Of a stretch of DNA of 64,000 nucleotides, positions 1 to 64,000 are shown one piece after another. This DNA is from Aurantibacillus circumpalustris (GTDB taxonomy: Bacteria; Bacteroidota; Bacteroidia; B-17B0; Aurantibacillaceae): contig NZ_CP121197.1 of assembly GCF_029625215.1 (NCBI RefSeq), forward strand, positions 4,526,001-4,590,000. Direction: 5' to 3'. The notes under the pieces are model-generated. The model was not told the DNA's origin. It saw nothing but the letters and a program-made list of their open reading frames with translations, and ran no database searches. The translations under genes and the position numbers were made by a program. Every line of letters begins with the position of its first letter. The stretch's first letter is position 1.

Positions 1-2
1 AG

Positions 3-1148
3 TCTTTGTTTGAGGGAAAGTCTGGTATTGTGTACGATGCCGAAAGAGAACAGTGGGGTTATCGCTCTTGTCTTACCGGTAAAGTATCGACACCACAACT
101 AAAAGGAGTTTTAGACAGACGTGCCCGTGTGCAGCTTTCTCAAGAAGCGGAATACGCTTATCTTTCTACATTAGAAGCATTGAAAAATGCTAAAATGGAT
201 CAAGAATGGATTGATAAAAACGAAGTAGGTATTTTATTTGGCAACGATAGCTCAGCAAAAGCGGTTATGGAAGCCATTGACATTGTACGTGCTAAAAAAG
301 ATACTACTCTTATTGGATCGGGTTCTATATTTCAGTCAATGAACTGCACAGTCACTATGAACCTTTCAACCATTTTTAAATTAAAAGGCATCAATTTCAC
401 AGTGAGCGCTGCTTGTGCAAGCGGATCGCATTCAATTGGAATGGCTTACTTAATGATAAAATGGGGTATGCAAAACCATATCATTTGCGGTGGCGCTCAG
501 GAAGTAAATCCTTTTGCATTTGGAAGTTTTGATGGCCTCAGTGCTTTTTCGATTCGCACAAATGAACCTACCAAAGCTTCTCGTCCTTTCGACCGAGATC
601 GTGACGGTCTTGTGCCTAGTGGAGGATCTGCTACCGTTATTTTAGAAGACTATGAGTCAGCTGTTAAACGCGGGGCTCCTATTTTAGCGGAAGTAATCGG
701 GTATGGTTTTTCATCAAATGGCGAACATATTTCAAATTCAAGTGTTGATGGTCAGGTGCGTTCCTTACAAATGGCTCTTAAGGATGCCAATATTTCGGAA
801 TCTGAGATCGACTACATAAACGCTCATGCTACTTCAACCCCTGGTGGAGATTTTGCGGAAGCAATTGCAATTGATCAGGTATTTGGAGCCAGTAAACCAC
901 TTGTAAGTTCAACAAAATCAATGACGGGCCACGAATGCTGGATGGCCGGAGCAAGCGAGATCGTTTACTCCATGTTAATGATGCAAAACGATTTTGTGGC
1001 TCCAAATATTAACTTCGAAAATCCGGATGAAGCCTCAGCAAAACTCAACATTGCAAGTAAAACTGTTGATAAAAAAATAAATACTTTCCTTAGTAATTCT
1101 TTTGGATTTGGCGGAACAAACTCAACTTTGGTAATTAAAAAAATATAA
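3..1148 (+). CDS. FabF-type beta-ketoacyl-ACP synthase, 5' end cut by window edge
   Basis: This is a KAS II family condensing enzyme expected to extend an ACP-bound polyene chain. The reading frame is open to the first base of the window, and the N-terminal strand with the usual ITGxG motif (about 25-30 residues) is missing, so the true start lies upstream; the TTG at 6 is only the first start-like codon. The catalytic triad is visible: Cys in SAACASG (about residue 137 counted from position 6), His in NAHATSTP and His in TGHECWMAG. The C-terminal SNSFGFGGTN motif is intact. An ACP gene follows after 24 bp. The 'polyene ketosynthase' role is inferred from the surrounding flexirubin genes; family membership is clear. 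Confidence 0.93.
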   Translation, partial: SLFEGKSGIVYDAEREQWGYRSCLTGKVSTPQLKGVLDRRARVQLSQEAEYAYLSTLEALKNAKMDQEWIDKNEVGILFGNDSSAKAVMEAIDIVRAKKDTTLIGSGSIFQSMNCTVTMNLSTIFKLKGINFTVSAACASGSHSIGMAYLMIKWGMQNHIICGGAQEVNPFAFGSFDGLSAFSIRTNEPTKASRPFDRDRDGLVPSGGSATVILEDYESAVKRGAPILAEVIGYGFSSNGEHISNSSVDGQVRSLQMALKDANISESEIDYINAHATSTPGGDFAEAIAIDQVFGASKPLVSSTKSMTGHECWMAGASEIVYSMLMMQNDFVAPNINFENPDEASAKLNIASKTVDKKINTFLSNSFGFGGTNSTLVIKKI

Positions 1149-1172
1149 GCGCTTAAACAATATCACACACAA

Positions 1173-1430
1173 ATGACAAAAGACCTAATCATATCAAAAG
1201 TAAACGAATTTTTAGTAGATGAATTCGAGGTAGAAAGCAGTAAGATTGTGCCTGAGGCTAATATGCGTGAAACACTTGATCTGGATAGCCTTGATTACGT
1301 TGACCTTGTGGTAGTAATTGAAAGTAATTTTGGATTTAAAGTGGTGGGTGAAGACTTTATCAACATTCATTCTTTTCAAGATTTTTACGACTACTGCCAC
1401 CAAAAAGTTAGTCAAAAAGACGCTGCTTAA
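1173..1430 (+). CDS. Acyl carrier protein (flexirubin locus, first of three)
   Basis: An 85-residue acidic protein of normal ACP length. The phosphopantetheine attachment site is Ser39 in LDLDSLDYVDL. It sits between a ketosynthase and an LpxL-like acyltransferase with gaps of 24 and 8 bp, so all three are probably co-transcribed. Its attachment motif (DSLDYVDL) differs from the GLGLDSIDxLELIV motif shared by the other two ACPs of the locus at 8427 and 15671. It may therefore carry a different substrate or chain; that is inference. Confidence 0.93.
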   Translation: MTKDLIISKVNEFLVDEFEVESSKIVPEANMRETLDLDSLDYVDLVVVIESNFGFKVVGEDFINIHSFQDFYDYCHQKVSQKDAA

Positions 1431-1438
1431 AATTAAAA

Positions 1439-2341
1439 ATGTCTAACAAGAGCAAGTGGGAAGGGAAAACCAGAGGCGGGCTAAGTGGGCATAAAATTTT
1501 TGTATTTATTCTCAATACATTCGGGCTACACATTGCATATTTTTTCTTGCGATTTGTAGCTTTTTATTTTTTTTTATTTAGTAAATCCACTAAAACCTCA
1601 CTAAACTATTTTAGGAAAATTCACGGCTACAAAGGTTTAAAGGCCTACGGAGCCACTTATCAAAATTATTTTTTATTCGGCCAGATTTTATTGGATAAAG
1701 TGGCTCTTCTTTCAGGCGTAAAAACCAACTTCACAATAAATCACGATGGTCACAATGAAAACCTCGCTAATCTCAAAAGCTCCGGCAAAGGCAGTATTTT
1801 GCTTAGCGCCCACATTGGTAATTGGGAAATTGCCGGTCAAATGCTTGATTCGCTGAACACCAAATTTAATGTCCTCATGTACGACAATGAGGTAGAGAAA
1901 ATGAAGGAATACATGAGTCGTGTGATGGGTAAAAAAAGTTTTAATGTGATTGCAATACGTGATGGTGATATGGGGCACTTGGTAGAATTACACAAAGCAT
2001 TCGCTAACAATGAGCTTGTGGTGATGCACGGTGATCGATACCTGCCAGGAACTGCTACCATTGAAAAAAACTTTATGGGTAAACTCGCAAAATTTCCCGC
2101 AGGACCTTTTGTAATGGCCGCTAAATTCGGTGTTCCAATCACCTTAGTTTTCGCAGTAAAAGAAACAAAAAATCACTACCATTTTTTTGCCCGCAAACCC
2201 ATTGAAGTCAAAAGAGCACGCACTAAAGAAGATACCGACTTAGTTGTAAAAAATAGTTCTGATCAATATGTCCGCGAACTGGAATTCATGCTAAAAAAGT
2301 ATCCAACTCAATGGTTTAACTTTTATGATTTTTGGAAATAG
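1439..2341 (+). CDS. LpxL/HtrB-like acyltransferase
   Basis: A 300-residue member of the lysophospholipid/lipid A acyltransferase family (LpxL/HtrB-like), normally inner-membrane enzymes that move an acyl group from ACP to a lipid hydroxyl. A hydrophobic N-terminal segment (about residues 20-45) is followed by the HxxxxE catalytic motif in SAHIGNWEIAG (about residues 122-132) and a downstream HGDRYLPG block. It directly follows an ACP gene, so it probably uses an ACP-bound substrate from this locus. Joining the aryl polyene to a lipid or to the dialkylresorcinol is possible, but the acceptor cannot be read from sequence. It ends the first transcription block; a promoter-like site follows at 2402-2432. 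Confidence 0.85.
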   Translation: MSNKSKWEGKTRGGLSGHKIFVFILNTFGLHIAYFFLRFVAFYFFLFSKSTKTSLNYFRKIHGYKGLKAYGATYQNYFLFGQILLDKVALLSGVKTNFTINHDGHNENLANLKSSGKGSILLSAHIGNWEIAGQMLDSLNTKFNVLMYDNEVEKMKEYMSRVMGKKSFNVIAIRDGDMGHLVELHKAFANNELVVMHGDRYLPGTATIEKNFMGKLAKFPAGPFVMAAKFGVPITLVFAVKETKNHYHFFARKPIEVKRARTKEDTDLVVKNSSDQYVRELEFMLKKYPTQWFNFYDFWK

Positions 2342-2401
2342 ATTTTATATAATCGGTATCACACTCTTTACCAAGTTTTAACCAGGTTCTATTTCTCTTT
2401 C

Positions 2402-2432
2402 TTGTTTAAAAATTCAATTTTCCTTACCTTTA
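2402..2432 (+). promoter_or_regulatory. Bacteroidota-type promoter ahead of the darA-darB block
   Basis: TTG at 2402-2404, 20 bp, then TACCTTTA at 2425-2432. This matches the Bacteroidota sigma consensus TTG / TAnnTTTG with one mismatch in the -7 box. It lies 12 bp before the ATG at 2445, in the only gap of about 100 bp in the first 9 kb, so a new transcript probably begins here. Confidence 0.55.
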
Positions 2433-2444
2433 TCCACCCTATAA

Positions 2445-2936
2445 ATGCCTGTTAAATATATATTTCTCTTAGTTTTATCGAGCTGGCTTAGCTTTTTTTC
2501 CGCTCAAGCTGCAATCAACAGATCTTCATTCTATTCTGCCATGATGCATGAAAATTTAGATGTTATCGATCACGAACTAGATAAATTAAACAAAAATAGC
2601 ATTGGCGAAGCGTTTAAAGGTGCTTTGATGATGAAAAAATCAGGTTTAGTCAAGCCAGCAAAAGACAAATTGAGTTTTTTTAAAGAAGGGCGAAAAAATC
2701 TCGAATCTGCTCTAAAAAAAGATACAAGTAATGTAGAATATCACTTTCTAAGGCTCATTATTCAAGAAAACACTCCCAAAATTGTTAATTACAATAGTGA
2801 AATTAAACGTGATGCTTCGTATCTTCGCGAAAACTATAAAAACCAGACAATTGAATTACAAAAGGTTATTTTCAGTTACAGCAAAAAATCTAAAACATTA
2901 AAACCGGAAGATTTTAAAAACGAATTGCATGAGTAA
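2445..2936 (+). CDS. Small secreted protein of the flexirubin locus, function unknown
   Basis: A 163-residue protein with a clear signal peptide: Lys4, a hydrophobic stretch at residues 5-20 and an AQA-type cleavage site near residue 22. The mature part is lysine-rich and helical, with no metal or catalytic motif I recognise; the spacing of helices is reminiscent of TPR-like repeats. It overlaps darA by 8 bp, so its translation is probably coupled to that of DarA. Its place at the head of the darA-darB transcript suggests a periplasmic role in resorcinol or pigment handling, but I cannot assign one. Confidence 0.8.
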   Translation: MPVKYIFLLVLSSWLSFFSAQAAINRSSFYSAMMHENLDVIDHELDKLNKNSIGEAFKGALMMKKSGLVKPAKDKLSFFKEGRKNLESALKKDTSNVEYHFLRLIIQENTPKIVNYNSEIKRDASYLRENYKNQTIELQKVIFSYSKKSKTLKPEDFKNELHE

Positions 2937-3828
2937 AAAAATACTAGTTCTTTACTATACCCAATCTGGTCAACTAGCTGATATTTTAAACAGTTTTGTT
3001 AGTCCTTTAGTTAAGGCTGGGCATAGCATTGAAACCCTTGAAATTCATCCACAAATTGAGTACCCGTTTCCTTGGACAAGCAAACAATTTTTTTCTGTGA
3101 TGCCAGATTGTGTTTTAGGCGCGCCAACTGAACTTAAGCCGTTTCAATTAAAAGAAACTAAATACGACCTTATTGTGTTGGGCTACCAAGCATGGTTTCT
3201 TTCACCAAGTATCCCAATTAATTCTGCTTTAAATGACTCTAAAATACGGGCGGTTTTAAACGACACTCCCGTTATTACAGTAACTGGCGCTAGAAACATG
3301 TGGATTAGTGCACTTGAAAGGGTTAAGCAAGTTCTTAAAGAAACCAATGCAAAACATGTAGGTAATATTGCTCTAGTAGATAAACACCATAACTTGATAA
3401 GTGTGATTACCATTTTATACTGGATGTTTACAGCAAAAAGAGACAAGTTCTTGGGCCTGTTTCCTAAACCTGGAGTTTCTGACGCAGATATAGAACATAC
3501 AAGGGTGTTTGGAGCTCTCGTAGATAAACACCTCTCACAAAATGATTGGAATGGCTTACAAGATGAACTATTTGTACAGAAATCTGTTGTGGTGAATTAT
3601 AATCTCATGTACACCGAATCAAAAGCAACACGCCTTTTTGGCATATGGGCAAATTTTATTGTAAAAAGGAAAAATAGAGGTCCTTGGCTTGTTGTATTCA
3701 AGTATTATCTTATTATTGCACTGTTTATTGCAGCCCCAATTATCCTCACAATAAACACGATATTTTTTAAACCATTTTTAAGAACAAAAACTAAAAAACA
3801 ATTAGCATATTACGCAGGAATAAATTAA
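2929..3828 (+). CDS. darA: DarA-like dialkylresorcinol-forming enzyme (flavodoxin-like fold)
   Basis: A 299-residue protein that I recognise as the DarA type encoded next to DarB in flexirubin producers. DarA acts after DarB and turns the cyclohexanedione intermediate into the 2,5-dialkylresorcinol. Residues 4-20 (ILVLYYTQSGQ) look like the beta strand and phosphate-binding loop of a flavodoxin, which would fit a flavin-dependent aromatising oxidation. A hydrophobic segment at about residues 258-282 near the C-terminus suggests membrane attachment. It overlaps the gene before by 8 bp and sits 3 bp from darB. The name rests on sequence resemblance and context; the flavin mechanism is inference. 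Confidence 0.78.
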   Translation: MSKKILVLYYTQSGQLADILNSFVSPLVKAGHSIETLEIHPQIEYPFPWTSKQFFSVMPDCVLGAPTELKPFQLKETKYDLIVLGYQAWFLSPSIPINSALNDSKIRAVLNDTPVITVTGARNMWISALERVKQVLKETNAKHVGNIALVDKHHNLISVITILYWMFTAKRDKFLGLFPKPGVSDADIEHTRVFGALVDKHLSQNDWNGLQDELFVQKSVVVNYNLMYTESKATRLFGIWANFIVKRKNRGPWLVVFKYYLIIALFIAAPIILTINTIFFKPFLRTKTKKQLAYYAGIN

Positions 3829-3831
3829 TCT

Positions 3832-4977
3832 ATGTCTTTTAAACCAGTTTATATTACCAATACTTCCTCGTTTTTTCCAAACGATCCTATTTCGAATGAT
3901 GAGATGGAGGAATACTTAGGTTACCTTAACAACACCCCCTCTCGATCAAAAGGAATTGTATTACGTAACAACGGAATTAAACGTCGTTTCTACGCCCTTA
4001 CAAAAGGAGGAAAAATTACGCATACCAACGCACAAATGACTGCGCTTGCCGTTAGAGCTCTCTTCAAAAATCCTGAGGGCTTAAAATCATTTCAACTTTT
4101 AAGTTGTGGTACTTCTTCTCCCGATCAACTAATGCCTTCGCACGCCGCCATGGTGCACGGTTGGCTACCTGAAACAAATTCCATTGAAGTGGTTTCTTCA
4201 GCAGGTGTTTGCTGCGCTGGAATGCATGCATTAAAATATGCTTACATGTCGGTTAAGACTGGAGAATCTGAAACTGCAGTAGCAGCAGGCTCTGATAGAA
4301 TTTCTGCTTCCATCGTTTCTAATAATTTTGAAGATGAAATTCAAAAATTAAAAGAACTTTCTGATGATCCTTATATTGGTTTCGAAAAAGAATTTTTACG
4401 CTGGATGCTCTCTGACGGTGCATCTGCTTTTTTACTCACAGACAAACCAAATGAAACAGGCATTAGTTTAAAAATTGAATGGATAGAAGGTTTTTCATAT
4501 GCCAACGAATTGCAAGCATGTATGTATATGGGCGCAGACAAAAACGAAGATGGCACCATTACAAGTTATTTAGATTATACGCCACAAGAAATGGTAAACA
4601 AATCCATTTTCACCATTAAGCAAGATGTAAAATTATTAAGTAAAAACATTGTCACATTAGGTGGCGTAGGCCTTAAAAAGGTTTTAGCAAAACACAAATT
4701 CGATTCAAACGACATCAATTATTTTTTACCGCATTTATCGAGCGAGTTTTTTAAAGATAAAGTTTACAACCAACTGATAGAAAACGGCACACCAATTCCT
4801 TACGAAAAGTGGTTTATTAATTTACCAACCGTAGGTAATGTTGGTGCGGCCTCAGCTTATTTAATGGTAGACGAATTATTTAAAAGTGGTAAATTAAAAA
4901 AAGGAGAAAAAATTTTATTACTTGTTCCCGAGAGCGGAAGATTTTCTTACATGTACACTTTGTTTACCGTTTGTTAG
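3832..4977 (+). CDS. darB: DarB-like ketosynthase III (dialkylresorcinol synthesis)
   Basis: A 381-residue KAS III (FabH-like) enzyme. DarB-type enzymes condense two acyl units and cyclise them to a 2,5-dialkylcyclohexane-1,3-dione, which DarA aromatises. The catalytic residues are visible: Cys127/Cys128 in SAGVCCAGM (the second Cys aligns with the FabH nucleophile), His in YFLPHLSSEFF and Asn in PTVGNVGAAS. It is longer than a housekeeping FabH (about 320 residues), as is usual for specialised members. It follows darA after 3 bp and precedes an unknown gene by 9 bp. An alternative reading as a generic FabH is less likely given the darA neighbour. Confidence 0.85.
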   Translation: MSFKPVYITNTSSFFPNDPISNDEMEEYLGYLNNTPSRSKGIVLRNNGIKRRFYALTKGGKITHTNAQMTALAVRALFKNPEGLKSFQLLSCGTSSPDQLMPSHAAMVHGWLPETNSIEVVSSAGVCCAGMHALKYAYMSVKTGESETAVAAGSDRISASIVSNNFEDEIQKLKELSDDPYIGFEKEFLRWMLSDGASAFLLTDKPNETGISLKIEWIEGFSYANELQACMYMGADKNEDGTITSYLDYTPQEMVNKSIFTIKQDVKLLSKNIVTLGGVGLKKVLAKHKFDSNDINYFLPHLSSEFFKDKVYNQLIENGTPIPYEKWFINLPTVGNVGAASAYLMVDELFKSGKLKKGEKILLLVPESGRFSYMYTLFTVC

Positions 4978-4986
4978 AATTGAATA

Positions 4987-5394
4987 ATGAAAAAAGAAGA
5001 TATTCCACAAGATAAAAGTGCACTCGACAAATTCACCAAAGAATTGTGTTATGCTGTGGATAGTTCTGGCAACTATGTTACTGGCCTCAGCAGAGGTTGG
5101 GATGTAAAAGCAACAGCCCTTGATTTAACCTGGCAGGATATTGACAAACGAATAGCAGAAGTAAAACAAAAAGTACTGAACAAAGAAGCTAGTCCCCTAC
5201 TCTTTTTCTTGGAACTGCGTTTAATGGATTTAACCATACTTGCAGCTTACTCAGGTTTTTGGCAATGGCAAATAAAAAGACACATGAAACCAGAAGTCTT
5301 CGAAAAATTATCAAAAAGAAAATTAGAAAAATACGCCAAAGCATTTAATGTTAGTGTTGAGCAATTAAAAACAATGAACGTAAATGCAGAATGA
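4987..5394 (+). CDS. Protein of unknown function between darB and the BtrH-like gene
   Basis: A 135-residue protein with no signal peptide and no motif I can name. Residues about 70-95 (PLLFFLELRLMDLTILAAYSGFW) form a hydrophobic helix, and the C-terminal part is basic and helical (SKRKLEKYAKAFNVS). It looks like an all-helical, possibly membrane-associated accessory protein. Its stop overlaps the start of the BtrH-like gene (ATG at 5384), which points to translational coupling and a shared task with that enzyme. Confidence 0.8.
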   Translation: MKKEDIPQDKSALDKFTKELCYAVDSSGNYVTGLSRGWDVKATALDLTWQDIDKRIAEVKQKVLNKEASPLLFFLELRLMDLTILAAYSGFWQWQIKRHMKPEVFEKLSKRKLEKYAKAFNVSVEQLKTMNVNAE

Positions 5395-6391
5395 ATTTAA
5401 ACACCTTCAAGCAGCGCACTGCGAAAACGGAGTAACTACCAACCTGCTTAAAAACATTGGCGTTACCATTACTGAACCGCTAGCGTTTGGGATTGGCTCT
5501 GGACTATTTTACATCTACATTCCTTTTTTAAAAATAAATAATGGTCCCGCAATTGCTTTTAGAACCATGCCAGGAAATATTTTTAAACGTACTTGCAAAA
5601 GTTTAGGAATACCGGTAGTTCGGAAAAAATTCAGCTCCGAAAAAGACGCAGAAAAATTTTTAATGGAATGCGTTGCCGCTAAGCAGCCGGTAGGTTGCCA
5701 GGTAGGTGTTTATTATCTGACTTACTTTCCAAAAGAATACCGTTTTCATTTTAACGCACATAATTTAATTGTGTACGGAAAAGAAGGCGATAATTTTTTA
5801 ATCAGTGATCCGGTAATGGAGGATGTTACCACGCTTAGCAGTTTTGAATTAGAACGCGTGCGTTTTGCGAAAGGACCATTTGCTCCTAAAGGACAATTGT
5901 ATTATCCAAAAGAACACACACAAGTAACAGAAGAACAATTAAAAAAAGCCATTGTAAAAGGAATTAAACTCAACGTGCGCGATATGCTTCATATACCAGG
6001 AAACATTGCAGGCGTAAAAGGAATTCGTTATACCGCTAACAAAATTAAAAAGTGGCGCGACACACTCGGTCTTGAAAAAGCGGGTTTATACCTTGCGCAA
6101 TTGGTGCGTATGCAAGAAGAAATTGGAACCGGCGGCGGCGGCTTTAGATATATTTACGGCGCTTTTTTACAACAGGCACAAGCCTATCATCCGAACGCTC
6201 CTTTAATGGATCTTTCTAAAAAATTTACACAATCAGGAGATCTTTGGCGCAGTGCTGCCGTGCAAGCTTCCGGAATTTATAAAGGGAGAATTACTGCACA
6301 ACAAGATTTTAATGTGATGGCGGATTATTTATTCGAAATTGCAGAATTAGAAAAACAAGCTTTTACATCGCTTTCAAAAATAAAATGGTAA
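5384..6391 (+). CDS. BtrH-like papain-fold acyltransferase (BtrH_N plus DUF4872 type)
   Basis: A 335-residue protein. The N-terminal half (residues 1-150) matches the BtrH N-terminal domain: Cys13 in AAHCENG, His126 in NAHNLIVYG and Asp142 in LISDPV, laid out like a C39/papain triad. The C-terminal half fits the DUF4872 region. BtrH in butirosin synthesis moves an acyl group from an ACP to an acceptor. Between darB and an ABC exporter in a locus rich in ACPs, this is a good candidate for the step that joins the aryl-polyenoyl-ACP to the dialkylresorcinol. That role is inference; the family call is fairly strong. Confidence 0.82.
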   Translation: MQNEFKHLQAAHCENGVTTNLLKNIGVTITEPLAFGIGSGLFYIYIPFLKINNGPAIAFRTMPGNIFKRTCKSLGIPVVRKKFSSEKDAEKFLMECVAAKQPVGCQVGVYYLTYFPKEYRFHFNAHNLIVYGKEGDNFLISDPVMEDVTTLSSFELERVRFAKGPFAPKGQLYYPKEHTQVTEEQLKKAIVKGIKLNVRDMLHIPGNIAGVKGIRYTANKIKKWRDTLGLEKAGLYLAQLVRMQEEIGTGGGGFRYIYGAFLQQAQAYHPNAPLMDLSKKFTQSGDLWRSAAVQASGIYKGRITAQQDFNVMADYLFEIAELEKQAFTSLSKIKW

Positions 6392-7147
6392 ATGAACATT
6401 CAGGCTGTAGACATACAAGAACTGGATTTTACTTACACAAATCCTTACCACAAATGTTTTAGTGGACTTAACTTACAAATAAATAAAGGCGATCGCTTTG
6501 GTTTGTTTGGCCCTAATGGCGCGGGAAAAACAACGCTCATGAGTTGTATGACGGGGCTTCTTTCTTTCAATAGCGGATCAATTCACCTTTTAGGAATAGA
6601 CTTAAAAAAAAACCCGAAAGAAGTTAAAAAACTGATTGGTTTTGTCCCACAAGACCTTGCCTTCTATCAAGAATTAAGTCCGAAAGAAAACTTCGAATAC
6701 TTTGGAGCACTTTCAGGAATGGATAAACAGAGCATTAAAACCAGATCCCTTGAGTTGCTTGATATTCTCGGCTTAACAGAAATGAAAGATAAAGCTGTTC
6801 ACACGTTTTCAGGAGGCATGAAACGTAAAGTGAATCTTGCAATTGGCGTGATGCATAATCCTTCTTTATTGTTTTTAGATGAACCTACTGTGGGTGTGGA
6901 TATTCAAACCCGTCACATTATTATTAATTTTTTGAAAGAATTAAATGCAGCCGGAACAACGCTTGTATACACCTCACACCAATTGAGCGAAGCGCAAGAA
7001 CTTTGCACCAACATTGCATTGATCTATGAAGGAAAAATAATTGAGCACGATACACTTGAAAATTTATTTCAAAAACATAAAGAAAAAAGTCTGGAAGGTT
7101 TGTTTATAAAACTAACTGGGAAAAATTATCAGGAAGTGGATGTTTAA
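6392..7147 (+). CDS. ABC-2 type exporter, ATP-binding subunit
   Basis: A 251-residue ABC ATPase with every expected motif: Walker A GPNGAGKTT (about residues 40-48), signature FSGGMKRK, Walker B LLFLDEPTVGVD and the switch His in YTSHQ. It belongs to the CcmA/DrrA-like drug and lipid export group. It starts directly after the stop of the BtrH-like gene and overlaps the permease by 8 bp, so the two subunits are made together. Export of flexirubin, its precursor or a lipid carrier is the likely job; the substrate cannot be read from sequence. Confidence 0.93.
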   Translation: MNIQAVDIQELDFTYTNPYHKCFSGLNLQINKGDRFGLFGPNGAGKTTLMSCMTGLLSFNSGSIHLLGIDLKKNPKEVKKLIGFVPQDLAFYQELSPKENFEYFGALSGMDKQSIKTRSLELLDILGLTEMKDKAVHTFSGGMKRKVNLAIGVMHNPSLLFLDEPTVGVDIQTRHIIINFLKELNAAGTTLVYTSHQLSEAQELCTNIALIYEGKIIEHDTLENLFQKHKEKSLEGLFIKLTGKNYQEVDV

Positions 7148-8420
7148 ATTGTGGACAAGCATACAAAAAGACGTTCGTTTATTAACGCGCGACAAAGTAG
7201 GTTTACTACTCATGTTTGCCATGCCCATTGTACTGGCTATTTTAATCGCAGCCATTCAAAACAACACCTTTAAATTGGTTAACGACAATAAAGTTGGTTT
7301 GCTTATTTACAATAACGATACCAGCAAAATTTCCAATCAATTTGTCACAGCCATTAGAGAAGCTGGCATGTTTGAGGTTTCAGAGCTTAGTAAACAATCA
7401 AACGAAAAAGAACTTGCTTTAGAAATGGAAAAACAGGATGCACTTGTGAGCATTGTTATTCCTGAAAACTTTTCTTTTAAAGTAGAAAAAAAATCGAAAG
7501 TCCTCAGCGCCCTGGTTTTTAACGATCTTGGTTTAGGTACAGACACTTTAAATAAAAGCGCGGGTCCTGTTGATTCTGTCGCAATTTATTTTAATCCGGT
7601 GTTGCAAGAATCTTTCCGTCAATCGATTGGCGGAGCTGTTAGAGCTTCATTGCAATTAATAGAAAACAAACAATTGATAAAAAACTTGTATGCCCTCGTT
7701 GATGAAAACAAATTGCCATCAAAGTTGGAAGACGATATTCTTAAAAGTCAGATTCCCATCCAAGAACTAACTGCTGCGCGCAACGGTAGTAAAATTATTC
7801 CAAATGCGACGCAACATAATATTCCGGCATGGACTGTTTTTGCTATGTTTTTCATCGTTATTTCTTTAGGAAGTAATATCGTGAAAGAAAAACTTAACGG
7901 CAGTTTCGTGCGTTTAAAAACATTGCCGACAAATTATTTAATCTCACTTTTATCAAAACAAATCACCTACCTAAGTGTTACACTGTTGCAAGTGGCCGTT
8001 ATTTTTACTTTAGGAATTTATTTATTCCCCGCGATGGGTTTACCGAAACTAAATTTACCATCCGATTTATTTGCGCTCTTCGTTGTTTCTTTTATTTGCG
8101 GTTGGTGTGCGGTGAGTTACGCTATTTGTATTGGTGTATTTGCAAACACGCAAGAACAAGCCAACGGTTTTGGCGCGGTGACTATTGTGATTCTTGCCGC
8201 CATTGGTGGGTTGCTGGTTCCTTCGTTTGCCATGCCAGATTCGTTTAGAATTCCGATGAAATTATCACCACTACACTGGTGTCTGGAGGCCTATTATGGA
8301 TTATTTTTAGAAGACGGAAAATTAAAAGATATTCTAATGAATATTATACCTTTATTGGGAATTACATTTTTACTTCAGCTCATTTCGCTCTGGGGTTTAA
8401 AAAGAAAAAATTTGATTTAA
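7140..8420 (+). CDS. ABC-2 type exporter, permease subunit
   Basis: A 426-residue ABC-2 permease. One transmembrane helix lies near the N-terminus (about residues 22-40), followed by a long extracytoplasmic region, then five or so helices between about residues 230 and 420, as in the ABC2_membrane_3 group. It overlaps the ATPase gene by 8 bp (ATGTTTAA), a classic coupled pair. An ACP gene follows after 6 bp, which keeps the exporter inside the pigment operon. Confidence 0.92.
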   Translation: MFKLWTSIQKDVRLLTRDKVGLLLMFAMPIVLAILIAAIQNNTFKLVNDNKVGLLIYNNDTSKISNQFVTAIREAGMFEVSELSKQSNEKELALEMEKQDALVSIVIPENFSFKVEKKSKVLSALVFNDLGLGTDTLNKSAGPVDSVAIYFNPVLQESFRQSIGGAVRASLQLIENKQLIKNLYALVDENKLPSKLEDDILKSQIPIQELTAARNGSKIIPNATQHNIPAWTVFAMFFIVISLGSNIVKEKLNGSFVRLKTLPTNYLISLLSKQITYLSVTLLQVAVIFTLGIYLFPAMGLPKLNLPSDLFALFVVSFICGWCAVSYAICIGVFANTQEQANGFGAVTIVILAAIGGLLVPSFAMPDSFRIPMKLSPLHWCLEAYYGLFLEDGKLKDILMNIIPLLGITFLLQLISLWGLKRKNLI

Positions 8421-8426
8421 ATACAT

Positions 8427-8690
8427 ATGGAAACAACTGCCTTAAAAGAAGAAATAAAAACAAAGATGATTGAATTCTTAAATCTTTCACCAATGACACC
8501 GGCTGAGATTAAAGACGATGCGCCTTTGTTTGGCGAGGGATTAGGATTAGATTCGATCGATTCTCTTGAATTAATTGTGATGCTAAAAAGAGAATATGGA
8601 ATCGATATTCAAGATCCAAAAGAAGGCCGTAAAATATTGGTGAACATAGACACCATGGCCGACTATATTCAAAAACATAGAACCGTTTGA
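8427..8690 (+). CDS. Acyl carrier protein (module 1)
   Basis: An 87-residue ACP. The phosphopantetheine Ser43 lies in GLGLDSIDSLELIV. It is very similar to the ACP at 15671 (same GLGLDSIDxLELIV site, same DAPLFG / EAPLFG lead-in), and both are followed by a FabF-type ketosynthase and a chain-length-factor-like protein. The two ACP-ketosynthase-CLF blocks therefore look like a duplication. The gap to the next gene is 10 bp. Confidence 0.94.
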   Translation: METTALKEEIKTKMIEFLNLSPMTPAEIKDDAPLFGEGLGLDSIDSLELIVMLKREYGIDIQDPKEGRKILVNIDTMADYIQKHRTV

Positions 8691-8700
8691 GTTTAAATTA

Positions 8701-9891
8701 GTGAGCAGAATCTTCATTACAGGTATTGGCGTTATCAGTCCCATTGGAAACACGGTTTCTGAAAACCGTGCTGCTCTTATTGCTGGTAAATGTGGGATGA
8801 CAAAGCTCGAAATGCTTACATCCAATTTCGCAGACAAAATGCCTTTTGGTGAAGTGAAAATTTCAACAGAAGATTTCAAAAAAAAACTAAACATTTCTGA
8901 ACCAAGTGTTACACGCACAAGTTTATTAGCGCTTCATGCTTTGAAAGAAGCCTTGCACAATGCATCACTTTCGGAAAATGAAATCACATCTCAAGACACT
9001 GCTCTAATTGGCGCTAGCACAGTTGGCGGTATGTGTCTAACCGATGAAATGTATAAAGATGCGAATTTACAAACAGAAGGTTCGCCATATCTTTCTTCCT
9101 ACGATTTTGCTTCGGTAATTTTATTTCTACAACAACATTATAAGGTAAACGGCATTGTAAATACCATTAACACTGCTTGTTCTTCTTCAGCCAACGCGAT
9201 TATGTATGGCGCACGTCTTATGAAACAAGGTTTGGCAAAAAGAGCGATTGTTGGTGGTGTTGATAGTCTTTCTAAGTTTACCATCAACGGATTTAACTCT
9301 CTTGGAATTCTTTCAAACGAAATCTGTCAACCTTTTGATGAAAACCGCAAAGGACTGAATTTAGGTGAAGGTGCGGCTTTTCTTGTTTTAGAAAAAGAAG
9401 AAGATTGTGCCAGAAAAGAAATTTTCGCAGAGCTTAGTGGTTATTTTAATTCCAACGATGCCTTTCATCCGTCCTCTCTTTCAGACGAAGGAAACGGTCC
9501 GTATTTAGCCATGGAAGGCGCTTTGAAAAGTGCCAACTTAAAAGCTTCACAAATTGATTTTATAAATGCACACGGAACAGGCACAGGAAATAACGATGCA
9601 GTGGAAAGTCGAGCCATGCAAAGATTATTTTTAGATGGTGTGCCAGATTTTGCTTCTACCAAATCAAACATTGGTCATACGCTTGGAGCGGCTGGTGCTA
9701 TTGAAGCGGTTTACAGTATTCTCAATTTAAAATATCAAGAGGTATATGCCGGTTTAAATTTTAAAACACCAATTCCTGAAACGGGACTTATTCCTGTATC
9801 AAGCTATTCAAAAAAAGAAATGAAACATGTACTTTCTAATTCTTTTGGTTTTGGTGGTAATTGTAGTTCCTTATTATTTTCAAAAGTGTAA
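8701..9891 (+). CDS. FabF-type beta-ketoacyl-ACP synthase (module 1)
   Basis: A complete 396-residue KAS II enzyme. The start is GTG at 8701, which gives the standard ITGIGVISPIG N-terminus. Catalytic residues are Cys160 in NTACSSSAN, His in NAHGTGTGNND and His in SNIGHTLGAAG. The next gene starts inside its stop codon (TAATG at 9888-9892). The partner encoded next lacks the catalytic residues, as in KS-CLF heterodimers of type II polyketide and aryl-polyene systems. It is the same length as, and clearly paralogous to, the ketosynthase at 15953. Confidence 0.94.
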   Translation: MSRIFITGIGVISPIGNTVSENRAALIAGKCGMTKLEMLTSNFADKMPFGEVKISTEDFKKKLNISEPSVTRTSLLALHALKEALHNASLSENEITSQDTALIGASTVGGMCLTDEMYKDANLQTEGSPYLSSYDFASVILFLQQHYKVNGIVNTINTACSSSANAIMYGARLMKQGLAKRAIVGGVDSLSKFTINGFNSLGILSNEICQPFDENRKGLNLGEGAAFLVLEKEEDCARKEIFAELSGYFNSNDAFHPSSLSDEGNGPYLAMEGALKSANLKASQIDFINAHGTGTGNNDAVESRAMQRLFLDGVPDFASTKSNIGHTLGAAGAIEAVYSILNLKYQEVYAGLNFKTPIPETGLIPVSSYSKKEMKHVLSNSFGFGGNCSSLLFSKV

Positions 9892-10928
9892 TGTTGTTTA
9901 TTCATAAAATAGCGTGTATTTCTCCTCAACAAACTTTTTCGACTGTTGCGATTGATGCGTTAAACGAATCAGTAGAAAATAAATTAAAAGTCATTGAACC
10001 TTCCTATGAAGGAATTCCCAATAATATTTTAAGACGTATGGGCAAAGCGGTGAAAATGACAGTTGGCGCAGCGCTTCCACTTCTTGAAAATGCAAAGGCT
10101 TTAGATGGAATTATTATCGGAACTGCAAATGGCGGCATGGAAGATTGTATTAAATTCATGAATCAAATTATGGAGTATGATGAAGGCTTGCTCACACCCG
10201 GTAATTTTGTTCAAAGCACGCCGAATGGACTCGCTGCTCAAATTGGTTTATTGAAAAAAAACAATGGTTACAACATCACGCATGTGCATCGCGGACTTTC
10301 TTTTGAAAACGCTGTTATTGATGCAGCGATGATGCTAAACGATTTTCCTGAAAATAATTATTTGCTCGGTGCGGCGGATGAAATATCCAGTTATAATTAC
10401 AATGTAGATTTTTTAGGAGGTTGGTACAAAAAAGAAACTGTTTCTAACAAGAATCTTTACACCCTTGATTCTCCCGCTAGTATAGCTGGTGAAGGCGCGG
10501 TAATGTGTATCGTCAATTCAAAAAAAGAAGGCGCACTTGGTCAACTTAAAGCTATTCACACCGTACATAGTGAAGATAAACAGTATGTAATGCAGGAATT
10601 AAAAGCATTTCTTGCGCAACATTTAAAAAATGAAAGTCCTGATATTTTAATTAGCGGTGAAAACGGTGACAATCGTTTTTTACCTTATTACGAAGCCGCA
10701 GAAAAACTAGTCGATAAAACAACAAACATTTTACGCTTTAAACACATGAGTGGTGAGTATCCAACGGCATCTTCGCATGCGCTTTGGCTTGCCTTGCACA
10801 TTCTACAAACCGGCTCTTTTCCTAATCATTGTGTAAAACGAAAATCTGAAAATAGGTCGTTCGAAAATATTTTAATCTATAATAATTACAAAGGTGCGCA
10901 GCATAGTTTTATGTTGGTATCCAGGTAA
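9891..10928 (+). CDS. Chain-length-factor-like ketosynthase homologue without catalytic Cys (module 1)
   Basis: A 345-residue thiolase-fold protein resembling the 'beta-ketoacyl synthase, chain length factor' family (PF13723-like). The stretch HVHRGLSFENA stands where an active ketosynthase has its Cys, and the two His motifs are replaced by SGENGD and SGEYPTASS, so it should not condense by itself. It starts in the stop codon of the active ketosynthase, the usual arrangement for a heterodimer. The paralogue at 17145 shows the same features. It would set polyene chain length or stabilise the partner; this is inferred from aryl-polyene systems. Confidence 0.85.
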   Translation: MLFIHKIACISPQQTFSTVAIDALNESVENKLKVIEPSYEGIPNNILRRMGKAVKMTVGAALPLLENAKALDGIIIGTANGGMEDCIKFMNQIMEYDEGLLTPGNFVQSTPNGLAAQIGLLKKNNGYNITHVHRGLSFENAVIDAAMMLNDFPENNYLLGAADEISSYNYNVDFLGGWYKKETVSNKNLYTLDSPASIAGEGAVMCIVNSKKEGALGQLKAIHTVHSEDKQYVMQELKAFLAQHLKNESPDILISGENGDNRFLPYYEAAEKLVDKTTNILRFKHMSGEYPTASSHALWLALHILQTGSFPNHCVKRKSENRSFENILIYNNYKGAQHSFMLVSR

Positions 10929-10930
10929 GT

Positions 10931-11049
10931 TTCAACACAGAGGGACAGGAGTAAAGGAGGAACACAGAGTTTTTTATTCGGCTGCAATTCTTTATGCTCA
11001 TCTCCCGCTAAGGTTTAACACAGAGGGAAAGAGTAAAGGAGGAACACAT
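10931..11049. repeat. Pair of about 36-bp direct repeats downstream of the chain length factor gene
   Basis: Two imperfect copies of a phrase reading AACACAGAGGG.. followed by GAGTAAAGGAGGAACACA lie at 10931-10967 and 11014-11049, separated by 46 bp. They mark the left border of the non-pigment segment (10.93-13.04 kb). They hold no credible gene. Confidence 0.75.
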
Positions 11050-11079
11050 TGGGAATTACTTGAAGGTGTAACCTTAACA

Positions 11080-11603
11080 CGTCACTGCGAGGAACGAAGC
11101 AGTCTCTGCCAAGTGCTACCTGGCAGAGATTCCTTCGGGTTTATTCTTAACACGCGTTTGCCTCGGAATGACGGTGCTACCTGAAAAACGTCACTGCGAG
11201 TAATGTGGGTGATTGCAGAGAAACCGAAGCAGTCTCTGCCAAGTGCTACAATGCACATGGACTTTGAGGAGTTGTAATACCACGCAGAGATTCCTTCGGG
11301 TTTATTCTTAACACGCGTTTGCCTCGGAATGACGGTGCTACCTGAAAAACGTCACTGCGAGTAATGTGGGTGATTGCAGAGAAACCGAAGCAGTCTCTGC
11401 CAAGTGCTACAATGCACATGGACTTTGAGGAGTTGTAATACCACGCAGAGATTCCTTCGGGTTTATTCTTAACACGCGTTTGCCTCGGAATGACGGTGCT
11501 TCTGTGAACCCGTCACTGCGAGTAAAACGGATGATTGCAATGAAACCGAAGCAGTCTCTGCAAAGTGTCACCTTACGCAAGGGCCTCGACGGGACTTTCG
11601 TAA
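11080..11603. repeat. Tandem array of a palindromic element (161-bp unit)
   Basis: Four copies begin with CGTCACTGCGAG at 11080, 11189, 11350 and 11511. Copies 2 and 3 are each 161 bp and are identical over about their first 150 bases; copy 1 is a shorter 109-bp form; copy 4 degenerates after about 60 bases. Within a copy the left end (CGTCACTGCGAGG, CGAAGCAGTCTCTG) pairs with the right end (CAGAGATTCCTTCG, CCTCGGAATGACG), so each copy can fold into a long imperfect hairpin. This resembles a palindromic interspersed repeat common in many bacterial genomes. No transposase is present, and the open frames across it are by-products of the repeat. Confidence 0.9.
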
Positions 11604-11605
11604 AC

Positions 11606-12898
11606 CTACCGCGCTGCCACAAACCGTTTACTTAGAACCCCTGCATTAACACTTTTAATCCTTAAAAAATAAACCCCATTCTCAAGCTCACTTGTTTTAA
11701 AAAGAAGTTTATTTTCGGTAAACGAAATCTCTTCTTCCCTGATCAACTGACCAAGGTTGTTATAAATAGAAATCACTTTTGAATCTTTTGTCAAATCGGC
11801 GTTTGAAATTTTAAGTTCTAAATAATCGTTTGCTGGATTTGGAAACACCATCAATTTATCATTTAACATCTCTAATCCGATAGCTATCGGATCAACATTT
11901 CCAACGGGGTTCATCGCAATTATTACCGTATCCCATTTTACGTGACCGCAAATATCTTGTCTTACAACATAAGTACAACTTGTTACAGGTTTTATCCAAA
12001 AACCTGCAATGGTATCAATGGCCGGTGTTGTGGGTGTAATAACTGTTGGTAATTGATACCACATACAAGCTTCATCAATCCCAACATCTGATTCCCGACC
12101 AAGGTAAACACTATCCCCCGGAATTACCGCCGCGTCATTACCAGCAAAGGCTGGTAGATCAATATCGATGCAACTTACATCGTCAATACAGTAATCTGTA
12201 AAAATTTGAGGCAACGTTGTTGAGTTCACAAAAACATTATGCGTGTTCGCATTGTTTCTAAAGTTTCCAATAATTATATATTTTTCATTACCAATTGCCG
12301 TATACAAACCTTGGAATAGCATCCAGTTTAAAGTATCTGAAAGAAACATGCTATCAGGACTTTGAATTTGCGGAGTTAAGTAGGTTATGGGAGTTGCACA
12401 ATACTTAATTGTATCGTTCGTGGCATCCGAAAAATAAACTCCCATTCGATCTATTGAATAAGAAGATTTATTAGTTAAATTCAGGTACATCGTGAAGCAA
12501 TAGGTTTTGCCTGCTGTCAAAACTTGCTTTAAATTATTTCTTGGATATCCGCGCACGTTTGACGCACATGAGGGGCAGTAAAATGTACTCGCCAAAAAAT
12601 TATTTCCGTGTCTTGGCCATTGATAGGTCTGTGAACTGAGCGGCACAATAAAAGGGGGTAGATTTTTAGCAAACAACTTTCCGAAAAATTTTGTACCAGT
12701 TGTATCCATAGCATTCCAGAATTTCGGTATTGGTGGGCTTACGCCTTGAACAGCCTCTTAAAAGCCGCCATCCTTAACATAATTAGCAATCTGCGCCTTC
12801 ACGTCAAAACTTATATTCAAAACAAAAAATAAAAACAAAAAGATTCTAAAGTACCTGTTTGAGTTAGATCTTAAAGTTTTTTGTTGAAAATAATTCAT
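11606..12898 (-). pseudogene. T9SS type A cargo protein gene with an in-frame stop after the signal peptide
   Basis: Translated from the ATG at 12898-12896, the frame gives a signal peptide of about 36 residues (a basic start MNYFQQKTLR, a Phe/Leu-rich core and an end in VKAQ), then NYVKDGGF, then TAA at 12760-12758. It continues in the same frame as EAVQGVSPPIPKFWNAMDTT and on to the end. The rest (367 residues from the Met at 12709) is open. It finishes in a T9SS type A sorting domain: VFPNPANDYLEL, then NNLGQLI, then a beta-rich tail ending FVAAR. The intact gene would encode a secreted surface protein of unknown function. With the stop, export is lost unless there is read-through or a sequencing error. 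It lies antisense to, and inside, the pigment locus. Confidence 0.85.
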
Positions 12899-12945
12899 TT
12901 AGATTTTCTTTTTGGATAATCGGGTTAAAACAGTTTAAATTAAGC

Positions 12946-12985
12946 CTTATCTAAGATAAGATAAATGCTTTTAAAATGAAGCATT
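12946..12985. promoter_or_regulatory. Two adjacent inverted repeats in the divergent gap
   Basis: CTTATCT-A-AGATAAG (12946-12960) is a perfect 7-bp palindrome around one base. AATGCTT-N8-AAGCATT (12964-12970 with 12979-12985) is a second perfect 7-bp inverted repeat. Both lie between the antisense T9SS gene and the dehydratase gene at 13038. The first looks like a dimeric regulator site; the second could be an operator or a small hairpin. No regulator gene is adjacent. Confidence 0.4.
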
Positions 12986-13010
12986 AAACAGCCGTTTTTT
13001 AAATTAATCG

Positions 13011-13018
13011 TATCTTCG
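13011..13018 (+). promoter_or_regulatory. Possible -7 box for the second half of the pigment locus
   Basis: TATCTTCG matches TAnnTTTG with one mismatch and sits 19 bp before the ATG at 13038. I see no TTG at the -33 spacing, so the call is weak. A promoter is needed here because the antisense T9SS gene separates this block from the upstream genes. Confidence 0.35.
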
Positions 13019-13037
13019 TGGCTTATCTTTTTAGAAA

Positions 13038-13484
13038 ATGGAAGCGCTTTTAGTCTCTAAAGAACACATTACAGAATACATCCCGCAAGGGCATCCGATG
13101 GTGATGATTGACACGCTTAATTATTGCGAGGGAACAACGACTAAAACAACATTTAAAGTTGATGAAGGGAATATTTTTGTAAAAAACGGCATTCTTCATG
13201 AACCCGGAATTATAGAAAACATTGCGCAAACAGCCGCTGTTAAAGCAGGTTACGAAGTAAAAAAACATGGTCTCGCACCTTTATTAGGATTTATTGGTGC
13301 TGTGAAAGATCTTAAAATTCATGCTTTACCAAAAGTAGGCGATGTACTGGAAACGACGGTTGTGATTAAAGCAGATGTAATGGGCGTAACATTAATTGAA
13401 GGAAGTTCCGTTTGTAATGGGACTATAATTGCAGACTGCGAAATGAAAATATTTATTCAAAAACCGAGTGAAACAAATGCCTAG
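13038..13484 (+). CDS. FabZ/ApeP-like 3-hydroxyacyl-ACP dehydratase (hotdog fold)
   Basis: A 148-residue single hotdog domain. The catalytic pair of the FabA/FabZ group is present: His19 in IPQGHPMVMID and Glu60 in HEPGIIENIAQT. In aryl-polyene synthesis an enzyme of this type dehydrates each 3-hydroxyacyl-ACP so that the double bonds are kept. It is the first gene after the antisense interruption and overlaps the thioesterase gene by 8 bp. A housekeeping FabZ role is less likely because of the pigment context. Confidence 0.85.
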   Translation: MEALLVSKEHITEYIPQGHPMVMIDTLNYCEGTTTKTTFKVDEGNIFVKNGILHEPGIIENIAQTAAVKAGYEVKKHGLAPLLGFIGAVKDLKIHALPKVGDVLETTVVIKADVMGVTLIEGSSVCNGTIIADCEMKIFIQKPSETNA

Positions 13485-13899
13485 ATCTTTAACACAGAGT
13501 ACACTTATACACATCCGTTTCAGCGAATGCGATCCCTTAAACATTGTCTGGCATGGCAATTATGTGAAATATTTTGAAGATGGACGTGAAGATTTTGGAC
13601 GTGCAAACGATTTCTCTTACTTACAAATTTATACCGAAAACGGATTGTCTATTCCATTGGTACACCTTGAAATTGATTACAAACGTCCAGTTAGTTTTGG
13701 AGAAACAATACGTGTAGAAACCACACTGGTAGATGATCCTGCCGCTAAAATAGTTTTTGAATACAAGATTTTTAATAGTAAAGATGAGGTACTTTGCACC
13801 GGAAAAACCATTCAAGCTTTTGTTCACCTAGAGAGAAAAGAACTTCAAATTACCATGCCTGATTTTTTCGAAGCCTGGAAAAACAAGTATTTAAAATAA
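13477..13899 (+). CDS. 4HBT/YbgC-type acyl-thioesterase
   Basis: A 140-residue hotdog thioesterase. The catalytic Asp is in SECDPLNIVWHGNYVKYFED, the standard YbgC/4-hydroxybenzoyl-CoA thioesterase signature. I use the ATG at 13477 (it overlaps the preceding stop by 8 bp); a GTG at 13468 in the same frame would add three residues. In this locus it may release the finished polyene acid or edit stalled acyl-ACPs. A ketosynthase gene follows after 2 bp. Confidence 0.88.
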   Translation: MPRSLTQSTLIHIRFSECDPLNIVWHGNYVKYFEDGREDFGRANDFSYLQIYTENGLSIPLVHLEIDYKRPVSFGETIRVETTLVDDPAAKIVFEYKIFNSKDEVLCTGKTIQAFVHLERKELQITMPDFFEAWKNKYLK

Positions 13900-13901
13900 G
13901 T

Positions 13902-15026
13902 ATGGGCGTTTTCTTCGGTGCACATAATATTATTAGTCCGCTTGGTTTTACCAGCAGTGAAAACTTTTCCGCTGTGTTGGAAGCTAAGGTGGGTCCGAAA
14001 AAACATAATTTTGAGTTTTCTGAAAAACCAATCTACTGCTCAAAAATAAACGTAGAAACGCTTAACGAAAAGTTTACTGCTCTTGGAAAACCCTCTGAAT
14101 ATACCTTTCTCGAAAAAATGTGTATTCTCTCAATACACGATGTTGTTACGCAATCAGGTATTGATTTAAACAATAAATCTAATCTCCTCATTCTATCAAC
14201 CACCAAAGGCAATGTAGATATTTTGGAAAATAAATACCCGCATATTTCCCCTGAAAGAGCTTATTTATCAAACTTTGCAAATACGGTAGGTGATTACTTT
14301 AAATGCGTTAATGCGCCTTTAGTAGTTTCTAATGCCTGTATTTCTGGTCTGCTAGCTATTATTATTGCAAAACGTTTTATTGAAAATAAAAATTATAAAA
14401 ACATCATTGTTTGTGGCGCAGATTTAGTTTCAGAATTTACCTTATCGGGATTTAAATCTTTTAATGCCATGAGTGATGAAGCTTGCAAACCTTTTGATAA
14501 AAATCGTACTGGTATCAATTTGGGAGAAGCAGCGGCAAGTATTTTACTAAGCGAAGACAAACTAAGCAACATCACTATTTTATCAGGAGCCAGTGCAAAC
14601 GATGCGAATCATATTTCAGGACCTTCCAGAACAGGTGATGGACTTTTTCAGGCGGTTTCTCAAAGTATGGCGACAGCTGGAAATCCTTCTTTGGATTTTA
14701 TTTCCGCACACGGCACTGCTACCGAATACAACGATGAAATGGAATCTGTTGCGTTTTCAAGAGCGGAATTAAATGGCATTCCCATAAATAGTTTAAAAGG
14801 TTATTACGGACACACGCTCGGAGCAGCTGGGGTTATAGAAAGTATTATCTCTATTCAATCACTTTCAGAAAACAAATTGATTAAATCGATGGGATTCGAA
14901 AATCAAGGAACTACTGCTGCTTTAAACATGATACAAAAAACAGAACATAAAGAACTAAGCGCTTGTTTAAAAACGGCTTCCGGCTTTGGAGGTTGCAACG
15001 CAGCGGCTATTTTTAAAAAAATATAA
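13902..15026 (+). CDS. FabF-type beta-ketoacyl-ACP synthase (third KAS II in the locus)
   Basis: A 374-residue condensing enzyme with a full triad: Cys146 in SNACISGLL, His in SAHGTATEYND and His in YYGHTLGAAG. Its N-terminus (FFGAHNIISPLG) and the short spacing mark it as a different subgroup from the ketosynthases at 8701 and 15953. It directly precedes a short ketosynthase-like gene, which could be its non-catalytic partner. It probably acts in chain initiation or elongation of the polyene; which of these cannot be told from sequence. Confidence 0.92.
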   Translation: MGVFFGAHNIISPLGFTSSENFSAVLEAKVGPKKHNFEFSEKPIYCSKINVETLNEKFTALGKPSEYTFLEKMCILSIHDVVTQSGIDLNNKSNLLILSTTKGNVDILENKYPHISPERAYLSNFANTVGDYFKCVNAPLVVSNACISGLLAIIIAKRFIENKNYKNIIVCGADLVSEFTLSGFKSFNAMSDEACKPFDKNRTGINLGEAAASILLSEDKLSNITILSGASANDANHISGPSRTGDGLFQAVSQSMATAGNPSLDFISAHGTATEYNDEMESVAFSRAELNGIPINSLKGYYGHTLGAAGVIESIISIQSLSENKLIKSMGFENQGTTAALNMIQKTEHKELSACLKTASGFGGCNAAAIFKKI

Positions 15027-15027
15027 A

Positions 15028-15669
15028 TTGGAAACGGTCATTACTTCATATTGTAGCATTAAAAACAATTCTGTTTCTGTAAACGGTAAAACGTTTTTTG
15101 AAGGTCAGAAAAGCAATGATCTAGCTGCCTTTATGAGCAGTTTATACAAACAGATTGAGTTAAATTATCCAAAGTTTTTTAAAATGGATAAACTCTGTAA
15201 GTTAGGGACGCTTGCTGCCGAACTCGTCATTCGTGATAAGCCAGACTTTAATGCATTTCCAAAAAACGAAATCGCCCTAGTTATTTCAAACAATGCTTCT
15301 AGTCTGGAAAGCGACCGAACGCATGCAAGTGCCATTGCTGACAAACAGAATTATTTTCCAAGTCCTTCCGTCTTTGTTTATACGCTTCCCAACATTGTTA
15401 TCGGTGAAATCGCTATCAAACACAAAATAACTGGTGAAAATGCTTTTTTTGTTTCTGATAAATTTGATGCAGAATTAATGTATTCTTACTGCGATCTTCT
15501 GCTTAAAAACGCTAACGTGTCAACCGTTCTTGGTGGCTGGGTCAACGTTGATGAGCAAAGCGCGGAGGCTTTTGTATATTGCGTTAAAAACCTTAATTTT
15601 AAACAGGAAAACGAAGCTTTCCTTAAATTGCACAGTTCAGAAAACTTACAACACTTATTTAGTTTATAA
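15028..15669 (+). CDS. Short ketosynthase-like protein, probable non-catalytic partner
   Basis: A protein of about 213 residues that aligns with only part of the thiolase fold. The motif FVYTLPNIVIGEIAIKHKITGENAFF resembles the chain-length-factor family, but there is no active-site Cys or His motif. I place the start at TTG 15028, two bases after the stop of the ketosynthase before it, because the predicted product then begins ETVITSYCSI like its relatives. An ATG at 14986 in the same frame would overlap the ketosynthase by 41 bp. It ends 1 bp before the ACP gene. A regulatory or scaffold partner of the ketosynthase at 13902 is the likely role. Confidence 0.7.
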   Translation: METVITSYCSIKNNSVSVNGKTFFEGQKSNDLAAFMSSLYKQIELNYPKFFKMDKLCKLGTLAAELVIRDKPDFNAFPKNEIALVISNNASSLESDRTHASAIADKQNYFPSPSVFVYTLPNIVIGEIAIKHKITGENAFFVSDKFDAELMYSYCDLLLKNANVSTVLGGWVNVDEQSAEAFVYCVKNLNFKQENEAFLKLHSSENLQHLFSL

Positions 15670-15670
15670 A

Positions 15671-15931
15671 ATGGAAATACAAGAAATAATTACAAAACTT
15701 AAATCTCAAATTGTTGAACAATTAAATTTAGAGGAAGTAAAACCTGAAGATATCGACGCTGAAGCTCCTCTATTTGGAACAGGTTTAGGTCTTGATTCTA
15801 TCGATGCACTTGAGCTTATTGTACTTCTTGAAAAAAACTACAATGTAAAAATTGACGATCCTAAAGAATCTAAAGCAATTTTCGCTTCTGTAAAAACAAT
15901 GGCAGAGTTTATTGCTGCTAATTCAAAATAA
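15671..15931 (+). CDS. Acyl carrier protein (module 2)
   Basis: An 86-residue ACP. Its ATG at 15671 follows the preceding stop by one base. The phosphopantetheine Ser43 is in GLGLDSIDALELIV. It is closely similar to the ACP at 8427. The same frame is open upstream to 15530, but that part overlaps the short ketosynthase-like gene and does not look like ACP sequence. Confidence 0.94.
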   Translation: MEIQEIITKLKSQIVEQLNLEEVKPEDIDAEAPLFGTGLGLDSIDALELIVLLEKNYNVKIDDPKESKAIFASVKTMAEFIAANSK

Positions 15932-15952
15932 AATTAGATTTTATTTCATTTA

Positions 15953-17143
15953 ATGTCAACCCGCGTTCATATAACAGGAATGGGAATTATCTCCGCTATT
16001 GGTAACAGCGTAGAAGATACTTTTTTGTCCTTATCAGAATGCAGAACGGGCATTGAAAAAATAAATCATTTAAAAACATCGCACAAAGATGAATTTGTGT
16101 GTGGCGAAGTAAAACTCAGCAACGAAGATTTGAATTCATTAGCTGGAACAAAAAATTACGATCGCACAACGGTCCTTGGATTGATTGCTGCAAAAGAAGC
16201 CCTCAACAAAGCTGGAATTTCAAGCATAAAAGAAGCACGCACCGGTTTTATTTCTTCCACTACGGTTGCAGGCATGTGTCATTCAGAATTGGTTTACAAA
16301 GATTTTTTTGATAAGAAAACGAATGAGAATTTTATTGATTCGCATTTTAGTGGTGTAAGCACCAATCGAATTGCGGCTGATCTTGGCATTGATGAATACG
16401 TCACAACCATAAGTACCGCTTGTTCTTCAGCAGCGAATGCCGTGATGCTTGGTGCACGCTTAATCAAAAATAATATTCTTGATCGTGTGATTGTTGGCGG
16501 AGTAGATGCACTTTCCAAATTTACTTTGAACGGGTTTAATACTTTAATGATTTTAGATACCGAATGGTGCAAACCTTTTGATGAAAACAGAAAAGGGCTT
16601 AACCTCGGTGAAGGCGCCGCTTATCTGGTTATAGAATCGGAAGAACAAGTTAAAAAATTTAATAAAAAAAGTTTAGCAATCGTGAGCGGTTACGGCAATG
16701 CCAATGACGCATTCCACCAAACAGCTTCTTCAGCAGAAGGTTTTGGCGCGACACTAGCCATGAAAAAAGCTTTGGACGTTGCACAAATTCCTGCTCAAAA
16801 TATAGATTACATCAATGCACACGGTACCGGAACACCGAATAATGATTCTTCAGAAGGTATTGCCATGCAGACCATTTTTGAAAATAAGGTTCCAAAATTT
16901 AGTTCCACAAAAGCATACACAGGTCATACACTTGCTGCTGCAGCTGCTATTGAAGCCGTTATTTCAATTCTATCCATGCAGAATAATATGATTTTCCCTT
17001 GTCTGAATAGATCAGAACAAATGAAAGATTTGAGTATTAGCCCTGTAAATGCCCTTGAAAAAGATGTAACCCTAAACCATGTGATGTCTAACTCTTTTGG
17101 TTTCGGCGGCAATTGTTCCACTTTAATTTTCAGTAAAAATTAA
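15953..17143 (+). CDS. FabF-type beta-ketoacyl-ACP synthase (module 2)
   Basis: A complete 396-residue KAS II enzyme with Cys157 in STACSSAAN, His in NAHGTGTPNND and His in AYTGHTLAAAA. It has the same length and plan as the module 1 enzyme at 8701, with shared stretches such as NGFN..., CxPFDENRKGLNLGEGAA and SNSFGFGGNCS. The chain-length-factor partner follows after 1 bp. Together with the ACP before it, it forms the second copy of the ACP-KS-CLF module. Confidence 0.94.
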   Translation: MSTRVHITGMGIISAIGNSVEDTFLSLSECRTGIEKINHLKTSHKDEFVCGEVKLSNEDLNSLAGTKNYDRTTVLGLIAAKEALNKAGISSIKEARTGFISSTTVAGMCHSELVYKDFFDKKTNENFIDSHFSGVSTNRIAADLGIDEYVTTISTACSSAANAVMLGARLIKNNILDRVIVGGVDALSKFTLNGFNTLMILDTEWCKPFDENRKGLNLGEGAAYLVIESEEQVKKFNKKSLAIVSGYGNANDAFHQTASSAEGFGATLAMKKALDVAQIPAQNIDYINAHGTGTPNNDSSEGIAMQTIFENKVPKFSSTKAYTGHTLAAAAAIEAVISILSMQNNMIFPCLNRSEQMKDLSISPVNALEKDVTLNHVMSNSFGFGGNCSTLIFSKN

Positions 17144-17144
17144 T

Positions 17145-18206
17145 ATGGAAGCTTACATTAATTCCTTAGCCTGCATTTCTCCACACAATACCATTAGTGC
17201 AGATTTCTTTTTTGAGGAAACAAGTGAAACACCTACTTCTAATTTTTTAGCCATTGTACCGCCAGTTTACAAAGATTACATTCCAGTTAATACCATTCGC
17301 CGTACTTCACACATTTTAAAAATGGGTATCAGCGCCGGTTTAATGTGTTTGAGAAATAGTGGAAAAGAAGAAACCGACGCCATAATTGTGGGAACAGCAA
17401 TGGGTTGTTACGAGGATACTGATAAATTTTTACGTTCGATTGATGATAATAACGAACGAATGCTTACCCCAACTTCTTTTATACAATCAACACACAATAC
17501 TGTAGCTGGACAAATTGCATTGCTTGTAAAATGCCACGGTTATAATTTTACCTATGTTCATCAAAATTTATCCTTTGAGTATTCTTTGCTTGATGCGCTG
17601 CTTTTACTGAAAGAAGGTGAGGCACAAACCGTTTTAGTAGGTGGAGTTGACGAATTAAATCCTCCTCTCAAAGAATTATTTGAAAGAGCAGGACACATAA
17701 AAAAAGTGGAAGACCTCCAGGAAAAATTGTGGGAAAGCAAAACAAAAGGTTATGTAGCAGGCGAAGGTGCTTGTTTTTTTAATTTGAGTCTGACTAAACA
17801 AGAAAAAAGTATCGCGAAAATAAGTGGGGTAAAAACCATTCAAAAAATTTCAGATTCAGATCAGCTTAAAAACATTACAGAATCATTTTTAAAAGAACTC
17901 GGCCTTTCTATAAACGATATTAGTCTTGTATTAAGCGGCATAAATGGCAATGTGGAAACTGATAAACATTTAAAACAATTTTCTACTGAAATCAATTTAC
18001 CACTTGCTTACTTTAAAAATTTGTGTGGAGAATATTTCACATGCAGTTCTTTTGCGCTTTGGTTTTCAGCAACTATTCTACAAAAACAAAAAGTTCCGAC
18101 TTGCGCTCTTCCTTCAAAAAATTCTCCTGAAAACATAAAACATATTCTTATTGTAAACTACTTTGCAGATCAGCAGTATTCACTGATGTGTATTTCACAA
18201 TGCTAA
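17145..18206 (+). CDS. Chain-length-factor-like ketosynthase homologue without catalytic Cys (module 2)
   Basis: A 353-residue paralogue of the protein at 9891. It starts with the same kind of short N-terminus (INSLACISPHNT against IHKIACISPQQT). It has YVHQNLSFEYS in place of the Cys loop and LSGINGNVE / LCGEYFTCSS in place of the His motifs. It should be the inactive partner of the ketosynthase at 15953. It overlaps the polysaccharide deacetylase gene by 7 bp. Confidence 0.85.
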   Translation: MEAYINSLACISPHNTISADFFFEETSETPTSNFLAIVPPVYKDYIPVNTIRRTSHILKMGISAGLMCLRNSGKEETDAIIVGTAMGCYEDTDKFLRSIDDNNERMLTPTSFIQSTHNTVAGQIALLVKCHGYNFTYVHQNLSFEYSLLDALLLLKEGEAQTVLVGGVDELNPPLKELFERAGHIKKVEDLQEKLWESKTKGYVAGEGACFFNLSLTKQEKSIAKISGVKTIQKISDSDQLKNITESFLKELGLSINDISLVLSGINGNVETDKHLKQFSTEINLPLAYFKNLCGEYFTCSSFALWFSATILQKQKVPTCALPSKNSPENIKHILIVNYFADQQYSLMCISQC

Positions 18207-18970
18207 AACACCGCAACATAGTTATTCTCTTCATTTGTGGAATAATTACGCTTGTGTTTCTCAATAGAACTTACACCATTCATTGGAGTCTTTATTTGTT
18301 TTTATTCTTAGTTTTTTTAATTATAGAATTTTACGGAGCTTATTTTATTCATTCCAATTTTCATATAAAAGCTATTTGTAAAGTAAAAACAAAAGACAAA
18401 GTAGTAGCATTAAGTTTTGACGATGGTCCGGTACTGCAGACAGAAAAAGTTTTAAAAGTATTGGACGAGTTTAATGTAAAGGCAACTTTTTTTTGCATTG
18501 GAAATCGCATTAAAGGGAATGAAGAAATTCTTAAAAAAATAAGCGCTAAAGGTCATTTAATCGGTAATCACAGCTATTCACACGGTTATTTTATTGATTT
18601 AAAAAACACCACTTCCTTTGTGAATGAATTAGAACTTGCCAACAAAATTATTCACGAAACAATTGGTAAAACGCCAACTTTTTTTCGTCCACCCTACGGA
18701 GTTACCACTCCAGCTTTAGCGCGTGCTACAAAAAAATTAAATATGGATGTGATTGGTTGGAACATTCGTTCGCTTGATACAAGTATTAAAAATCCCCAAA
18801 AAGTGTTAGAGAGGATTAAAGAACGTCTGCAACCTGGATCAATAGTGCTTATGCACGACACCGTTATTGGCATAGAAATTGTGTTAAAAGAATTATTGAC
18901 TTATCTGAAAGATCAAAATTATACCGTAATTGCATTAGATCAACTCCTTGAAAAAAAAGCTTATGTTTAA
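18200..18970 (+). CDS. Polysaccharide deacetylase family protein (NodB domain), membrane-anchored
   Basis: A protein of about 256 residues with an N-terminal membrane segment (about residues 6-45) and a NodB domain. The visible carbohydrate esterase family 4 motifs are SFDDGP, the metal-binding GNHSYSH (HxxxH), RPPYG and MHD. Such enzymes remove acetyl groups from amino sugars. Polysaccharide deacetylases recur in flexirubin loci, but their task there is unclear. I use the ATG at 18200; a GTG at 18188 in frame would add four residues. It overlaps the genes on both sides (7 and 8 bp). Confidence 0.88.
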   Translation: MLKHRNIVILFICGIITLVFLNRTYTIHWSLYLFLFLVFLIIEFYGAYFIHSNFHIKAICKVKTKDKVVALSFDDGPVLQTEKVLKVLDEFNVKATFFCIGNRIKGNEEILKKISAKGHLIGNHSYSHGYFIDLKNTTSFVNELELANKIIHETIGKTPTFFRPPYGVTTPALARATKKLNMDVIGWNIRSLDTSIKNPQKVLERIKERLQPGSIVLMHDTVIGIEIVLKELLTYLKDQNYTVIALDQLLEKKAYV

Positions 18971-19598
18971 ACGCTATCTGTTTTTTTTACTTATTATTTC
19001 CACGACAAGTCTTCTTTCTCAAGGCGCTTATAAGGCTATGAAAGACACTGTTGGTTTTAAGAGCAACGTGGATAAAATGTCGAAAGAAACGAACTCCATA
19101 CAAAGCGATTTCACTCAGGTAAAAAACCTTTCAATTCTCTCGGAAAAAATAACCAGCAAAGGTGCTTTCTGGTTTATGAAACAAAATAATTTACGCTGGG
19201 AATACAGTGATCCTTATAAGTATGTGATCGTTATTAATAAAGATAAAATTTTGATTAAGGACGAAAGTAATAAGGTGAAAAAATACGACATGAACTCCAA
19301 CAAAGTCTTTAAGGAAATAAATGACATTATGATTTCTTGCGTGAATGGCGATATTCTTAAATCCAATAAATTCAGCATTCATTATTTTGAAAATGATAAA
19401 GGATACAGATTAGAGTTGATTCCACTTATAAAATCAATGAAAGAAAGTCTGAAAAAGATAAACATGTATTTTGACAAAAACGTAACTTCGGTAATTAAAT
19501 TGGAGATGTTTGAAAATGGTGATGATACCACTACCATTGATTTTACGAATAAAAAAATAAATGAAACGATTTCTTCAGATAAGTTTACTCTTAAATAG
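18963..19598 (+). CDS. LolA-like outer-membrane lipoprotein carrier protein
   Basis: A protein of about 211 residues with a signal peptide (FKRYLFFLLIISTTSLLSQG) and a LolA-like body: KETNSIQSDFTQVKNL, KGAFWFMKQNNLRWEYSDPY, then regular beta strands to TIDFTNKKIN. LolA chaperones lipoproteins across the periplasm. A LolA-like protein in aryl-polyene and flexirubin loci probably carries the lipid-like pigment. The ATG at 18963 overlaps the deacetylase gene by 8 bp and fits the signal peptide better than the TTG at 18948. It overlaps the next gene by 38 bp. Confidence 0.82.
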   Translation: MFKRYLFFLLIISTTSLLSQGAYKAMKDTVGFKSNVDKMSKETNSIQSDFTQVKNLSILSEKITSKGAFWFMKQNNLRWEYSDPYKYVIVINKDKILIKDESNKVKKYDMNSNKVFKEINDIMISCVNGDILKSNKFSIHYFENDKGYRLELIPLIKSMKESLKKINMYFDKNVTSVIKLEMFENGDDTTTIDFTNKKINETISSDKFTLK

Positions 19599-20202
19599 CC
19601 TGCTAGCCATTGCTCTCGTTTCCTGTTCTCCAGCCAGTGGTCATAAATTCATTCGAACTGAAGTTGTCACAACAAATGAGGTTCAGCCTATCATTGATCA
19701 AAATAATTCTTTGCTTTACAAAGCAAAAATAGATTTATTTAGAAATCATTTTAGCGGACTTATTGTACTTAAACAGATAGATTCAAGCACCTCTCATCTT
19801 ACTTTTATTACTGAAATTGGTATGAAAATGTTTGATTATGAAATTCGTGATACTTCTTTTAATTTGGTTTATGTGTTTGAACCTCTTAATAAACCAAAGA
19901 TCTTAAATCTATTGAAAAGCGATATGAAACTCATTTTGCTGCAACATTTGTTCAACAAACAAGCAGACCTTTTTGAAAAAAACGGAGAGAAAGTTTACAA
20001 AGTGAAAGATAATTTTCGCTACTATTATGTTTTAAATAAAGGTGCTAAAACGGTTAAAACAATTAAGAAAAAAAGCGCTTTGTGTACAAAAGTAAAAACA
20101 TTTTATTTTTATAGCAATACTTTACAAGCAAACCAAATTGACCTGAAACACAAAGGTCTAATACGATTAAAAATAAAACTGAACAATATTAATAAGCAGT
20201 AA
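19561..20202 (+). CDS. Lipoprotein of the flexirubin locus, function unknown
   Basis: A 213-residue lipoprotein: MKRFLQISLL start, hydrophobic core and the lipobox LVSC at about residues 19-22, after which the mature protein would be lipid-anchored. The body alternates beta strands (FSGLIVLKQ, SHLTFITEIG) and a lysine-rich tail. Its position directly after the LolA-like gene matches the DUF3261-like lipoprotein found in aryl-polyene loci, but I cannot show a domain match by eye. Its start lies 38 bp inside the LolA-like gene; the intact signal peptide supports it. Confidence 0.75.
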   Translation: MKRFLQISLLLNSLLAIALVSCSPASGHKFIRTEVVTTNEVQPIIDQNNSLLYKAKIDLFRNHFSGLIVLKQIDSSTSHLTFITEIGMKMFDYEIRDTSFNLVYVFEPLNKPKILNLLKSDMKLILLQHLFNKQADLFEKNGEKVYKVKDNFRYYYVLNKGAKTVKTIKKKSALCTKVKTFYFYSNTLQANQIDLKHKGLIRLKIKLNNINKQ

Positions 20203-20208
20203 TGAAAA

Positions 20209-20595
20209 ATGAAAAACACACTTTTAGATAATTTTTACCAAGAGATTTCGACAAATTTTTCCGACGAAAATAAACTTGATTTTAAATGTCAGATTCATTT
20301 TAATGCAGAACATGAGATTTATAAGGGACATTTTCCTCAAATTCCAATTGTACCCGGAGTGTGTTTAACTCAGATTATTAAGGAAATTTTGATGGAAAAA
20401 CTCCAAAAAGAGTTGATTTTAGTGAATGGAGACAACATTAAATTTTTAGCCATGATTAATCCAAAGGAAAATCCGGACATGGAGCTTAGTTTTACTGTAA
20501 AAATCAATGAAAACACCTTGGATGTCAGCGCAAATTACAGTCATGGCGGCACTACATACACCAAGTTTAAAGGCAAGTTTAGTGTCTTAGAATAA
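20209..20595 (+). CDS. ApeI-like hotdog protein (3-hydroxyacyl-ACP dehydratase family)
   Basis: A 128-residue single hotdog domain. The motif HEIYKGHFPQIPIVPGV (His41) is that of FabZ-type dehydratases. The residue that is Glu in FabZ is Gln55 here (VPGVCLTQIIKE). The aryl-polyene protein ApeI belongs to this group. The missing acid suggests weak or altered activity, or a role as partner of the dehydratase at 13038. A GT2 gene follows, with a short unexplained frame in between. Confidence 0.82.
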   Translation: MKNTLLDNFYQEISTNFSDENKLDFKCQIHFNAEHEIYKGHFPQIPIVPGVCLTQIIKEILMEKLQKELILVNGDNIKFLAMINPKENPDMELSFTVKINENTLDVSANYSHGGTTYTKFKGKFSVLE

Positions 20596-20712
20596 ATGGC
20601 CTCCAAACCTTTTATTATCGGGCTTTTTTACTATTTTTACACTCCCGTTTTTAAAGGGTATATTAGCTATTATGGGCGAGGAAGTGAACAGACTAAATAC
20701 ACGTTTTATTGA
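20596..20712 (+). CDS. Possible 38-residue small protein
   Basis: An ATG begins immediately after the stop of the ApeI-like gene and opens 38 codons. The product starts MASKPFIIGLFYYFYTPVF, is rich in Phe and Tyr, and would span or lie on a membrane. It overlaps the first 41 bp of the GT2 gene in another frame. It could be a real small protein, an N-terminal piece separated by a frameshift, or chance. Confidence 0.3.
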   Translation: MASKPFIIGLFYYFYTPVFKGYISYYGRGSEQTKYTFY

Positions 20713-21856
20713 CTTAAAATGTTATGTCATTATCCCGACCTACAACAACGAAAAAACACTTGAAAAAGTAATTCAGGACACCCTTCTATATACAAATAGA
20801 ATAATTGTAGTAAATGACGGCGCTACCGATAGCACAAATCAAATACTAGATTCATTTAAAAATTCCATTGTTCGCGTAAATCATCCCACAAATTTGGGTA
20901 AAGGCATGGCACTGCGTAATGGTTTTAAAAAAGCCCTTGAGCTTGAGTGTGATTACGCAATCACTATTGATAGCGACGGACAACATTTTCCGAGCGACCT
21001 TGAAAGTTTTTTAGATAAAATTGAAGAACAACCTGGATCGCTTATCATCGGCGCCAGGAACATGAATTCAGAAAATGTTCCCGGAGGCAGTAGCTTTGGA
21101 AATAAGTTTTCGAACTTTTGGTTTAGAGTAGAAACTGGTATTAAACTTCCCGATACACAATCCGGTTGCCGCATGTATCCCGTAAAAAAATTAGAAAAAA
21201 TAAATTTCTTTTCTCCGCGCTTTGAATTTGAAATTGAAGTGATTGTAAAAGCTGCATGGCGTAGCATTCCGGTTATTTCTTTGCCAGTTAAAATATTTTA
21301 TGCAAAAGGTAGTGAACGTGTATCACATTTTAGGCCAGCGAAAGATTTTACACGCATAAGTATTTTAAATACCTATTTTGTTATTCTGGCGTTCTGCTGG
21401 TACAAACCACTACGTTTGTTAAAGGGCCTACATCCTTCAAGCTTGAAGGCTTTTATAAAAAAACATTTTTTCGATAAAGACGAATCAATTATTAAAAAAT
21501 CTTTATCCGTAAGCGTTGGTATTTTTTTTGGAATTGTTCCTATTTGGGGCTATCAATTGGTTTCTGCCATTGCGACTTCTTATTTATTAAGACTCAACAA
21601 AGCCATAGTTATTTTAACTGCAAATATTAGCATTCCCCCCTTATTACCTTTTATCCTTATTGCGAGTTTAAAAACAGGCGAACTAATCACCGGCAAAAAA
21701 AGTCATTTATCTCTTCACGACATTTCTCTGGAAACCATAAAATTAAATCTTTATACTTATCTTACAGGCGCCTGTGTTTTAGCAGTTCTTTTTTCAGTAT
21801 TCATGGGCATTGTAACTTTTATTACCCTAAGTATCGTCAGAAGAAAGAGAAATTAA
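20672..21856 (+). CDS. Family 2 glycosyltransferase with C-terminal DUF2062 domain
   Basis: A 394-residue protein. Residues about 16-240 are a GT-A glycosyltransferase of the DPM1/polyprenyl type: YVIIPTYNNEKTL, VVNDGATDST, the acidic DSDGQH and the SGCRMYP acceptor loop. Residues about 265-385 contain membrane helices of the DUF2062 type (GIFFGIVPIWGYQ, NISIPPLLPFIL). This pairing is found beside pigment exporters in Bacteroidota and Proteobacteria. The donor and acceptor are unknown. The ATG at 20672 is the first start that gives the full catalytic domain; about 15 residues precede the first conserved strand. Confidence 0.88.
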   Translation: MGEEVNRLNTRFIDLKCYVIIPTYNNEKTLEKVIQDTLLYTNRIIVVNDGATDSTNQILDSFKNSIVRVNHPTNLGKGMALRNGFKKALELECDYAITIDSDGQHFPSDLESFLDKIEEQPGSLIIGARNMNSENVPGGSSFGNKFSNFWFRVETGIKLPDTQSGCRMYPVKKLEKINFFSPRFEFEIEVIVKAAWRSIPVISLPVKIFYAKGSERVSHFRPAKDFTRISILNTYFVILAFCWYKPLRLLKGLHPSSLKAFIKKHFFDKDESIIKKSLSVSVGIFFGIVPIWGYQLVSAIATSYLLRLNKAIVILTANISIPPLLPFILIASLKTGELITGKKSHLSLHDISLETIKLNLYTYLTGACVLAVLFSVFMGIVTFITLSIVRRKRN

Positions 21857-21859
21857 TTT

Positions 21860-24800
21860 ATGCTGGCATTGCGTTTATATACCTTTTTTCAACGCCATAA
21901 AACACTTTTGTTTGCATTGGTTGTAATTCTGCTGATTTTTTTCGGCTATTTCAGTACCAAACTTAAACGTGAAGAGGACATCACCAAATTCATTCCAAAA
22001 GATGGAAAAATTGACGAGATCAACTTTATTCTTCAAAATCTTAAAATCAAAGACAAACTTGTTATTAATCTGTTTAATGCGGACACAAGTGTAAATGATC
22101 CATCAGAAATGATGGCCTGCGCCGATAAACTTGCAGACACCCTTTTGAACACAAATAAAGACTTCATTAAAGAATTAAATTATAAAGTGTCCAATGAGTT
22201 GATGATGCAAACTTATGGCACTTTTTATGAAAATCTACCCATCTTTTTAGAGGAAAAAGATTATCAAAAAATTGAAGGCTTATTAATAAGAGACAGCGTT
22301 AATAGCACCTTAAAATCAGATTACAGAACGCTCCTCTCTCCTTCAGGAATGGTCCTTGGACGTTATCTTAAACGCGATCCTTTAAATTTAACGCCAATTG
22401 CCTTAAAGAAAATACAAAGCTTGCAGTTTGACGAGAACTTTGAAGTCAACGAAGGATACATTCAAACAAAGGACAAAAAAAATCTTTTGCTTTTTATTAC
22501 ACCTTCTGTTAATCCCAATGAATCTGACGCCAACAAAAAATTCATTGAGTCTCTTGATGGAACAATAAATAACCTTAGCAAACAATTTGACGGTAAAGTT
22601 ACGATTGAGTATTACGGAGCAACTCCTGTAGCAGCTGGTAACGCAGCTCAAATACGCCACGACAGTATTTTCACCTCGCTCATCGCTTTGGCTGTTATCA
22701 TGCTTATGCTCTTTCTCTTTTTTAGAAGGCTGCTTGTTATACTATACATTTTGTTGCCTGTAGCTTTTGGCGGACTATTCTCTTTAACACTTCTGTATTT
22801 TATTAAAGGTGAAATTTCAGCCATTGCTCTTGGAGCAGGCTCCATTGTGCTCGGTATCGCCATTAATTATTCTCTTCATTTTTTTACGCATTACAAACAC
22901 GAGCGTTCGGTAAAAAAAGTAATTGAAGATCTCACCTTACCAATGCTTGTTGGTTGCGCGACTACTGTTGCTGCTTTCTTAAGTCTACAGTTTGCAAAGT
23001 CACAAGCCCTGCATGATTTTGGACTCTTTGCAGGATTTAGTTTGATTGGCGCCGTACTTTTCTCAATCATTGTTTTACCGCATCTACTTAAATCAAAAAA
23101 AGAAAGTCAAGAAGAAAATCACGATGCCAAGCCTTCCATTATTGATAAAGCTTTGTCTTACCCAATGGACAAAAATAAATCCATTGTAATTCTTGCTTTT
23201 CTGCTTACGCTTGTGTTCGCTTATACCGCCAGTTATGTTGAGTTTGAAAGTGACATGATGAAAATGAATTATCAGTCAGACAAACTGAATAAGGCACAAG
23301 AGAACATTGAACGCATTAACAAATATTCTTTAAAATCTGTTTACGTTATTTCGAAAGGAAAAAATTTAAACGAAGCTTTGAAAGCGAATGAAAGAGCTTC
23401 TGAAAAATTATCGCAATTAAAAAAAGATGGAAGCGTAGGAAAATATTCTTCAGTTAGCACTGTGCTAATTTCAGATTCCCTTCAAAAAATTCGTATTGAT
23501 AGGTGGAATGATTTTTGGACCAAGGCAAGAAAAGATTCACTAAGAAATAATCTCATTCAATTTGGTTCTGGTTATAAATTTAAAGAAGATGCCTTTTCAG
23601 AGTTCTATAATCTGCTTAATAAAGATTTTAAAGTAATTCCTTTATCACACTTAGATAGTCTTAAAAAACTTGTTGCCAACGAATGGATAACTGAGAACAA
23701 AGATCTTACCACCATTGTAAATTTGGTTAAATCAGACCCAGAAACAAAACAAAAAGTTTATGATGCTTTTTCAGGTGTGAGTGATGTATTGGTCTTCGAC
23801 AAACAATACATGACCAATCAGTTTGTGGAAATTATCAGTTCAGATTTTAATTTAATTCTGATGATAACCGCTTTCCTGGTTTTTGGATTCATGTTATTAT
23901 CACATGGAAGAATTGAATTAGCAATCATTAATTTTATTCCAATGTTTGTTAGTTGGCTGTGGATTCTAGGAATAATGGGGATTCTAGGGCTAAAGTTTAA
24001 CATCATTAATATCATCATCTCCACCTTTATTTTTGGTTTAGGCGACGATTATAGCATTTTTATAATGGATGGTCTAGGTCACGAGTATAAATACGGCCGA
24101 AAAAATTTAGCCTCGTATAAAACATCCATTTTTCTTTCTGCTCTTACTAACATTGTGGGGATTGGTGTATTGATTTTTGCTAAACACCCAGCTTTAAAAT
24201 CCATCGCAGCCATTACCATTATTGGTATGTGCACGGTTTTATTTATTTCATTTATTATCCAACCACTCTTTTATAATTTCCTGATTCTAAATCGCAGAAA
24301 AAGAGGTTTATTGCCATATACACTTTTTAATTTGTTGATTACAGGTCTTGGCTTCTCAATATTTGTAGCGGGAAGTATTGTTACGCATTCCTTTGCTTTT
24401 TTATTGTTCCACATCATTCCGGCGCCACGAAAGAAAAAGAAACTCTTGTTTCATTACATCATCATGTACGTTTGCCGTATCATGGTTTACCTTGTTGCCA
24501 ACGTTAAAAAAAACATCATCAATCCAGATAAAGAAAAATTCAAAAAACCATCCATTATAATCAGTAATCATCAATCGCACATCGATCTCGCGCTTATCCT
24601 TATGCTACATCCAAAAATTGTGGTATTCACCAACGATGCCGTTTGGAATAATCCTTTTTATGGTGTTATTGTAAGGATGGCAGACTTTTATCCAGCGTCA
24701 CGTGGTTACGAAAATGCTTTAACTCAAATGAAAGAACTTACCAATGATGGATATTCTGTATTGATCTTCCCCGAAGGTACGCGTTCGCAGAGTGGTGAGA

Positions 24801-25711
24801 TTTTGCGCTTTCATAAAGGAGCTTTTTATCTTGCCGAACAACTACAATTAGAAATCCTACCTCTGCTGTTGCACGGAGCTGGAGACTTAGTAACCAAAGG
24901 AGATTTTCATTTTAAAGAAGGTGAAGTAACACTGAAATATTTCCCTAGAATCTTGCCTAATGATACTGCGTTTGGATCAGCATATAAAGAGAAGTCTAAA
25001 AATGTTCGTGAGTACATGCGCAGTGAGTATGCTCAGCTACGTTTAGAAAAAGAAACCGTTAACTATTTCAGACCAAGATTAATAAAAAATTACATTTATA
25101 AAGGTCCTATTTTAGAATGGTATTGCCGTATTAAAACAAAACTGGAAGGTAATTATGAAAACTTCGAAAAGTACCTTCCTAAAAAAGGAAAGATTATTGA
25201 CGTCGGTTGCGGTTATGGGTTTCTATCACTCATGCTTGGTTTTATGAGCAAGGATCGTGAAATACTTGGCTTAGATTACGACGATGAAAAAATAAACATC
25301 GCTTCAAACTGCGTTTCAAAAAATTCGAAAACCAATTTTATTCATGCCGACGTAACCCAATATGAGTTTGTCGAGGCTGATGCTTTTATCATAAATGACG
25401 TGCTTCATTATCTTGAGCCAGAACAACAGATTAATCTCATAAAAAGTTGTGTAAATAAATTAAACAAAAACGGGGTTATGATTGTTCGTGATGCAGATGC
25501 GGATAAAAAGAAACGACACATGGGCACTCGCTATACCGAATTTTTCTCTACTAATTCGGGCTTTAACAAAACGAAAGAAAGTGGTTTACATTTTACTTCA
25601 GCCGATTTAATTAAAAACACGCTTAATAGCTTTAACTTTATTGAATATAAACTTATAGATGATACAACACTAACTTCAAATGTTACGTTTGTAATTCATT
25701 ACAAAAATTAA
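21860..25711 (+). CDS. Trifunctional MMPL transporter / lysophospholipid acyltransferase / SAM methyltransferase
   Basis: A 1283-residue fusion. Residues 1 to about 840 form an RND/MMPL exporter: helix at 13-32, periplasmic loop, helices at about 270-410, a second loop, and helices at about 660-850. Residues about 880-1080 are a PlsC-type acyltransferase with NHQSHID (about residue 902) and FPEGTRS (about 970). Residues about 1100-1283 are a class I methyltransferase with the SAM-binding VGCGYGF motif at about residue 1115. This three-domain fusion is a known annotation in Bacteroidota flexirubin loci. The exporter would move an acylated pigment or lipid, with the two enzymes tailoring it in the cytoplasm; substrates are not known from sequence. 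Confidence 0.92.
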   Translation: MLALRLYTFFQRHKTLLFALVVILLIFFGYFSTKLKREEDITKFIPKDGKIDEINFILQNLKIKDKLVINLFNADTSVNDPSEMMACADKLADTLLNTNKDFIKELNYKVSNELMMQTYGTFYENLPIFLEEKDYQKIEGLLIRDSVNSTLKSDYRTLLSPSGMVLGRYLKRDPLNLTPIALKKIQSLQFDENFEVNEGYIQTKDKKNLLLFITPSVNPNESDANKKFIESLDGTINNLSKQFDGKVTIEYYGATPVAAGNAAQIRHDSIFTSLIALAVIMLMLFLFFRRLLVILYILLPVAFGGLFSLTLLYFIKGEISAIALGAGSIVLGIAINYSLHFFTHYKHERSVKKVIEDLTLPMLVGCATTVAAFLSLQFAKSQALHDFGLFAGFSLIGAVLFSIIVLPHLLKSKKESQEENHDAKPSIIDKALSYPMDKNKSIVILAFLLTLVFAYTASYVEFESDMMKMNYQSDKLNKAQENIERINKYSLKSVYVISKGKNLNEALKANERASEKLSQLKKDGSVGKYSSVSTVLISDSLQKIRIDRWNDFWTKARKDSLRNNLIQFGSGYKFKEDAFSEFYNLLNKDFKVIPLSHLDSLKKLVANEWITENKDLTTIVNLVKSDPETKQKVYDAFSGVSDVLVFDKQYMTNQFVEIISSDFNLILMITAFLVFGFMLLSHGRIELAIINFIPMFVSWLWILGIMGILGLKFNIINIIISTFIFGLGDDYSIFIMDGLGHEYKYGRKNLASYKTSIFLSALTNIVGIGVLIFAKHPALKSIAAITIIGMCTVLFISFIIQPLFYNFLILNRRKRGLLPYTLFNLLITGLGFSIFVAGSIVTHSFAFLLFHIIPAPRKKKKLLFHYIIMYVCRIMVYLVANVKKNIINPDKEKFKKPSIIISNHQSHIDLALILMLHPKIVVFTNDAVWNNPFYGVIVRMADFYPASRGYENALTQMKELTNDGYSVLIFPEGTRSQSGEILRFHKGAFYLAEQLQLEILPLLLHGAGDLVTKGDFHFKEGEVTLKYFPRILPNDTAFGSAYKEKSKNVREYMRSEYAQLRLEKETVNYFRPRLIKNYIYKGPILEWYCRIKTKLEGNYENFEKYLPKKGKIIDVGCGYGFLSLMLGFMSKDREILGLDYDDEKINIASNCVSKNSKTNFIHADVTQYEFVEADAFIINDVLHYLEPEQQINLIKSCVNKLNKNGVMIVRDADADKKKRHMGTRYTEFFSTNSGFNKTKESGLHFTSADLIKNTLNSFNFIEYKLIDDTTLTSNVTFVIHYKN

Positions 25712-25717
25712 TACAGA

Positions 25718-27247
25718 GTGGGACTAACGGATAGTAAATATGACATTGTAATTATTGGTAGCGGTTTAGGTGGGCTATGTTCTGCTTATACTCTATCTAA
25801 AGAGGGCTATAAAGTGTGCGTGTTGGAAAAAAACAGACAGCTTGGTGGAAGTCTACAAATTTTTTCAAGAGACAAAGTTATATTTGACACAGGCATTCAT
25901 TACATTGGCGGTTTAAGCGAGGGGCAAAATTTAAACAGGTATTTTAAATACTTTGGTTTAATGGATAAACTCAAACTCAAACAAATGGACATGGATGGTT
26001 TTGATATTGTTACATTTCCGAATGATCCTATTGAATACAAACACGCTCAAGGATATGATAATTTTATAAGATCTTTGAGCGAACAGTTTCCTGGAGAAAA
26101 AGAGAACATAGAAAGCTATTGCAATAAAATGAGAGAGATTTGCAGCTTTTTTCCTTTATACAACTTAGAAGCAGGTTCCAAAGATTTGCTTGCAGCAAAG
26201 TTTCTTGAAATCGATACAAAGGTTTACATTGAATCAATTACGAATAATAAAAAGTTACAAAATGTTTTAGCAGGAACAAATCCACTTTATGCTGGAGAAG
26301 CCAATAAAACGCCTTTATACGTTCATGCCCTAGTCGTAAACACCTATATTGAAAGTGCTTGGAAATGCTTAGATGGCGGTGCTCAAATTGCAAAACATCT
26401 TTCTGACGCTATTAAAAAAATGGGCGGAGAAATTCACAATTACTGCGAAGCGGCAAAATTTAATTTTAGCGGAAGCGACATTAAAAACGTTGAATTAACT
26501 GATGGAAGAACCATTGGAGGTAAAACCTTTATTTCTAATTGTGATCTTTCAAAAACAATGGACATGATTGAACCAGGTCATATTCGTCAGGCATATAGGC
26601 ACCGAATTCAAAGTATTCAAAACACAACCTCTTCCTTCATACTTTATATCGTTTTAAAAAAAGGAACTCTTCCGTACTTTAATCATAACAAATACCATTA
26701 TGATATTGATGATGTTTGGGATGCAATAAACTACGACGAAGACACATGGCCAAAAGGCTACGCAATGTTCCCACAATACTCGTCTAAAAATCCCGGATAC
26801 ACCGATAGTTTGATTGTGATGGGATATATGAAATACAGTGAAATGGAAGCCTGGGCTGATGTAATAAATATTATTCCGAATAAAGTAAATTCGAGGGGAG
26901 AAAGTTACGAAGAGTTTAAAGAACGAAAATCCCAATTACTTTTTAAGACATTATTTGCTCACATGCCCCATCTAAAAGGCAATGTAGAGTCTTATTACTC
27001 TTCAACACCTTTAACTTACAGAGACTATATTGGAAGTCGCGATGGAACACTTTATGGTATTGCAAAAGATTTTAGAGATCCTTTAAAAACGTTTATATCT
27101 CCAAAAACAAAAGTTCCTAATCTTTTACTTACGGGGCAGAATCTTAACTTACATGGTGTTTTAGGTGTAACGGTAAGCTCGGTGGTGACCTGTTCTGAAC
27201 TATTAGGACAAGAATACCTCATTAAAAAAATCGCTGAAGCCTCTTAA
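25718..27247 (+). CDS. FAD-dependent oxidoreductase, CrtI/carotenoid isomerase-like
   Basis: A 509-residue flavoprotein. The N-terminal dinucleotide-binding motif IIGSGLGGLCSAYTL with a downstream CVLEKN acidic end (residues about 10-38) is that of phytoene desaturase and retinol saturase relatives. The C-terminal NLLLTGQNLNLHGVLGV block matches the FAD-closing motif of that family. The start is GTG at 25718, 6 bp after the fusion gene. In flexirubin loci such a protein probably acts on the polyene chain (reduction, isomerisation or desaturation). It overlaps the next gene by 1 bp. Confidence 0.88.
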   Translation: MGLTDSKYDIVIIGSGLGGLCSAYTLSKEGYKVCVLEKNRQLGGSLQIFSRDKVIFDTGIHYIGGLSEGQNLNRYFKYFGLMDKLKLKQMDMDGFDIVTFPNDPIEYKHAQGYDNFIRSLSEQFPGEKENIESYCNKMREICSFFPLYNLEAGSKDLLAAKFLEIDTKVYIESITNNKKLQNVLAGTNPLYAGEANKTPLYVHALVVNTYIESAWKCLDGGAQIAKHLSDAIKKMGGEIHNYCEAAKFNFSGSDIKNVELTDGRTIGGKTFISNCDLSKTMDMIEPGHIRQAYRHRIQSIQNTTSSFILYIVLKKGTLPYFNHNKYHYDIDDVWDAINYDEDTWPKGYAMFPQYSSKNPGYTDSLIVMGYMKYSEMEAWADVINIIPNKVNSRGESYEEFKERKSQLLFKTLFAHMPHLKGNVESYYSSTPLTYRDYIGSRDGTLYGIAKDFRDPLKTFISPKTKVPNLLLTGQNLNLHGVLGVTVSSVVTCSELLGQEYLIKKIAEAS

Positions 27248-28032
27248 TGCTAGATGAAAATATATTAGAACAAGTTATTGCAACAGCTAAAAAAGCAGGA
27301 GCGTTTATCAGGCGGGAACGTGAAAATTTTAATTATTCAAAAGTCGAAATTAAAGGTCTTAATGATCTTGTTAGTTACGTTGACAAAACCGCTGAGGAAA
27401 TTATTGTAAAAGATCTTCAGTTAATTTACAAGGACGCCGGCTTTATTGTAGAAGAAAATACACTCAACGAAAAAAAAGAATTTAATTGGATAGTAGATCC
27501 TTTAGACGGGACAACAAATTTCATTCACGGTATTCCTTCTTATGCAGTGAGTATTGCACTTGAGCACAAGGGCGAAATTTTATTGGGAGTAGTTTATGAA
27601 GTGAGTCGCGACGAATGTTTTTCTGCTCAAAAAAATGGTGGTGCTTTTTTAAATGGTATAAAAATAAAGGTTTCTCAACGTTTAACACTTTCCGACAGCC
27701 TAATTGCAAGTGGCTTTCCAATTTACAATTTCGATAGGCTAGAAAATTATTTAAACGCTCTCAAATATTTTATTCGGCATACACACGGTGTAAGAAGAAT
27801 TGGTGCAGCGGCTGTAGACCTTTGTTATTTGGCTTGCGGACGTGTAGACGCTTTTTTTGAATACAATTTAAAACCCTGGGATGTTGCAGCTGGCGCACTT
27901 ATTGTTCAAGAAGCAGGTGGATCTGTCTGCGATTTCTCCGGCAAAGACAATTGGCTTTTTGGTAAAGAAATTTCGGCTACAAATAATTTATTGACCAAAG
28001 AATTCAATAAAGTAATTAAGAGATTCTTCTGA
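27247..28032 (+). CDS. Inositol monophosphatase family protein
   Basis: A 261-residue SuhB/IMPase-like phosphatase. The metal-binding motifs are intact: Glu-Glu in IVEEN, DPLDGTTNF at about residues 83-91, and KPWDVAAG near the C-terminus. It starts within the stop of the oxidoreductase gene (TAATG), so it is co-transcribed with the pigment locus. This may be a matter of operon position only, or it may hydrolyse a phosphate ester linked to the polysaccharide/GT2 branch. The substrate is not predictable. Confidence 0.9.
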   Translation: MLDENILEQVIATAKKAGAFIRRERENFNYSKVEIKGLNDLVSYVDKTAEEIIVKDLQLIYKDAGFIVEENTLNEKKEFNWIVDPLDGTTNFIHGIPSYAVSIALEHKGEILLGVVYEVSRDECFSAQKNGGAFLNGIKIKVSQRLTLSDSLIASGFPIYNFDRLENYLNALKYFIRHTHGVRRIGAAAVDLCYLACGRVDAFFEYNLKPWDVAAGALIVQEAGGSVCDFSGKDNWLFGKEISATNNLLTKEFNKVIKRFF

Positions 28033-28112
28033 TAATCCTTCCAATAAAACTTACTGTTTCATTTTTTTCAAGCGTTAATCAAACTTTCAGGTACTTGTTT
28101 TTACTTTTTATC

Positions 28113-28691
28113 TTATTTTGAATTCGAGGCAAGATCGCTTATATCAGTTACGTAAGCGTGCTTTGGTGTTTGTATTTTTACCGGACCTACCTTATACAAT
28201 TCTTTCTTAATATATGAGGTATACACAGCATTATGCACAAAACAATCTTTTTCGTAGTCAAAATGTATTATGGTAACTGGAAAATCTAAAATATCTTGAT
28301 TTAATTTTGCTGCAATTTTATCTTTTATTAGACTTGTTTCAAATTTAAATACGTGTACACCTTCAGGTCCTGTGAGCATTTCCGTATTAACTGATATTAA
28401 CTTTGTTGCAAATCCGGTCTTTGAAACCCTAATAGAATAGAACATATTTTTATTTAATGCAAACTTAAATTTATCTTTGCCTTCCTTTAGCATGATTGAT
28501 TCGAGAACTTCATTTGCAGATATTAATTCTATCATACACACTCCATCAGTACCCTCATATGCGTTCATAATTTTCCCTTCAATTAGTAAACAAGAAAGGG
28601 AATCGAATTTTAATTTATAACTATTTGTTTGTCCTTTTACATTAAACGTAAAAGCGAAAAATAAACTGATGATGATAATTGTGTTTTTCAT
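28113..28691 (-). CDS. Secreted protein of unknown function
   Basis: A 192-residue protein with a signal peptide (MKNTIIIISLFFAFTFNVKGQ, cleavage near residue 20). The first half of the mature part is beta-rich and reads like a carboxypeptidase-regulatory or transthyretin-type domain (LLIEGKIMNAYEGTDGVCMIE). No sorting domain is present. It lies alone on the minus strand between the pigment locus and small unknown genes. Confidence 0.7.
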   Translation of the reverse strand: MKNTIIIISLFFAFTFNVKGQTNSYKLKFDSLSCLLIEGKIMNAYEGTDGVCMIELISANEVLESIMLKEGKDKFKFALNKNMFYSIRVSKTGFATKLISVNTEMLTGPEGVHVFKFETSLIKDKIAAKLNQDILDFPVTIIHFDYEKDCFVHNAVYTSYIKKELYKVGPVKIQTPKHAYVTDISDLASNSK

Positions 28692-28756
28692 GTTTCTTTA
28701 AATTTTGATAAACTCTTAGTTAGATTTTATCTGGTTAATACTATTAGTTACTAGTG

Positions 28757-28900
28757 TTAGAAGAATAATTGGATACAACATATATTCAAAACCACACTGA
28801 AAACAGCGATAGCAGTTTTAATTAAAAACAGGTCTCTTCTCGTTAATGTTTCAATTTGTTCTTCAGTTTCTAAGTTGGAGTTGATTGTTAGCGTTTTCAT
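28757..28900 (-). CDS. Possible 47-residue membrane protein
   Basis: ATG at 28900-28898, stop at 28759-28757. The product has a polar N-terminal half (residues 1-22: Thr/Asn/Glu-rich, then TRRD) and one hydrophobic helix (residues 23-47) with adjacent Cys residues (ICCIQLFF). The clean separation into a charged head and one transmembrane segment argues for a real small protein, but there is no homologue I know and no clear promoter. Confidence 0.4.
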   Translation of the reverse strand: MKTLTINSNLETEEQIETLTRRDLFLIKTAIAVFSVVLNICCIQLFF

Positions 28901-28965
28901 GTTACTTATTCTTAAGTTAATTATTCAAATTAAATTTATTTTAGTTTAGCTTCTATGAATTCCGC

Positions 28966-29268
28966 TTAATTAATACAATACTGAAAATAATAAGGTCTTT
29001 CAGCTAATGAGCTAGAAGCATTCTTTATGTAATCCTTAATTCTATACCCTTGTTTAAAAGGTATTATATCTACTATTTCATTTGAAACTCTATTAAAAGT
29101 CTCTTCTACAAAAAAGCCCTTATATAAATAAAGTCGGGTAGTTAAAACCTTTTCAGTATCAATATCCAATAAAATGGCTTCCTGCAAAAGTACAGTAACT
29201 TGTTGGGCAGTGTTTAGTCTTACAAAATCAACAATTGATTTTAAGTTTGGTTGTAGTATAGTTTCCAT
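28966..29268 (-). CDS. Hypothetical protein of about 100 residues
   Basis: A small soluble protein with no motif I recognise. The Met at 29268 (METILQPNLKS) looks like the natural start; the frame is open to an ATG at 29304 that would add 12 residues. The composition is normal for a coding gene. It is encoded in a gene-sparse stretch (28.0-29.4 kb) that looks accessory. Confidence 0.55.
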   Translation of the reverse strand: METILQPNLKSIVDFVRLNTAQQVTVLLQEAILLDIDTEKVLTTRLYLYKGFFVEETFNRVSNEIVDIIPFKQGYRIKDYIKNASSSLAERPYYFQYCIN

Positions 29269-29456
29269 ATCTGTTAGTTTTATTTGATGTAAAATTACGC
29301 CCATGAAGAAGCGTTTACAACTTGAAGACTTAAATGCTATTACAGATGTAAGATTTTTACGAAATTGGAAAAAGTAGATGCCTGCTCAAAATTGAGCGTA
29401 TTGACCGTAAACACTACAATACAGAAGATAAATGCTTGAAATTAAAAAAGGGAAGA

Positions 29457-30284
29457 TTATTTCTTTTGCAACACCATCATTGCCCATTCATTCTCTTGAA
29501 AGCTCTCAGAAAAATTAAATTCATTGGCTGAGGCAACAGAACTTAACTCCTCTACATCAGTTGTAAAAAAACCACTCAAAAAGAGAGTAGTACCGCTTGT
29601 CATTATTTTAGAATAAGAAGGAATTTGTTTCTTTAAAATATTTTTATTGATGTTGGCTAGAATTACATCAAACGGTTTTTCACCCTCCAACAAATCAACA
29701 TCTCCCATCTTTAAAATAATGTCAGGATAACCATTTGATGCGCAATTCTCCTTCGAATTTTCGACACTCCATTCATCAATATCAATTCCTATTACCTCAA
29801 CAGCACCAAGAATTTTTGCAAGAATGGCGAGTATGCCAGTTCCTGTACCCATGTCCAAAACGCGTTTGTTTTTAAAATCCGTTTCAAACATCTGTCTACA
29901 CATTAAACGTGTTGTTTGATGATGGCCGGTACCAAAACTCATCTTTGGCATAATCACAATTTCGTGTTTTACTTCTGCATTTTTATTATGAAAGGGTGCA
30001 CGAATACATAAAAGATTCCCCACAAAAACCGGTTCAAAATTATTCTCCCACTCTGCATTCCAATTAGTAGCGGCAATTTTTTCAATATTGAATTTGTAAG
30101 TAAAATCTTCAAACTGAAGTTCTGAAAAATCCACATTCATCGCTTCTTCTTCTTTAATGTAGGCTGTAAAACCAGTATCTGAATGATCAAAACTCTCAAA
30201 CCCAAACTCCGATATCATAGCAATCAAAATATCTGAGCCAGGTTGTGGTGGATTTACGTTGAAATTATAGGCGAGATAACTCAT
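29457..30284 (-). CDS. prmA: Ribosomal protein L11 methyltransferase
   Basis: A protein of about 275 residues. PrmA methylates ribosomal protein L11. The class I SAM-binding motif VLDMGTGTGILAI and the substrate motif NINKNIL (the NPPY-like post-II site of PrmA) are present, preceded by the MSFGTGHHQTT block typical of PrmA. The start is the Met at 30284 (MSYLAYNF); its ATG shares one base with the tpiA stop. The extra 27 in-frame residues upstream are an overlap artefact. Confidence 0.92.
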   Translation of the reverse strand: MSYLAYNFNVNPPQPGSDILIAMISEFGFESFDHSDTGFTAYIKEEEAMNVDFSELQFEDFTYKFNIEKIAATNWNAEWENNFEPVFVGNLLCIRAPFHNKNAEVKHEIVIMPKMSFGTGHHQTTRLMCRQMFETDFKNKRVLDMGTGTGILAILAKILGAVEVIGIDIDEWSVENSKENCASNGYPDIILKMGDVDLLEGEKPFDVILANINKNILKKQIPSYSKIMTSGTTLFLSGFFTTDVEELSSVASANEFNFSESFQENEWAMMVLQKK

Positions 30285-31042
30285 TAAAACGAATTCATGA
30301 TGATGCAAAAATCTTCTGCCTTTAAACTCGCACCCCCAATCAATCCACCATCCACATCTTCGCATGAAAACAGCTCTTTTGCATTTTGCGCATTACAACT
30401 TCCACCGTATAAAATTGAAATAGTCTGGGCAATTTCATTTGAAAATATTTCAGAAAGCGTTTTCCTTACAAACGCATGCATTTCTTGAGCCTGAGCAGGT
30501 GTGGCTGTTTCGCCAGTACCAATTGCCCATACAGGTTCATATGCTATTAGCAGTTCATTTGTTTTTTCTTTAGGGTAGTGTTTAAGAACCTCAACTAATT
30601 GTTGTTTGACTGTTTCAAAATGCAGATTGTTGTTCCGCTCATTTAAATGTTCACCAAAACAAAAAATAATTTTTAAATCACTTTTTAAAGCTTGATTAAT
30701 TTTTTGAATTAATTGCTCGTTAGTTTCAGAAAAATACATCCGTCGCTCACTATGCCCTACCAAAACAAAACTTGCACCTGCCGACTCAATCATTTCAGCA
30801 GAAACTTCTCCTGTGTAAGCGCCTTTTTCATGCTCGCTGCAATTTTGCGCACCAACAAAAAAATCGGCCTCATCTTCTACAATAACACTTAGCATTTGAA
30901 GATAGGGTAACGGTGGAAAAATAATTTTTTGAATTCCAGCAACTCCTTCAGATTTTTCTTTTATGCTGGTAGCTAAATCAAAAGCCTCAACCCAGCTTAA
31001 ATTCATTTTCCAGTTCCCTGCAACTATTTTTTTTCTTTTCAT
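30284..31042 (-). CDS. tpiA: Triose-phosphate isomerase
   Basis: A 252-residue TIM barrel of standard length. It interconverts dihydroxyacetone phosphate and glyceraldehyde 3-phosphate in glycolysis. Substrate and catalytic motifs are all visible: GNWKMN (Lys), LVGHSERR (His95-type), AYEPVWAIGTG (Glu165-type and loop 6) and YGGS near the C-terminus. It lies 2 bp after the OppB-type permease gene and overlaps prmA by 1 bp. Confidence 0.97.
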   Translation of the reverse strand: MKRKKIVAGNWKMNLSWVEAFDLATSIKEKSEGVAGIQKIIFPPLPYLQMLSVIVEDEADFFVGAQNCSEHEKGAYTGEVSAEMIESAGASFVLVGHSERRMYFSETNEQLIQKINQALKSDLKIIFCFGEHLNERNNNLHFETVKQQLVEVLKHYPKEKTNELLIAYEPVWAIGTGETATPAQAQEMHAFVRKTLSEIFSNEIAQTISILYGGSCNAQNAKELFSCEDVDGGLIGGASLKAEDFCIIMNSF

Positions 31043-31044
31043 TT

Positions 31045-32124
31045 TTATTTTACTCTAACCCGTGGATCTAAGATTCCATAAATAATGTCCACAATAATAT
31101 TTATAACTACAAAGATAGAAGCGAAAATTAAAGTAGCACCCATTACAACGGGTAAATCATTATTATTTAAGGCATCTACCACTTCGTTCCCAATTCCCTT
31201 CCAACTAAATATTTTTTCTACAAAAACCGCACCGGCCATTAAACCGGCGAACCATCCAGAAATAGCTGTAATTACCGGATTTAAAGCGTTTTTTAAAGCG
31301 TGTCTGAAAACAATTCTAGTAAAAGATAAACCCTTAGCTTTCGCAGTGCGAATATAATCTTGCGACAACACATCCAATAACGAACTTCTGGTTAACTGAA
31401 TCACAATACTCAAAGGCCTAACTCCTAAAGTTAATGCGGGTAATATAAGATTCTTAAGCTTTAATTCGTATCCATTCCAAACATCCAAATCGTAGAGACT
31501 TCCAGAGGGATTTAAACCCGTGTAATCAGCTAAAACGTAACCAAATAGCCATGCCACTAATAAGCCCACAAGAAAAGAAGGGGCACTCATTCCAAATACT
31601 GTCGCAATAAAAAAGATAGACTTATCTAAAAGCGTATTTTTTTTTACCGCAGTTACAATTCCTAAAAGTATACCAATTACAGATGCAATAACTATAGCCG
31701 TAAACGCTAACACAGCGGTTTCTGGAAGGGTAGCTCGTATAATTGATGAAACGTCTCTTTTAGTGATGTAACTTTTTCTCAGGTAAGGATATTTCAATAC
31801 AATTATATCGCTGTTACCTAATGCAATTAAAGGCATCCAGCTGTATTTATCAGGATTCAAATAGGATAAATCATCTTCATTTTTATAGTTATGCAAAGAA
31901 AGGGGTGAAAGATCATTTAAATAATTTAAATACTGCTGAAGCAGGGGTCTGTCTGTGCCCAAATCTTTATGAATTGCATCAATTGCATCTTTATTCGCTC
32001 TCTGACCAAGCATAACGGAAGCCGGATCACCAGGTAACACATTAAATAAAAAAAAGATCGTAGTAATAACGCCCAAAAGCACCACCAATCCGTATAAAAT
32101 TTTTTTTAAAATAAATTTTCCCAC
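31045..32124 (-). CDS. OppB/DppB-type ABC transporter permease
   Basis: A 359-residue permease of peptide or nickel uptake systems. It has an N-terminal helix (about residues 8-30) followed by the FNVLPGDPASVMLG signature of the DppB group, five more helices, and the EAA loop (YIRTAKAKGLSFTRIVFRHALKNAL). It is encoded alone: the second permease, ATPases and binding protein are not adjacent. Bacteroidota commonly have scattered Opp genes, so this is not proof of loss. It heads the tpiA-prmA transcript. Confidence 0.92.
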   Translation of the reverse strand: MGKFILKKILYGLVVLLGVITTIFFLFNVLPGDPASVMLGQRANKDAIDAIHKDLGTDRPLLQQYLNYLNDLSPLSLHNYKNEDDLSYLNPDKYSWMPLIALGNSDIIVLKYPYLRKSYITKRDVSSIIRATLPETAVLAFTAIVIASVIGILLGIVTAVKKNTLLDKSIFFIATVFGMSAPSFLVGLLVAWLFGYVLADYTGLNPSGSLYDLDVWNGYELKLKNLILPALTLGVRPLSIVIQLTRSSLLDVLSQDYIRTAKAKGLSFTRIVFRHALKNALNPVITAISGWFAGLMAGAVFVEKIFSWKGIGNEVVDALNNNDLPVVMGATLIFASIFVVINIIVDIIYGILDPRVRVK

Positions 32125-32322
32125 CTTACAAGGCTCTAATATAATATTTTAAACGGATGCGTTTGAAGTGAAGAGTTTCTACTTTTTAAAAGTTGATTAA
32201 CATACTGATTTTGGTCATGTTTTATTACCATTGATCATCAAATTTTATTATGTTCTAAAATATAATAATAACACTACTATATCCTGCGTTATATGATTAT
32301 TTTTGTTGATTACTAAGTTAAT

Positions 32323-34620
32323 TTGAGCACCTTAAAAACGATAATTTTCATTTTACTTCTCAATTTTGCGTCTAGTAAGTTGTATTCGCAAAAAATTGGC
32401 TTAGTATTAAGTGGAGGTGGCGCCAGCGGAATGTGTCACGTTGGTGTTTTAAAGGCTCTGGAAGAAAATAACATTCCTATTGATTATATCACAGGAACAT
32501 CCATTGGGGGACTTATTGGCGCGTATTACGCCGTAGGTTATTCGCCCGCGGAAATTGAAACGATTGTTCTTTCTTCTTTTTTTGGAAGTATTCAAAAAGG
32601 TGACTTGCCAACGAAATACGAGTACATGATTAAAAAAAGAGAAGAATTTGCAAGCTGGGTTACCTTTAAATACGATTTCAGAAACAATTACATTAAAAAT
32701 CTTCCAACAAATTTTATCAATTCAATGCCAATTGATTATTATTTGATGGAAACATTCACCGGTGTGGCTAACAAACTTGATAATAACTTCGATAGTCTTT
32801 TTGTACCGTTTCGCTGTGTAGCAGCAGATATTGAATTTAAAAAATCAGTCGTGTTTAAAAACGGTGACCTTCCCAGTGCTGTGAGAGCAAGTATGAGTTA
32901 CCCGTTTTATCTTCGACCAATATCAATTGACGGAAAACTTTTATTTGACGGCGGACTATACAATAACTTTCCTTCAGACGTTATGTTGGATCATTTTAAT
33001 CCCGACTATATTATTGGATCAAATGTTGCAGAAAAAAATGTTAAACCAAATGAAGATAACCTGTATTTACAATTACGGAGTTTATTGATGAGTCAAACAA
33101 ATTTTAGTCCTGTTTGTGAAAATGGTGTTCTCATTGAACCCTGGAGTGATGTTAACGTTTTTAATTTCGATAACATTAAGCAATTAATAGACAGCGGCTA
33201 TGCTGCAACATTGAGAAACATTCCTGAAATAAAAAAACAGATTTCGGTAAAAACAAATAATTCAGAACTCGCAAAAAAACGCGAACGCTTTAAAAATTAT
33301 CAAAAACTCAATGAAATTACTTTTGCCGACGTTGAAATACTTGGCTTTAATAAAAAACAAACAGCTTTTATTAAGAAAAGTTTATTTTTTAAAAACAAAC
33401 CTTTCACCTTACAGCAATTAAAGGGAAGGTATTTCAGATTAGCAGGTGAAGACAAAATAAAAAATTTATTTCCCATTACTCGTATTGATACTTCTTCAGG
33501 CAATTACAAACTTAAACTGCTCGGAAAAAAAGAAAAACCCTTTTACATTGAACCAGGAGCCATTATATCGAACAGACCTATCAGTGAGGCTTTTCTAGGA
33601 CTACAATACAATCGTCTCGGACGAATTGGTTTCAGTATGTACGCAAACGGTTATTGGGGTAAATTAAATACGAGCACATTTTCTCGTTTAAGATTTGATT
33701 TTCCTGGACGTATTCCTATTTTCATACAACCGTCATTTACATATTCTCGCTGGGATTATTATAGTAGTAGTATCTTATTTTACAATTTTGAAAAGCCTGC
33801 CTATCTTATTCAGGAAGATAAGTTTGGTGAGTTAAAAGTTGGAGCACCGGTTGGAAATATTTCTCAATTTGACGTATCGGCAGGTATAACACAGTGGAAA
33901 AATAAATATTATCAAAACGACGTTTTTTCGAAAACAGACACGTCTGACGTGACTTATTTTGACTACTCGTACATCCAGGCTAATTATCAGATAAACACGC
34001 TTAATCGAAGGATGTATGCTACTGAAGGCACTTTATTAAACGCAAGAGCAAGATACCTTATTGGTGAAGAAAGCTTTAATCCTGGAAATACAAGTATAGA
34101 TACAATGAGTTTTAAAAATAAAGCTCAGCCGGCCTGGTTACAACTAAAATTAACCTTCGACAGTTACATTAGAACATTTAAAAGATTTAAACTGGGAGTA
34201 TTTCTTGAAGGTGTTTATTCAACGCAGGGTTTCTTTAGTAACTATCAATCCACCATTCTTTCGGCTCCTGTATTTAATCCAACTCCCGAAAGTCAGACTT
34301 TTTTTATTCAAGCTTATAGAGCACATAATTATTTTGCAGGTGGAATAAAAGCCATAACCAGTCCTGCAAAAAATCTTAATATCAGGTTAGAAGCTTATAT
34401 TTTTCAGCCATATCAGTCTATTATTCAAAACGAGCAAGGAAAAGCAGAATATACATCAGCTTTCTTATACAGATATATATCGGGTACAGCGGCTCTTGTT
34501 TATAATAGTCCTATTGGCCCTATTAGCGTGGGATTAAATTATTACGACAAAAACCAATATTCATTCTCACCCTTCTTTCACATCGGTTACATTATTTATA
34601 ATCATAAATCAATAGAATAA
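32323..34620 (+). CDS. Patatin-like phospholipase fused to an outer-membrane barrel
   Basis: A 765-residue protein. It has a signal peptide (residues 1-23, TTG start at 32323; the next Met lies inside the catalytic domain, so the TTG is needed). A patatin domain follows: the oxyanion loop SGGGASG, Ser60 in GTSIGG and Asp209 in FDGG. Then comes one POTRA-like segment (about residues 330-395) and a C-terminal 16-strand barrel of the BamA/TamA surface antigen type. This is the RssA/PlpD arrangement: a secreted phospholipase linked to its own barrel. It stands alone on the + strand and is followed by a hairpin terminator. Confidence 0.93.
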   Translation: MSTLKTIIFILLLNFASSKLYSQKIGLVLSGGGASGMCHVGVLKALEENNIPIDYITGTSIGGLIGAYYAVGYSPAEIETIVLSSFFGSIQKGDLPTKYEYMIKKREEFASWVTFKYDFRNNYIKNLPTNFINSMPIDYYLMETFTGVANKLDNNFDSLFVPFRCVAADIEFKKSVVFKNGDLPSAVRASMSYPFYLRPISIDGKLLFDGGLYNNFPSDVMLDHFNPDYIIGSNVAEKNVKPNEDNLYLQLRSLLMSQTNFSPVCENGVLIEPWSDVNVFNFDNIKQLIDSGYAATLRNIPEIKKQISVKTNNSELAKKRERFKNYQKLNEITFADVEILGFNKKQTAFIKKSLFFKNKPFTLQQLKGRYFRLAGEDKIKNLFPITRIDTSSGNYKLKLLGKKEKPFYIEPGAIISNRPISEAFLGLQYNRLGRIGFSMYANGYWGKLNTSTFSRLRFDFPGRIPIFIQPSFTYSRWDYYSSSILFYNFEKPAYLIQEDKFGELKVGAPVGNISQFDVSAGITQWKNKYYQNDVFSKTDTSDVTYFDYSYIQANYQINTLNRRMYATEGTLLNARARYLIGEESFNPGNTSIDTMSFKNKAQPAWLQLKLTFDSYIRTFKRFKLGVFLEGVYSTQGFFSNYQSTILSAPVFNPTPESQTFFIQAYRAHNYFAGGIKAITSPAKNLNIRLEAYIFQPYQSIIQNEQGKAEYTSAFLYRYISGTAALVYNSPIGPISVGLNYYDKNQYSFSPFFHIGYIIYNHKSIE

Positions 34621-34660
34621 AAGAAAACGCCCCGATAGTTATCGAGGCGGCTAGTTTTCT
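34621..34660. terminator. Bidirectional hairpin terminator
   Basis: The stem CGCCCCGATA (34628-34637) pairs with TATCGAGGCG (34640-34649), with one mismatch and a 2-base loop. It is flanked by AAAAGAAAA on the left and GTTTTCT on the right. It sits between convergent genes (patatin-barrel on +, DUF2795 on -) and should serve both. Confidence 0.75.
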
Positions 34661-34880
34661 AAAACTCATCTTCATTAAAAAAGAAATCATCTTTTGTTGG
34701 ATAATCAGGCCAGATCTCCTCAATACTTTCATAACTTTCGCCTTCGTCTTCCATCTCTTGCAAGTTCTCTATCACTTCCATTGGAGCACCACTTCTCATT
34801 GCATAATCAATTAATTCATCTTTTGTTGCAGGCCAAGGGGCATCTTCTAACCAACTTGCTAATTCTAACGTCCAATACAT
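34659..34880 (-). CDS. DUF2795 domain protein
   Basis: A 73-residue acidic protein. The motif YWTLELASWLEDAPWPATKDELIDYA matches the DUF2795 family, a small conserved protein of Bacteroidota and Actinobacteria with no known function. It is rich in Glu and Asp in its C-terminal third. Its stop lies in the tail of the terminator at 34621-34660. The 256 bp upstream (34881-35136) hold no gene that I can see. Confidence 0.85.
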   Translation of the reverse strand: MYWTLELASWLEDAPWPATKDELIDYAMRSGAPMEVIENLQEMEDEGESYESIEEIWPDYPTKDDFFFNEDEF

Positions 34881-35136
34881 ATATTATCGTTTAATTTTAA
34901 GGCTTTTTTAATTCCTGCAAAAGAAAAAAAATTTTCGATAAGAAAAAAGAAATATCTATAAATATTCTCCTTTTTATCCAACATTATAAATTACTGAAAA
35001 TCAAACAGATACTCGCAAAACAACTGATTTTCCCGAATCATTGCCGTAAATTTTAGACAAAAACTTTAAAAAGTCTGGGACTTTAGAGCCTAATTTAGAG
35101 AAAGTCGGAAAAAACTTCCCTGTTACAATAACTAAG

Positions 35137-36120
35137 TTATTTAAAGAAACCATTCAATAATTGTTTTGCCATAGCAAAAGGTTGTATTGTTTCTTTACTT
35201 TTTATGACTTCTATTTGTTCTTGAATAGATTGGTCTGAATAAAAACGATTTTTTAACTGCTCGTCGATTGTATTTAAGAACAGATGAAATTGCTGATCTT
35301 TTCTTTTCTTAGAAAAATAATTATTAGTCAATGTCAACTTACGGTATTCGTCAATCATTGAATAAACATCCACTATCCCTTCATTTTTTAATGCTGAACA
35401 AATTTGTGTTCGCGTAATCCAACCACTTTCATGCGCCTGGAATAAGTGCATAGCGTGTGCATATTCTGTTCGTGCCGCTTTGGCTTTATTAAGATTATCG
35501 CCATCCGCCTTTGTAATCACAAGCGCATCTGCCATTTCCATAATACCTCTCTTAATACCTTGTAATTCGTCGCCAGCACCCGCAAGCATTAATAAAAGAA
35601 AAAAGTCTGTTATCTTACTAACTGCCACTTCACTCTGACCAACTCCAACTGTTTCTACAATAATAAAATCATAACCAGCTGCCTCACATAACAAAATAGT
35701 CTCGTAGGTTGATTTAGTAACGCCACCCAAATCGCCACTACTAGGCGAGGGGCGTATATATACATTTTCTTTGGTAGATAATTCCTCCATTCTGGTTTTA
35801 TCACCCAGTATACTTCCACCACTTTTTGTACTTGATGGATCAATAGCTAGCACGGCCAATTTGTGGTTTCGGGAAACGACTTCCTTTCCAAAACTTTCTA
35901 TAAATGAACTTTTGCCCACACCCGGTACACCGGTAACTCCAAGCCGGAAAGAATTTCCAGTCTTGTGTATGACTCCTTCAATTATTTGCTGTGCCAATAA
36001 TTGGTGTGTTGAATTTGTGGACTCAACAAGCGTTATAGCCCGGCTCAAAATAGCAACATCCCTATTTAAAATACCTTTTATAAAAAAGTCTGGTTCATTA
36101 TGATTAGATATTTTTTTCAC
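35137..36120 (-). CDS. meaB: Methylmalonyl-CoA mutase-associated GTPase MeaB
   Basis: A 327-residue G3E GTPase. MeaB gates cofactor transfer to, and protects, the B12 enzyme methylmalonyl-CoA mutase. Walker A GVPGVGKSSF, the switch region AIDPSSTKSGGSILGDKTRM, ETVGVGQSE and ITKADGDN are all typical. No mutase gene is next to it in this window. It lies 4 bp after the AMP nucleosidase gene, so both are probably co-transcribed. Confidence 0.94.
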   Translation of the reverse strand: MKKISNHNEPDFFIKGILNRDVAILSRAITLVESTNSTHQLLAQQIIEGVIHKTGNSFRLGVTGVPGVGKSSFIESFGKEVVSRNHKLAVLAIDPSSTKSGGSILGDKTRMEELSTKENVYIRPSPSSGDLGGVTKSTYETILLCEAAGYDFIIVETVGVGQSEVAVSKITDFFLLLMLAGAGDELQGIKRGIMEMADALVITKADGDNLNKAKAARTEYAHAMHLFQAHESGWITRTQICSALKNEGIVDVYSMIDEYRKLTLTNNYFSKKRKDQQFHLFLNTIDEQLKNRFYSDQSIQEQIEVIKSKETIQPFAMAKQLLNGFFK

Positions 36121-36124
36121 CTTC

Positions 36125-36895
36125 CTAAAACCTTAAATGCTTAACAGAAACTCCTTTATTTTTCAGCTCTTTCAAAGCCTCGATTCCTATTTGCAAATGT
36201 CTTTCGACATAATTTTCACTTACTTTTTTATCGCTTTGTTCCGTTTTAACACCATCTGCTATCATCGGCTGATCTGTAACGAGTAAAAGCGCTCCTGTAG
36301 GAATCCCATTACTAAAACCAACTGTAAAAATTGTTGCGGTCTCCATATCAATGGCCATAGTACGCAAGCTTCTTAAATAACTTTTAAATTTATCATCATG
36401 CTCCCAAACACGTCTATTTGTTGTATACACAGTACCTGTCCAGTAATCTAATGACATAAGTCGGATGCGGTAGGAAATCGCTTTTTGCAAATTAAATGAT
36501 GGTAATGCCGGAACCTCTGGTGGTAAATAATCATTACTTGTTCCATCCCCACGAATAGCTGCTATTGGAAGTATTAAATCTCCAATTTTATTTTTTCGTT
36601 TTAACCCACCGCATTTGCCAAGAAACAAAACGGCTTTAGGCGCTATAGCTGACAGTAAATCCATAACGGTTGCAGCACTGGCGCTTCCCATGCCGAAATT
36701 TATAATTGTAATATCGTCAGCAGTAGCACTACACATAGGTCTATCCAAACCTGAAACTTTAATGCCATGTTGTTTTGCAAAGAGATGAACATAGGTAGAA
36801 AAATTCACAAGAATAATGTATTCCCCGAATTTTTCAATTGGAACGCCAGTATAGCGGGGCAACCAATTATTTACAATTTCTGCTTTCGTCTTCAT
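36125..36895 (-). CDS. AMP nucleosidase, short Bacteroidota form
   Basis: A 256-residue protein of the nucleoside phosphorylase fold. AMP nucleosidase splits AMP to adenine and ribose 5-phosphate. The motifs INFGMGSASAATVMDLL, GKCGGLKRKNKIGD and AIDMETATIF (the Met-Glu ribose-binding site) match the family. It lacks the extra N-terminal domain of the E. coli Amn enzyme, as is usual in this phylum. A housekeeping purine salvage role is likely. Confidence 0.88.
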   Translation of the reverse strand: MKTKAEIVNNWLPRYTGVPIEKFGEYIILVNFSTYVHLFAKQHGIKVSGLDRPMCSATADDITIINFGMGSASAATVMDLLSAIAPKAVLFLGKCGGLKRKNKIGDLILPIAAIRGDGTSNDYLPPEVPALPSFNLQKAISYRIRLMSLDYWTGTVYTTNRRVWEHDDKFKSYLRSLRTMAIDMETATIFTVGFSNGIPTGALLLVTDQPMIADGVKTEQSDKKVSENYVERHLQIGIEALKELKNKGVSVKHLRF

Positions 36896-37007
36896 ATCCG
36901 CCCTTATTATTTAGTGATAAAAAAATACCTTTGAATCAATTAATGTAAATATATTTAAAATAAATTTCTTTAAACTGAACTTCCGCTTAAAATATCCACC
37001 TTTTTCT

Positions 37008-37409
37008 GTGCGTTTAAAAAAACGTGGTGAGCAAACTCTAATTTTTGATTTCATCCGTAAAAAGTGGCTTGTTTTAAGTCCTGAAGAATGGGTGCGACAA
37101 CATGTACTCAATTACCTCGTTACCGAAAAAAATTACACAGCATCTAATATTTCAATTGAAAAGGAACTTGTGTTGAATGGTGTTAAAAAAAGATACGACG
37201 TTGTTGTTTATTCCCGCGATTTAAAACCTTATCTCATTATCGAATGCAAGGCTCCTTATATAGAATTAGATCAACTCGTAATAGAACAAGCACAGCGTTA
37301 TAATCTCATTGTAAAGGCGCAATTATTAATGATTACGAACGGCGTGAGTGACTTGGTGTTTAATATAAGCAATCAAGTTGTTGATTTGCCTAACCAAGTT
37401 TTTATTTAG
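37008..37409 (+). CDS. Stand-alone HsdR N-terminal-type nuclease domain protein
   Basis: A protein of 133 residues from GTG 37008, matching the HSDR_N_2 (PF13588) group: IFDFIRKKWLVLSPEEWVRQH, then RYDVVVY and IIECKAP. The last two are the PD-(D/E)xK core (Asp, then Glu-x-Lys). The frame continues upstream of the GTG as KLNFRLKYPPFSVRLKK, which resembles the conserved N-terminus of the family. No ATG, GTG or TTG was found there back to about 36942, so the gene may start at a rare codon (ATA or CTG). No restriction-modification partner is nearby; this lone form is common in Bacteroidota and its function is unknown. Confidence 0.85.
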   Translation: MRLKKRGEQTLIFDFIRKKWLVLSPEEWVRQHVLNYLVTEKNYTASNISIEKELVLNGVKKRYDVVVYSRDLKPYLIIECKAPYIELDQLVIEQAQRYNLIVKAQLLMITNGVSDLVFNISNQVVDLPNQVFI

Positions 37410-37450
37410 TCCACTTTTTTCAATGCTTAAATGTAGAATTACCAGAAACA

Positions 37451-37490
37451 AAAAAAACCTATATTTCTACAGGTTTCATTTTTTATTTTA
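37451..37490. terminator. Bidirectional hairpin terminator
   Basis: AAACCT (37455-37460) pairs with AGGTTT (37471-37476). A run of seven A precedes the stem (T run on the minus strand) and CATTTTTTATTTT follows it. It lies between the convergent HsdR-type gene (+) and dnaN (-) and fits both. Confidence 0.65.
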
Positions 37491-37496
37491 GAGTTT

Positions 37497-38618
37497 CTAA
37501 TTATTTAGCATAACCGGCATAACGAGCATTAACACATCTTCGCCAGGATTAGATTTATTGTTCGGCAAAATAATGCCTGCACGGTTTGGTGCGCTCATTT
37601 CTAATATTATTTCATCGCAATCTAAATTGCTTACCATTTCAACCAGAAAACGTGAGTTAAATCCAATCTCCATGTCTTCTCCAACATAGGTACAGGTTAA
37701 TAGTTCATGCCCTTCATTAGCAAAATCGAGATCTTCGGCACTCACGCGTAATTGACTTCCAGTAACTTTCACGCGAATTTGATGCGTAGCTTTATTAGAA
37801 AAAACACTTACACGCTTAAGAGCTCCTAAAAATGCAGCTCTGTCTACAGTCAGTTTATTTGGGTTTTGTTTTGGAATTACAGCTTCATAGTTTGGGTATT
37901 TTCCATCAATTAATCTGCAAATTAAATTTACATTTCCAAAACTAAACAAAGCATTCGTTTTATTAAACTCCACCTTAACGGCATCATCAACACCTGTCAA
38001 TAATGTTTTTAAAACGTTTAAAGGTTTTTTTGGCATAATGAATGAAGCCGCAGCACCCGCCTTTGCGTCGTTACGCGTGTAACGCACAAGCTTGTGAGCA
38101 TCAGTTGCCACAAAAATAGAATTTACTTCACTAAACTGGCAAAAAACGCCACTCATTACCGGCCTAAGATCATCATTTCCCGTTGCGAAAATAGTTTTAT
38201 TGATTGCACTTGCAAGAACATCACTTTTAATGACGATAGATGTCTGAGATTCTAACTTAGGCATCTTTGGGTACTCCATGCCGTTTTGACCAGAAATATT
38301 ATAATCACCGGTTTCGGTTTTAAGTTTTATAGAGTGTTTAGATTTATCAACAATAAATGAAATAGGTTGCTCCGGCAAGTTAGCCAAAGAATCTAAAAGC
38401 GTTTTAGCTGGAACTGCGATACTACCGCTGTCATTAGAGTCAACCTTTAATGTAGTGGTGATAGTTGTTTCCATGTCACTTGCTGAAAGTGTGAGCTCAT
38501 TTTTATTTATTTCAAACAAAAAACAATCTAAAATTGGAATTGTGTTATTTGTATTAAGAACTCCTCCAATGGATTTTAAATGTTTTAATAAGATTGACGC
38601 AGAAACAACAAAATTCAT
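37497..38618 (-). CDS. dnaN: DNA polymerase III beta clamp
   Basis: A 373-residue sliding clamp of normal length, with three repeated clamp domains. The first domain has the typical LDCFLFEI and LSASDMETTI strands. The last ends LMLVMPVMLNN, matching the conserved MPM/R C-terminus. It holds DNA polymerase on the template. It is not next to dnaA or recF here; separation is usual in Bacteroidota. Confidence 0.97.
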   Translation of the reverse strand: MNFVVSASILLKHLKSIGGVLNTNNTIPILDCFLFEINKNELTLSASDMETTITTTLKVDSNDSGSIAVPAKTLLDSLANLPEQPISFIVDKSKHSIKLKTETGDYNISGQNGMEYPKMPKLESQTSIVIKSDVLASAINKTIFATGNDDLRPVMSGVFCQFSEVNSIFVATDAHKLVRYTRNDAKAGAAASFIMPKKPLNVLKTLLTGVDDAVKVEFNKTNALFSFGNVNLICRLIDGKYPNYEAVIPKQNPNKLTVDRAAFLGALKRVSVFSNKATHQIRVKVTGSQLRVSAEDLDFANEGHELLTCTYVGEDMEIGFNSRFLVEMVSNLDCDEIILEMSAPNRAGIILPNNKSNPGEDVLMLVMPVMLNN

Positions 38619-38688
38619 ATAGTTAATTTTAAAAGCGAAATTACAGTAACATAGGGATATTAGCCAGAAACGCGGCTTTAGTTTTAAA

Positions 38689-39729
38689 CTACTTTTTAAC
38701 AGGATCGGCTGCCGTAAAATAATTTGAATTCACTAATAGTTTACCGAAAACAAAATACTGCACAAGCGCCCATTCTTTATCGTCAGAGAAGCTAAGATAC
38801 ATACGGTCCGGATCATAATCATACGTTACACCATGTTCAGGATTTATGTCTCCCAAAAATTGTTTTCTGTAAAAATTAAACGTTTCGGTTTTATTGTTTT
38901 TAGTGGTAACAAAAATCGACACAAATGGTCTTACTCTGATAAGTGAATCCTGTAGTTTTTTATTTTTTCCAGTAAGCAATACCTCATAAGAAACATTCTG
39001 CAGGTAAACTAAATACTGGCGCATTGCCGCGTCATTAAAACTAATTTCTTTACCCACATTATCTTTTAATTTAAAAGAATTTGCATTTATAAGCTCAATC
39101 GTAAAAGACGAATCTGGAGCATTCAAATTTTTAAAAGTTATTTGTTTAAGTTCGGGAGGTGTAAAATTCATTACAATTCTATCTCGCCACTCATTCTCAT
39201 TAGTAATAAACCTTGGTAGAAGGTAGCCGTTGAAGCCAGGTATAAAACAAGCATAAGGGTCTTTAAAGTTCTTTCCAGTTGCAACGTCTGTCAAAAGCAT
39301 ATAACTCCCTCCAGAATCCTCTGTTTCATGCCCTACATAAAACTGCTTAACTAATTCATCTCCTTTATAAATCTCTACTTTTAAAGCTTGTGTAGACATA
39401 TACTTTAAGATACTTTTTCGCAGGTTTTTTGGTGCAGGCATTTTTACTTCAACCTGTTTAATTAGCTCTAAAAGGTTTAAAATAGCATCGTTTCGGCAAT
39501 CGTATTTATCATTTACAACCCAAGCCTTGTTAGTTCTCTTAAGGTCAACTTTATGACCATCCTTATCTGCAATAAATATTCTGGTAATACTTGCTGTATC
39601 CTTATAACTAAAGTTTCGTTCGTCACCATCCACAGTACTTAAAACCGATTTTGACCTAAAAATATAAATAGAGATCCCTACAAGAATAACTAATACTGTA
39701 ATGACAACAAAAGAAGAAGATTTTTTCAT
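38689..39729 (-). CDS. DUF4340 domain membrane-anchored protein
   Basis: A 346-residue protein with one N-terminal transmembrane helix (about residues 7-24) and a periplasmic or surface body rich in beta strands. The KAWVVNDKY block (where DUF4340 proteins have the WxL/WxV repeat) and the overall plan match DUF4340. Function unknown. It lies between dnaN and the porP-like gene; DUF4340 proteins elsewhere are linked to gliding/ABC systems (GldG group), but that link is not shown here. Confidence 0.75.
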   Translation of the reverse strand: MKKSSSFVVITVLVILVGISIYIFRSKSVLSTVDGDERNFSYKDTASITRIFIADKDGHKVDLKRTNKAWVVNDKYDCRNDAILNLLELIKQVEVKMPAPKNLRKSILKYMSTQALKVEIYKGDELVKQFYVGHETEDSGGSYMLLTDVATGKNFKDPYACFIPGFNGYLLPRFITNENEWRDRIVMNFTPPELKQITFKNLNAPDSSFTIELINANSFKLKDNVGKEISFNDAAMRQYLVYLQNVSYEVLLTGKNKKLQDSLIRVRPFVSIFVTTKNNKTETFNFYRKQFLGDINPEHGVTYDYDPDRMYLSFSDDKEWALVQYFVFGKLLVNSNYFTAADPVKK

Positions 39730-39771
39730 AGTACGAGTGGAAAGCCTGTATTAAGGTAAATCTCAAAATTA

Positions 39772-40815
39772 TTATTTGTATTCTTTTCGCGACTCAAATA
39801 GAGAACTTGCAAGAATATTATAACGTAAAGAAACCTCAAAACCACCGTAACCTTTGGTAGCTGTACGATAAGAAGAAACATTCGCGTCGTATGCCATGCC
39901 AATAGAAACGTCGCCTAGGTCAAATATTAACTTGGCAACAATCGCATCTCTTACCCGATAAAATAATCCAAATCCAATAGCATTCTGTGTTTTTTCACCC
40001 GTAACTTTAGTACCCGTGCTCATGCGGTATTTTACATAACTTCCTAAAAAGAGCTCTTCATATTTTCCTTCCAACTGATAAACTAATGTAGGTGACAGTG
40101 TAAACTTAGTGTCTTCCATATCCAATACCGATGTTAGAGCTGCGGTCCATCTTATTGGCATTTTATACGCAGAGCCTGGTCCGAATTCCTGATTAGGTCT
40201 ATTGAGATGAAATGCCCCTAATGCTATCCTAAACGAAGTCACATCATCATGATCTTGATCTCGTTTATATCTCGCAAAATCATATGCAACACCCGCACCC
40301 AAATCCACTGTTGTGTAGGATCTGTAAATTGCCTCACGCGAATCTACACCAGGATCTATATAATTTCCATTGTACTGTGATGCATACGTTAAATCCGAAA
40401 AGTTACCATCAGTGCCAGTCGTGCCTAAAGCTAAACCAACACTCAAAGCACTTTGTTTTCCTATTTTGACTAAGCCGCTCAAATTTAATAATGCTGTGTT
40501 TTTTCGCAATTTAGCTGCGCCTGCTTGATCTCTGAAAAAAGTAAATCCAATGCCCATAAAGGCTGGTCGCTTCTTAGATTTAAACAAACCTCCGTCTACC
40601 GAAATACCTGCCGTACTAAACGCATTATTCATGGCTGCCCATTGGTTGCGGTAGTTTACAATTGCCCTAAAATATCCATTAAAAAAGCCTGTGTTTGCAG
40701 GGCTTAACAGCAGTGGTGTTTCGCAAACCTGCGAGAATCGAATATCTTGTGCCTGCACAAAAATACTTGATAAAGTAAAAACTAAAAGGGCTGTAGAGTA
40801 TTTTATTTTCTTCAT
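39772..40815 (-). CDS. PorP/SprF-family type IX secretion outer-membrane protein
   Basis: A protein of about 347 residues with a signal peptide (KKIKYSTALLVFTLSSIFVQAQ). After cleavage it begins DIRFSQ, then LLSPANTGFFNGYFRAIVNYRNQW, the hallmark of PorP/SprF. It ends as a 14-strand-type barrel (RYNILASSLF). PorP/SprF proteins hold type B T9SS cargo at the surface. The gene next to it at 40930 encodes exactly such a cargo protein, so the two form a functional pair. The start is the Met at 40815; upstream codons in frame add only ten residues. Confidence 0.92.
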   Translation of the reverse strand: MKKIKYSTALLVFTLSSIFVQAQDIRFSQVCETPLLLSPANTGFFNGYFRAIVNYRNQWAAMNNAFSTAGISVDGGLFKSKKRPAFMGIGFTFFRDQAGAAKLRKNTALLNLSGLVKIGKQSALSVGLALGTTGTDGNFSDLTYASQYNGNYIDPGVDSREAIYRSYTTVDLGAGVAYDFARYKRDQDHDDVTSFRIALGAFHLNRPNQEFGPGSAYKMPIRWTAALTSVLDMEDTKFTLSPTLVYQLEGKYEELFLGSYVKYRMSTGTKVTGEKTQNAIGFGLFYRVRDAIVAKLIFDLGDVSIGMAYDANVSSYRTATKGYGGFEVSLRYNILASSLFESRKEYK

Positions 40816-40929
40816 ATACTGCAATTTTCTTCTAAGCCAAAACAACTAACAAAATTGTCCTGTCCTATTATTCGTGATGTTTTTATTAAAGTGATTAAAA
40901 GATTTCATGAATTTTTATAAGCCTCTATA

Positions 40930-43767
40930 TTAACGCGTCAAAGTAACATTTCCTTTTAATAGTTTCTCTTCATTATAAATATTCTTATAAGTGATAAAGT
41001 ACGCATAAACTCCTGTTTGCGCCTGATCTCCTCTAAATCTACCATCCCAACCTACAAATGGATCTACACTACGGAATACTTCCTGTCCCCAACGATTAAA
41101 TATGAGCATTTGGTACTCAGTGGCAAATTCAGCACTGCCTAAAGGACGGAAGTTATCATTAAGTCCATCGTCATTCGGCGTAAATCCTGTTGGAACATTA
41201 GCCTTATCGCCACTATTAAGAATATCATTTCGTTTATCAGTAAACACCGCGACTATATTTGAATTGTTTTGAAAGTTTGTAATTACAGAATCCATACTTA
41301 AAGCAAAACCAGTTTTTAAAGCTGAACCATCAATCTCCCAGTGGTGAAAAATATACTCCGAACTGGCTGGTGTAGCTTTCAAATTCATATTTCCACCATA
41401 ATATTTACCATTCCAAATGTAGTTTTGAAGTGTTGTGGTATTCAACTTTACCTTACCAGATTCGGACGGTCTAACATCAACACTAATATTGTATGGTCCC
41501 GTTAACCCGTAACAATCTTTTTGCCCAAAACCAGCTCCGTCAGTATTAAGAAAATAAAAACAACGTAACTCGATCACTTCTCGCAAATCTACCGCAATTG
41601 AATCCCAAGGATAAATTGTACTAGCTGTAGTAAATTTTCCAGGTTTAGGTGTTGATGCAGGGTCCTCATGATACTTCATTTCCTTCGAATAAAGCTTACT
41701 AACATAATCGAAGTGCTTCAAAATATTGTCGCACTTTAAAGGTCCATTCAGTAAGTCCTGATAGCGTGCAATGTATTCTTCTTTAAATCCCGGATTTGAC
41801 ATTAATCTTGTTAAAACATTTCCGTGTGCATTAAATGCATTTAAGGTTGGGGTATAACGTAATAAGCTCGAATTATTTGCATTATATAAATAACATGGCG
41901 ATTGGCCTGCATTAGGAAATGAATTCCCAGTGGGAGCTATCACTGTGTAATTAAAAATTGAAGGCATGTTCCATAAATAGAAATGCCATTTGCCTCCTGG
42001 TTTGGTAAGCTGACCACCTTTTGCCAACGAAACATTATTGCAAAATAAGTCGCTATTCATGCCATAGCTATTTAGAATCATGTAGTCAATAAAACTGGCT
42101 TTATCCAATTTATTCATAACTCTGTTATAGTCTGTAACATTGTTCATTGGTCGCGTTAGAATGATATTATAAACATCTGAATTAAAGTTTGCACCAAACT
42201 TTGACTTGCCGCCATCCCAATACGTTACTGATCCTTCCTGACAGTTGTGAACAAAATTAAGATCTACAGAATCGGGTGACTGTTTGTTATAATATTGCTC
42301 GTAATATTTATCGTATACTTCTCTTAAATCATAAACACCCCAGTAACTACCATTTACAAAGGCTACAACGGGTTTAATATGCAAAGGACTAACATGTAAA
42401 TCGTATTTCGCAGCAAGAGATTGCATAACTACATCTCTAATACCTGTTCCGAAGGATACACCAACGTTAGTTCCTCCACCTGCAGCTTCCGGTGAATGAC
42501 TTTCATAATCACCAGCTTTGAGATGAAGCGTTGGAAACACAGTTCTTGAGCTGGTACCTAATCCTTCTACATTAAAAATTTGTCCCTCAAAATTGCAACC
42601 AGATCCTAAGCGATCATCCTTGGTGATGTAGAAGCCTTTCTGCGTTGTTCTCCATTCTTCTTGAGGCGGACGATTAATTATTGCATAACCTTCGCTCATC
42701 TGTTTTTTCTCGTCATAATATTCAACATGTATAGAGGCTGAATATGCTCCCTGTGATGCAAACCAAGCCGTATCTGCCTTATCTAGCGCTATAGATATAA
42801 CGCCAAACTCTTTACTGAAATCACTGTATTCCTGATCAATAAAATAAGTATTGGATTCGCAAAAACTAGGTAAAGTGTTTATCGGGCACGAAGGTTTGTT
42901 TGGCTTCGGAACCGCAATAGCTCTGATAATCATTGTTGCGTCTACAACAATTCCGTTATTAGGGCCTATATACAAATGATAATCGGTTGCTGAGTCAAGA
43001 GAATTCGTATAAAAAGGCAAAGGGTAGCTTCCGTTCTTCGTATAAAACACATCATAACATGAAAATGTAGAATCATAAGGCATTCCGTCCAGTAAAATAT
43101 AAGCAATCTGAGTGCCATCCGTAAGAAAAGAACCCGTATTAGCAGAACTCGAATTAGTCGGAGCTGTGTCTGTAAAGCTGGCCAGGCCGGATAAAACAAT
43201 TTCTGGCGTTGGCGCATAACCTAATGCCGTTGGAGTACCATTTGCAAATTTAGGTGATTTGGTTTTAAATAATCTCCATGCGCCAACGCCAATATTGTCA
43301 TAATCTACGCGTCCTCTCACATGCCCTGGCTTTGTAGGTTGAATGGTTATCTCATCGTAAATGGTTCCTGATCCATTGGAAAGAAAAAGTTTTTGATTTT
43401 TACATTGTTCAATACTAAAATTCGCATGAAAATTAACTCCATCGTTCGTATTCTTTCCGGATAGCCAAACTAAATAATAATTAGCGGGCTGCAGCGCAGG
43501 AAAGTTATTCGGGAACTTCCATTTTTTTAAGTTATTGGGATCGTTACTTAAATAAAAATTCTGCAAACTGATAGAAGCAGTATGATTACAATAGATTTCG
43601 ACATAATCATTTAATGCACCTTTTTCATCGGCATAACCGTTTGGAACGTTTGAAACGTTATATTCATTAAAAACAATCGGGTATGTTGGTGACTGCCCGA
43701 AAATAAAAGAGGTTCCACATAAAACAAAGAAATATACAAAAACCAGTAAAAGTTTTCTTGTCGTCAT
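40930..43767 (-). CDS. Large secreted CotH/LTD protein with T9SS type B sorting domain
   Basis: A 945-residue surface protein: signal peptide (1-25), lamin-tail domain (about 28-130; FNEYNVSN, YVEIYCN), a chitobiase-like beta domain (about 190-285), a CotH kinase-like domain (about 355-620) and a C-terminal gliding-motility/type B sorting domain (about 860-945; TGFTPNDDGLND, FNRWGQEVF, GWDGRF). In CotH kinases the metal-binding strand usually reads WDxD; here it is LWNMP, so kinase activity is doubtful. It is encoded next to a PorP/SprF protein. It is probably an adhesin-like or spore-coat-like surface protein. Confidence 0.9.
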   Translation of the reverse strand: MTTRKLLLVFVYFFVLCGTSFIFGQSPTYPIVFNEYNVSNVPNGYADEKGALNDYVEIYCNHTASISLQNFYLSNDPNNLKKWKFPNNFPALQPANYYLVWLSGKNTNDGVNFHANFSIEQCKNQKLFLSNGSGTIYDEITIQPTKPGHVRGRVDYDNIGVGAWRLFKTKSPKFANGTPTALGYAPTPEIVLSGLASFTDTAPTNSSSANTGSFLTDGTQIAYILLDGMPYDSTFSCYDVFYTKNGSYPLPFYTNSLDSATDYHLYIGPNNGIVVDATMIIRAIAVPKPNKPSCPINTLPSFCESNTYFIDQEYSDFSKEFGVISIALDKADTAWFASQGAYSASIHVEYYDEKKQMSEGYAIINRPPQEEWRTTQKGFYITKDDRLGSGCNFEGQIFNVEGLGTSSRTVFPTLHLKAGDYESHSPEAAGGGTNVGVSFGTGIRDVVMQSLAAKYDLHVSPLHIKPVVAFVNGSYWGVYDLREVYDKYYEQYYNKQSPDSVDLNFVHNCQEGSVTYWDGGKSKFGANFNSDVYNIILTRPMNNVTDYNRVMNKLDKASFIDYMILNSYGMNSDLFCNNVSLAKGGQLTKPGGKWHFYLWNMPSIFNYTVIAPTGNSFPNAGQSPCYLYNANNSSLLRYTPTLNAFNAHGNVLTRLMSNPGFKEEYIARYQDLLNGPLKCDNILKHFDYVSKLYSKEMKYHEDPASTPKPGKFTTASTIYPWDSIAVDLREVIELRCFYFLNTDGAGFGQKDCYGLTGPYNISVDVRPSESGKVKLNTTTLQNYIWNGKYYGGNMNLKATPASSEYIFHHWEIDGSALKTGFALSMDSVITNFQNNSNIVAVFTDKRNDILNSGDKANVPTGFTPNDDGLNDNFRPLGSAEFATEYQMLIFNRWGQEVFRSVDPFVGWDGRFRGDQAQTGVYAYFITYKNIYNEEKLLKGNVTLTR

Positions 43768-43874
43768 AATTAAAAATCGCGTTTTAGTTCAAAAATGTAC
43801 TTTTCAAATATACACATTAGAACTATAAATCTCAAAAAATCATGTTTTATCCTTCTATAATTGTTAAATTTCTA

Positions 43875-43906
43875 TTGTTAATTCCCAATTCAAAAGCCTA
43901 CCTTTG
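43875..43906 (+). promoter_or_regulatory. Promoter of the purF-like gene
   Basis: TTG at 43875-43877, 21 bp, then TACCTTTG at 43899-43906, an exact match to TAnnTTTG. The ATG at 43922 follows after 15 bp. It is one of the best -7 boxes in the window. Confidence 0.65.
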
Positions 43907-43921
43907 TAGCCCGGTTATTTT

Positions 43922-45823
43922 ATGAGCGATATAATTCATCACGAGTGCGGTGTAGCACTCATTAGGTTATTAAAACCTTTAGAATATTACAAAACCAAAT
44001 ACGGTTCTTCCCGATACGGAATTCATAAGCTTTATCAAATCATGGAAAAAATGATTAATCGTGGACAAGACGGGGCAGGCGTTGCCACAATTAAGTTAGA
44101 TGTTCCTCCTGGCACTACGTATCTCGATCGAATGCGTTCCGTAAAACCTAAGGCTACGCAGGATATTTTCGGACACATCAATCGTTCATTTGCAGAAGCT
44201 CAAAAAAACCACCCTGATCTTTACAACAATCCAAACTGGCAAAAAGAAAATATACCCTTTCTTGGAGAATTACTGTTAGGACATTTACGTTACGGTACTT
44301 TCGGAAAAAACGGTGTTGCAAGCTGCCATCCTTTTAAACGTCAGAATAATTGGCAGAGCAGAAACCTTGTGGTTGCAGGGAATTTTAACCTAACAAATGT
44401 TGACGAGTTATTTACCCACCTCCTTGAACTCGGGCAACACCCCGTTCAAAAGGCCGATACTGTTACCGTAATGGAAAAAATTGGCCACTTCCTCGACAAA
44501 GAAAATGACAAACTTTTCAAAAAATTCAAAGAACAAAACGATAAAAACTACGAAATAAGTAAACTTATTCAAGCCAATATTGATGTTGCCTCGATATTAA
44601 GAGAAAGTAGCAAAAAATGGGACGGGGGCTACGTTATGTGTGGTATGATGGGTCATGGAGATGCTTTTGTTTTGCGCGACCCTAACGGTATTCGTCCTGC
44701 CTATTTTTATAAAGATGACGAAGTTATTGTTGTAGCAAGTGAAAGACCGGTTATTCAAACTGTGTTTAACGTGCCGTTTGAAACCGTAAATGAAGTTAAA
44801 CCAGGCCATGCACTTATTATTAAGAAAGACGGCTCAGTAAGTGAAGAAGAAATTATTGAACCCGGAGAAAAATTATCTTGCTCTTTTGAACGCATTTATT
44901 TTAGTCGCGGCAATGATAAAGAGATTTATAAGGAACGGATTAACCTAGGTAAAAATCTTACCCAAAGTGTTCTAAAATCCGTTGATTACGATCTTGAAAA
45001 TACTGTTTTTAGCTATATACCAAATACGGCTGAAATAGCTTTTGCGGGACTTGTAGAAGGATTAAACGATTATTCAAACACTTGGAAAGCTGAAGAAATT
45101 AATAAATTAAACAAGTCCTTTTCTGAAAAACAACTCAAAAAAATACTCGACAGTAAACCGCGTGTGGACAAGGTTGTTTTGAAAGAAGCGAAGCAACGCA
45201 CATTTATTACCGACGATGAGAGTCGCGACAGTCTTGTTAACCTAATCTATGATGTAACTTACGGCACGGTAAAAAAAGGTGTTGATAATCTTGTTGTGCT
45301 AGATGATAGCATTGTAAGAGGAACTACCTTGAAACAAAGTATTTTAAAAATCTTAGACAGACTTGAACCGAAAAAAATAGTGGTTGTTAGTTCTGCACCA
45401 CAAATTCGTTATCCTGATTGTTATGGGATTGATATGGCGGTTCTCAAAAAATTTGTAGCCTTTGAAGCAACTATTGCACTCTTAAAAGAAAATGGTAAAG
45501 AAAATTTCATCAGGGAAGTTTATGAAAGAACCTTGCTTGAACTTGAAAAACCAAAAGAAGAACAAGTGAATATGGTAAAAGAAATCTACAGTTCTTTTTC
45601 TGACGATGAAATTTCTAAAAAAATCGCTTCCTTGATTAAACCAAAAGATCTTAAAGCTGATTTTGAACTCATTTATCAAACCATTGAGGGTCTGCATACA
45701 GCCTGCCCTGATAATAGAGGAGATTGGTATTTCAGCGGTAACTTTCCAACTCCAGGAGGAAATAAAGTTAGCAATCAAGCATTTGTAAATTACATTGAAG
45801 GAAATAATACCAGAGCGTATTAG
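43922..45823 (+). CDS. purF: Amidophosphoribosyltransferase, long Bacteroidota form
   Basis: A 633-residue protein. PurF makes phosphoribosylamine from PRPP and glutamine, the first step of purine synthesis. An eight-residue propeptide precedes Cys9 in HECGVALI, the glutaminase nucleophile; RGQDGAGVA and GHLRYGT follow. The phosphoribosyltransferase half has the PRPP loop VVLDDSIVRGTT at about residue 460. It is 130-160 residues longer than E. coli or Bacillus PurF, with insertions in the amidotransferase half and a C-terminal extension (about residues 560-633). This long form is known in Bacteroidota. It may be the only or the second PurF in the genome. Confidence 0.9.
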   Translation: MSDIIHHECGVALIRLLKPLEYYKTKYGSSRYGIHKLYQIMEKMINRGQDGAGVATIKLDVPPGTTYLDRMRSVKPKATQDIFGHINRSFAEAQKNHPDLYNNPNWQKENIPFLGELLLGHLRYGTFGKNGVASCHPFKRQNNWQSRNLVVAGNFNLTNVDELFTHLLELGQHPVQKADTVTVMEKIGHFLDKENDKLFKKFKEQNDKNYEISKLIQANIDVASILRESSKKWDGGYVMCGMMGHGDAFVLRDPNGIRPAYFYKDDEVIVVASERPVIQTVFNVPFETVNEVKPGHALIIKKDGSVSEEEIIEPGEKLSCSFERIYFSRGNDKEIYKERINLGKNLTQSVLKSVDYDLENTVFSYIPNTAEIAFAGLVEGLNDYSNTWKAEEINKLNKSFSEKQLKKILDSKPRVDKVVLKEAKQRTFITDDESRDSLVNLIYDVTYGTVKKGVDNLVVLDDSIVRGTTLKQSILKILDRLEPKKIVVVSSAPQIRYPDCYGIDMAVLKKFVAFEATIALLKENGKENFIREVYERTLLELEKPKEEQVNMVKEIYSSFSDDEISKKIASLIKPKDLKADFELIYQTIEGLHTACPDNRGDWYFSGNFPTPGGNKVSNQAFVNYIEGNNTRAY

Positions 45824-45884
45824 AACTGAGTGCTTTTAGGAACCTTATTTTTTTCCTAAGTTCTTCCTTTAGGTCAATCAAAAG

Positions 45885-46214
45885 TTACTCTTCAAAAATA
45901 TTGATTTGCTTTATAGCATCTATTTGAATAGTTCGTTTGCCTGTTCCCTTAGATGAAATGAACATGGTGGTAGAAAATCTTTGATTTGATTTTGTAATAA
46001 GTACAATACTGTGTTGCCCTCTGGTTACGTGCTGAAAATCTGTTGTAGTTTCTGGCGGTACATCGTTAAAAACAATTTGGTGATCACCAATAATTACTGA
46101 ATCCATTTCTTCTATGTAATAATTTGTAAAACGCACATCATATCCTTTATCACAAGAGATTAAAAATAAGATAGCGCAAACATTAACTAGATAAATAAAT
46201 TTACTGGGTTTCAT
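45885..46214 (-). CDS. Small lipoprotein of unknown function
   Basis: A 109-residue protein with a type II signal peptide: a hydrophobic core ending in LISC (about residues 18-21), then DKGYDVRFTNYYIEEMDSV. The mature part looks like one small beta sandwich. It follows smpB by 5 bp on the minus strand and may be co-transcribed with it. It converges with the purF-like gene. Confidence 0.72.
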   Translation of the reverse strand: MKPSKFIYLVNVCAILFLISCDKGYDVRFTNYYIEEMDSVIIGDHQIVFNDVPPETTTDFQHVTRGQHSIVLITKSNQRFSTTMFISSKGTGKRTIQIDAIKQINIFEE

Positions 46215-46219
46215 TATAA

Positions 46220-46672
46220 CTAGAACTTTCTATTCATTTCGCGTTCAACATCTCTTTTCTTAATATCATCCCGCTTATCATACTCCTTTTTTCCTTTTGC
46301 AAGAGCAATATTTAACTTTGCAAAGCCTTTGTCGTTAATAAACAATTTTACAGGAACTATCGTTAAACCTTGATCCTTCACTTTTCTTAAAAGCTTATTC
46401 AGTTCTTGTTTGGTAAGTAAGAGTTTTCTTTCTCTTAAAGGCTCATGGTTATAGAAAGATGCGTCAGCATACTCCGTAATATGAAAATTTTTCACAAACA
46501 GTTCGTCATTTCTAAAATAACAATAACTATCAGATAAGCCCGCCTTACCTTCGCGAATCGATTTTATTTCAGTTCCCTTAAGAACAAGACCTGCTGTTAA
46601 CACATCCAAAAACTGATAATCAAATTTCGCTCTTCGATTCTCTATATTAACGGTATTGCTTATCTTAGCCAC
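46220..46672 (-). CDS. smpB: SsrA-binding protein SmpB
   Basis: A 150-residue protein of standard length that delivers tmRNA to stalled ribosomes. The NRRAKFDY start region, [20 protein letters not shown], and the basic C-terminal tail ([25 protein letters not shown]) are typical. The start is GTG at 46672; no ATG is available upstream. The -7 box at 46678-46685 lies almost on the start codon, so the mRNA may have little or no leader. Confidence 0.96.
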
Positions 46673-46677
46673 AGACG

Positions 46678-46685
46678 CAAATTTA
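46678..46685 (-). promoter_or_regulatory. smpB -7 box, nearly leaderless
   Basis: On the minus strand TAAATTTG matches TAnnTTTG exactly and ends 5 bp before the smpB GTG. A transcript from here would start at or very near the start codon. The gap is also the 5' region of the divergent acetyltransferase gene (ATG at 46695). Confidence 0.5.
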
Positions 46686-46694
46686 AGTTATTTA

Positions 46695-47225
46695 ATGCAG
46701 GATATAAAATTAATACAAGCTTCCAGAAAAGATATTCCAAATATATCGGGTTTAGCAAAAATAATTTGGAATCAGCACTACCCTGCCATTATTAATCATG
46801 AACAAATCGCTTACATGCTTAATCTCATGTATAGTGAGATTAGTTTAAAAGAACAAATGGAAACGAAAGGACATTCTTTTTTTCTGATTCAACAAAAAAC
46901 TGAAAATATTGGGTTTATCTCTGTTAACCTTGAAAGTAAAAACGATTGGTTTCTCAATAAGTTCTACATCAATCAAGAGCTTGCTACTAAGGGTATTGGG
47001 AGGGTCGCCTTCAGTGAACTCTTAAAAATTATTGCTCCAAAAAAAATAACTTTAACAGTAAACCGACAGAATTTTAAATCCGTAAATTTCTATTTTAAAC
47101 TGGGTTTTAAAATTGAAAGGATTGCCGATTTCGATATTGGAAATGGATATGTGATGAATGATTTTGTAATGACATGGGAAGGTTCACCACTAATTTCACT
47201 AATTCACACGAATACCAATCTGTAG
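46695..47225 (+). CDS. GNAT-family N-acetyltransferase
   Basis: A 176-residue acetyltransferase. The acetyl-CoA loop (NQELATKGIGRVAF, the Q/RxxGxG/A type) and the following NRQNFKSVNFYFKLGFK segment are typical of RimI-like GNATs. I use the ATG at 46695; the TTG/ATG-like codons further upstream overlap smpB. It is transcribed away from smpB, 22 bp apart, and converges with uvrB. The substrate cannot be predicted. Confidence 0.88.
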   Translation: MQDIKLIQASRKDIPNISGLAKIIWNQHYPAIINHEQIAYMLNLMYSEISLKEQMETKGHSFFLIQQKTENIGFISVNLESKNDWFLNKFYINQELATKGIGRVAFSELLKIIAPKKITLTVNRQNFKSVNFYFKLGFKIERIADFDIGNGYVMNDFVMTWEGSPLISLIHTNTNL

Positions 47226-47247
47226 TTCTCCTCCTTCAAAACAAGCT

Positions 47248-49278
47248 TTATTCCTCCTTTGATTGAAGCATTTTCTCCAAGGCATACATTTCATCTCGTA
47301 ATTTTGCTGCTTCCGAAAAATCCATGTCCTTAGCTGCTTTTATCATAGCAGATTTTATCTTACCGATTTGTTTTTTTAGCTCATCTGCATTCATATACTG
47401 AACAACTGGATCTGCGGCAAGACTAATTTCATCCGGCTCCGCATAAGCTTTAACCAATTTTCCATTTACGGTAACTTCAACACCACTAAACGAAGACTGT
47501 GCCATTTGTTTTCTTCCTGCTTGAACCGGGGTTATTTTATTTGTAAAATTATATTCGATTTGTTTTTTTCTTCTTCGTTGTGTCTCATCCAAAGTGCGCT
47601 GCATACTGTCTGTAATTTTATCTGCATACATAATCACGCGTCCATTTACATTTCTTGCGGCACGCCCTACGGTTTGCACCAAACTTCTTTCGTTTCTTAA
47701 AAAACCTTCTTTGTCCGCATCCAAAATCGCAACCAAAGAAACTTCTGGCAAATCCAATCCTTCTCTCAATAAATTAATTCCGATCAAAACATCAAACATT
47801 CCAATTCTTAATTGCCTTAGAATTTCTACACGATCTAAAGTGTCTACTTCACTGTGAATGTAACGGCAACGCACATTTAATTTAGTCAGGTATTTCGTCA
47901 ATTCCTCTGCCATTCTTTTTGTGAGTGTGGTTACTAAAATTCTTTCGTCGTTTGCTGCAACCTTATGAATTTCATCCAGTAAATCATCTACTTGATTTGT
48001 ACATGGTCGTATGTCAATTAAGGGATCAAGAATTCCAGTCGGACGAATTAATTGCTCCACAACTACACCTTCAGCTGCCTGTAATTCAAAGTCCGCTGGC
48101 GTGGCGCTCACATAAATGGTTTGATTTAGCAGGCTGTAAAACTCTTCAAATTTTAAAGGACGATTGTCTAATGCTGAAGGCAGTCTGAATCCATATTCCA
48201 CCAAGTTTTGTTTCCGGCTCAAATCACCACCGTACATTGCGCGCACTTGAGGTAGGGTAACATGACTCTCATCGATGATCATCAAAAAATCACTTGGAAA
48301 ATAATCCATCAAACAGAAAGGACGAGTACCCGGAAGCCTTCCATCCATATATCTAGAGTAATTTTCAATACCGCTGCAGTAACCAAGTTCCCGCATCATC
48401 TCTAAATCAAAATTCACGCGCTCCTCAATTCGTTTTGCTTCTAAAGCCTTGCCCTGCTCTAAGAAAAAGTCTCTTTGTTTTTTCATGTCTTCTTCAATAC
48501 TTACCATGGCATTTTTAAGTGTATCGGGAGACGTCACGAATAAATTTGCAGGAAAAATAGTAAAGGTGTCATGTTTTTTTATGACGTAATTATTAGCGTT
48601 GTCGAAAGTTTCAACACTTTCAATCTCGTCGCCAAAAAAAACGATGCGTACACAATAATCTACATAGGGTAAATTAATGTCGACTGTATCGCCTTTTACA
48701 CGAAAAGTTCCCCGATCAAAATCACCGGTAGTGCGCGAATACAAAGATCCAACAAATTGATACAGAAGTTTATTTCGCGAAATAACTTGTCCTTTTTCAA
48801 CTACAATTATATTTTGTTTAAAATCAGTTGGGTTACCGATACCATAAATACAACTTACCGAACTAACAACAATCACATCCCTCCTACCCGATAATAAAGA
48901 AGAAGAAGCACTTAATCTGCATTTTTCAATTTCGTCATTAATAGCAAGATCTTTTTCTATATAAGTTCCTGTTGTTGGCAAATAAGCTTCGGGCTGGTAA
49001 TAGTCGTAGTAACTTACAAAATACTCTACCGCATTGTCTGGAAAAAATTGCTTGAATTCTCCATACAATTGAGCAGCCAGTGTTTTGTTATGACACAAAA
49101 TGAGTGTAGGTTTATCAACCTGAGCAATAACATTCGCAGCGGTGAATGTTTTTCCCGAACCTGTAACACCAAGCAGAACCTGGTGTTTAGAGTTAGAATT
49201 TATGCCGTCAACCAATTGTTTAATAGCAAGAGGTTGGTCGCCTGTCGGTTGAAATTCGGAGGTAAGTTGAAATGCCAT
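47248..49278 (-). CDS. uvrB: Excinuclease ABC subunit B
   Basis: A 676-residue helicase-like repair subunit of standard length. Visible parts are Walker A (GVTGSGKTFT), the beta-hairpin region YYDYYQPEAY, the DEAD-like DESH box, the domain with TVGRAARN, and the C-terminal UVR domain that binds UvrC (FSEAAKLRDEMYALEKML). It acts in nucleotide excision repair. A good TTG/TAnnTTTG-type promoter lies upstream at 49289-49318. Confidence 0.97.
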   Translation of the reverse strand: MAFQLTSEFQPTGDQPLAIKQLVDGINSNSKHQVLLGVTGSGKTFTAANVIAQVDKPTLILCHNKTLAAQLYGEFKQFFPDNAVEYFVSYYDYYQPEAYLPTTGTYIEKDLAINDEIEKCRLSASSSLLSGRRDVIVVSSVSCIYGIGNPTDFKQNIIVVEKGQVISRNKLLYQFVGSLYSRTTGDFDRGTFRVKGDTVDINLPYVDYCVRIVFFGDEIESVETFDNANNYVIKKHDTFTIFPANLFVTSPDTLKNAMVSIEEDMKKQRDFFLEQGKALEAKRIEERVNFDLEMMRELGYCSGIENYSRYMDGRLPGTRPFCLMDYFPSDFLMIIDESHVTLPQVRAMYGGDLSRKQNLVEYGFRLPSALDNRPLKFEEFYSLLNQTIYVSATPADFELQAAEGVVVEQLIRPTGILDPLIDIRPCTNQVDDLLDEIHKVAANDERILVTTLTKRMAEELTKYLTKLNVRCRYIHSEVDTLDRVEILRQLRIGMFDVLIGINLLREGLDLPEVSLVAILDADKEGFLRNERSLVQTVGRAARNVNGRVIMYADKITDSMQRTLDETQRRRKKQIEYNFTNKITPVQAGRKQMAQSSFSGVEVTVNGKLVKAYAEPDEISLAADPVVQYMNADELKKQIGKIKSAMIKAAKDMDFSEAAKLRDEMYALEKMLQSKEE

Positions 49279-49288
49279 AATGAATAGT

Positions 49289-49318
49289 TAAAGTTAGAAT
49301 AGATGGGGCAGTATTCAA
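49289..49318 (-). promoter_or_regulatory. uvrB promoter
   Basis: On the minus strand: TTG at 49318-49316, 19 bp, TAACTTTA at 49296-49289 (one mismatch to TAnnTTTG), then the ATG at 49278 after 10 bp. Spacing and distance to the start are as expected for a Bacteroidota promoter. Confidence 0.5.
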
Positions 49319-49362
49319 AATGCGACTTCAATTTAATTTGTTTCGCTTTTGTGGGAAATTTG

Positions 49363-50148
49363 TTACTTTATTAAAGCAAATCTAACAATAGCCTCATCTT
49401 TTTTGCAAATACTAAAATGCCACCACTCACTGGTAATAGGATTTAGCTTTGCTCTTTCCATCACACTGCGCAACAACAGCCTGTTTTTGTACGCTTGCAG
49501 GCTTAACTCACCTGTTTTTAAGAACTGTTTTTCATAAATTGGCTCTGATAGATTTCCGAAAAAATCAAAATCTGTACCCATTTCTAATAAAGAATCATTT
49601 ACTGTATTAATAATTGTTACGTCTACGGCGCAACCATAATTATGTAGGGAGGTTTCTTCAGGATTAGATAGATAAAACATTTTTTTATCTGGGTGCATCT
49701 TTAAACTATCCCACATTATTTGCTGAATATGCCGTGGGCGTGAAGCATCCAAAATAAGTAGCCCTAGGTCGGGATTAATTTGTTTTAAATAATATTGCGC
49801 CGCGCACACTTTAATTGCCGTTTCACAATTAAAATAGGCATTGCGCAAACCATCGTAAAAATTATATTTAAGAAAATTATTCGTACTCGAATACCTTAGA
49901 TTAACCTTTATTGAAGAATCCATAGATTTTATATTCACTAAATCATAGCTCTTAAAAATATATTCTATGTACGAAGTATCGGGATCAATTGGAGTGGCTG
50001 TTCCTTGCTTAACACCTATAGTGTCCTCAATTACATAAACAATGTGCTTTCTTAGTGTATGCAGATGATTGTGTTTATCGAAATCACAAGAATCCAGAAC
50101 AAAAATTAAACCCAGTAGGTTAAGAAAATTAATTCGCAAAAAAATCAC
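49363..50148 (-). CDS. D-alanyl-D-alanine dipeptidase (VanX/DdpX, peptidase M15D)
   Basis: A 261-residue zinc dipeptidase. The metal-binding residues are in SLHNYGCAVDVTI (His and Asp) and SEWWHF (catalytic Glu and third ligand His), preceded by the ASRP motif (ILDASRPRHIQ). A hydrophobic N-terminus ending in LDSC (Cys20) suggests a lipoprotein, that is, a periplasmic or outer-membrane enzyme. Peptidoglycan D-Ala recycling is the usual role; no van resistance genes lie nearby. Confidence 0.88.
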   Translation of the reverse strand: MIFLRINFLNLLGLIFVLDSCDFDKHNHLHTLRKHIVYVIEDTIGVKQGTATPIDPDTSYIEYIFKSYDLVNIKSMDSSIKVNLRYSSTNNFLKYNFYDGLRNAYFNCETAIKVCAAQYYLKQINPDLGLLILDASRPRHIQQIMWDSLKMHPDKKMFYLSNPEETSLHNYGCAVDVTIINTVNDSLLEMGTDFDFFGNLSEPIYEKQFLKTGELSLQAYKNRLLLRSVMERAKLNPITSEWWHFSICKKDEAIVRFALIK

Positions 50149-50202
50149 TTCATTTAGTAGTTTAAAATCAAATACCTATTTTTGAACTTTAAATTTAATA
50201 GT

Positions 50203-50691
50203 ATGCCTTCATTTGACATAGCCAGTAAACTCGACGCGCAATTATTAGATAATGCCGTAAATGTAGCAAAAAAAGATATTTTAAACCGATGGGATTTTAG
50301 AGACAGTAAAAGTACCATCGAATTAAACAAAAAAGACCTGCTCATTAATGTTATAACCGAAAACGATATGCGTTTGGATGCTATTATGGATGCTATCCAC
50401 TCACGCATGATTAAGCAGGGACTTGATCCACGCGGCTTAGATGAAAGTAAAGAACACTATGCCAGCGGGCCTATGATAAAAAAGGACATTACAGTAAGAC
50501 AGGGCATTGAAAGAGAAGCTTCCAAAAAAATATTAAAAGATATTAAGGACAGTAAAATAAAAGTAACTGCGCAGATAATGGACGAGATTATCAGAGTAAG
50601 CAGTAAAAACATTAATGATCTTCAAGCGGTAATTGCCTTGTGCAGACAAGGAAATTATGAAATTCCACTTCAGTTTATAAATATGAAATAA
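50203..50691 (+). CDS. YajQ-family nucleotide-binding protein
   Basis: A 162-residue protein of the YajQ/DUF520 family, which includes cyclic di-GMP-binding proteins. The start ATG at 50203 gives the conserved MPSFDI N-terminus; the TTG at 50182 would add seven non-conserved residues. The blocks NRWDFRDSKS, IHSRMIKQGLDPRGLD and DLQAVIALCR are family signatures. It is probably a single-gene transcript. Confidence 0.94.
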   Translation: MPSFDIASKLDAQLLDNAVNVAKKDILNRWDFRDSKSTIELNKKDLLINVITENDMRLDAIMDAIHSRMIKQGLDPRGLDESKEHYASGPMIKKDITVRQGIEREASKKILKDIKDSKIKVTAQIMDEIIRVSSKNINDLQAVIALCRQGNYEIPLQFINMK

Positions 50692-50826
50692 GAAGAAAAT
50701 ACCTCTAATTCATAGACCAGAACTCAATCAAGAACATATCCAAGCACACCTGTTTTCGTAGTGTGACAAATTACAAAATCTTATTTTCCAACAACCTTTA
50801 TTTTACATTAATAGAGGTTTTTTAAT

Positions 50827-50834
50827 TACTTTTG
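50827..50834 (+). promoter_or_regulatory. -7 box just before the GHMP kinase ATG
   Basis: TACTTTTG matches TAnnTTTG exactly and ends 4 bp before the ATG at 50839, so the transcript could be leaderless. No TTG is seen at the -33 position. Confidence 0.4.
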
Positions 50835-50838
50835 GCGC

Positions 50839-51861
50839 ATGATTATTAGAAGCAAAGCGCCTTTACGGATTGGCCTGGCTGGGGGTGGCACCGATGTGAG
50901 TCCCTACTCTGATTTATTTGGTGGCGCCATTCTCAATGCAACAATAGATTTGTACGCTTACGCTTCTTTAGAACCACTAAATAATGGCGAAATAGAATTC
51001 GTAATTGATGGTACAGCAAACGTTTTAAAAACAAAATCAGAAAAAGAATTAGCTATTGTAGAAGGCTTCGAATTATTTATTGGAGTGTATAACCGAATTA
51101 TAAAACAATTTAAACTTGAACCACTTTCTTTTCGCTTAACATCATATATTGAGGCTCCACAGGGGTCAGGCCTTGGGACATCTTCCACACTTGTAGTTTC
51201 TTTATTAGGAGCTTTTGTAGAATGGTTAAAACTGCCATTAGGTAAATATGACATTGCTCATTTAGCTTATGAAATAGAGCGTGTTGATCTTAAAATGTCG
51301 GGTGGCAAACAAGATCAATATGCAGCTACATTTGGCGGCATTAACTATATTGAGTTTTTTGAAAAAGACAAAGTAATTGTTAATCCTTTGCAATTAAAAC
51401 CAGAAATAATTTACGAATTAGAAAACAATCTCTTACTCTACTTTACAGCCACACAGCGCCTTTCAGCCAATATCATTAACGAGCAAGTAAAAAATGTGAA
51501 CGAAAAAAACACCAAAAGTGTTGATGCGATGCATAATTTAAAACAACAAGCTCATCAAATGAAAGACGCTTTATTAAGAGGTGAATTAAATAAAATAGGA
51601 GAAATTTTGCAGTTTGGATGGAAAAATAAAAAAGACATGGCGAATAGTATTTCGAATTCTTTAATTGACTCTATTTATAAACTTGCATTAGAAAACGGAG
51701 CTACAGGTGGGAAAATATCCGGTGCCGGTGGCGGTGGCTTTATGTTTTTTTATTGTCCAGCTGTCACTAAAATTAAAGTAGCAAAAGCCATTGAAACTAT
51801 TGGAGGAAATATCCAACCTTTTAAATTTACTCAGCAGGGATTGGTGACGTGGACGATTTAA
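50839..51861 (+). CDS. GHMP kinase, D-glycero-D-manno-heptose 7-phosphate kinase-like (HddA group)
   Basis: A 340-residue GHMP kinase. Its start SKAPLRIGLAGGGTDVSPY, the ATP loop PQGSGLGTSSTLVV (about residues 107-120) and the C-terminal KISGAGGGGFMFF are those of the HddA/FkP-type sugar kinases. HddA phosphorylates heptose 7-phosphate for the GDP-heptose route to S-layer or surface polysaccharide. No GmhA, GmhB or HddC partner is adjacent, so the sugar is not certain; an L-fucose-type kinase is the main alternative. Confidence 0.85.
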   Translation: MIIRSKAPLRIGLAGGGTDVSPYSDLFGGAILNATIDLYAYASLEPLNNGEIEFVIDGTANVLKTKSEKELAIVEGFELFIGVYNRIIKQFKLEPLSFRLTSYIEAPQGSGLGTSSTLVVSLLGAFVEWLKLPLGKYDIAHLAYEIERVDLKMSGGKQDQYAATFGGINYIEFFEKDKVIVNPLQLKPEIIYELENNLLLYFTATQRLSANIINEQVKNVNEKNTKSVDAMHNLKQQAHQMKDALLRGELNKIGEILQFGWKNKKDMANSISNSLIDSIYKLALENGATGGKISGAGGGGFMFFYCPAVTKIKVAKAIETIGGNIQPFKFTQQGLVTWTI

Positions 51862-51865
51862 ACTA

Positions 51866-52008
51866 TTGACCAGAGACTATAAACTTTTTGACTAAAAAAT
51901 TAAACCATATAAGAAACATAAGGACATATAAGTTAGGAGTTGACAAGCCTGAGTAAACAGATACGACTATTGACTTTGGACTAATGACTATAAACTAAAG
52001 ACTATTAC
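51866..52008. repeat. Degenerate GACTAT-type repeats between the GHMP kinase and purC genes
   Basis: The 150-bp gap is made of variants of GACTATAAACT and ACTATTGACT (for example near 51875, 51968 and 51990), plus two near copies of ACATAAGGACATATAAG. No gene or clear promoter is visible. Such AT-rich short repeats are common between Bacteroidota genes. Confidence 0.5.
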
Positions 52009-52011
52009 CAT

Positions 52012-52944
52012 ATGACACTAGATAGAACAAATTACAACCTACCAGGGCAAACCGCATATTATAAAGGCAAAGTCCGCGACGTATACACGATTAACAAAGA
52101 CATTCTAGTAATGATCGCCAGCGACCGCATAAGCGCGTTTGATGTCGTGTTACCCAAGGGTATTCCTTATAAAGGACAGGTTTTAAATCAAATTGCAGAA
52201 CAATTTTTAAATGCAACCCGTGATGTTGTTCCAAATTGGTTAATCTCCACGCCGCATCCAAATGTTAGTATTGGCAAAATGTGTCAGCCTTTTAAAGTAG
52301 AAATGGTTGTGCGTGGATATTTAGCGGGTCATGCAGCCAGAACTTATAGCGAAGGAAAAAGAATTTTGTGTGGAGTTATTTTGCCTGAAGGATTAAAAGA
52401 AAATGATAAATTGCCACAACCTATTATTACTCCTACTACCAAGGCCTCTGAAGGGCACGATGAAGATATCAGCAAAGAAGAAATCATAAAACAAAACATT
52501 GTCAGTAAAGAATATTACGAGCAATTAGAAAAATACACTTTAGCCCTTTATAAACGCGGGCAAGAAATTGCAAATAAAATGGGGTTGATATTGGTTGACA
52601 CCAAGTATGAGTTTGGCTTATTTAATAATGAAATTACTTTGATGGATGAAATTCACACTCCAGATTCTTCAAGATATTTTTATTTAGAAGGGTATGAAAC
52701 ACGTCAACAAAAAGGTGAAGAACAAAAACAACTCAGTAAAGAATTTGTTAGACGCTGGTTAATTGAGAATGGATTTCAAGGTAAAGAAGGGCAAGTTGTT
52801 CCCGAGATGGATGAAAAATGGATAAATGAAATTAGCGCTCGTTATATTGAGTTGTTCGAAAAAGTAACTGGAAGAACTTTTGTAAAGGCAAATGCAACAA
52901 CTATTTTAAAAGATGTTGAAGAAGCTATACTAAAAGCGTTATAG
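52012..52944 (+). CDS. purC: SAICAR synthase (phosphoribosylaminoimidazole-succinocarboxamide synthase)
   Basis: A 310-residue enzyme of purine synthesis that joins aspartate to CAIR. The family motifs are [42 protein letters not shown] and VDTKYEFGL. The length fits the long (eukaryote-like) PurC form common in Bacteroidota. It is a separate transcript from the GHMP kinase gene. Confidence 0.96.
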
Positions 52945-53091
52945 TCATACATCTTTTTAAGTATAGCCCAATACGCCTATATTCAAAAAGCATTTTCTTT
53001 GCAAAACCACGTATACATAAAAGAATTTTTGGTCTAAGTATATTGGTGAATGAAAAGTTTAACTAGAAAAACATTATCTTCAAACTCCAGT

Positions 53092-53904
53092 ATGAGTTTC
53101 AAAAAAGTCTTTTTTCTCTTCATATTTTTTCAATTTAGTCTAAGTTTATTTTCACAAATCAAACTTTGCTCCTGGAATCTTGAAAATTTCGGTAAATCAA
53201 AAAGTGACAGCGCGATTGATTTTATTGCAAATACCTTAAAACCGTTTGACGTAGTAGCTATTGTTGAAGTTGTTGCTGGGAATGGCGGTGCTCAGGCAGT
53301 CGCTCGTTTAGTTGATGTTTTAGATCAGAAAGGTTTTGATTGGGATTATTGTATTAGCGATCCTACAAGTGGATCAACAAATAGTTCTGAACGCTATGCC
53401 TTTCTGTGGAAAACGTCTCGCCTAAAAAAATTAGGTAGGGCTTGGTTGGACAGTTGCTATCAATCAGAAATTGAAAGAGAACCTTATTTTGCGGATTTTA
53501 TTTTTGAAGGGAAAATTTTTACCGCCGGCGCTTTTCATGCAGTTCCAAAAAACAAACAACCAGAAACTGAGATTAAATATTTTAAATTTTTACCTGAAAA
53601 ATACCCGACAAAAACCTTTATATTTTCCGGCGATTTTAATTGCCCCGAATCTCATACGGTTTTTAATCCTCTTAAAGGCCTTTTATACAAGCCCATTTTC
53701 ACAAACCAAAAAACATCCTTAAAGCGAGAGTGCGTGTCGGATGAATGCTTAGCGTCTGAATACGATAATATTTTTTACAATTCCACAAAAATTAAGTTTT
53801 CAAAATCGGGAGTGATTCATTTTTATAAGAGTTTCACTAGTTTGCAATCTGCTCGTACTGTTTCAGACCACTTACCAGTTTATTTTGAGTTTTTCTTGAA
53901 TTAA
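53092..53904 (+). CDS. Secreted endonuclease/exonuclease/phosphatase family protein
   Basis: A protein of 270 residues with a signal peptide and a DNase I-like fold. Conserved metal and catalytic positions are visible: SWNLENFG, IVEV (Glu), a FSGDFNCP motif (Asp-x-Asn) and the final SDHLPVY (Asp-His). I start at the ATG at 53092 because SFKKVFFLFIFFQF then forms a proper signal peptide; an ATG at 53050 in frame would add 14 residues. An extracellular nuclease or phosphodiesterase is likely. Confidence 0.85.
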   Translation: MSFKKVFFLFIFFQFSLSLFSQIKLCSWNLENFGKSKSDSAIDFIANTLKPFDVVAIVEVVAGNGGAQAVARLVDVLDQKGFDWDYCISDPTSGSTNSSERYAFLWKTSRLKKLGRAWLDSCYQSEIEREPYFADFIFEGKIFTAGAFHAVPKNKQPETEIKYFKFLPEKYPTKTFIFSGDFNCPESHTVFNPLKGLLYKPIFTNQKTSLKRECVSDECLASEYDNIFYNSTKIKFSKSGVIHFYKSFTSLQSARTVSDHLPVYFEFFLN

Positions 53905-54587
53905 ATGGCTTTTATCGAAAACCTAAATCCTATTCCATGCAAATTTTCAATTTGTATATCTTCTGCAAGTAGCTTGCGTAAGCGTGAAATAAAAACATCC
54001 AAACTTCGGCCTAAAAAATAATCATCATCGCCCCAAAGTTTTTTTAAAATTTCTTCACGCGTTAAAACTTTATCTTCATTCTCCAAAAACAATTTTAGGA
54101 GCTGAGATTCTCGCTGTGTAAGTTTTATCTTTTCATCTCCTTTATACAACAGATAATTGCTGGAATTGAATACATAAGGGCCAACAGAATACTCCAACCT
54201 CTCAGTGGAAATAGTTTTCTTTGAACGCGTGAGAAAAATTTCAATCTTTAATAATAATTCCTCAATGCTAAAAGGTTTAATGAGATAGTCATCAGCGCCG
54301 AGTTTTAAACCTTTTATTCTATCTTCTTTTAATACTTTTGATGATAGAAAGAAAATTGGAACATCTGGATTCAGCTTACGGATTTCTGTTGTCAATTCAA
54401 ATCCATCCATTTTTGGAAGCATGATATCAAAAATGCAAATATCAAAAGAAGTACTTTTGAAATAATTTAGGCAACTAATCCCATCAGTACAGTGCGTTAC
54501 TTCATACTTACTTTGTTCCAAATTATCCTTTGTGAGAAAAGCAAGGGTTTCATCATCTTCCGCGTATAAAATTTTAATAGCACTCAT
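53901..54587 (-). CDS. OmpR-family response regulator
   Basis: A 228-residue regulator. The receiver domain (residues 1-120) has the acidic pair at 11-12, phospho-acceptor Asp54 in FDIMLPKMDG, and Lys in LSSK. The winged-helix DNA-binding domain (about 130-225) has the expected LTQRESQLLKLF and GRSLDVFISRLRKLL. It overlaps the kinase gene by 4 bp (ATGA), so both are one unit. The adjacent DUF1573 gene, with phased TTAACA sites in the shared upstream region, is a likely target. Confidence 0.94.
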   Translation of the reverse strand: MSAIKILYAEDDETLAFLTKDNLEQSKYEVTHCTDGISCLNYFKSTSFDICIFDIMLPKMDGFELTTEIRKLNPDVPIFFLSSKVLKEDRIKGLKLGADDYLIKPFSIEELLLKIEIFLTRSKKTISTERLEYSVGPYVFNSSNYLLYKGDEKIKLTQRESQLLKLFLENEDKVLTREEILKKLWGDDDYFLGRSLDVFISRLRKLLAEDIQIENLHGIGFRFSIKAI

Positions 54588-55846
54588 TGTTTTTGAGGAA
54601 TTTGAAGGGATAAAGTAATACCGTTTACTTGATTATTGAAGGCTTTTATTATCCATCCGTGCAGCAAACACACTTTCTTAACATAATATAAACCGAGTCC
54701 AAAACCATTTACCTCATTACTTCGGGAGTTTGGAATTCTATAAAATTTATCAAAAATAAAGGGGATTTTTTTCTTAGAAACACCAATGCCGTTATCTTTA
54801 AATTCTAGCTTTAAACCATTTTTTTCTTTCGTCAAACAAATACTTAATTCAGGCGAATTCTCGCAATACTTAATAGCATTATCAATTACATTGTAAACCA
54901 AATTCGTGAAATGAAATTCGTCTGCATAAATTTTCGGTTCACTGATTGAACTTTCAATCATTACTTTTAAATTTTCATGTTTTAAGCGTATATTCTCGAT
55001 TACATCATTTATAAGTGGTAAAATTTCTATTTCTTTTCTATCAAGCGTTAAAGGCGCACTATCAGATTTAGCGATGTTGAGTATTTTTTCAATGTGACTA
55101 TTTAACTTATTGCTTTGACCAATAATAATACCGGTATATTTTGCCAGTTTCTCATCGTTTTTTATTTTTTCTTGTTTGTAAAGGTAATTAGAAGCGATGA
55201 GGATAGAAGATAAAGGTGTTTTAAACTCATGCGTCATATTATTAATAAAATCTCGCTGCAACTCTGAATATTTTTTTTGTTGCAAAATGGTGAAGATAGA
55301 ATACACATATATCAGCATTACAAGGACAAGGATTCCTGAAAGCACTAACCAAAACTTTAATGAACCTATTAAGTAACCAGTTTCGTTTGGAAAGCGAATA
55401 GCGAAGTAATAAACCAAGTTTTTCTGTTTGGGGAAATGAAAGGAAGATTTCTTCTCTGATTTGTTATGAAAAGAAACATAGTTACCATAAACCATTTCAT
55501 CACTTTCACATTTATAGATAGCATATTCAAAATCTAATAGAAGATTAGCTCGTTCGAACTCTGTTTTGAGGCAGTATTCCAAAATCTGTGCATCAAAGTC
55601 ATTATTTACATTCACAATGTAATAATCATTTGCCACCTTGTTTATCGGGTTTTTTAGAGGAAATTCATTGTCACTTAATTTATAGAGCCTGTCCACTACT
55701 TGCAATAAAGTAATATGTACGGTTTGACTAAACTTTTTTCCTTCATTATTAAATGCCTGCTTTGTCCAGAAAAACTGGACAACCAAAATACCTGTAATAG
55801 CGACAAGACCGAGTGCGATAACACTATTTAATTTATTTAGTTTCAA
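54584..55846 (-). CDS. Sensor histidine kinase
   Basis: A 420-residue membrane kinase. Transmembrane helices lie at about 8-28 and 162-187 with a sensor domain of about 130 residues between them. A HisKA domain follows with His206 in NNMTHEFKTPLSS, then a HATPase domain (NVIDNAIKYC N-box, DNGIGVSKK, GFGLGLYYVK). The plan fits the PhoR/RprX-type partners of OmpR regulators in Bacteroidota. The signal is unknown. Confidence 0.94.
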   Translation of the reverse strand: MKLNKLNSVIALGLVAITGILVVQFFWTKQAFNNEGKKFSQTVHITLLQVVDRLYKLSDNEFPLKNPINKVANDYYIVNVNNDFDAQILEYCLKTEFERANLLLDFEYAIYKCESDEMVYGNYVSFHNKSEKKSSFHFPKQKNLVYYFAIRFPNETGYLIGSLKFWLVLSGILVLVMLIYVYSIFTILQQKKYSELQRDFINNMTHEFKTPLSSILIASNYLYKQEKIKNDEKLAKYTGIIIGQSNKLNSHIEKILNIAKSDSAPLTLDRKEIEILPLINDVIENIRLKHENLKVMIESSISEPKIYADEFHFTNLVYNVIDNAIKYCENSPELSICLTKEKNGLKLEFKDNGIGVSKKKIPFIFDKFYRIPNSRSNEVNGFGLGLYYVKKVCLLHGWIIKAFNNQVNGITLSLQIPQKQ

Positions 55847-55903
55847 TTAAAGCGTTTCATTTTACAATCTAATATTACTCAAAATAAATTCTATTCCATC
55901 GCC

Positions 55904-55942
55904 ATTAACATGTCATTAACAATTATTTGAACTCGCTTAACA
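55904..55942. promoter_or_regulatory. Helically phased TTAACA sites, candidate response-regulator operator
   Basis: ATTAACA occurs at 55904-55910 and 55915-55921 (11-bp period), and CTTAACA at 55936-55942 (21 bp from the second). The copies face the same way and are one and two helical turns apart. OmpR-family regulators bind such direct repeats; the Bacillus PhoP box is built from TTAACA-type repeats with 11-bp period. The array lies between the divergent histidine kinase and DUF1573 genes, 22 bp before the -7 box at 55964. Confidence 0.5.
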
Positions 55943-55963
55943 GCCTTTGCGGAATTACCATAC

Positions 55964-55971
55964 TATGTTTG
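55964..55971 (+). promoter_or_regulatory. -7 box of the DUF1573 gene
   Basis: TATGTTTG matches TAnnTTTG exactly and lies 56 bp before the ATG at 56028. No TTG stands at the usual -33 distance, which fits a promoter that needs an activator; the TTAACA array lies just upstream. Confidence 0.5.
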
Positions 55972-56027
55972 TAATATAATTCTTGCAAGAAGAAATAAAT
56001 TATTTACTAATCTTAAAAAAAACAATC

Positions 56028-56444
56028 ATGAAAACTACACTTAAACTTTCGACTATCGTAATAGCTTCTGCGCTATTGTCCTTCAGCCCTAGCCTTGTTA
56101 TCTCTCATTCACTGAATTCAGAAAAAATATTAGAAATTAAAAGAAACATCAAGTGGAAAAACACTGAAATCAATTTAGGAGATATCGTTCAGAATAAACC
56201 AGTAACACTTGAATTTGAATTTACAAATGTGGGTGATAATCCTGTTTTAATCACCAATGTTCAAGCGTCATGCGGGTGCACCTCAACTAACTACATTAAG
56301 ACACCGATATTACCAGGAGAAAGCACGAAAATTTCAGCAGTTTTTAATGCTGCCGCTAAAGGTGTTTTCAAAAAACAGATAACGGTAATTACCAACGCAG
56401 AAGACGGTCCAAGGACACTTAGCTTTACTGGAACGGTTATGTAA
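56028..56444 (+). CDS. DUF1573 domain secreted protein
   Basis: A 138-residue protein with a signal peptide and one DUF1573 domain (an immunoglobulin-like ASH/MSP-type fold): FEFTNVGDNPVLITNVQASCGCT, then PGESTKI and the closing TGTV. DUF1573 proteins are frequent exported proteins of Bacteroidota with no fixed function. The start is the ATG at 56028; codons before it are in frame back to 55983 but do not form a signal peptide. Expression is probably set by the divergent two-component system. Confidence 0.85.
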   Translation: MKTTLKLSTIVIASALLSFSPSLVISHSLNSEKILEIKRNIKWKNTEINLGDIVQNKPVTLEFEFTNVGDNPVLITNVQASCGCTSTNYIKTPILPGESTKISAVFNAAAKGVFKKQITVITNAEDGPRTLSFTGTVM

Positions 56445-56460
56445 ATCGATACAAGGATGT

Positions 56461-56508
56461 CTGAAATAATTGTCTTCTCGACTACTCTCTGAATGACAAT
56501 TATTTCAG
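56461..56508. terminator. Perfect 14-bp hairpin between convergent genes
   Basis: CTGAAATAATTGTC (56461-56474) and GACAATTATTTCAG (56495-56508) are exact inverted copies around a 20-base loop. The gene on each side points at it (DUF1573 on +, T9SS cargo on -). AT-rich stems flank a longer loop than usual, so it is either a bidirectional terminator or an RNA-stabilising hairpin. Confidence 0.6.
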
Positions 56509-56518
56509 ATTGTCCATA

Positions 56519-57178
56519 TTAATCTGCCTTAATAAACTTTACCGTCTCGCTTGATTTAGTATTAGAGAATCGAATAAAGTACACGCCTGTGGGAAGTTCA
56601 TCTATTTTTATTTCATTCTCAGAATTTAAAAGGGGCATTTTTTTAACTAAACTACCAATAGAAGAATAAATTAAAGCGCCGGTATATTCCGAATTATTTT
56701 TGAAATAAAGTACATCCTTAGCAGGATTAGGAAATACTGAATTTATTTTTATTTTTTTTACCTCGTTTAAACCAGTTACTTGACCAATTGTTAATGTGAA
56801 TTGCACAAAGTTACTATCTGTGTGGTGACAAATTTGTTGTCCGGAAGACATAAAGGTTTGATGGTTTATGGTGTAAGTTCCAGACTGTAATTGTCCAACA
56901 ACAAAAGTGTCTATATGGGTTTGAGTTGCTGTGAGCATTCCATTCCAATAACATCCGTGTAATTTTATTTCTTTGGGATTATGTGTTACTGAATGATTTA
57001 AATCTACTACAATTCCTTGGTTTGGTGTTGTAACATGCGTAACAATTTTAACTATATCGTTTGTTGTAGGCGATGCCGGAATAATAGTTGGTGTACCAAC
57101 GTATGGGAGACTTTGCGTTTGTGCATTACCATAATTAGCTAAAGCGATTATACATAGAAGGTAGGCAAGTTTTTTCAT
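56519..57178 (-). CDS. Small T9SS type A cargo protein
   Basis: A 219-residue secreted protein: signal peptide (MKKLAYLLCIIALANYGNAQ), a short beta-rich domain, and a C-terminal type A sorting domain (NSVFPNPAKDVLYFKN, ELPTGVYFIRF, ending FIKAD). The N-terminal domain contains HxxxH-like residues and three Cys but no motif I can name. It would be exported by the T9SS and displayed or released. Confidence 0.85.
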   Translation of the reverse strand: MKKLAYLLCIIALANYGNAQTQSLPYVGTPTIIPASPTTNDIVKIVTHVTTPNQGIVVDLNHSVTHNPKEIKLHGCYWNGMLTATQTHIDTFVVGQLQSGTYTINHQTFMSSGQQICHHTDSNFVQFTLTIGQVTGLNEVKKIKINSVFPNPAKDVLYFKNNSEYTGALIYSSIGSLVKKMPLLNSENEIKIDELPTGVYFIRFSNTKSSETVKFIKAD

Positions 57179-57260
57179 ATCAAAAGTTTTTACGTCTAAA
57201 ACAGAACAAGTTTTATGCCAGAACTTGTTAATTAAGCCTCGAATTCGCTTGAGACAAGTT

Positions 57261-57294
57261 AAAAAAAATCCCCATCTAAAAAGACGGGGATTTT
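57261..57294 (-). terminator. Rho-independent terminator of pckA
   Basis: AATCCCCATC (57267-57276) pairs with GACGGGGATT (57283-57292), with one mismatch and a 6-base loop. Read on the minus strand it is followed by a run of eight T. It lies directly after the pckA stop. Confidence 0.8.
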
Positions 57295-57314
57295 GAATAC
57301 AAATCTCGATAAAC

Positions 57315-58928
57315 TTAAGCAGTAACTTCTACCTTTGGCGCCGCAGCAAGAATTTCTTCGTTTGCAGCAGAAGCGTATTGCTCGAAGTTCTTTACAAAAG
57401 AATTCGCCAAATTTTGCGCTACTTTATTAAATTCAACTTTATCTTTCCAAGCATTTTCTGGCTCTAGAATTTCTGAAGGAACTCCAAGACAAGTTGTAGG
57501 GAAATTTAATTTAAAATAAGGCGTCTCTTTAAACTCCACTTTATCCAACTCACCCGTTAAAGCAGCTGTAATTAAAGCACGTGTATAAGATAATTTAATA
57601 CGACTACCTACACCGTAAGCACCGCCTACCCAGCCGGTATTTAATAACCAAACATTTACTTTATGTTTTTTTAATTTCTCACCAAGTAATTCTGCATATT
57701 TTGTAGGATGTAATGGCAAAAATGCTTTTCCAAAACAAGCAGAAAAAGTTGTTGTTGGTTCAGTAATTCCCATTTCGGTTCCTGCAACCTTAGCAGTATA
57801 ACCAGAAATAAAATTATACATCGCTTGACCTGTAGTTAATTTGCTTATCGGAGGTAAAACACCAAATGCATCACATGTTAAAAAGAAAATATTTTTTGGA
57901 ATATCTCCAACGGCAGGGGAAACTGCATTATGAATATAATCAGAAGGATAACTTACACGTGTGTTTTCAGTCCTACTGATATTCGCATAATCAACAGTTG
58001 TGGTTCCTTCTTGAAAACCAATATTTTCTAATAGAGAGCCAAATTTAATAGCGTTAAAAATCTGAGGTTCTTTTTCTGCGGTAAGGTCTACACATTTTGC
58101 ATAGCAACCACCTTCAAAGTTAAACACGCCTTTGTCGCTCCAACCATGCTCGTCGTCACCAATTAATTTACGATTTGGATCTGCACTCAAGGTAGTTTTA
58201 CCAGTTCCTGATAAACCAAAGAAAATAGCTGTGTCACCGTCCTTACCAATGTTAGCAGAACAATGCATACTTAATACTTTTTTCTCATGAGGTAGAATGT
58301 AATTCAAAACAGAGAAAATAGATTTTTTAATTTCGCCTGTATAACCAGTTCCGCCAATCAAAATTGTTTTTTTGGTGAAATTGATAATTGCAAAATTATG
58401 TTGACGCGTTCCATCTATTTTAGGATCAGCTTTAAAACCTGGTGCGTTAATAATTACCCAATCATGTTTAAAGGTTTTAATTTCTTCAGCAGTTGGCCGT
58501 AAAAATAAATTGTAAGAAAATAAATTACTCCAAGCGTGTTCATTAACAACGCGAATATTTAAACGAAAAGCTGGATCAGCACATACGTAAGCGTCACGAA
58601 CAAAAATTTCTTTGTTACCTAAATACGCAAGCATTCTGTTATGAAGCGCATCGAATTTATCTGACTCAAAACGATTGTTTACATCACCCCACCATACACT
58701 ATCTTTGGTGTTTTCATCATAAACAACAAATTTATCTTTAGGGGAACGTCCAGTAAATTCACCGGTATCAATGGCCAAAGCGCCAACATCTGTCAAAACT
58801 CCTTCACCCCTTACAATACACTCTTCAATTAGTTCACTTGGGTGAAGATTCCAGTACGCCATATCAACATTTGAAAGGCCAAGTTGTGCGACTGAAGCAT
58901 TCTCTGCTTTTATTCCAATTTCGTTCAT
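57315..58928 (-). CDS. pckA: Phosphoenolpyruvate carboxykinase (ATP)
   Basis: A 537-residue enzyme of standard length that turns oxaloacetate and ATP into PEP, CO2 and ADP. The kinase-1a loop FGLSGTGKTTLSADPNR, the metal site HGWSDKGVFNFEGGCYAKC and the N-terminal FTGRSPKDKF all match. The -7 box TAATTTTG lies upstream on the minus strand at 58962-58955. Confidence 0.97.
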   Translation of the reverse strand: MNEIGIKAENASVAQLGLSNVDMAYWNLHPSELIEECIVRGEGVLTDVGALAIDTGEFTGRSPKDKFVVYDENTKDSVWWGDVNNRFESDKFDALHNRMLAYLGNKEIFVRDAYVCADPAFRLNIRVVNEHAWSNLFSYNLFLRPTAEEIKTFKHDWVIINAPGFKADPKIDGTRQHNFAIINFTKKTILIGGTGYTGEIKKSIFSVLNYILPHEKKVLSMHCSANIGKDGDTAIFFGLSGTGKTTLSADPNRKLIGDDEHGWSDKGVFNFEGGCYAKCVDLTAEKEPQIFNAIKFGSLLENIGFQEGTTTVDYANISRTENTRVSYPSDYIHNAVSPAVGDIPKNIFFLTCDAFGVLPPISKLTTGQAMYNFISGYTAKVAGTEMGITEPTTTFSACFGKAFLPLHPTKYAELLGEKLKKHKVNVWLLNTGWVGGAYGVGSRIKLSYTRALITAALTGELDKVEFKETPYFKLNFPTTCLGVPSEILEPENAWKDKVEFNKVAQNLANSFVKNFEQYASAANEEILAAAPKVEVTA

Positions 58929-58954
58929 TCTTTAATATAAAGGTTAATAGAGCG

Positions 58955-58962
58955 CAAAATTA
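58955..58962 (-). promoter_or_regulatory. pckA -7 box
   Basis: TAATTTTG on the minus strand matches TAnnTTTG exactly and lies 26 bp before the start codon. No good TTG is visible at the -33 spacing. Confidence 0.45.
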
Positions 58963-59011
58963 CGAAAAAAAAAGCGTCTTTCGAGGCTGTTTTTCCACAA
59001 TTATATTTTTT

Positions 59012-59404
59012 TTATCTTATTGATACTGAGACTAGTTGACCCTCTTTTACGATTTTTTTCAACTGGTCAATAAATTCAGTTTTTTCATTGCCTTTTATTT
59101 CAGTAAGTGGTAAACATATTCGTATTTCGCCCTCTCGGCCAATACTTTTTGATGTTGATTTTAACTTTAACTTTTCAATTTCAGCTTTAACTTTTTCATA
59201 AGTAGGGCCGTCAATGCCTGCACCATAACTTCCAAAAGCTACCTCAATAGCACAGGCATTATCCGTTACGCCGTCATATACAGTCGGTTCTTTTGTTACT
59301 TGAGGTACAGAGTTCGGTTTTTCTTGGTTTGCTTTTTCTTGAGATTTACAAGACACAATTAATAAACATAAAGCCCCAGTAATGAAAAATAAAATTCGTT
59401 GCAT
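59012..59404 (-). CDS. Small lipoprotein of unknown function
   Basis: A 130-residue protein with a lipobox (LIVSC, about residues 15-19) followed by a charged linker (KSQEKANQEKPN). The mature part is a small alpha/beta domain. A conserved feature is the FGSYGAGIDGPTYEKV segment, which is common in short Bacteroidota lipoproteins. Function unknown. Confidence 0.75.
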   Translation of the reverse strand: MQRILFFITGALCLLIVSCKSQEKANQEKPNSVPQVTKEPTVYDGVTDNACAIEVAFGSYGAGIDGPTYEKVKAEIEKLKLKSTSKSIGREGEIRICLPLTEIKGNEKTEFIDQLKKIVKEGQLVSVSIR

Positions 59405-59508
59405 AATGATAGATTTTAAATTGAAAGTTAAGTATTAATAGTAAAAGTTTGGTCAATGTCTGTCAATAGTTATTCATAGCCTTCAATTGTTAGACCAAAT
59501 AAATTGTT

Positions 59509-59928
59509 TTAACCTTTTTTAAAAGCTGAGAAGCTCAAACTCAACCATCCGGCAACAAACAAAAGACCTCCGATTGGAGTGATTGGACCGAGAAGCTTTA
59601 AACCATCCATTCCAATTAAGTTTCTAGTGCATAAAAAATATAACGATCCACTGAACAAAATAATTCCCCAGAAAAACAAATGGTACGCGGTGTTTAGAAA
59701 CTTATTGGTATATGATTTTTTTAAGATTACAACAAGTAACATCGCTAGTGTATGATACATTTGATATTTAACAGCAGTGTCGAAACCATTTAATTGATCC
59801 ACTGTAATTAAACCGCGTGGTAATTGATTCTTTAAAGCGTGTGCTCCAAGAGCTCCAAGGCCGACAGCTATTGCACCTAAAATTCCTATCGTAATAAGTT
59901 GTTTTGGGATAAGACTATTTTGTTCCAT
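59509..59928 (-). CDS. DUF423 (YgdD-type) membrane protein
   Basis: A protein of about 139 residues with four transmembrane helices. The motif GLGALGAHALK, a hydrophobic AVKYQMYHTLAML and the closing PIGGLLFVAGWLSL fit DUF423. I use the Met at 59928; the ATG at 59955 would add nine polar residues. The family has no known function. Confidence 0.88.
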   Translation of the reverse strand: MEQNSLIPKQLITIGILGAIAVGLGALGAHALKNQLPRGLITVDQLNGFDTAVKYQMYHTLAMLLVVILKKSYTNKFLNTAYHLFFWGIILFSGSLYFLCTRNLIGMDGLKLLGPITPIGGLLFVAGWLSLSFSAFKKG

Positions 59929-59960
59929 GTAAAAAAAATCAGAATGTTGATTCAATAAAA

Positions 59961-60563
59961 CTACTTCTTTTGTTTCTTTTTTAATTCTCTTAAAATTTCT
60001 TCGTCAGACTTACCTATAAAACTAATGGCTCCTTTTGCACTTAAAGCCCAATCACTTTTTGGATATTCATTAATAATTTCTTCGTAAATTTTTCTTGCTT
60101 CGGCCTCATTGTTTAAGTAGGTATTTTCATCATACAATTGTGCTAATAAAAATAGTGCAGCGGGACGGTTTTTAAAATTTGGATACATGTTAATACATTG
60201 ATCTAATGCCACTTTCGCTTGCGGAATATTATTAATCGCTCTTGCAACTTGTGCAGTTTTTATCAGATAAATAGGGCACATGGTATCACTCTGGCAATAA
60301 AATGCGAAATCCGTAAACGCTTTAATTGCCTTATTAGCTGACACTGTATTTACCTCCGTTTCGTTTAAAAGAATGCTGTCAGCTTTCCTAGCTGCATTCA
60401 GCATGTTTTTACAATCGGTTAGAAAATTTTTTGCAAGACGTTGATTGGAATCCGATTTAACTACTTTGTTTTGTTCTGATTCTTCCTTTTTTGTATTATC
60501 GGTACAAGAAACAAAAACCAGAAAAAAGGAAATTAAAATTATAGACGCAACTTGTATTCTCAT
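59961..60563 (-). CDS. TPR-containing lipoprotein
   Basis: A 200-residue protein with a lipobox (FVSC, about residue 20), a charged spacer (TDNTKKEESEQNK), then two or three TPR-like helices (PAALFLLAQLYDENTYLNNEAEARKIYEEIINEYP). It lies 1 bp after the def gene and is probably translated with it. It resembles BamD/YfgC-type helper lipoproteins in plan only; I do not assign that role. Confidence 0.75.
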   Translation of the reverse strand: MRIQVASIILISFFLVFVSCTDNTKKEESEQNKVVKSDSNQRLAKNFLTDCKNMLNAARKADSILLNETEVNTVSANKAIKAFTDFAFYCQSDTMCPIYLIKTAQVARAINNIPQAKVALDQCINMYPNFKNRPAALFLLAQLYDENTYLNNEAEARKIYEEIINEYPKSDWALSAKGAISFIGKSDEEILRELKKKQKK

Positions 60564-60564
60564 A

Positions 60565-61173
60565 TTATCTCTTTGGTTTGTATACTTTAGTTTTATAATC
60601 CGCTGAGATTTTTCCGTTGGCTATATCGTTTAATTTTCCTGAAATCATCTTTCTTTTAAAAGGACTTATTTTATCAGTAAATAATTTTCCATCAATGTGA
60701 TCGTATTCATGCTGTATTACACGCGCAATAACACCATTGTGTTTTTCAACGTGTTTTACAAATTTCTCATCGTAATATTCTATTTCCACATCTGGCATCC
60801 GACTCACATCTTCCCTAATTTTTGGAATACTCAAACATCCTTCATTAAACTTCCATTCAACACCTTCTTCGTTTAGAATTCGCGCATTGATAAATACTTT
60901 TTTAAAGGCTTTTAGTTCTTTTCTTTGCGCCGGAGTAAACTCAGCATCTTCTTCATCATCTTCTTCATCCACCTCTGAAAAAGGCTCAGTGTCAACAATA
61001 AACAAGCGGATAGCTTTTCCTACCTGAGGTGCAGCTAACCCAACACCTTTAGCCTTGTACATGGTCTCGAACATGTCTTTTATTAACTGATCAAGTCCTT
61101 CATAATTTTTATCAATATCTACCCCTACCTTTCTAAGTACCGGGTCTCCATAAACAACTATTGGTAATACCAT
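60565..61173 (-). CDS. def: Peptide deformylase
   Basis: A 202-residue zinc/iron enzyme that removes the formyl group of new proteins. The three family motifs are GVGLAAPQVG, EGCLSIP and QHEYDHIDG. It has a long acidic insert (EVDEEDDEEDAEF, about residues 70-85) between motifs 1 and 2, usual in Bacteroidota deformylases. Confidence 0.96.
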   Translation of the reverse strand: MVLPIVVYGDPVLRKVGVDIDKNYEGLDQLIKDMFETMYKAKGVGLAAPQVGKAIRLFIVDTEPFSEVDEEDDEEDAEFTPAQRKELKAFKKVFINARILNEEGVEWKFNEGCLSIPKIREDVSRMPDVEIEYYDEKFVKHVEKHNGVIARVIQHEYDHIDGKLFTDKISPFKRKMISGKLNDIANGKISADYKTKVYKPKR

Positions 61174-61179
61174 TCTTCT

Positions 61180-61224
61180 AAATTTTGAATGCTAAATTTT
61201 GAATGTTAAATGAATTCAAAATTT
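61180..61224. repeat. Short direct and inverted AAATTTTGAAT repeats upstream of def
   Basis: AAATTTTGAAT occurs at 61180-61190 and 61194-61204 in direct orientation, and its reverse complement ATTCAAAATTT at 61214-61224. The second and third can form an 11-bp hairpin. It lies just upstream of the def start and may only be a degenerate intergenic repeat. Confidence 0.5.
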
Positions 61225-61248
61225 ATAATTTATAATTCAACATTTCTT

Positions 61249-62727
61249 TTATCTACTATAGTTTGGGGCTTCGCGTGTTATCACCACATCATGCGGGTGA
61301 CTTTCTTTAACACCCGCTGCCGTAATACGTATGAATTTAGCATTTTGTAAAGCCTTAATATCTTTGGCACCACAATATCCCATCCCTGCTTTAACACCAC
61401 CAATCACCTGATATATAATTTCAGAGAGGCTTCCTTTATATGGCACTCTACCGCTAATACCTTCAGGGACTAATTTTTTGATATCGTCTTCTGCGTCTTG
61501 GAAATAACGGTCTTTACTACCTTTCTGCATAGCCTCTAGTGAACCCATACCACGGTAAGACTTAAATTTACGTCCTTCGAAAATAATTGTTTCACCAGGA
61601 CTTTCTTCAGTACCTGCAAACATTCCGCCCATCATAACAGTTCCTGCCCCTGCGGCTAAAGCTTTCACAACATCACCTGTAAAACGTATTCCTCCGTCGG
61701 CTATTAGCGGAACCCCTGTTCCTTTTAAAGCGTGAGCCACATCAAGAATTGCAGACAACTGCGGAACGCCCACACCTGCTATAATACGTGTAGTACAAAT
61801 AGAACCTGGACCAATTCCAACTTTTACAGCATCTGCACCAGCTTTCACAAGATCCAATGCTGCCTTTCCGGTTGCAATGTTTCCAACAATTACCTGAAGA
61901 TTTTTATATTTTTTCTTGACTTCTTTTAATTTTTCAATAACACCCTTACTATGTCCATGAGCTGTATCAATAATTACAGCATCTACACCTGCATTAACTA
62001 AAGCGTCTACACGCTCCATGGTATCGGCTGTAACTCCAACCGCCGCTGCCACGCGCAAACGTCCCCTTTCATCTTTTGCTGCATTTGGACGTACTTTCAT
62101 TTTAATCATGTCCTTGTAGGTAATCAAACCAATCAATTTATTGGCTTTATCTACAATAGGTAACTTTTCAATTTTGTGTTCTTGTAAAATTTCTTCTGCC
62201 TTCTTGAGCGTAATTCCAATAGGTCCAGTAATTAACTGTTGACTTGGAGTCATTACTTGAATAACAGGTTTCTTGAAATCCTTCTCAAACCTTAAATCAC
62301 GGCTGGTAACAATGCCCAATAATTTATTTTGCTTATCTACAATAGGAATACCGCCAATTTTATTGTCAGTCATTAATTTTACAGCGTCACCAATACTCGC
62401 TTCACCATTAATAGTAACAGGATCGAGAATCATTCCACTCTCACTTCGTTTCACCTTACGCACTTGATCGGCTTGTTCGGCAATCGTCATGTTTTTATGT
62501 AGCACTCCTATTCCCCCTTCCTGAGCAATAGCGATAGCAAGACTATGCTCAGTAACAGTATCCATTGCGGCAGATACAATTGGTGTATTTAATTTTATTT
62601 TTTTTGTAAAGTATGAAGCAATTGTAACTTCTCTTGGAAGCACTTCCGAATAATCGGGTACTAATAATACATCGTCGTAAGTTAGCCCTTCAGGAACAAA
62701 CTTGTTAGTTAAAAAATTGGAAGCCAT
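61249..62727 (-). CDS. guaB: IMP dehydrogenase
   Basis: A 492-residue enzyme of guanine nucleotide synthesis, with two CBS domains (about residues 95-215) inside the barrel. The catalytic Cys is in [12 protein letters not shown], and the barrel ends with the flap residues and [13 protein letters not shown]. The N-terminus ([16 protein letters not shown]) and the [10 protein letters not shown] phosphate site are typical. It has its own promoter-like -7 box at 62760-62767. Confidence 0.97.
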
Positions 62728-62759
62728 TGAAAATGAATTTTAAGGTTTTAAAATTCGGG

Positions 62760-62767
62760 CAAATATA
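62760..62767 (-). promoter_or_regulatory. guaB -7 box
   Basis: On the minus strand TATATTTG matches TAnnTTTG exactly and lies 32 bp before the ATG at 62727. No TTG is visible at the -33 spacing. Confidence 0.5.
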
Positions 62768-62880
62768 CGATTTTATTCTTGAATTTATAAAAAGCGTTTG
62801 TTTTAAGGGCTTGAGAGCTGAATATTTAATATTTCTTTAACATAATTCCAGCGCATTCTAATGATTAGAGTCATGAAAAA

Positions 62881-62917
62881 AGCCATCCACGGAAAATCTC
62901 CATAATCCGGGATGGCT
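62881..62917 (-). terminator. Hairpin terminator in the 62.73-63.10 kb gap
   Basis: AGCCATCC-A-CGG (62881-62892) pairs with CCGGGATGGCT (62907-62917) around a 14-base loop. On the minus strand a run of six T follows. It lies about 190 bp after the LytTR regulator stop and ends that transcript before guaB. The rest of this 377-bp gap holds the guaB -7 box (62760-62767), a 7-bp tandem repeat and no gene I can see. Confidence 0.65.
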
Positions 62918-63068
62918 CTAATTTTTGTTATAACTAAACAAAACCCTATAAAGAACGTATAGTAAAATTAGGCGGTTTTAAAGCTGGATTTAGCTGATTT
63001 AAATAAGTGGTTTAGTTGAGTTTATAAGTGGGTGAGCACACAAGAATCAAGATGCGAGAGTCAAGATG

Positions 63069-63103
63069 TCTTGTTTCTTGTTTCTTGTTTCTTGTTTCTT
63101 GTT
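63069..63103. repeat. Five perfect copies of TCTTGTT
   Basis: TCTTGTT is repeated five times without change from 63069 to 63103, ending one base before the stop codon (63105-63107) of the LytTR regulator gene. Just before it are inverted fragments (ACAAGAATCAAGA, GTCAAGATG). A slip in the array cannot change the coding frame, since it lies after the stop. Confidence 0.9.
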
Positions 63104-63104
63104 T

Positions 63105-63854
63105 TTAAGATTTATTCAATTTTTCCATAAAGGCTTCTTTTTTACGACGAGATATTTCAATTTTTGATCCATCACTCATAATAGCGTATCCTCCATCTTC
63201 TTTTAAAAATCGCACCACGTGATTCATATTGATTAAATGATGGTGATGCACGCGTATAAACTCTCCTTCTGGAAGCAATTCTTCATAATGTTTTAGTCCG
63301 GCGCTAATCATTAATTTTCGTTTATCACTTAAATAAAATGTGGTATAACTGCCATCCGCCTCGCAACGTACAATGTCTTTAATGTTTACTATTTCATATG
63401 CATTTCCTGTTGGAAGCGTTATTTTTTGGAAATTTTCATCAGCGCGTTTCAAATGCTGAATTAGAAACTGAAGATTTTCCATATTTGGAATAGCGCTCTT
63501 CTTTTTAACTACCTTATCTACCGCAATTTTTAATTCTTCAATATCAATTGGTTTTAAAAGATAATCGCAGGCGCTGTATTTAATAGCGCGAATGGCGTGT
63601 TGGTCGCTGGCAGTTGCAAAAATAAGTTCAAATTTATGACCCGCCACTTTTTCGAGCAAATCAAAGCCACTGCCATCGGGCATGCTAATATCCAGGAATA
63701 CTAATTCAGGGTGAAGTGTTTCCACTAACTCTACCCCTTCTTTTACATTTCGGGCTAGACCTACGATGTTTAATTCGGGACAACTTTTTTGAATAATACC
63801 TGCAAGCATATCCAAACTTTTTTGCTCATCTTCAATTATCAATGTTTTGATCAT
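63105..63854 (-). CDS. LytTR-family response regulator
   Basis: A 249-residue regulator with a receiver domain (residues 1-115; acidic pair near residue 8, phospho-acceptor Asp55 in FLDISMPDGSG) and a C-terminal LytTR DNA-binding domain (about 145-245; EADGSYTTFYL, EFIRVHHHHLINMNHV, KIEISRRKK). It follows the kinase fragment at 63866 by 11 bp. A partner of the YehU/LytS type is expected and its 3' end is present. Confidence 0.94.
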   Translation of the reverse strand: MIKTLIIEDEQKSLDMLAGIIQKSCPELNIVGLARNVKEGVELVETLHPELVFLDISMPDGSGFDLLEKVAGHKFELIFATASDQHAIRAIKYSACDYLLKPIDIEELKIAVDKVVKKKSAIPNMENLQFLIQHLKRADENFQKITLPTGNAYEIVNIKDIVRCEADGSYTTFYLSDKRKLMISAGLKHYEELLPEGEFIRVHHHHLINMNHVVRFLKEDGGYAIMSDGSKIEISRRKKEAFMEKLNKS

Positions 63855-63865
63855 ATATTGTTTTT

Positions 63866-64000
63866 TTATCCTGTAAGAGGTACAAATAACTCAACTTTAG
63901 TTCCTAAAGATTGGTTATTTATGTTCTTTAAATCAGTTATGGTTACACTTAATTTTGAGTTATTAATTTCATTTAAAATTCTTAACCTGTCTTCAGTAAT
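63866..64000 (-). CDS. Sensor histidine kinase, LytS/YehU type, 3' end only
   Basis: The last 44 codons of a gene running off the right edge. The translated end ITEDRLRIL...ISV/SVTITDLKN...LGTKVELFVPLTG matches the C-terminus of LytS/YehU-family kinases (GTKVELFIP-type ending). It lies 11 bp before the LytTR regulator gene in the same direction, the usual arrangement of such pairs. Confidence 0.85.
   Translation of the reverse strand: MTEDRLRILNEINNSKLSVTITDLKNINNQSLGTKVELFVPLTG

Follow-up and report, generated by a model that had tools for sequence, protein, structure and literature searches.

The window analysed here is a stretch of 64,000 nucleotides (positions 4,526,001 to 4,590,000 of contig NZ_CP121197.1) from the single-contig genome of Aurantibacillus circumpalustris (4,604,442 bases). 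It carries genes for both halves of a flexirubin-type pigment, an aryl polyene and a dialkylresorcinol (DAR). The genes concerned were assigned as follows, with coordinates referring to the window.

1439..2341, plus strand: Lip_A_acyltrans protein (PF03279) of the general aryl-polyene set, present also in the polyene-only loci L094, L095, L096 and L103
2929..3828, plus strand: darA, dialkylresorcinol aromatase, assigned because it precedes darB and, among the genomes tested, was found in all DarH-positive ones and in no others
3832..4977, plus strand: darB, dialkylresorcinol ketosynthase/cyclase (NF053539, 629.5 bits, cut-off 550)
4987..5394, plus strand: darG, small partner gene (NF053545, 193 bits, cut-off 170), product with a predicted C-terminal Cro/C1-type helix-turn-helix fold
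5384..6391, plus strand: darH, putative papain-fold acyltransferase with BtrH_N and DUF4872 domains and Cys13, His126 and Asp142
6392..7147, plus strand: ABC transporter ATPase, adjoining darH
7140..8420, plus strand: ABC-2 type permease
8427..8690, plus strand: acyl carrier protein (ACP) of the dar block (PF00550); the cluster has three ACPs in all
8701..9891, plus strand: ketosynthase of the dar block
9891..10928, plus strand: chain-length-factor-like partner of the preceding ketosynthase (PF13723)
17145..18206, plus strand: aryl-polyene chain-length factor (CLF), used as marker for the polyene half
21860..25711, plus strand: MMPL exporter of the general polyene set, fused on one protein to PlsC acyltransferase and methyltransferase domains, found also in L094-L096 and L103

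The darA product gave no match in the Pfam and NCBIfam profile libraries, and its name was borrowed from the darAB literature. Upstream of the window lie genes for a tyrosine ammonia-lyase (TAL), assigned by reading of open frames and by matches in related clusters rather than by library search, and a ketoreductase, followed farther away by the FlxY ligase and a C45 acyltransferase. The set by which a flexirubin cluster was recognized (TAL, FlxY ligase, polyene ketosynthases with CLF, and DarA/DarB) was found complete. Flexirubins are described as chemotaxonomic markers of the Bacteroidetes (PMC3992019, PMC3949708). An earlier note had placed darH between darB and the exporter; the exporter genes do follow directly downstream, and the direct upstream neighbour is darG.

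Some further features of the region were recorded. Upstream of the window, at 6080-10224 of locus L097 (genome positions 4512579-4516723), three consecutive genes encode the C45 autoproteolytic acyltransferase, FlxY and an acyltransferase of the PlsC type. Within the cluster, positions 11095-11599 hold a tandem array of three 161-base units, of which the third is 80% alike. The array has a short inverted repeat, and sequence similar to the array is found elsewhere in this genome, mostly near 1.142-1.144 Mb. Next to it, a minus-strand gene at 11606-12709 breaks the plus-strand run of flexirubin genes, and the C-terminal end of its product resembles, by eye, a type IX secretion sorting domain.

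The darH open reading frame starts with ATG and encodes a protein of 335 amino acids. Using Pfam, BtrH_N was found at residues 12-143 (165 bits, cut-off 29.7), followed by DUF4872 at residues 155-330 (195 bits, cut-off 28), which is the BtrH-type domain pair in its BtrH-type order. The NCBIfam equivalog model NF053550, "BtrH-related acyltransferase DarH", matched at 465 bits (cut-off 300) over positions 1-324 of 325. With the curated cut-off exceeded over the full length and dialkylresorcinol genes alongside, darH is a member of a family already named in the database, from which nothing sets the gene of the window apart. The model name makes no mention of an ester role.

Of 87 loci with a DarH match, four held paralogues, which were kept separate; the other 83, together with the window protein, gave the 84 orthologues in which conservation was analyzed. 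The translation has Cys at position 13, His at 126 and Asp at 142, the residues of a papain-like active site. Cys13 is kept in 83/83 orthologues covering it (one further orthologue is truncated) and both His126 and Asp142 in 84/84, which bears out the triad proposed in the earlier note. The three residues also occur in the four distant paralogues, as does a DUF4872 motif (E..GTGG..FR..Y) that is nearly fixed among the orthologues. These paralogues (L086, L087, L088 and L091) are 26-33% identical to DarH, carry a QHCETTATG motif and have no dar genes nearby.

A structural model of DarH was predicted with AlphaFold2 from an alignment of 30 sequences (pLDDT 88.4, pTM 0.88). Cys13 is located at the start of a helix and His126 within a strand of the predicted model. 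In a Foldseek comparison with the PDB, CtaG, AziU2-U3 and CcbD came out on top with E-values from 2e-10 to 2e-6, after which a gap followed to 4e-3. Alignment of the model with these three proteins using VIA-align gave Z-scores of 20.4-23.2 over 291-306 residues, covering the full length, whereas C39 peptidase domains reached a Z-score of about 13 and matched the first domain only. The model thus has the two-domain fold of the CtaG/CcbD kind. Sequence searches did not recover these relatives: phmmer with DarH against PDB sequences returned zero matches, and profiles of A1 and A2 hit chiefly designed coiled coils, plus a single C39-like peptidase with a weak score. The structural relatives were accordingly found by fold comparison only. 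The modelling suggested in the earlier note therefore yielded a full-length match to the acyltransferases CtaG and CcbD and to AziU2-U3 (Z 20-23). Its description of a C39-like fold in the BtrH group is upheld for the BtrH_N/DUF4872 pair and the acyltransferase fold, and holds for C39 peptidases in the first domain only.

Comparison with individual systems was most detailed for CtaG from closthioamide biosynthesis, which shares the full-length fold with DarH (Z up to 23.2 over 292-293 residues) at an identity of 11-12%. Titles of its PDB entries name the variants C11A, H128A and D144N, close to Cys13, His126 and Asp142 of DarH, and the spacing of 16 between His and Asp is the same in both. CtaG has been proposed to pass 4-hydroxybenzoate between carrier proteins, its proposed acceptor being a carrier-bound amine, unlike the phenol proposed for DarH (PMC6772006). 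CcbD from celesticetin biosynthesis also has the full-length fold (Z 20.4-20.6). It is described as transferring a carrier-bound acyl group to its own cysteine and then to an amine in a ping-pong reaction, and differs from DarH in its amine acceptor and its Cys-His-Glu triad (PMC12945683). AziU2-U3 from azinomycin biosynthesis (full-length fold, Z 21.0-21.2) acts in another pathway.

BtrH from butirosin biosynthesis, which forms an amide on an aminoglycoside, shares the two-domain family with DarH, as judged from Pfam models. PMC10318531 calls it an ACP:aminoglycoside acyltransferase, one domain of which is close to C39; its acceptor is not of the kind proposed for DarH. By description and gene setting, darH was likened to darE of Azoarcus sp. 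BH72, which is listed as a BtrH-like peptidase in Table 1 of PMC3949708. Like darH, darE lies in a dar locus, beside darD and an ABC ATPase, in a producer of a polyene-DAR hybrid; it differs in its Betaproteobacterial host and the xanthomonadin-type polyene. That source assigns the hybrid as an ester by mass spectrometry and reports the dar locus to be unlinked from the polyene loci (PMC3949708).

The darG and darH genes overlap by 11 bases. Among the genomes tested, DarG was found in 34/34 DarH-positive and 0/17 DarH-negative ones. Its model (pLDDT 81, pTM 0.60) is weaker in the N-terminal part; in the C-terminal half, the predicted structure resembles Cro/C1-type helix-turn-helix domains (Z about 10 over about 63 residues). 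DarG is likely a partner of DarH. The solved structure of AziU2-U3 contains two proteins bound to each other, and a similar pairing is suspected for DarG and DarH, the likeness concerning the complex as such and not a resemblance of DarG to either chain.

Gene order was compared in 80 related loci, obtained by a scan of genome contigs (best-segment identity 60-83%). In 78 of these, which are all the loci with room for it, darG immediately precedes darH in the same orientation; the other two start too near darH. DarB was matched in 77 of the 80 loci, two of the remaining three being cut at the locus start, and DarA in 76; among the loci with room, L049 alone lacks both genes. No ABC homologue was found in the approximately 10 kb downstream of darH in L049, L054 and L057. 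In L092 and L093, the ACP, ketosynthase and CLF of the dar block were not found beside the ABC genes.

Distribution was determined in two overlapping samples of Bacteroidota, one of 392 genomes and one of 179 genomes from a single family at nearly one per genus; the sampled genomes are related by ancestry, so the counts are of non-independent events. In the larger sample, DarH was above the cut-off in 33 genomes, DarB (NF005293) in 34 (the same 33 plus G238) and the polyene CLF of the window cluster in 36 (the same 33 plus G238, G118 and G373). Of 39 genomes examined for DarA, the 33 with DarH all had it and the other six did not. The DarB-like gene of G238 stands in an unrelated setting; this genome also has polyene genes, and it lacks DarH, DarA and DarG. 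In the one-family sample, 31 genomes were positive for DarH and 30 for DarB (NF053539), the latter all within the former; in the remaining one, G423, the end of a contig truncates DarB. The CLF was found in 42 of these 179 genomes, comprising all 31 with DarH and 11 with neither DarH nor DarB above the cut-off.

Taking both samples together, DarH occurs in 58 distinct genomes, each of which also has DarB and the aryl-polyene CLF (58/58), and all 13 polyene-positive genomes lacking DarH also lack the complete DAR pair. This co-occurrence persists where the genes are apart. In G017, DarA-DarB and DarG-DarH are on different contigs, and in G410 DarH lies about 53 kb away from DarB and DarG. No genome with DarA and DarB but lacking polyene genes was seen in the two Bacteroidota samples (392 and 179 genomes), so distribution alone cannot separate a step in DAR formation from the joining step. 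DAR-only producers occur outside the Bacteroidota, for example in Pseudomonas and Photorhabdus. Such producers receive mention in PMC9606717.

Paralogues below the cut-off were not counted as DarH (G158, G269, G210, G265, G526 and G419). A weak DarH match with five stops in G433 was absent on re-search with the window protein and was set aside. DarB-like domains in open frames of 616-675 amino acids were observed away from dar loci in L084, L083, L082 and L104 and as the second DarB of G534. Such a separate gene is present in G254, G276 and G407, where DarH is absent.

Family, fold, conserved triad and strict co-occurrence with the DAR and polyene genes were all computed for DarH. The C. pinensis genes darB and darA are reported to produce the DAR of flexirubin in a heterologous host (PMC3992019). 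As these two suffice, DarH is dispensable for building the DAR, and because DarH is missing from polyene-only genomes, building of the polyene does not need it either. What is left is the joining of the two halves, or a need that arises with the joined pigment only, such as its export. The acyltransferase fold and the conserved active site favour joining; as a point against this role, DarH keeps company with DarG and usually with the ABC exporter too. DarH is the best candidate for the enzyme that joins the halves of flexirubin, and it is probably a BtrH/CcbD-type papain-fold acyltransferase that forms the ester bond.

We infer that DarH would act catalytically on a carrier-protein donor and a DAR acceptor, with DarG as partner. 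In the proposed mechanism, the aryl-polyene acyl group would be brought by an acyl carrier protein and accepted by Cys13, activated by His126 with Asp142 as orienting residue, giving an acyl-enzyme thioester. His126 would next deprotonate a phenolic hydroxyl on the dialkylresorcinol supplied by DarA and DarB; this hydroxyl would attack the thioester, and the ester would be released. The cluster has three ACP genes; carrier-dependent acyl transfer by DarH is a prediction from its relatives. Those whose reaction has been reported or proposed (BtrH, CcbD, CtaG) make amides, and a phenol ester would be an extrapolation from them. The view of the earlier note, a BtrH-like candidate for ester formation, is thus carried by the BtrH-type acyltransferase assignment, the triad and an occurrence that tracks DAR and polyene genes in combination, and is tempered by these amide-making relatives.

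The ester could instead be made by another enzyme of the cluster, with DarH serving a different DAR-linked step. The 1439 acyltransferase, the PlsC domain at 21860-25711, the upstream C45 (AAT) protein and a ligase are all acyl-transferring or ligase proteins near the cluster, and the ligase-like FlxW was proposed for the joining step in 2014 (PMC3992019). The 1439 and MMPL-PlsC proteins, however, were found in each of the four polyene-only loci inspected (L094-L096 and L103, L096 coming from G238, the genome with the lone DarB-like gene) and are therefore not DAR-specific, which also weakens the earlier note's alternative of the acyltransferase at 1439. The E. coli aryl-polyene acyltransferases ApeD and ApeJ have been proposed to link the polyene to a lipid anchor (PMC8253772), and ApeD would correspond to the 1439 protein. 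The C45 protein occurs in 31/33 DarH-positive genomes but also in two of the three polyene-positive, DarH-negative genomes tested; its gene is mostly, not always, retained alongside polyene genes. FlxW was not identified here and stays a candidate; the one ligase detected across the window and 20 kb of sequence before it was FlxY (NF053551), which is present in 36/36 polyene-positive genomes tested. None of the four (1439, MMPL-PlsC, C45, FlxY) tracks the DAR genes in its distribution. A shared enzyme could nevertheless act on different acceptors, and we consider this explanation unlikely, though the strongest of the rivals.

Transfer between carrier proteins, or release of the polyene from its ACP by thioesterase action, with the ester formed later, would agree with the proposed transfer of an acyl group by CtaG to a carrier-bound acceptor (PMC6772006) and with the dar block having its own ACP and ketosynthase. 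But a thioesterase-like gene is present in the polyene-only loci, where DarH is absent, so polyene release does not need DarH, and the dar-block genes were not found next to the ABC genes in the two loci noted above; such a function is judged improbable. A contribution of DarH to making or delivering DAR, for instance by supplying acyl chains to DarB, would fit its strict co-occurrence with DarA and DarB and is more improbable still, given that DAR was obtained from darB and darA in a heterologous host (PMC3992019) and from the Azoarcus DAR proteins in E. coli (PMC3949708). A C39-type leader peptidase serving the neighbouring ABC exporter has the least to recommend it and is very improbable. 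C39 domains of ABC exporters do match the N-terminal domain of DarH (Z about 13) and ABC transporter genes follow downstream, but the full-length matches, second domain included, are to acyltransferase-type proteins (Z 20-23). Exporter peptidases of this type have an N-terminal peptidase domain fused to the ABC transporter, whereas DarH is a stand-alone protein of 335 amino acids with DUF4872 and the ABC proteins are separate open reading frames. This option was rejected on fold coverage and on the three loci lacking an ABC homologue within about 10 kb.

In the open-access literature, to which the search was confined, no experiment on DarH and no assignment of the ester step to DarH was found. 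New here are the finding that DarH is so strictly distributed, its match in fold to acyltransferases that depend on a carrier protein, and the lower standing now given to the other acyltransferases. We would go further only tentatively, and with the odds against it: DarH may be the first member of an amide-making family to acylate a phenol oxygen, forming an ester, and may form an obligate pair with DarG, whose helix-turn-helix would have been co-opted as an enzyme partner and would not be a DNA-binding regulator.

So far, the enzyme that joins the two halves of flexirubin has been only a guess, FlxW, in the account given by PMC3992019; the present comparison points to one gene and one cysteine. 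Should DarH prove to form the ester, phenol esters would be added to the amides for which its family is known, and DarH would be a useful genome-mining marker to tell flexirubin-type from polyene-only clusters.
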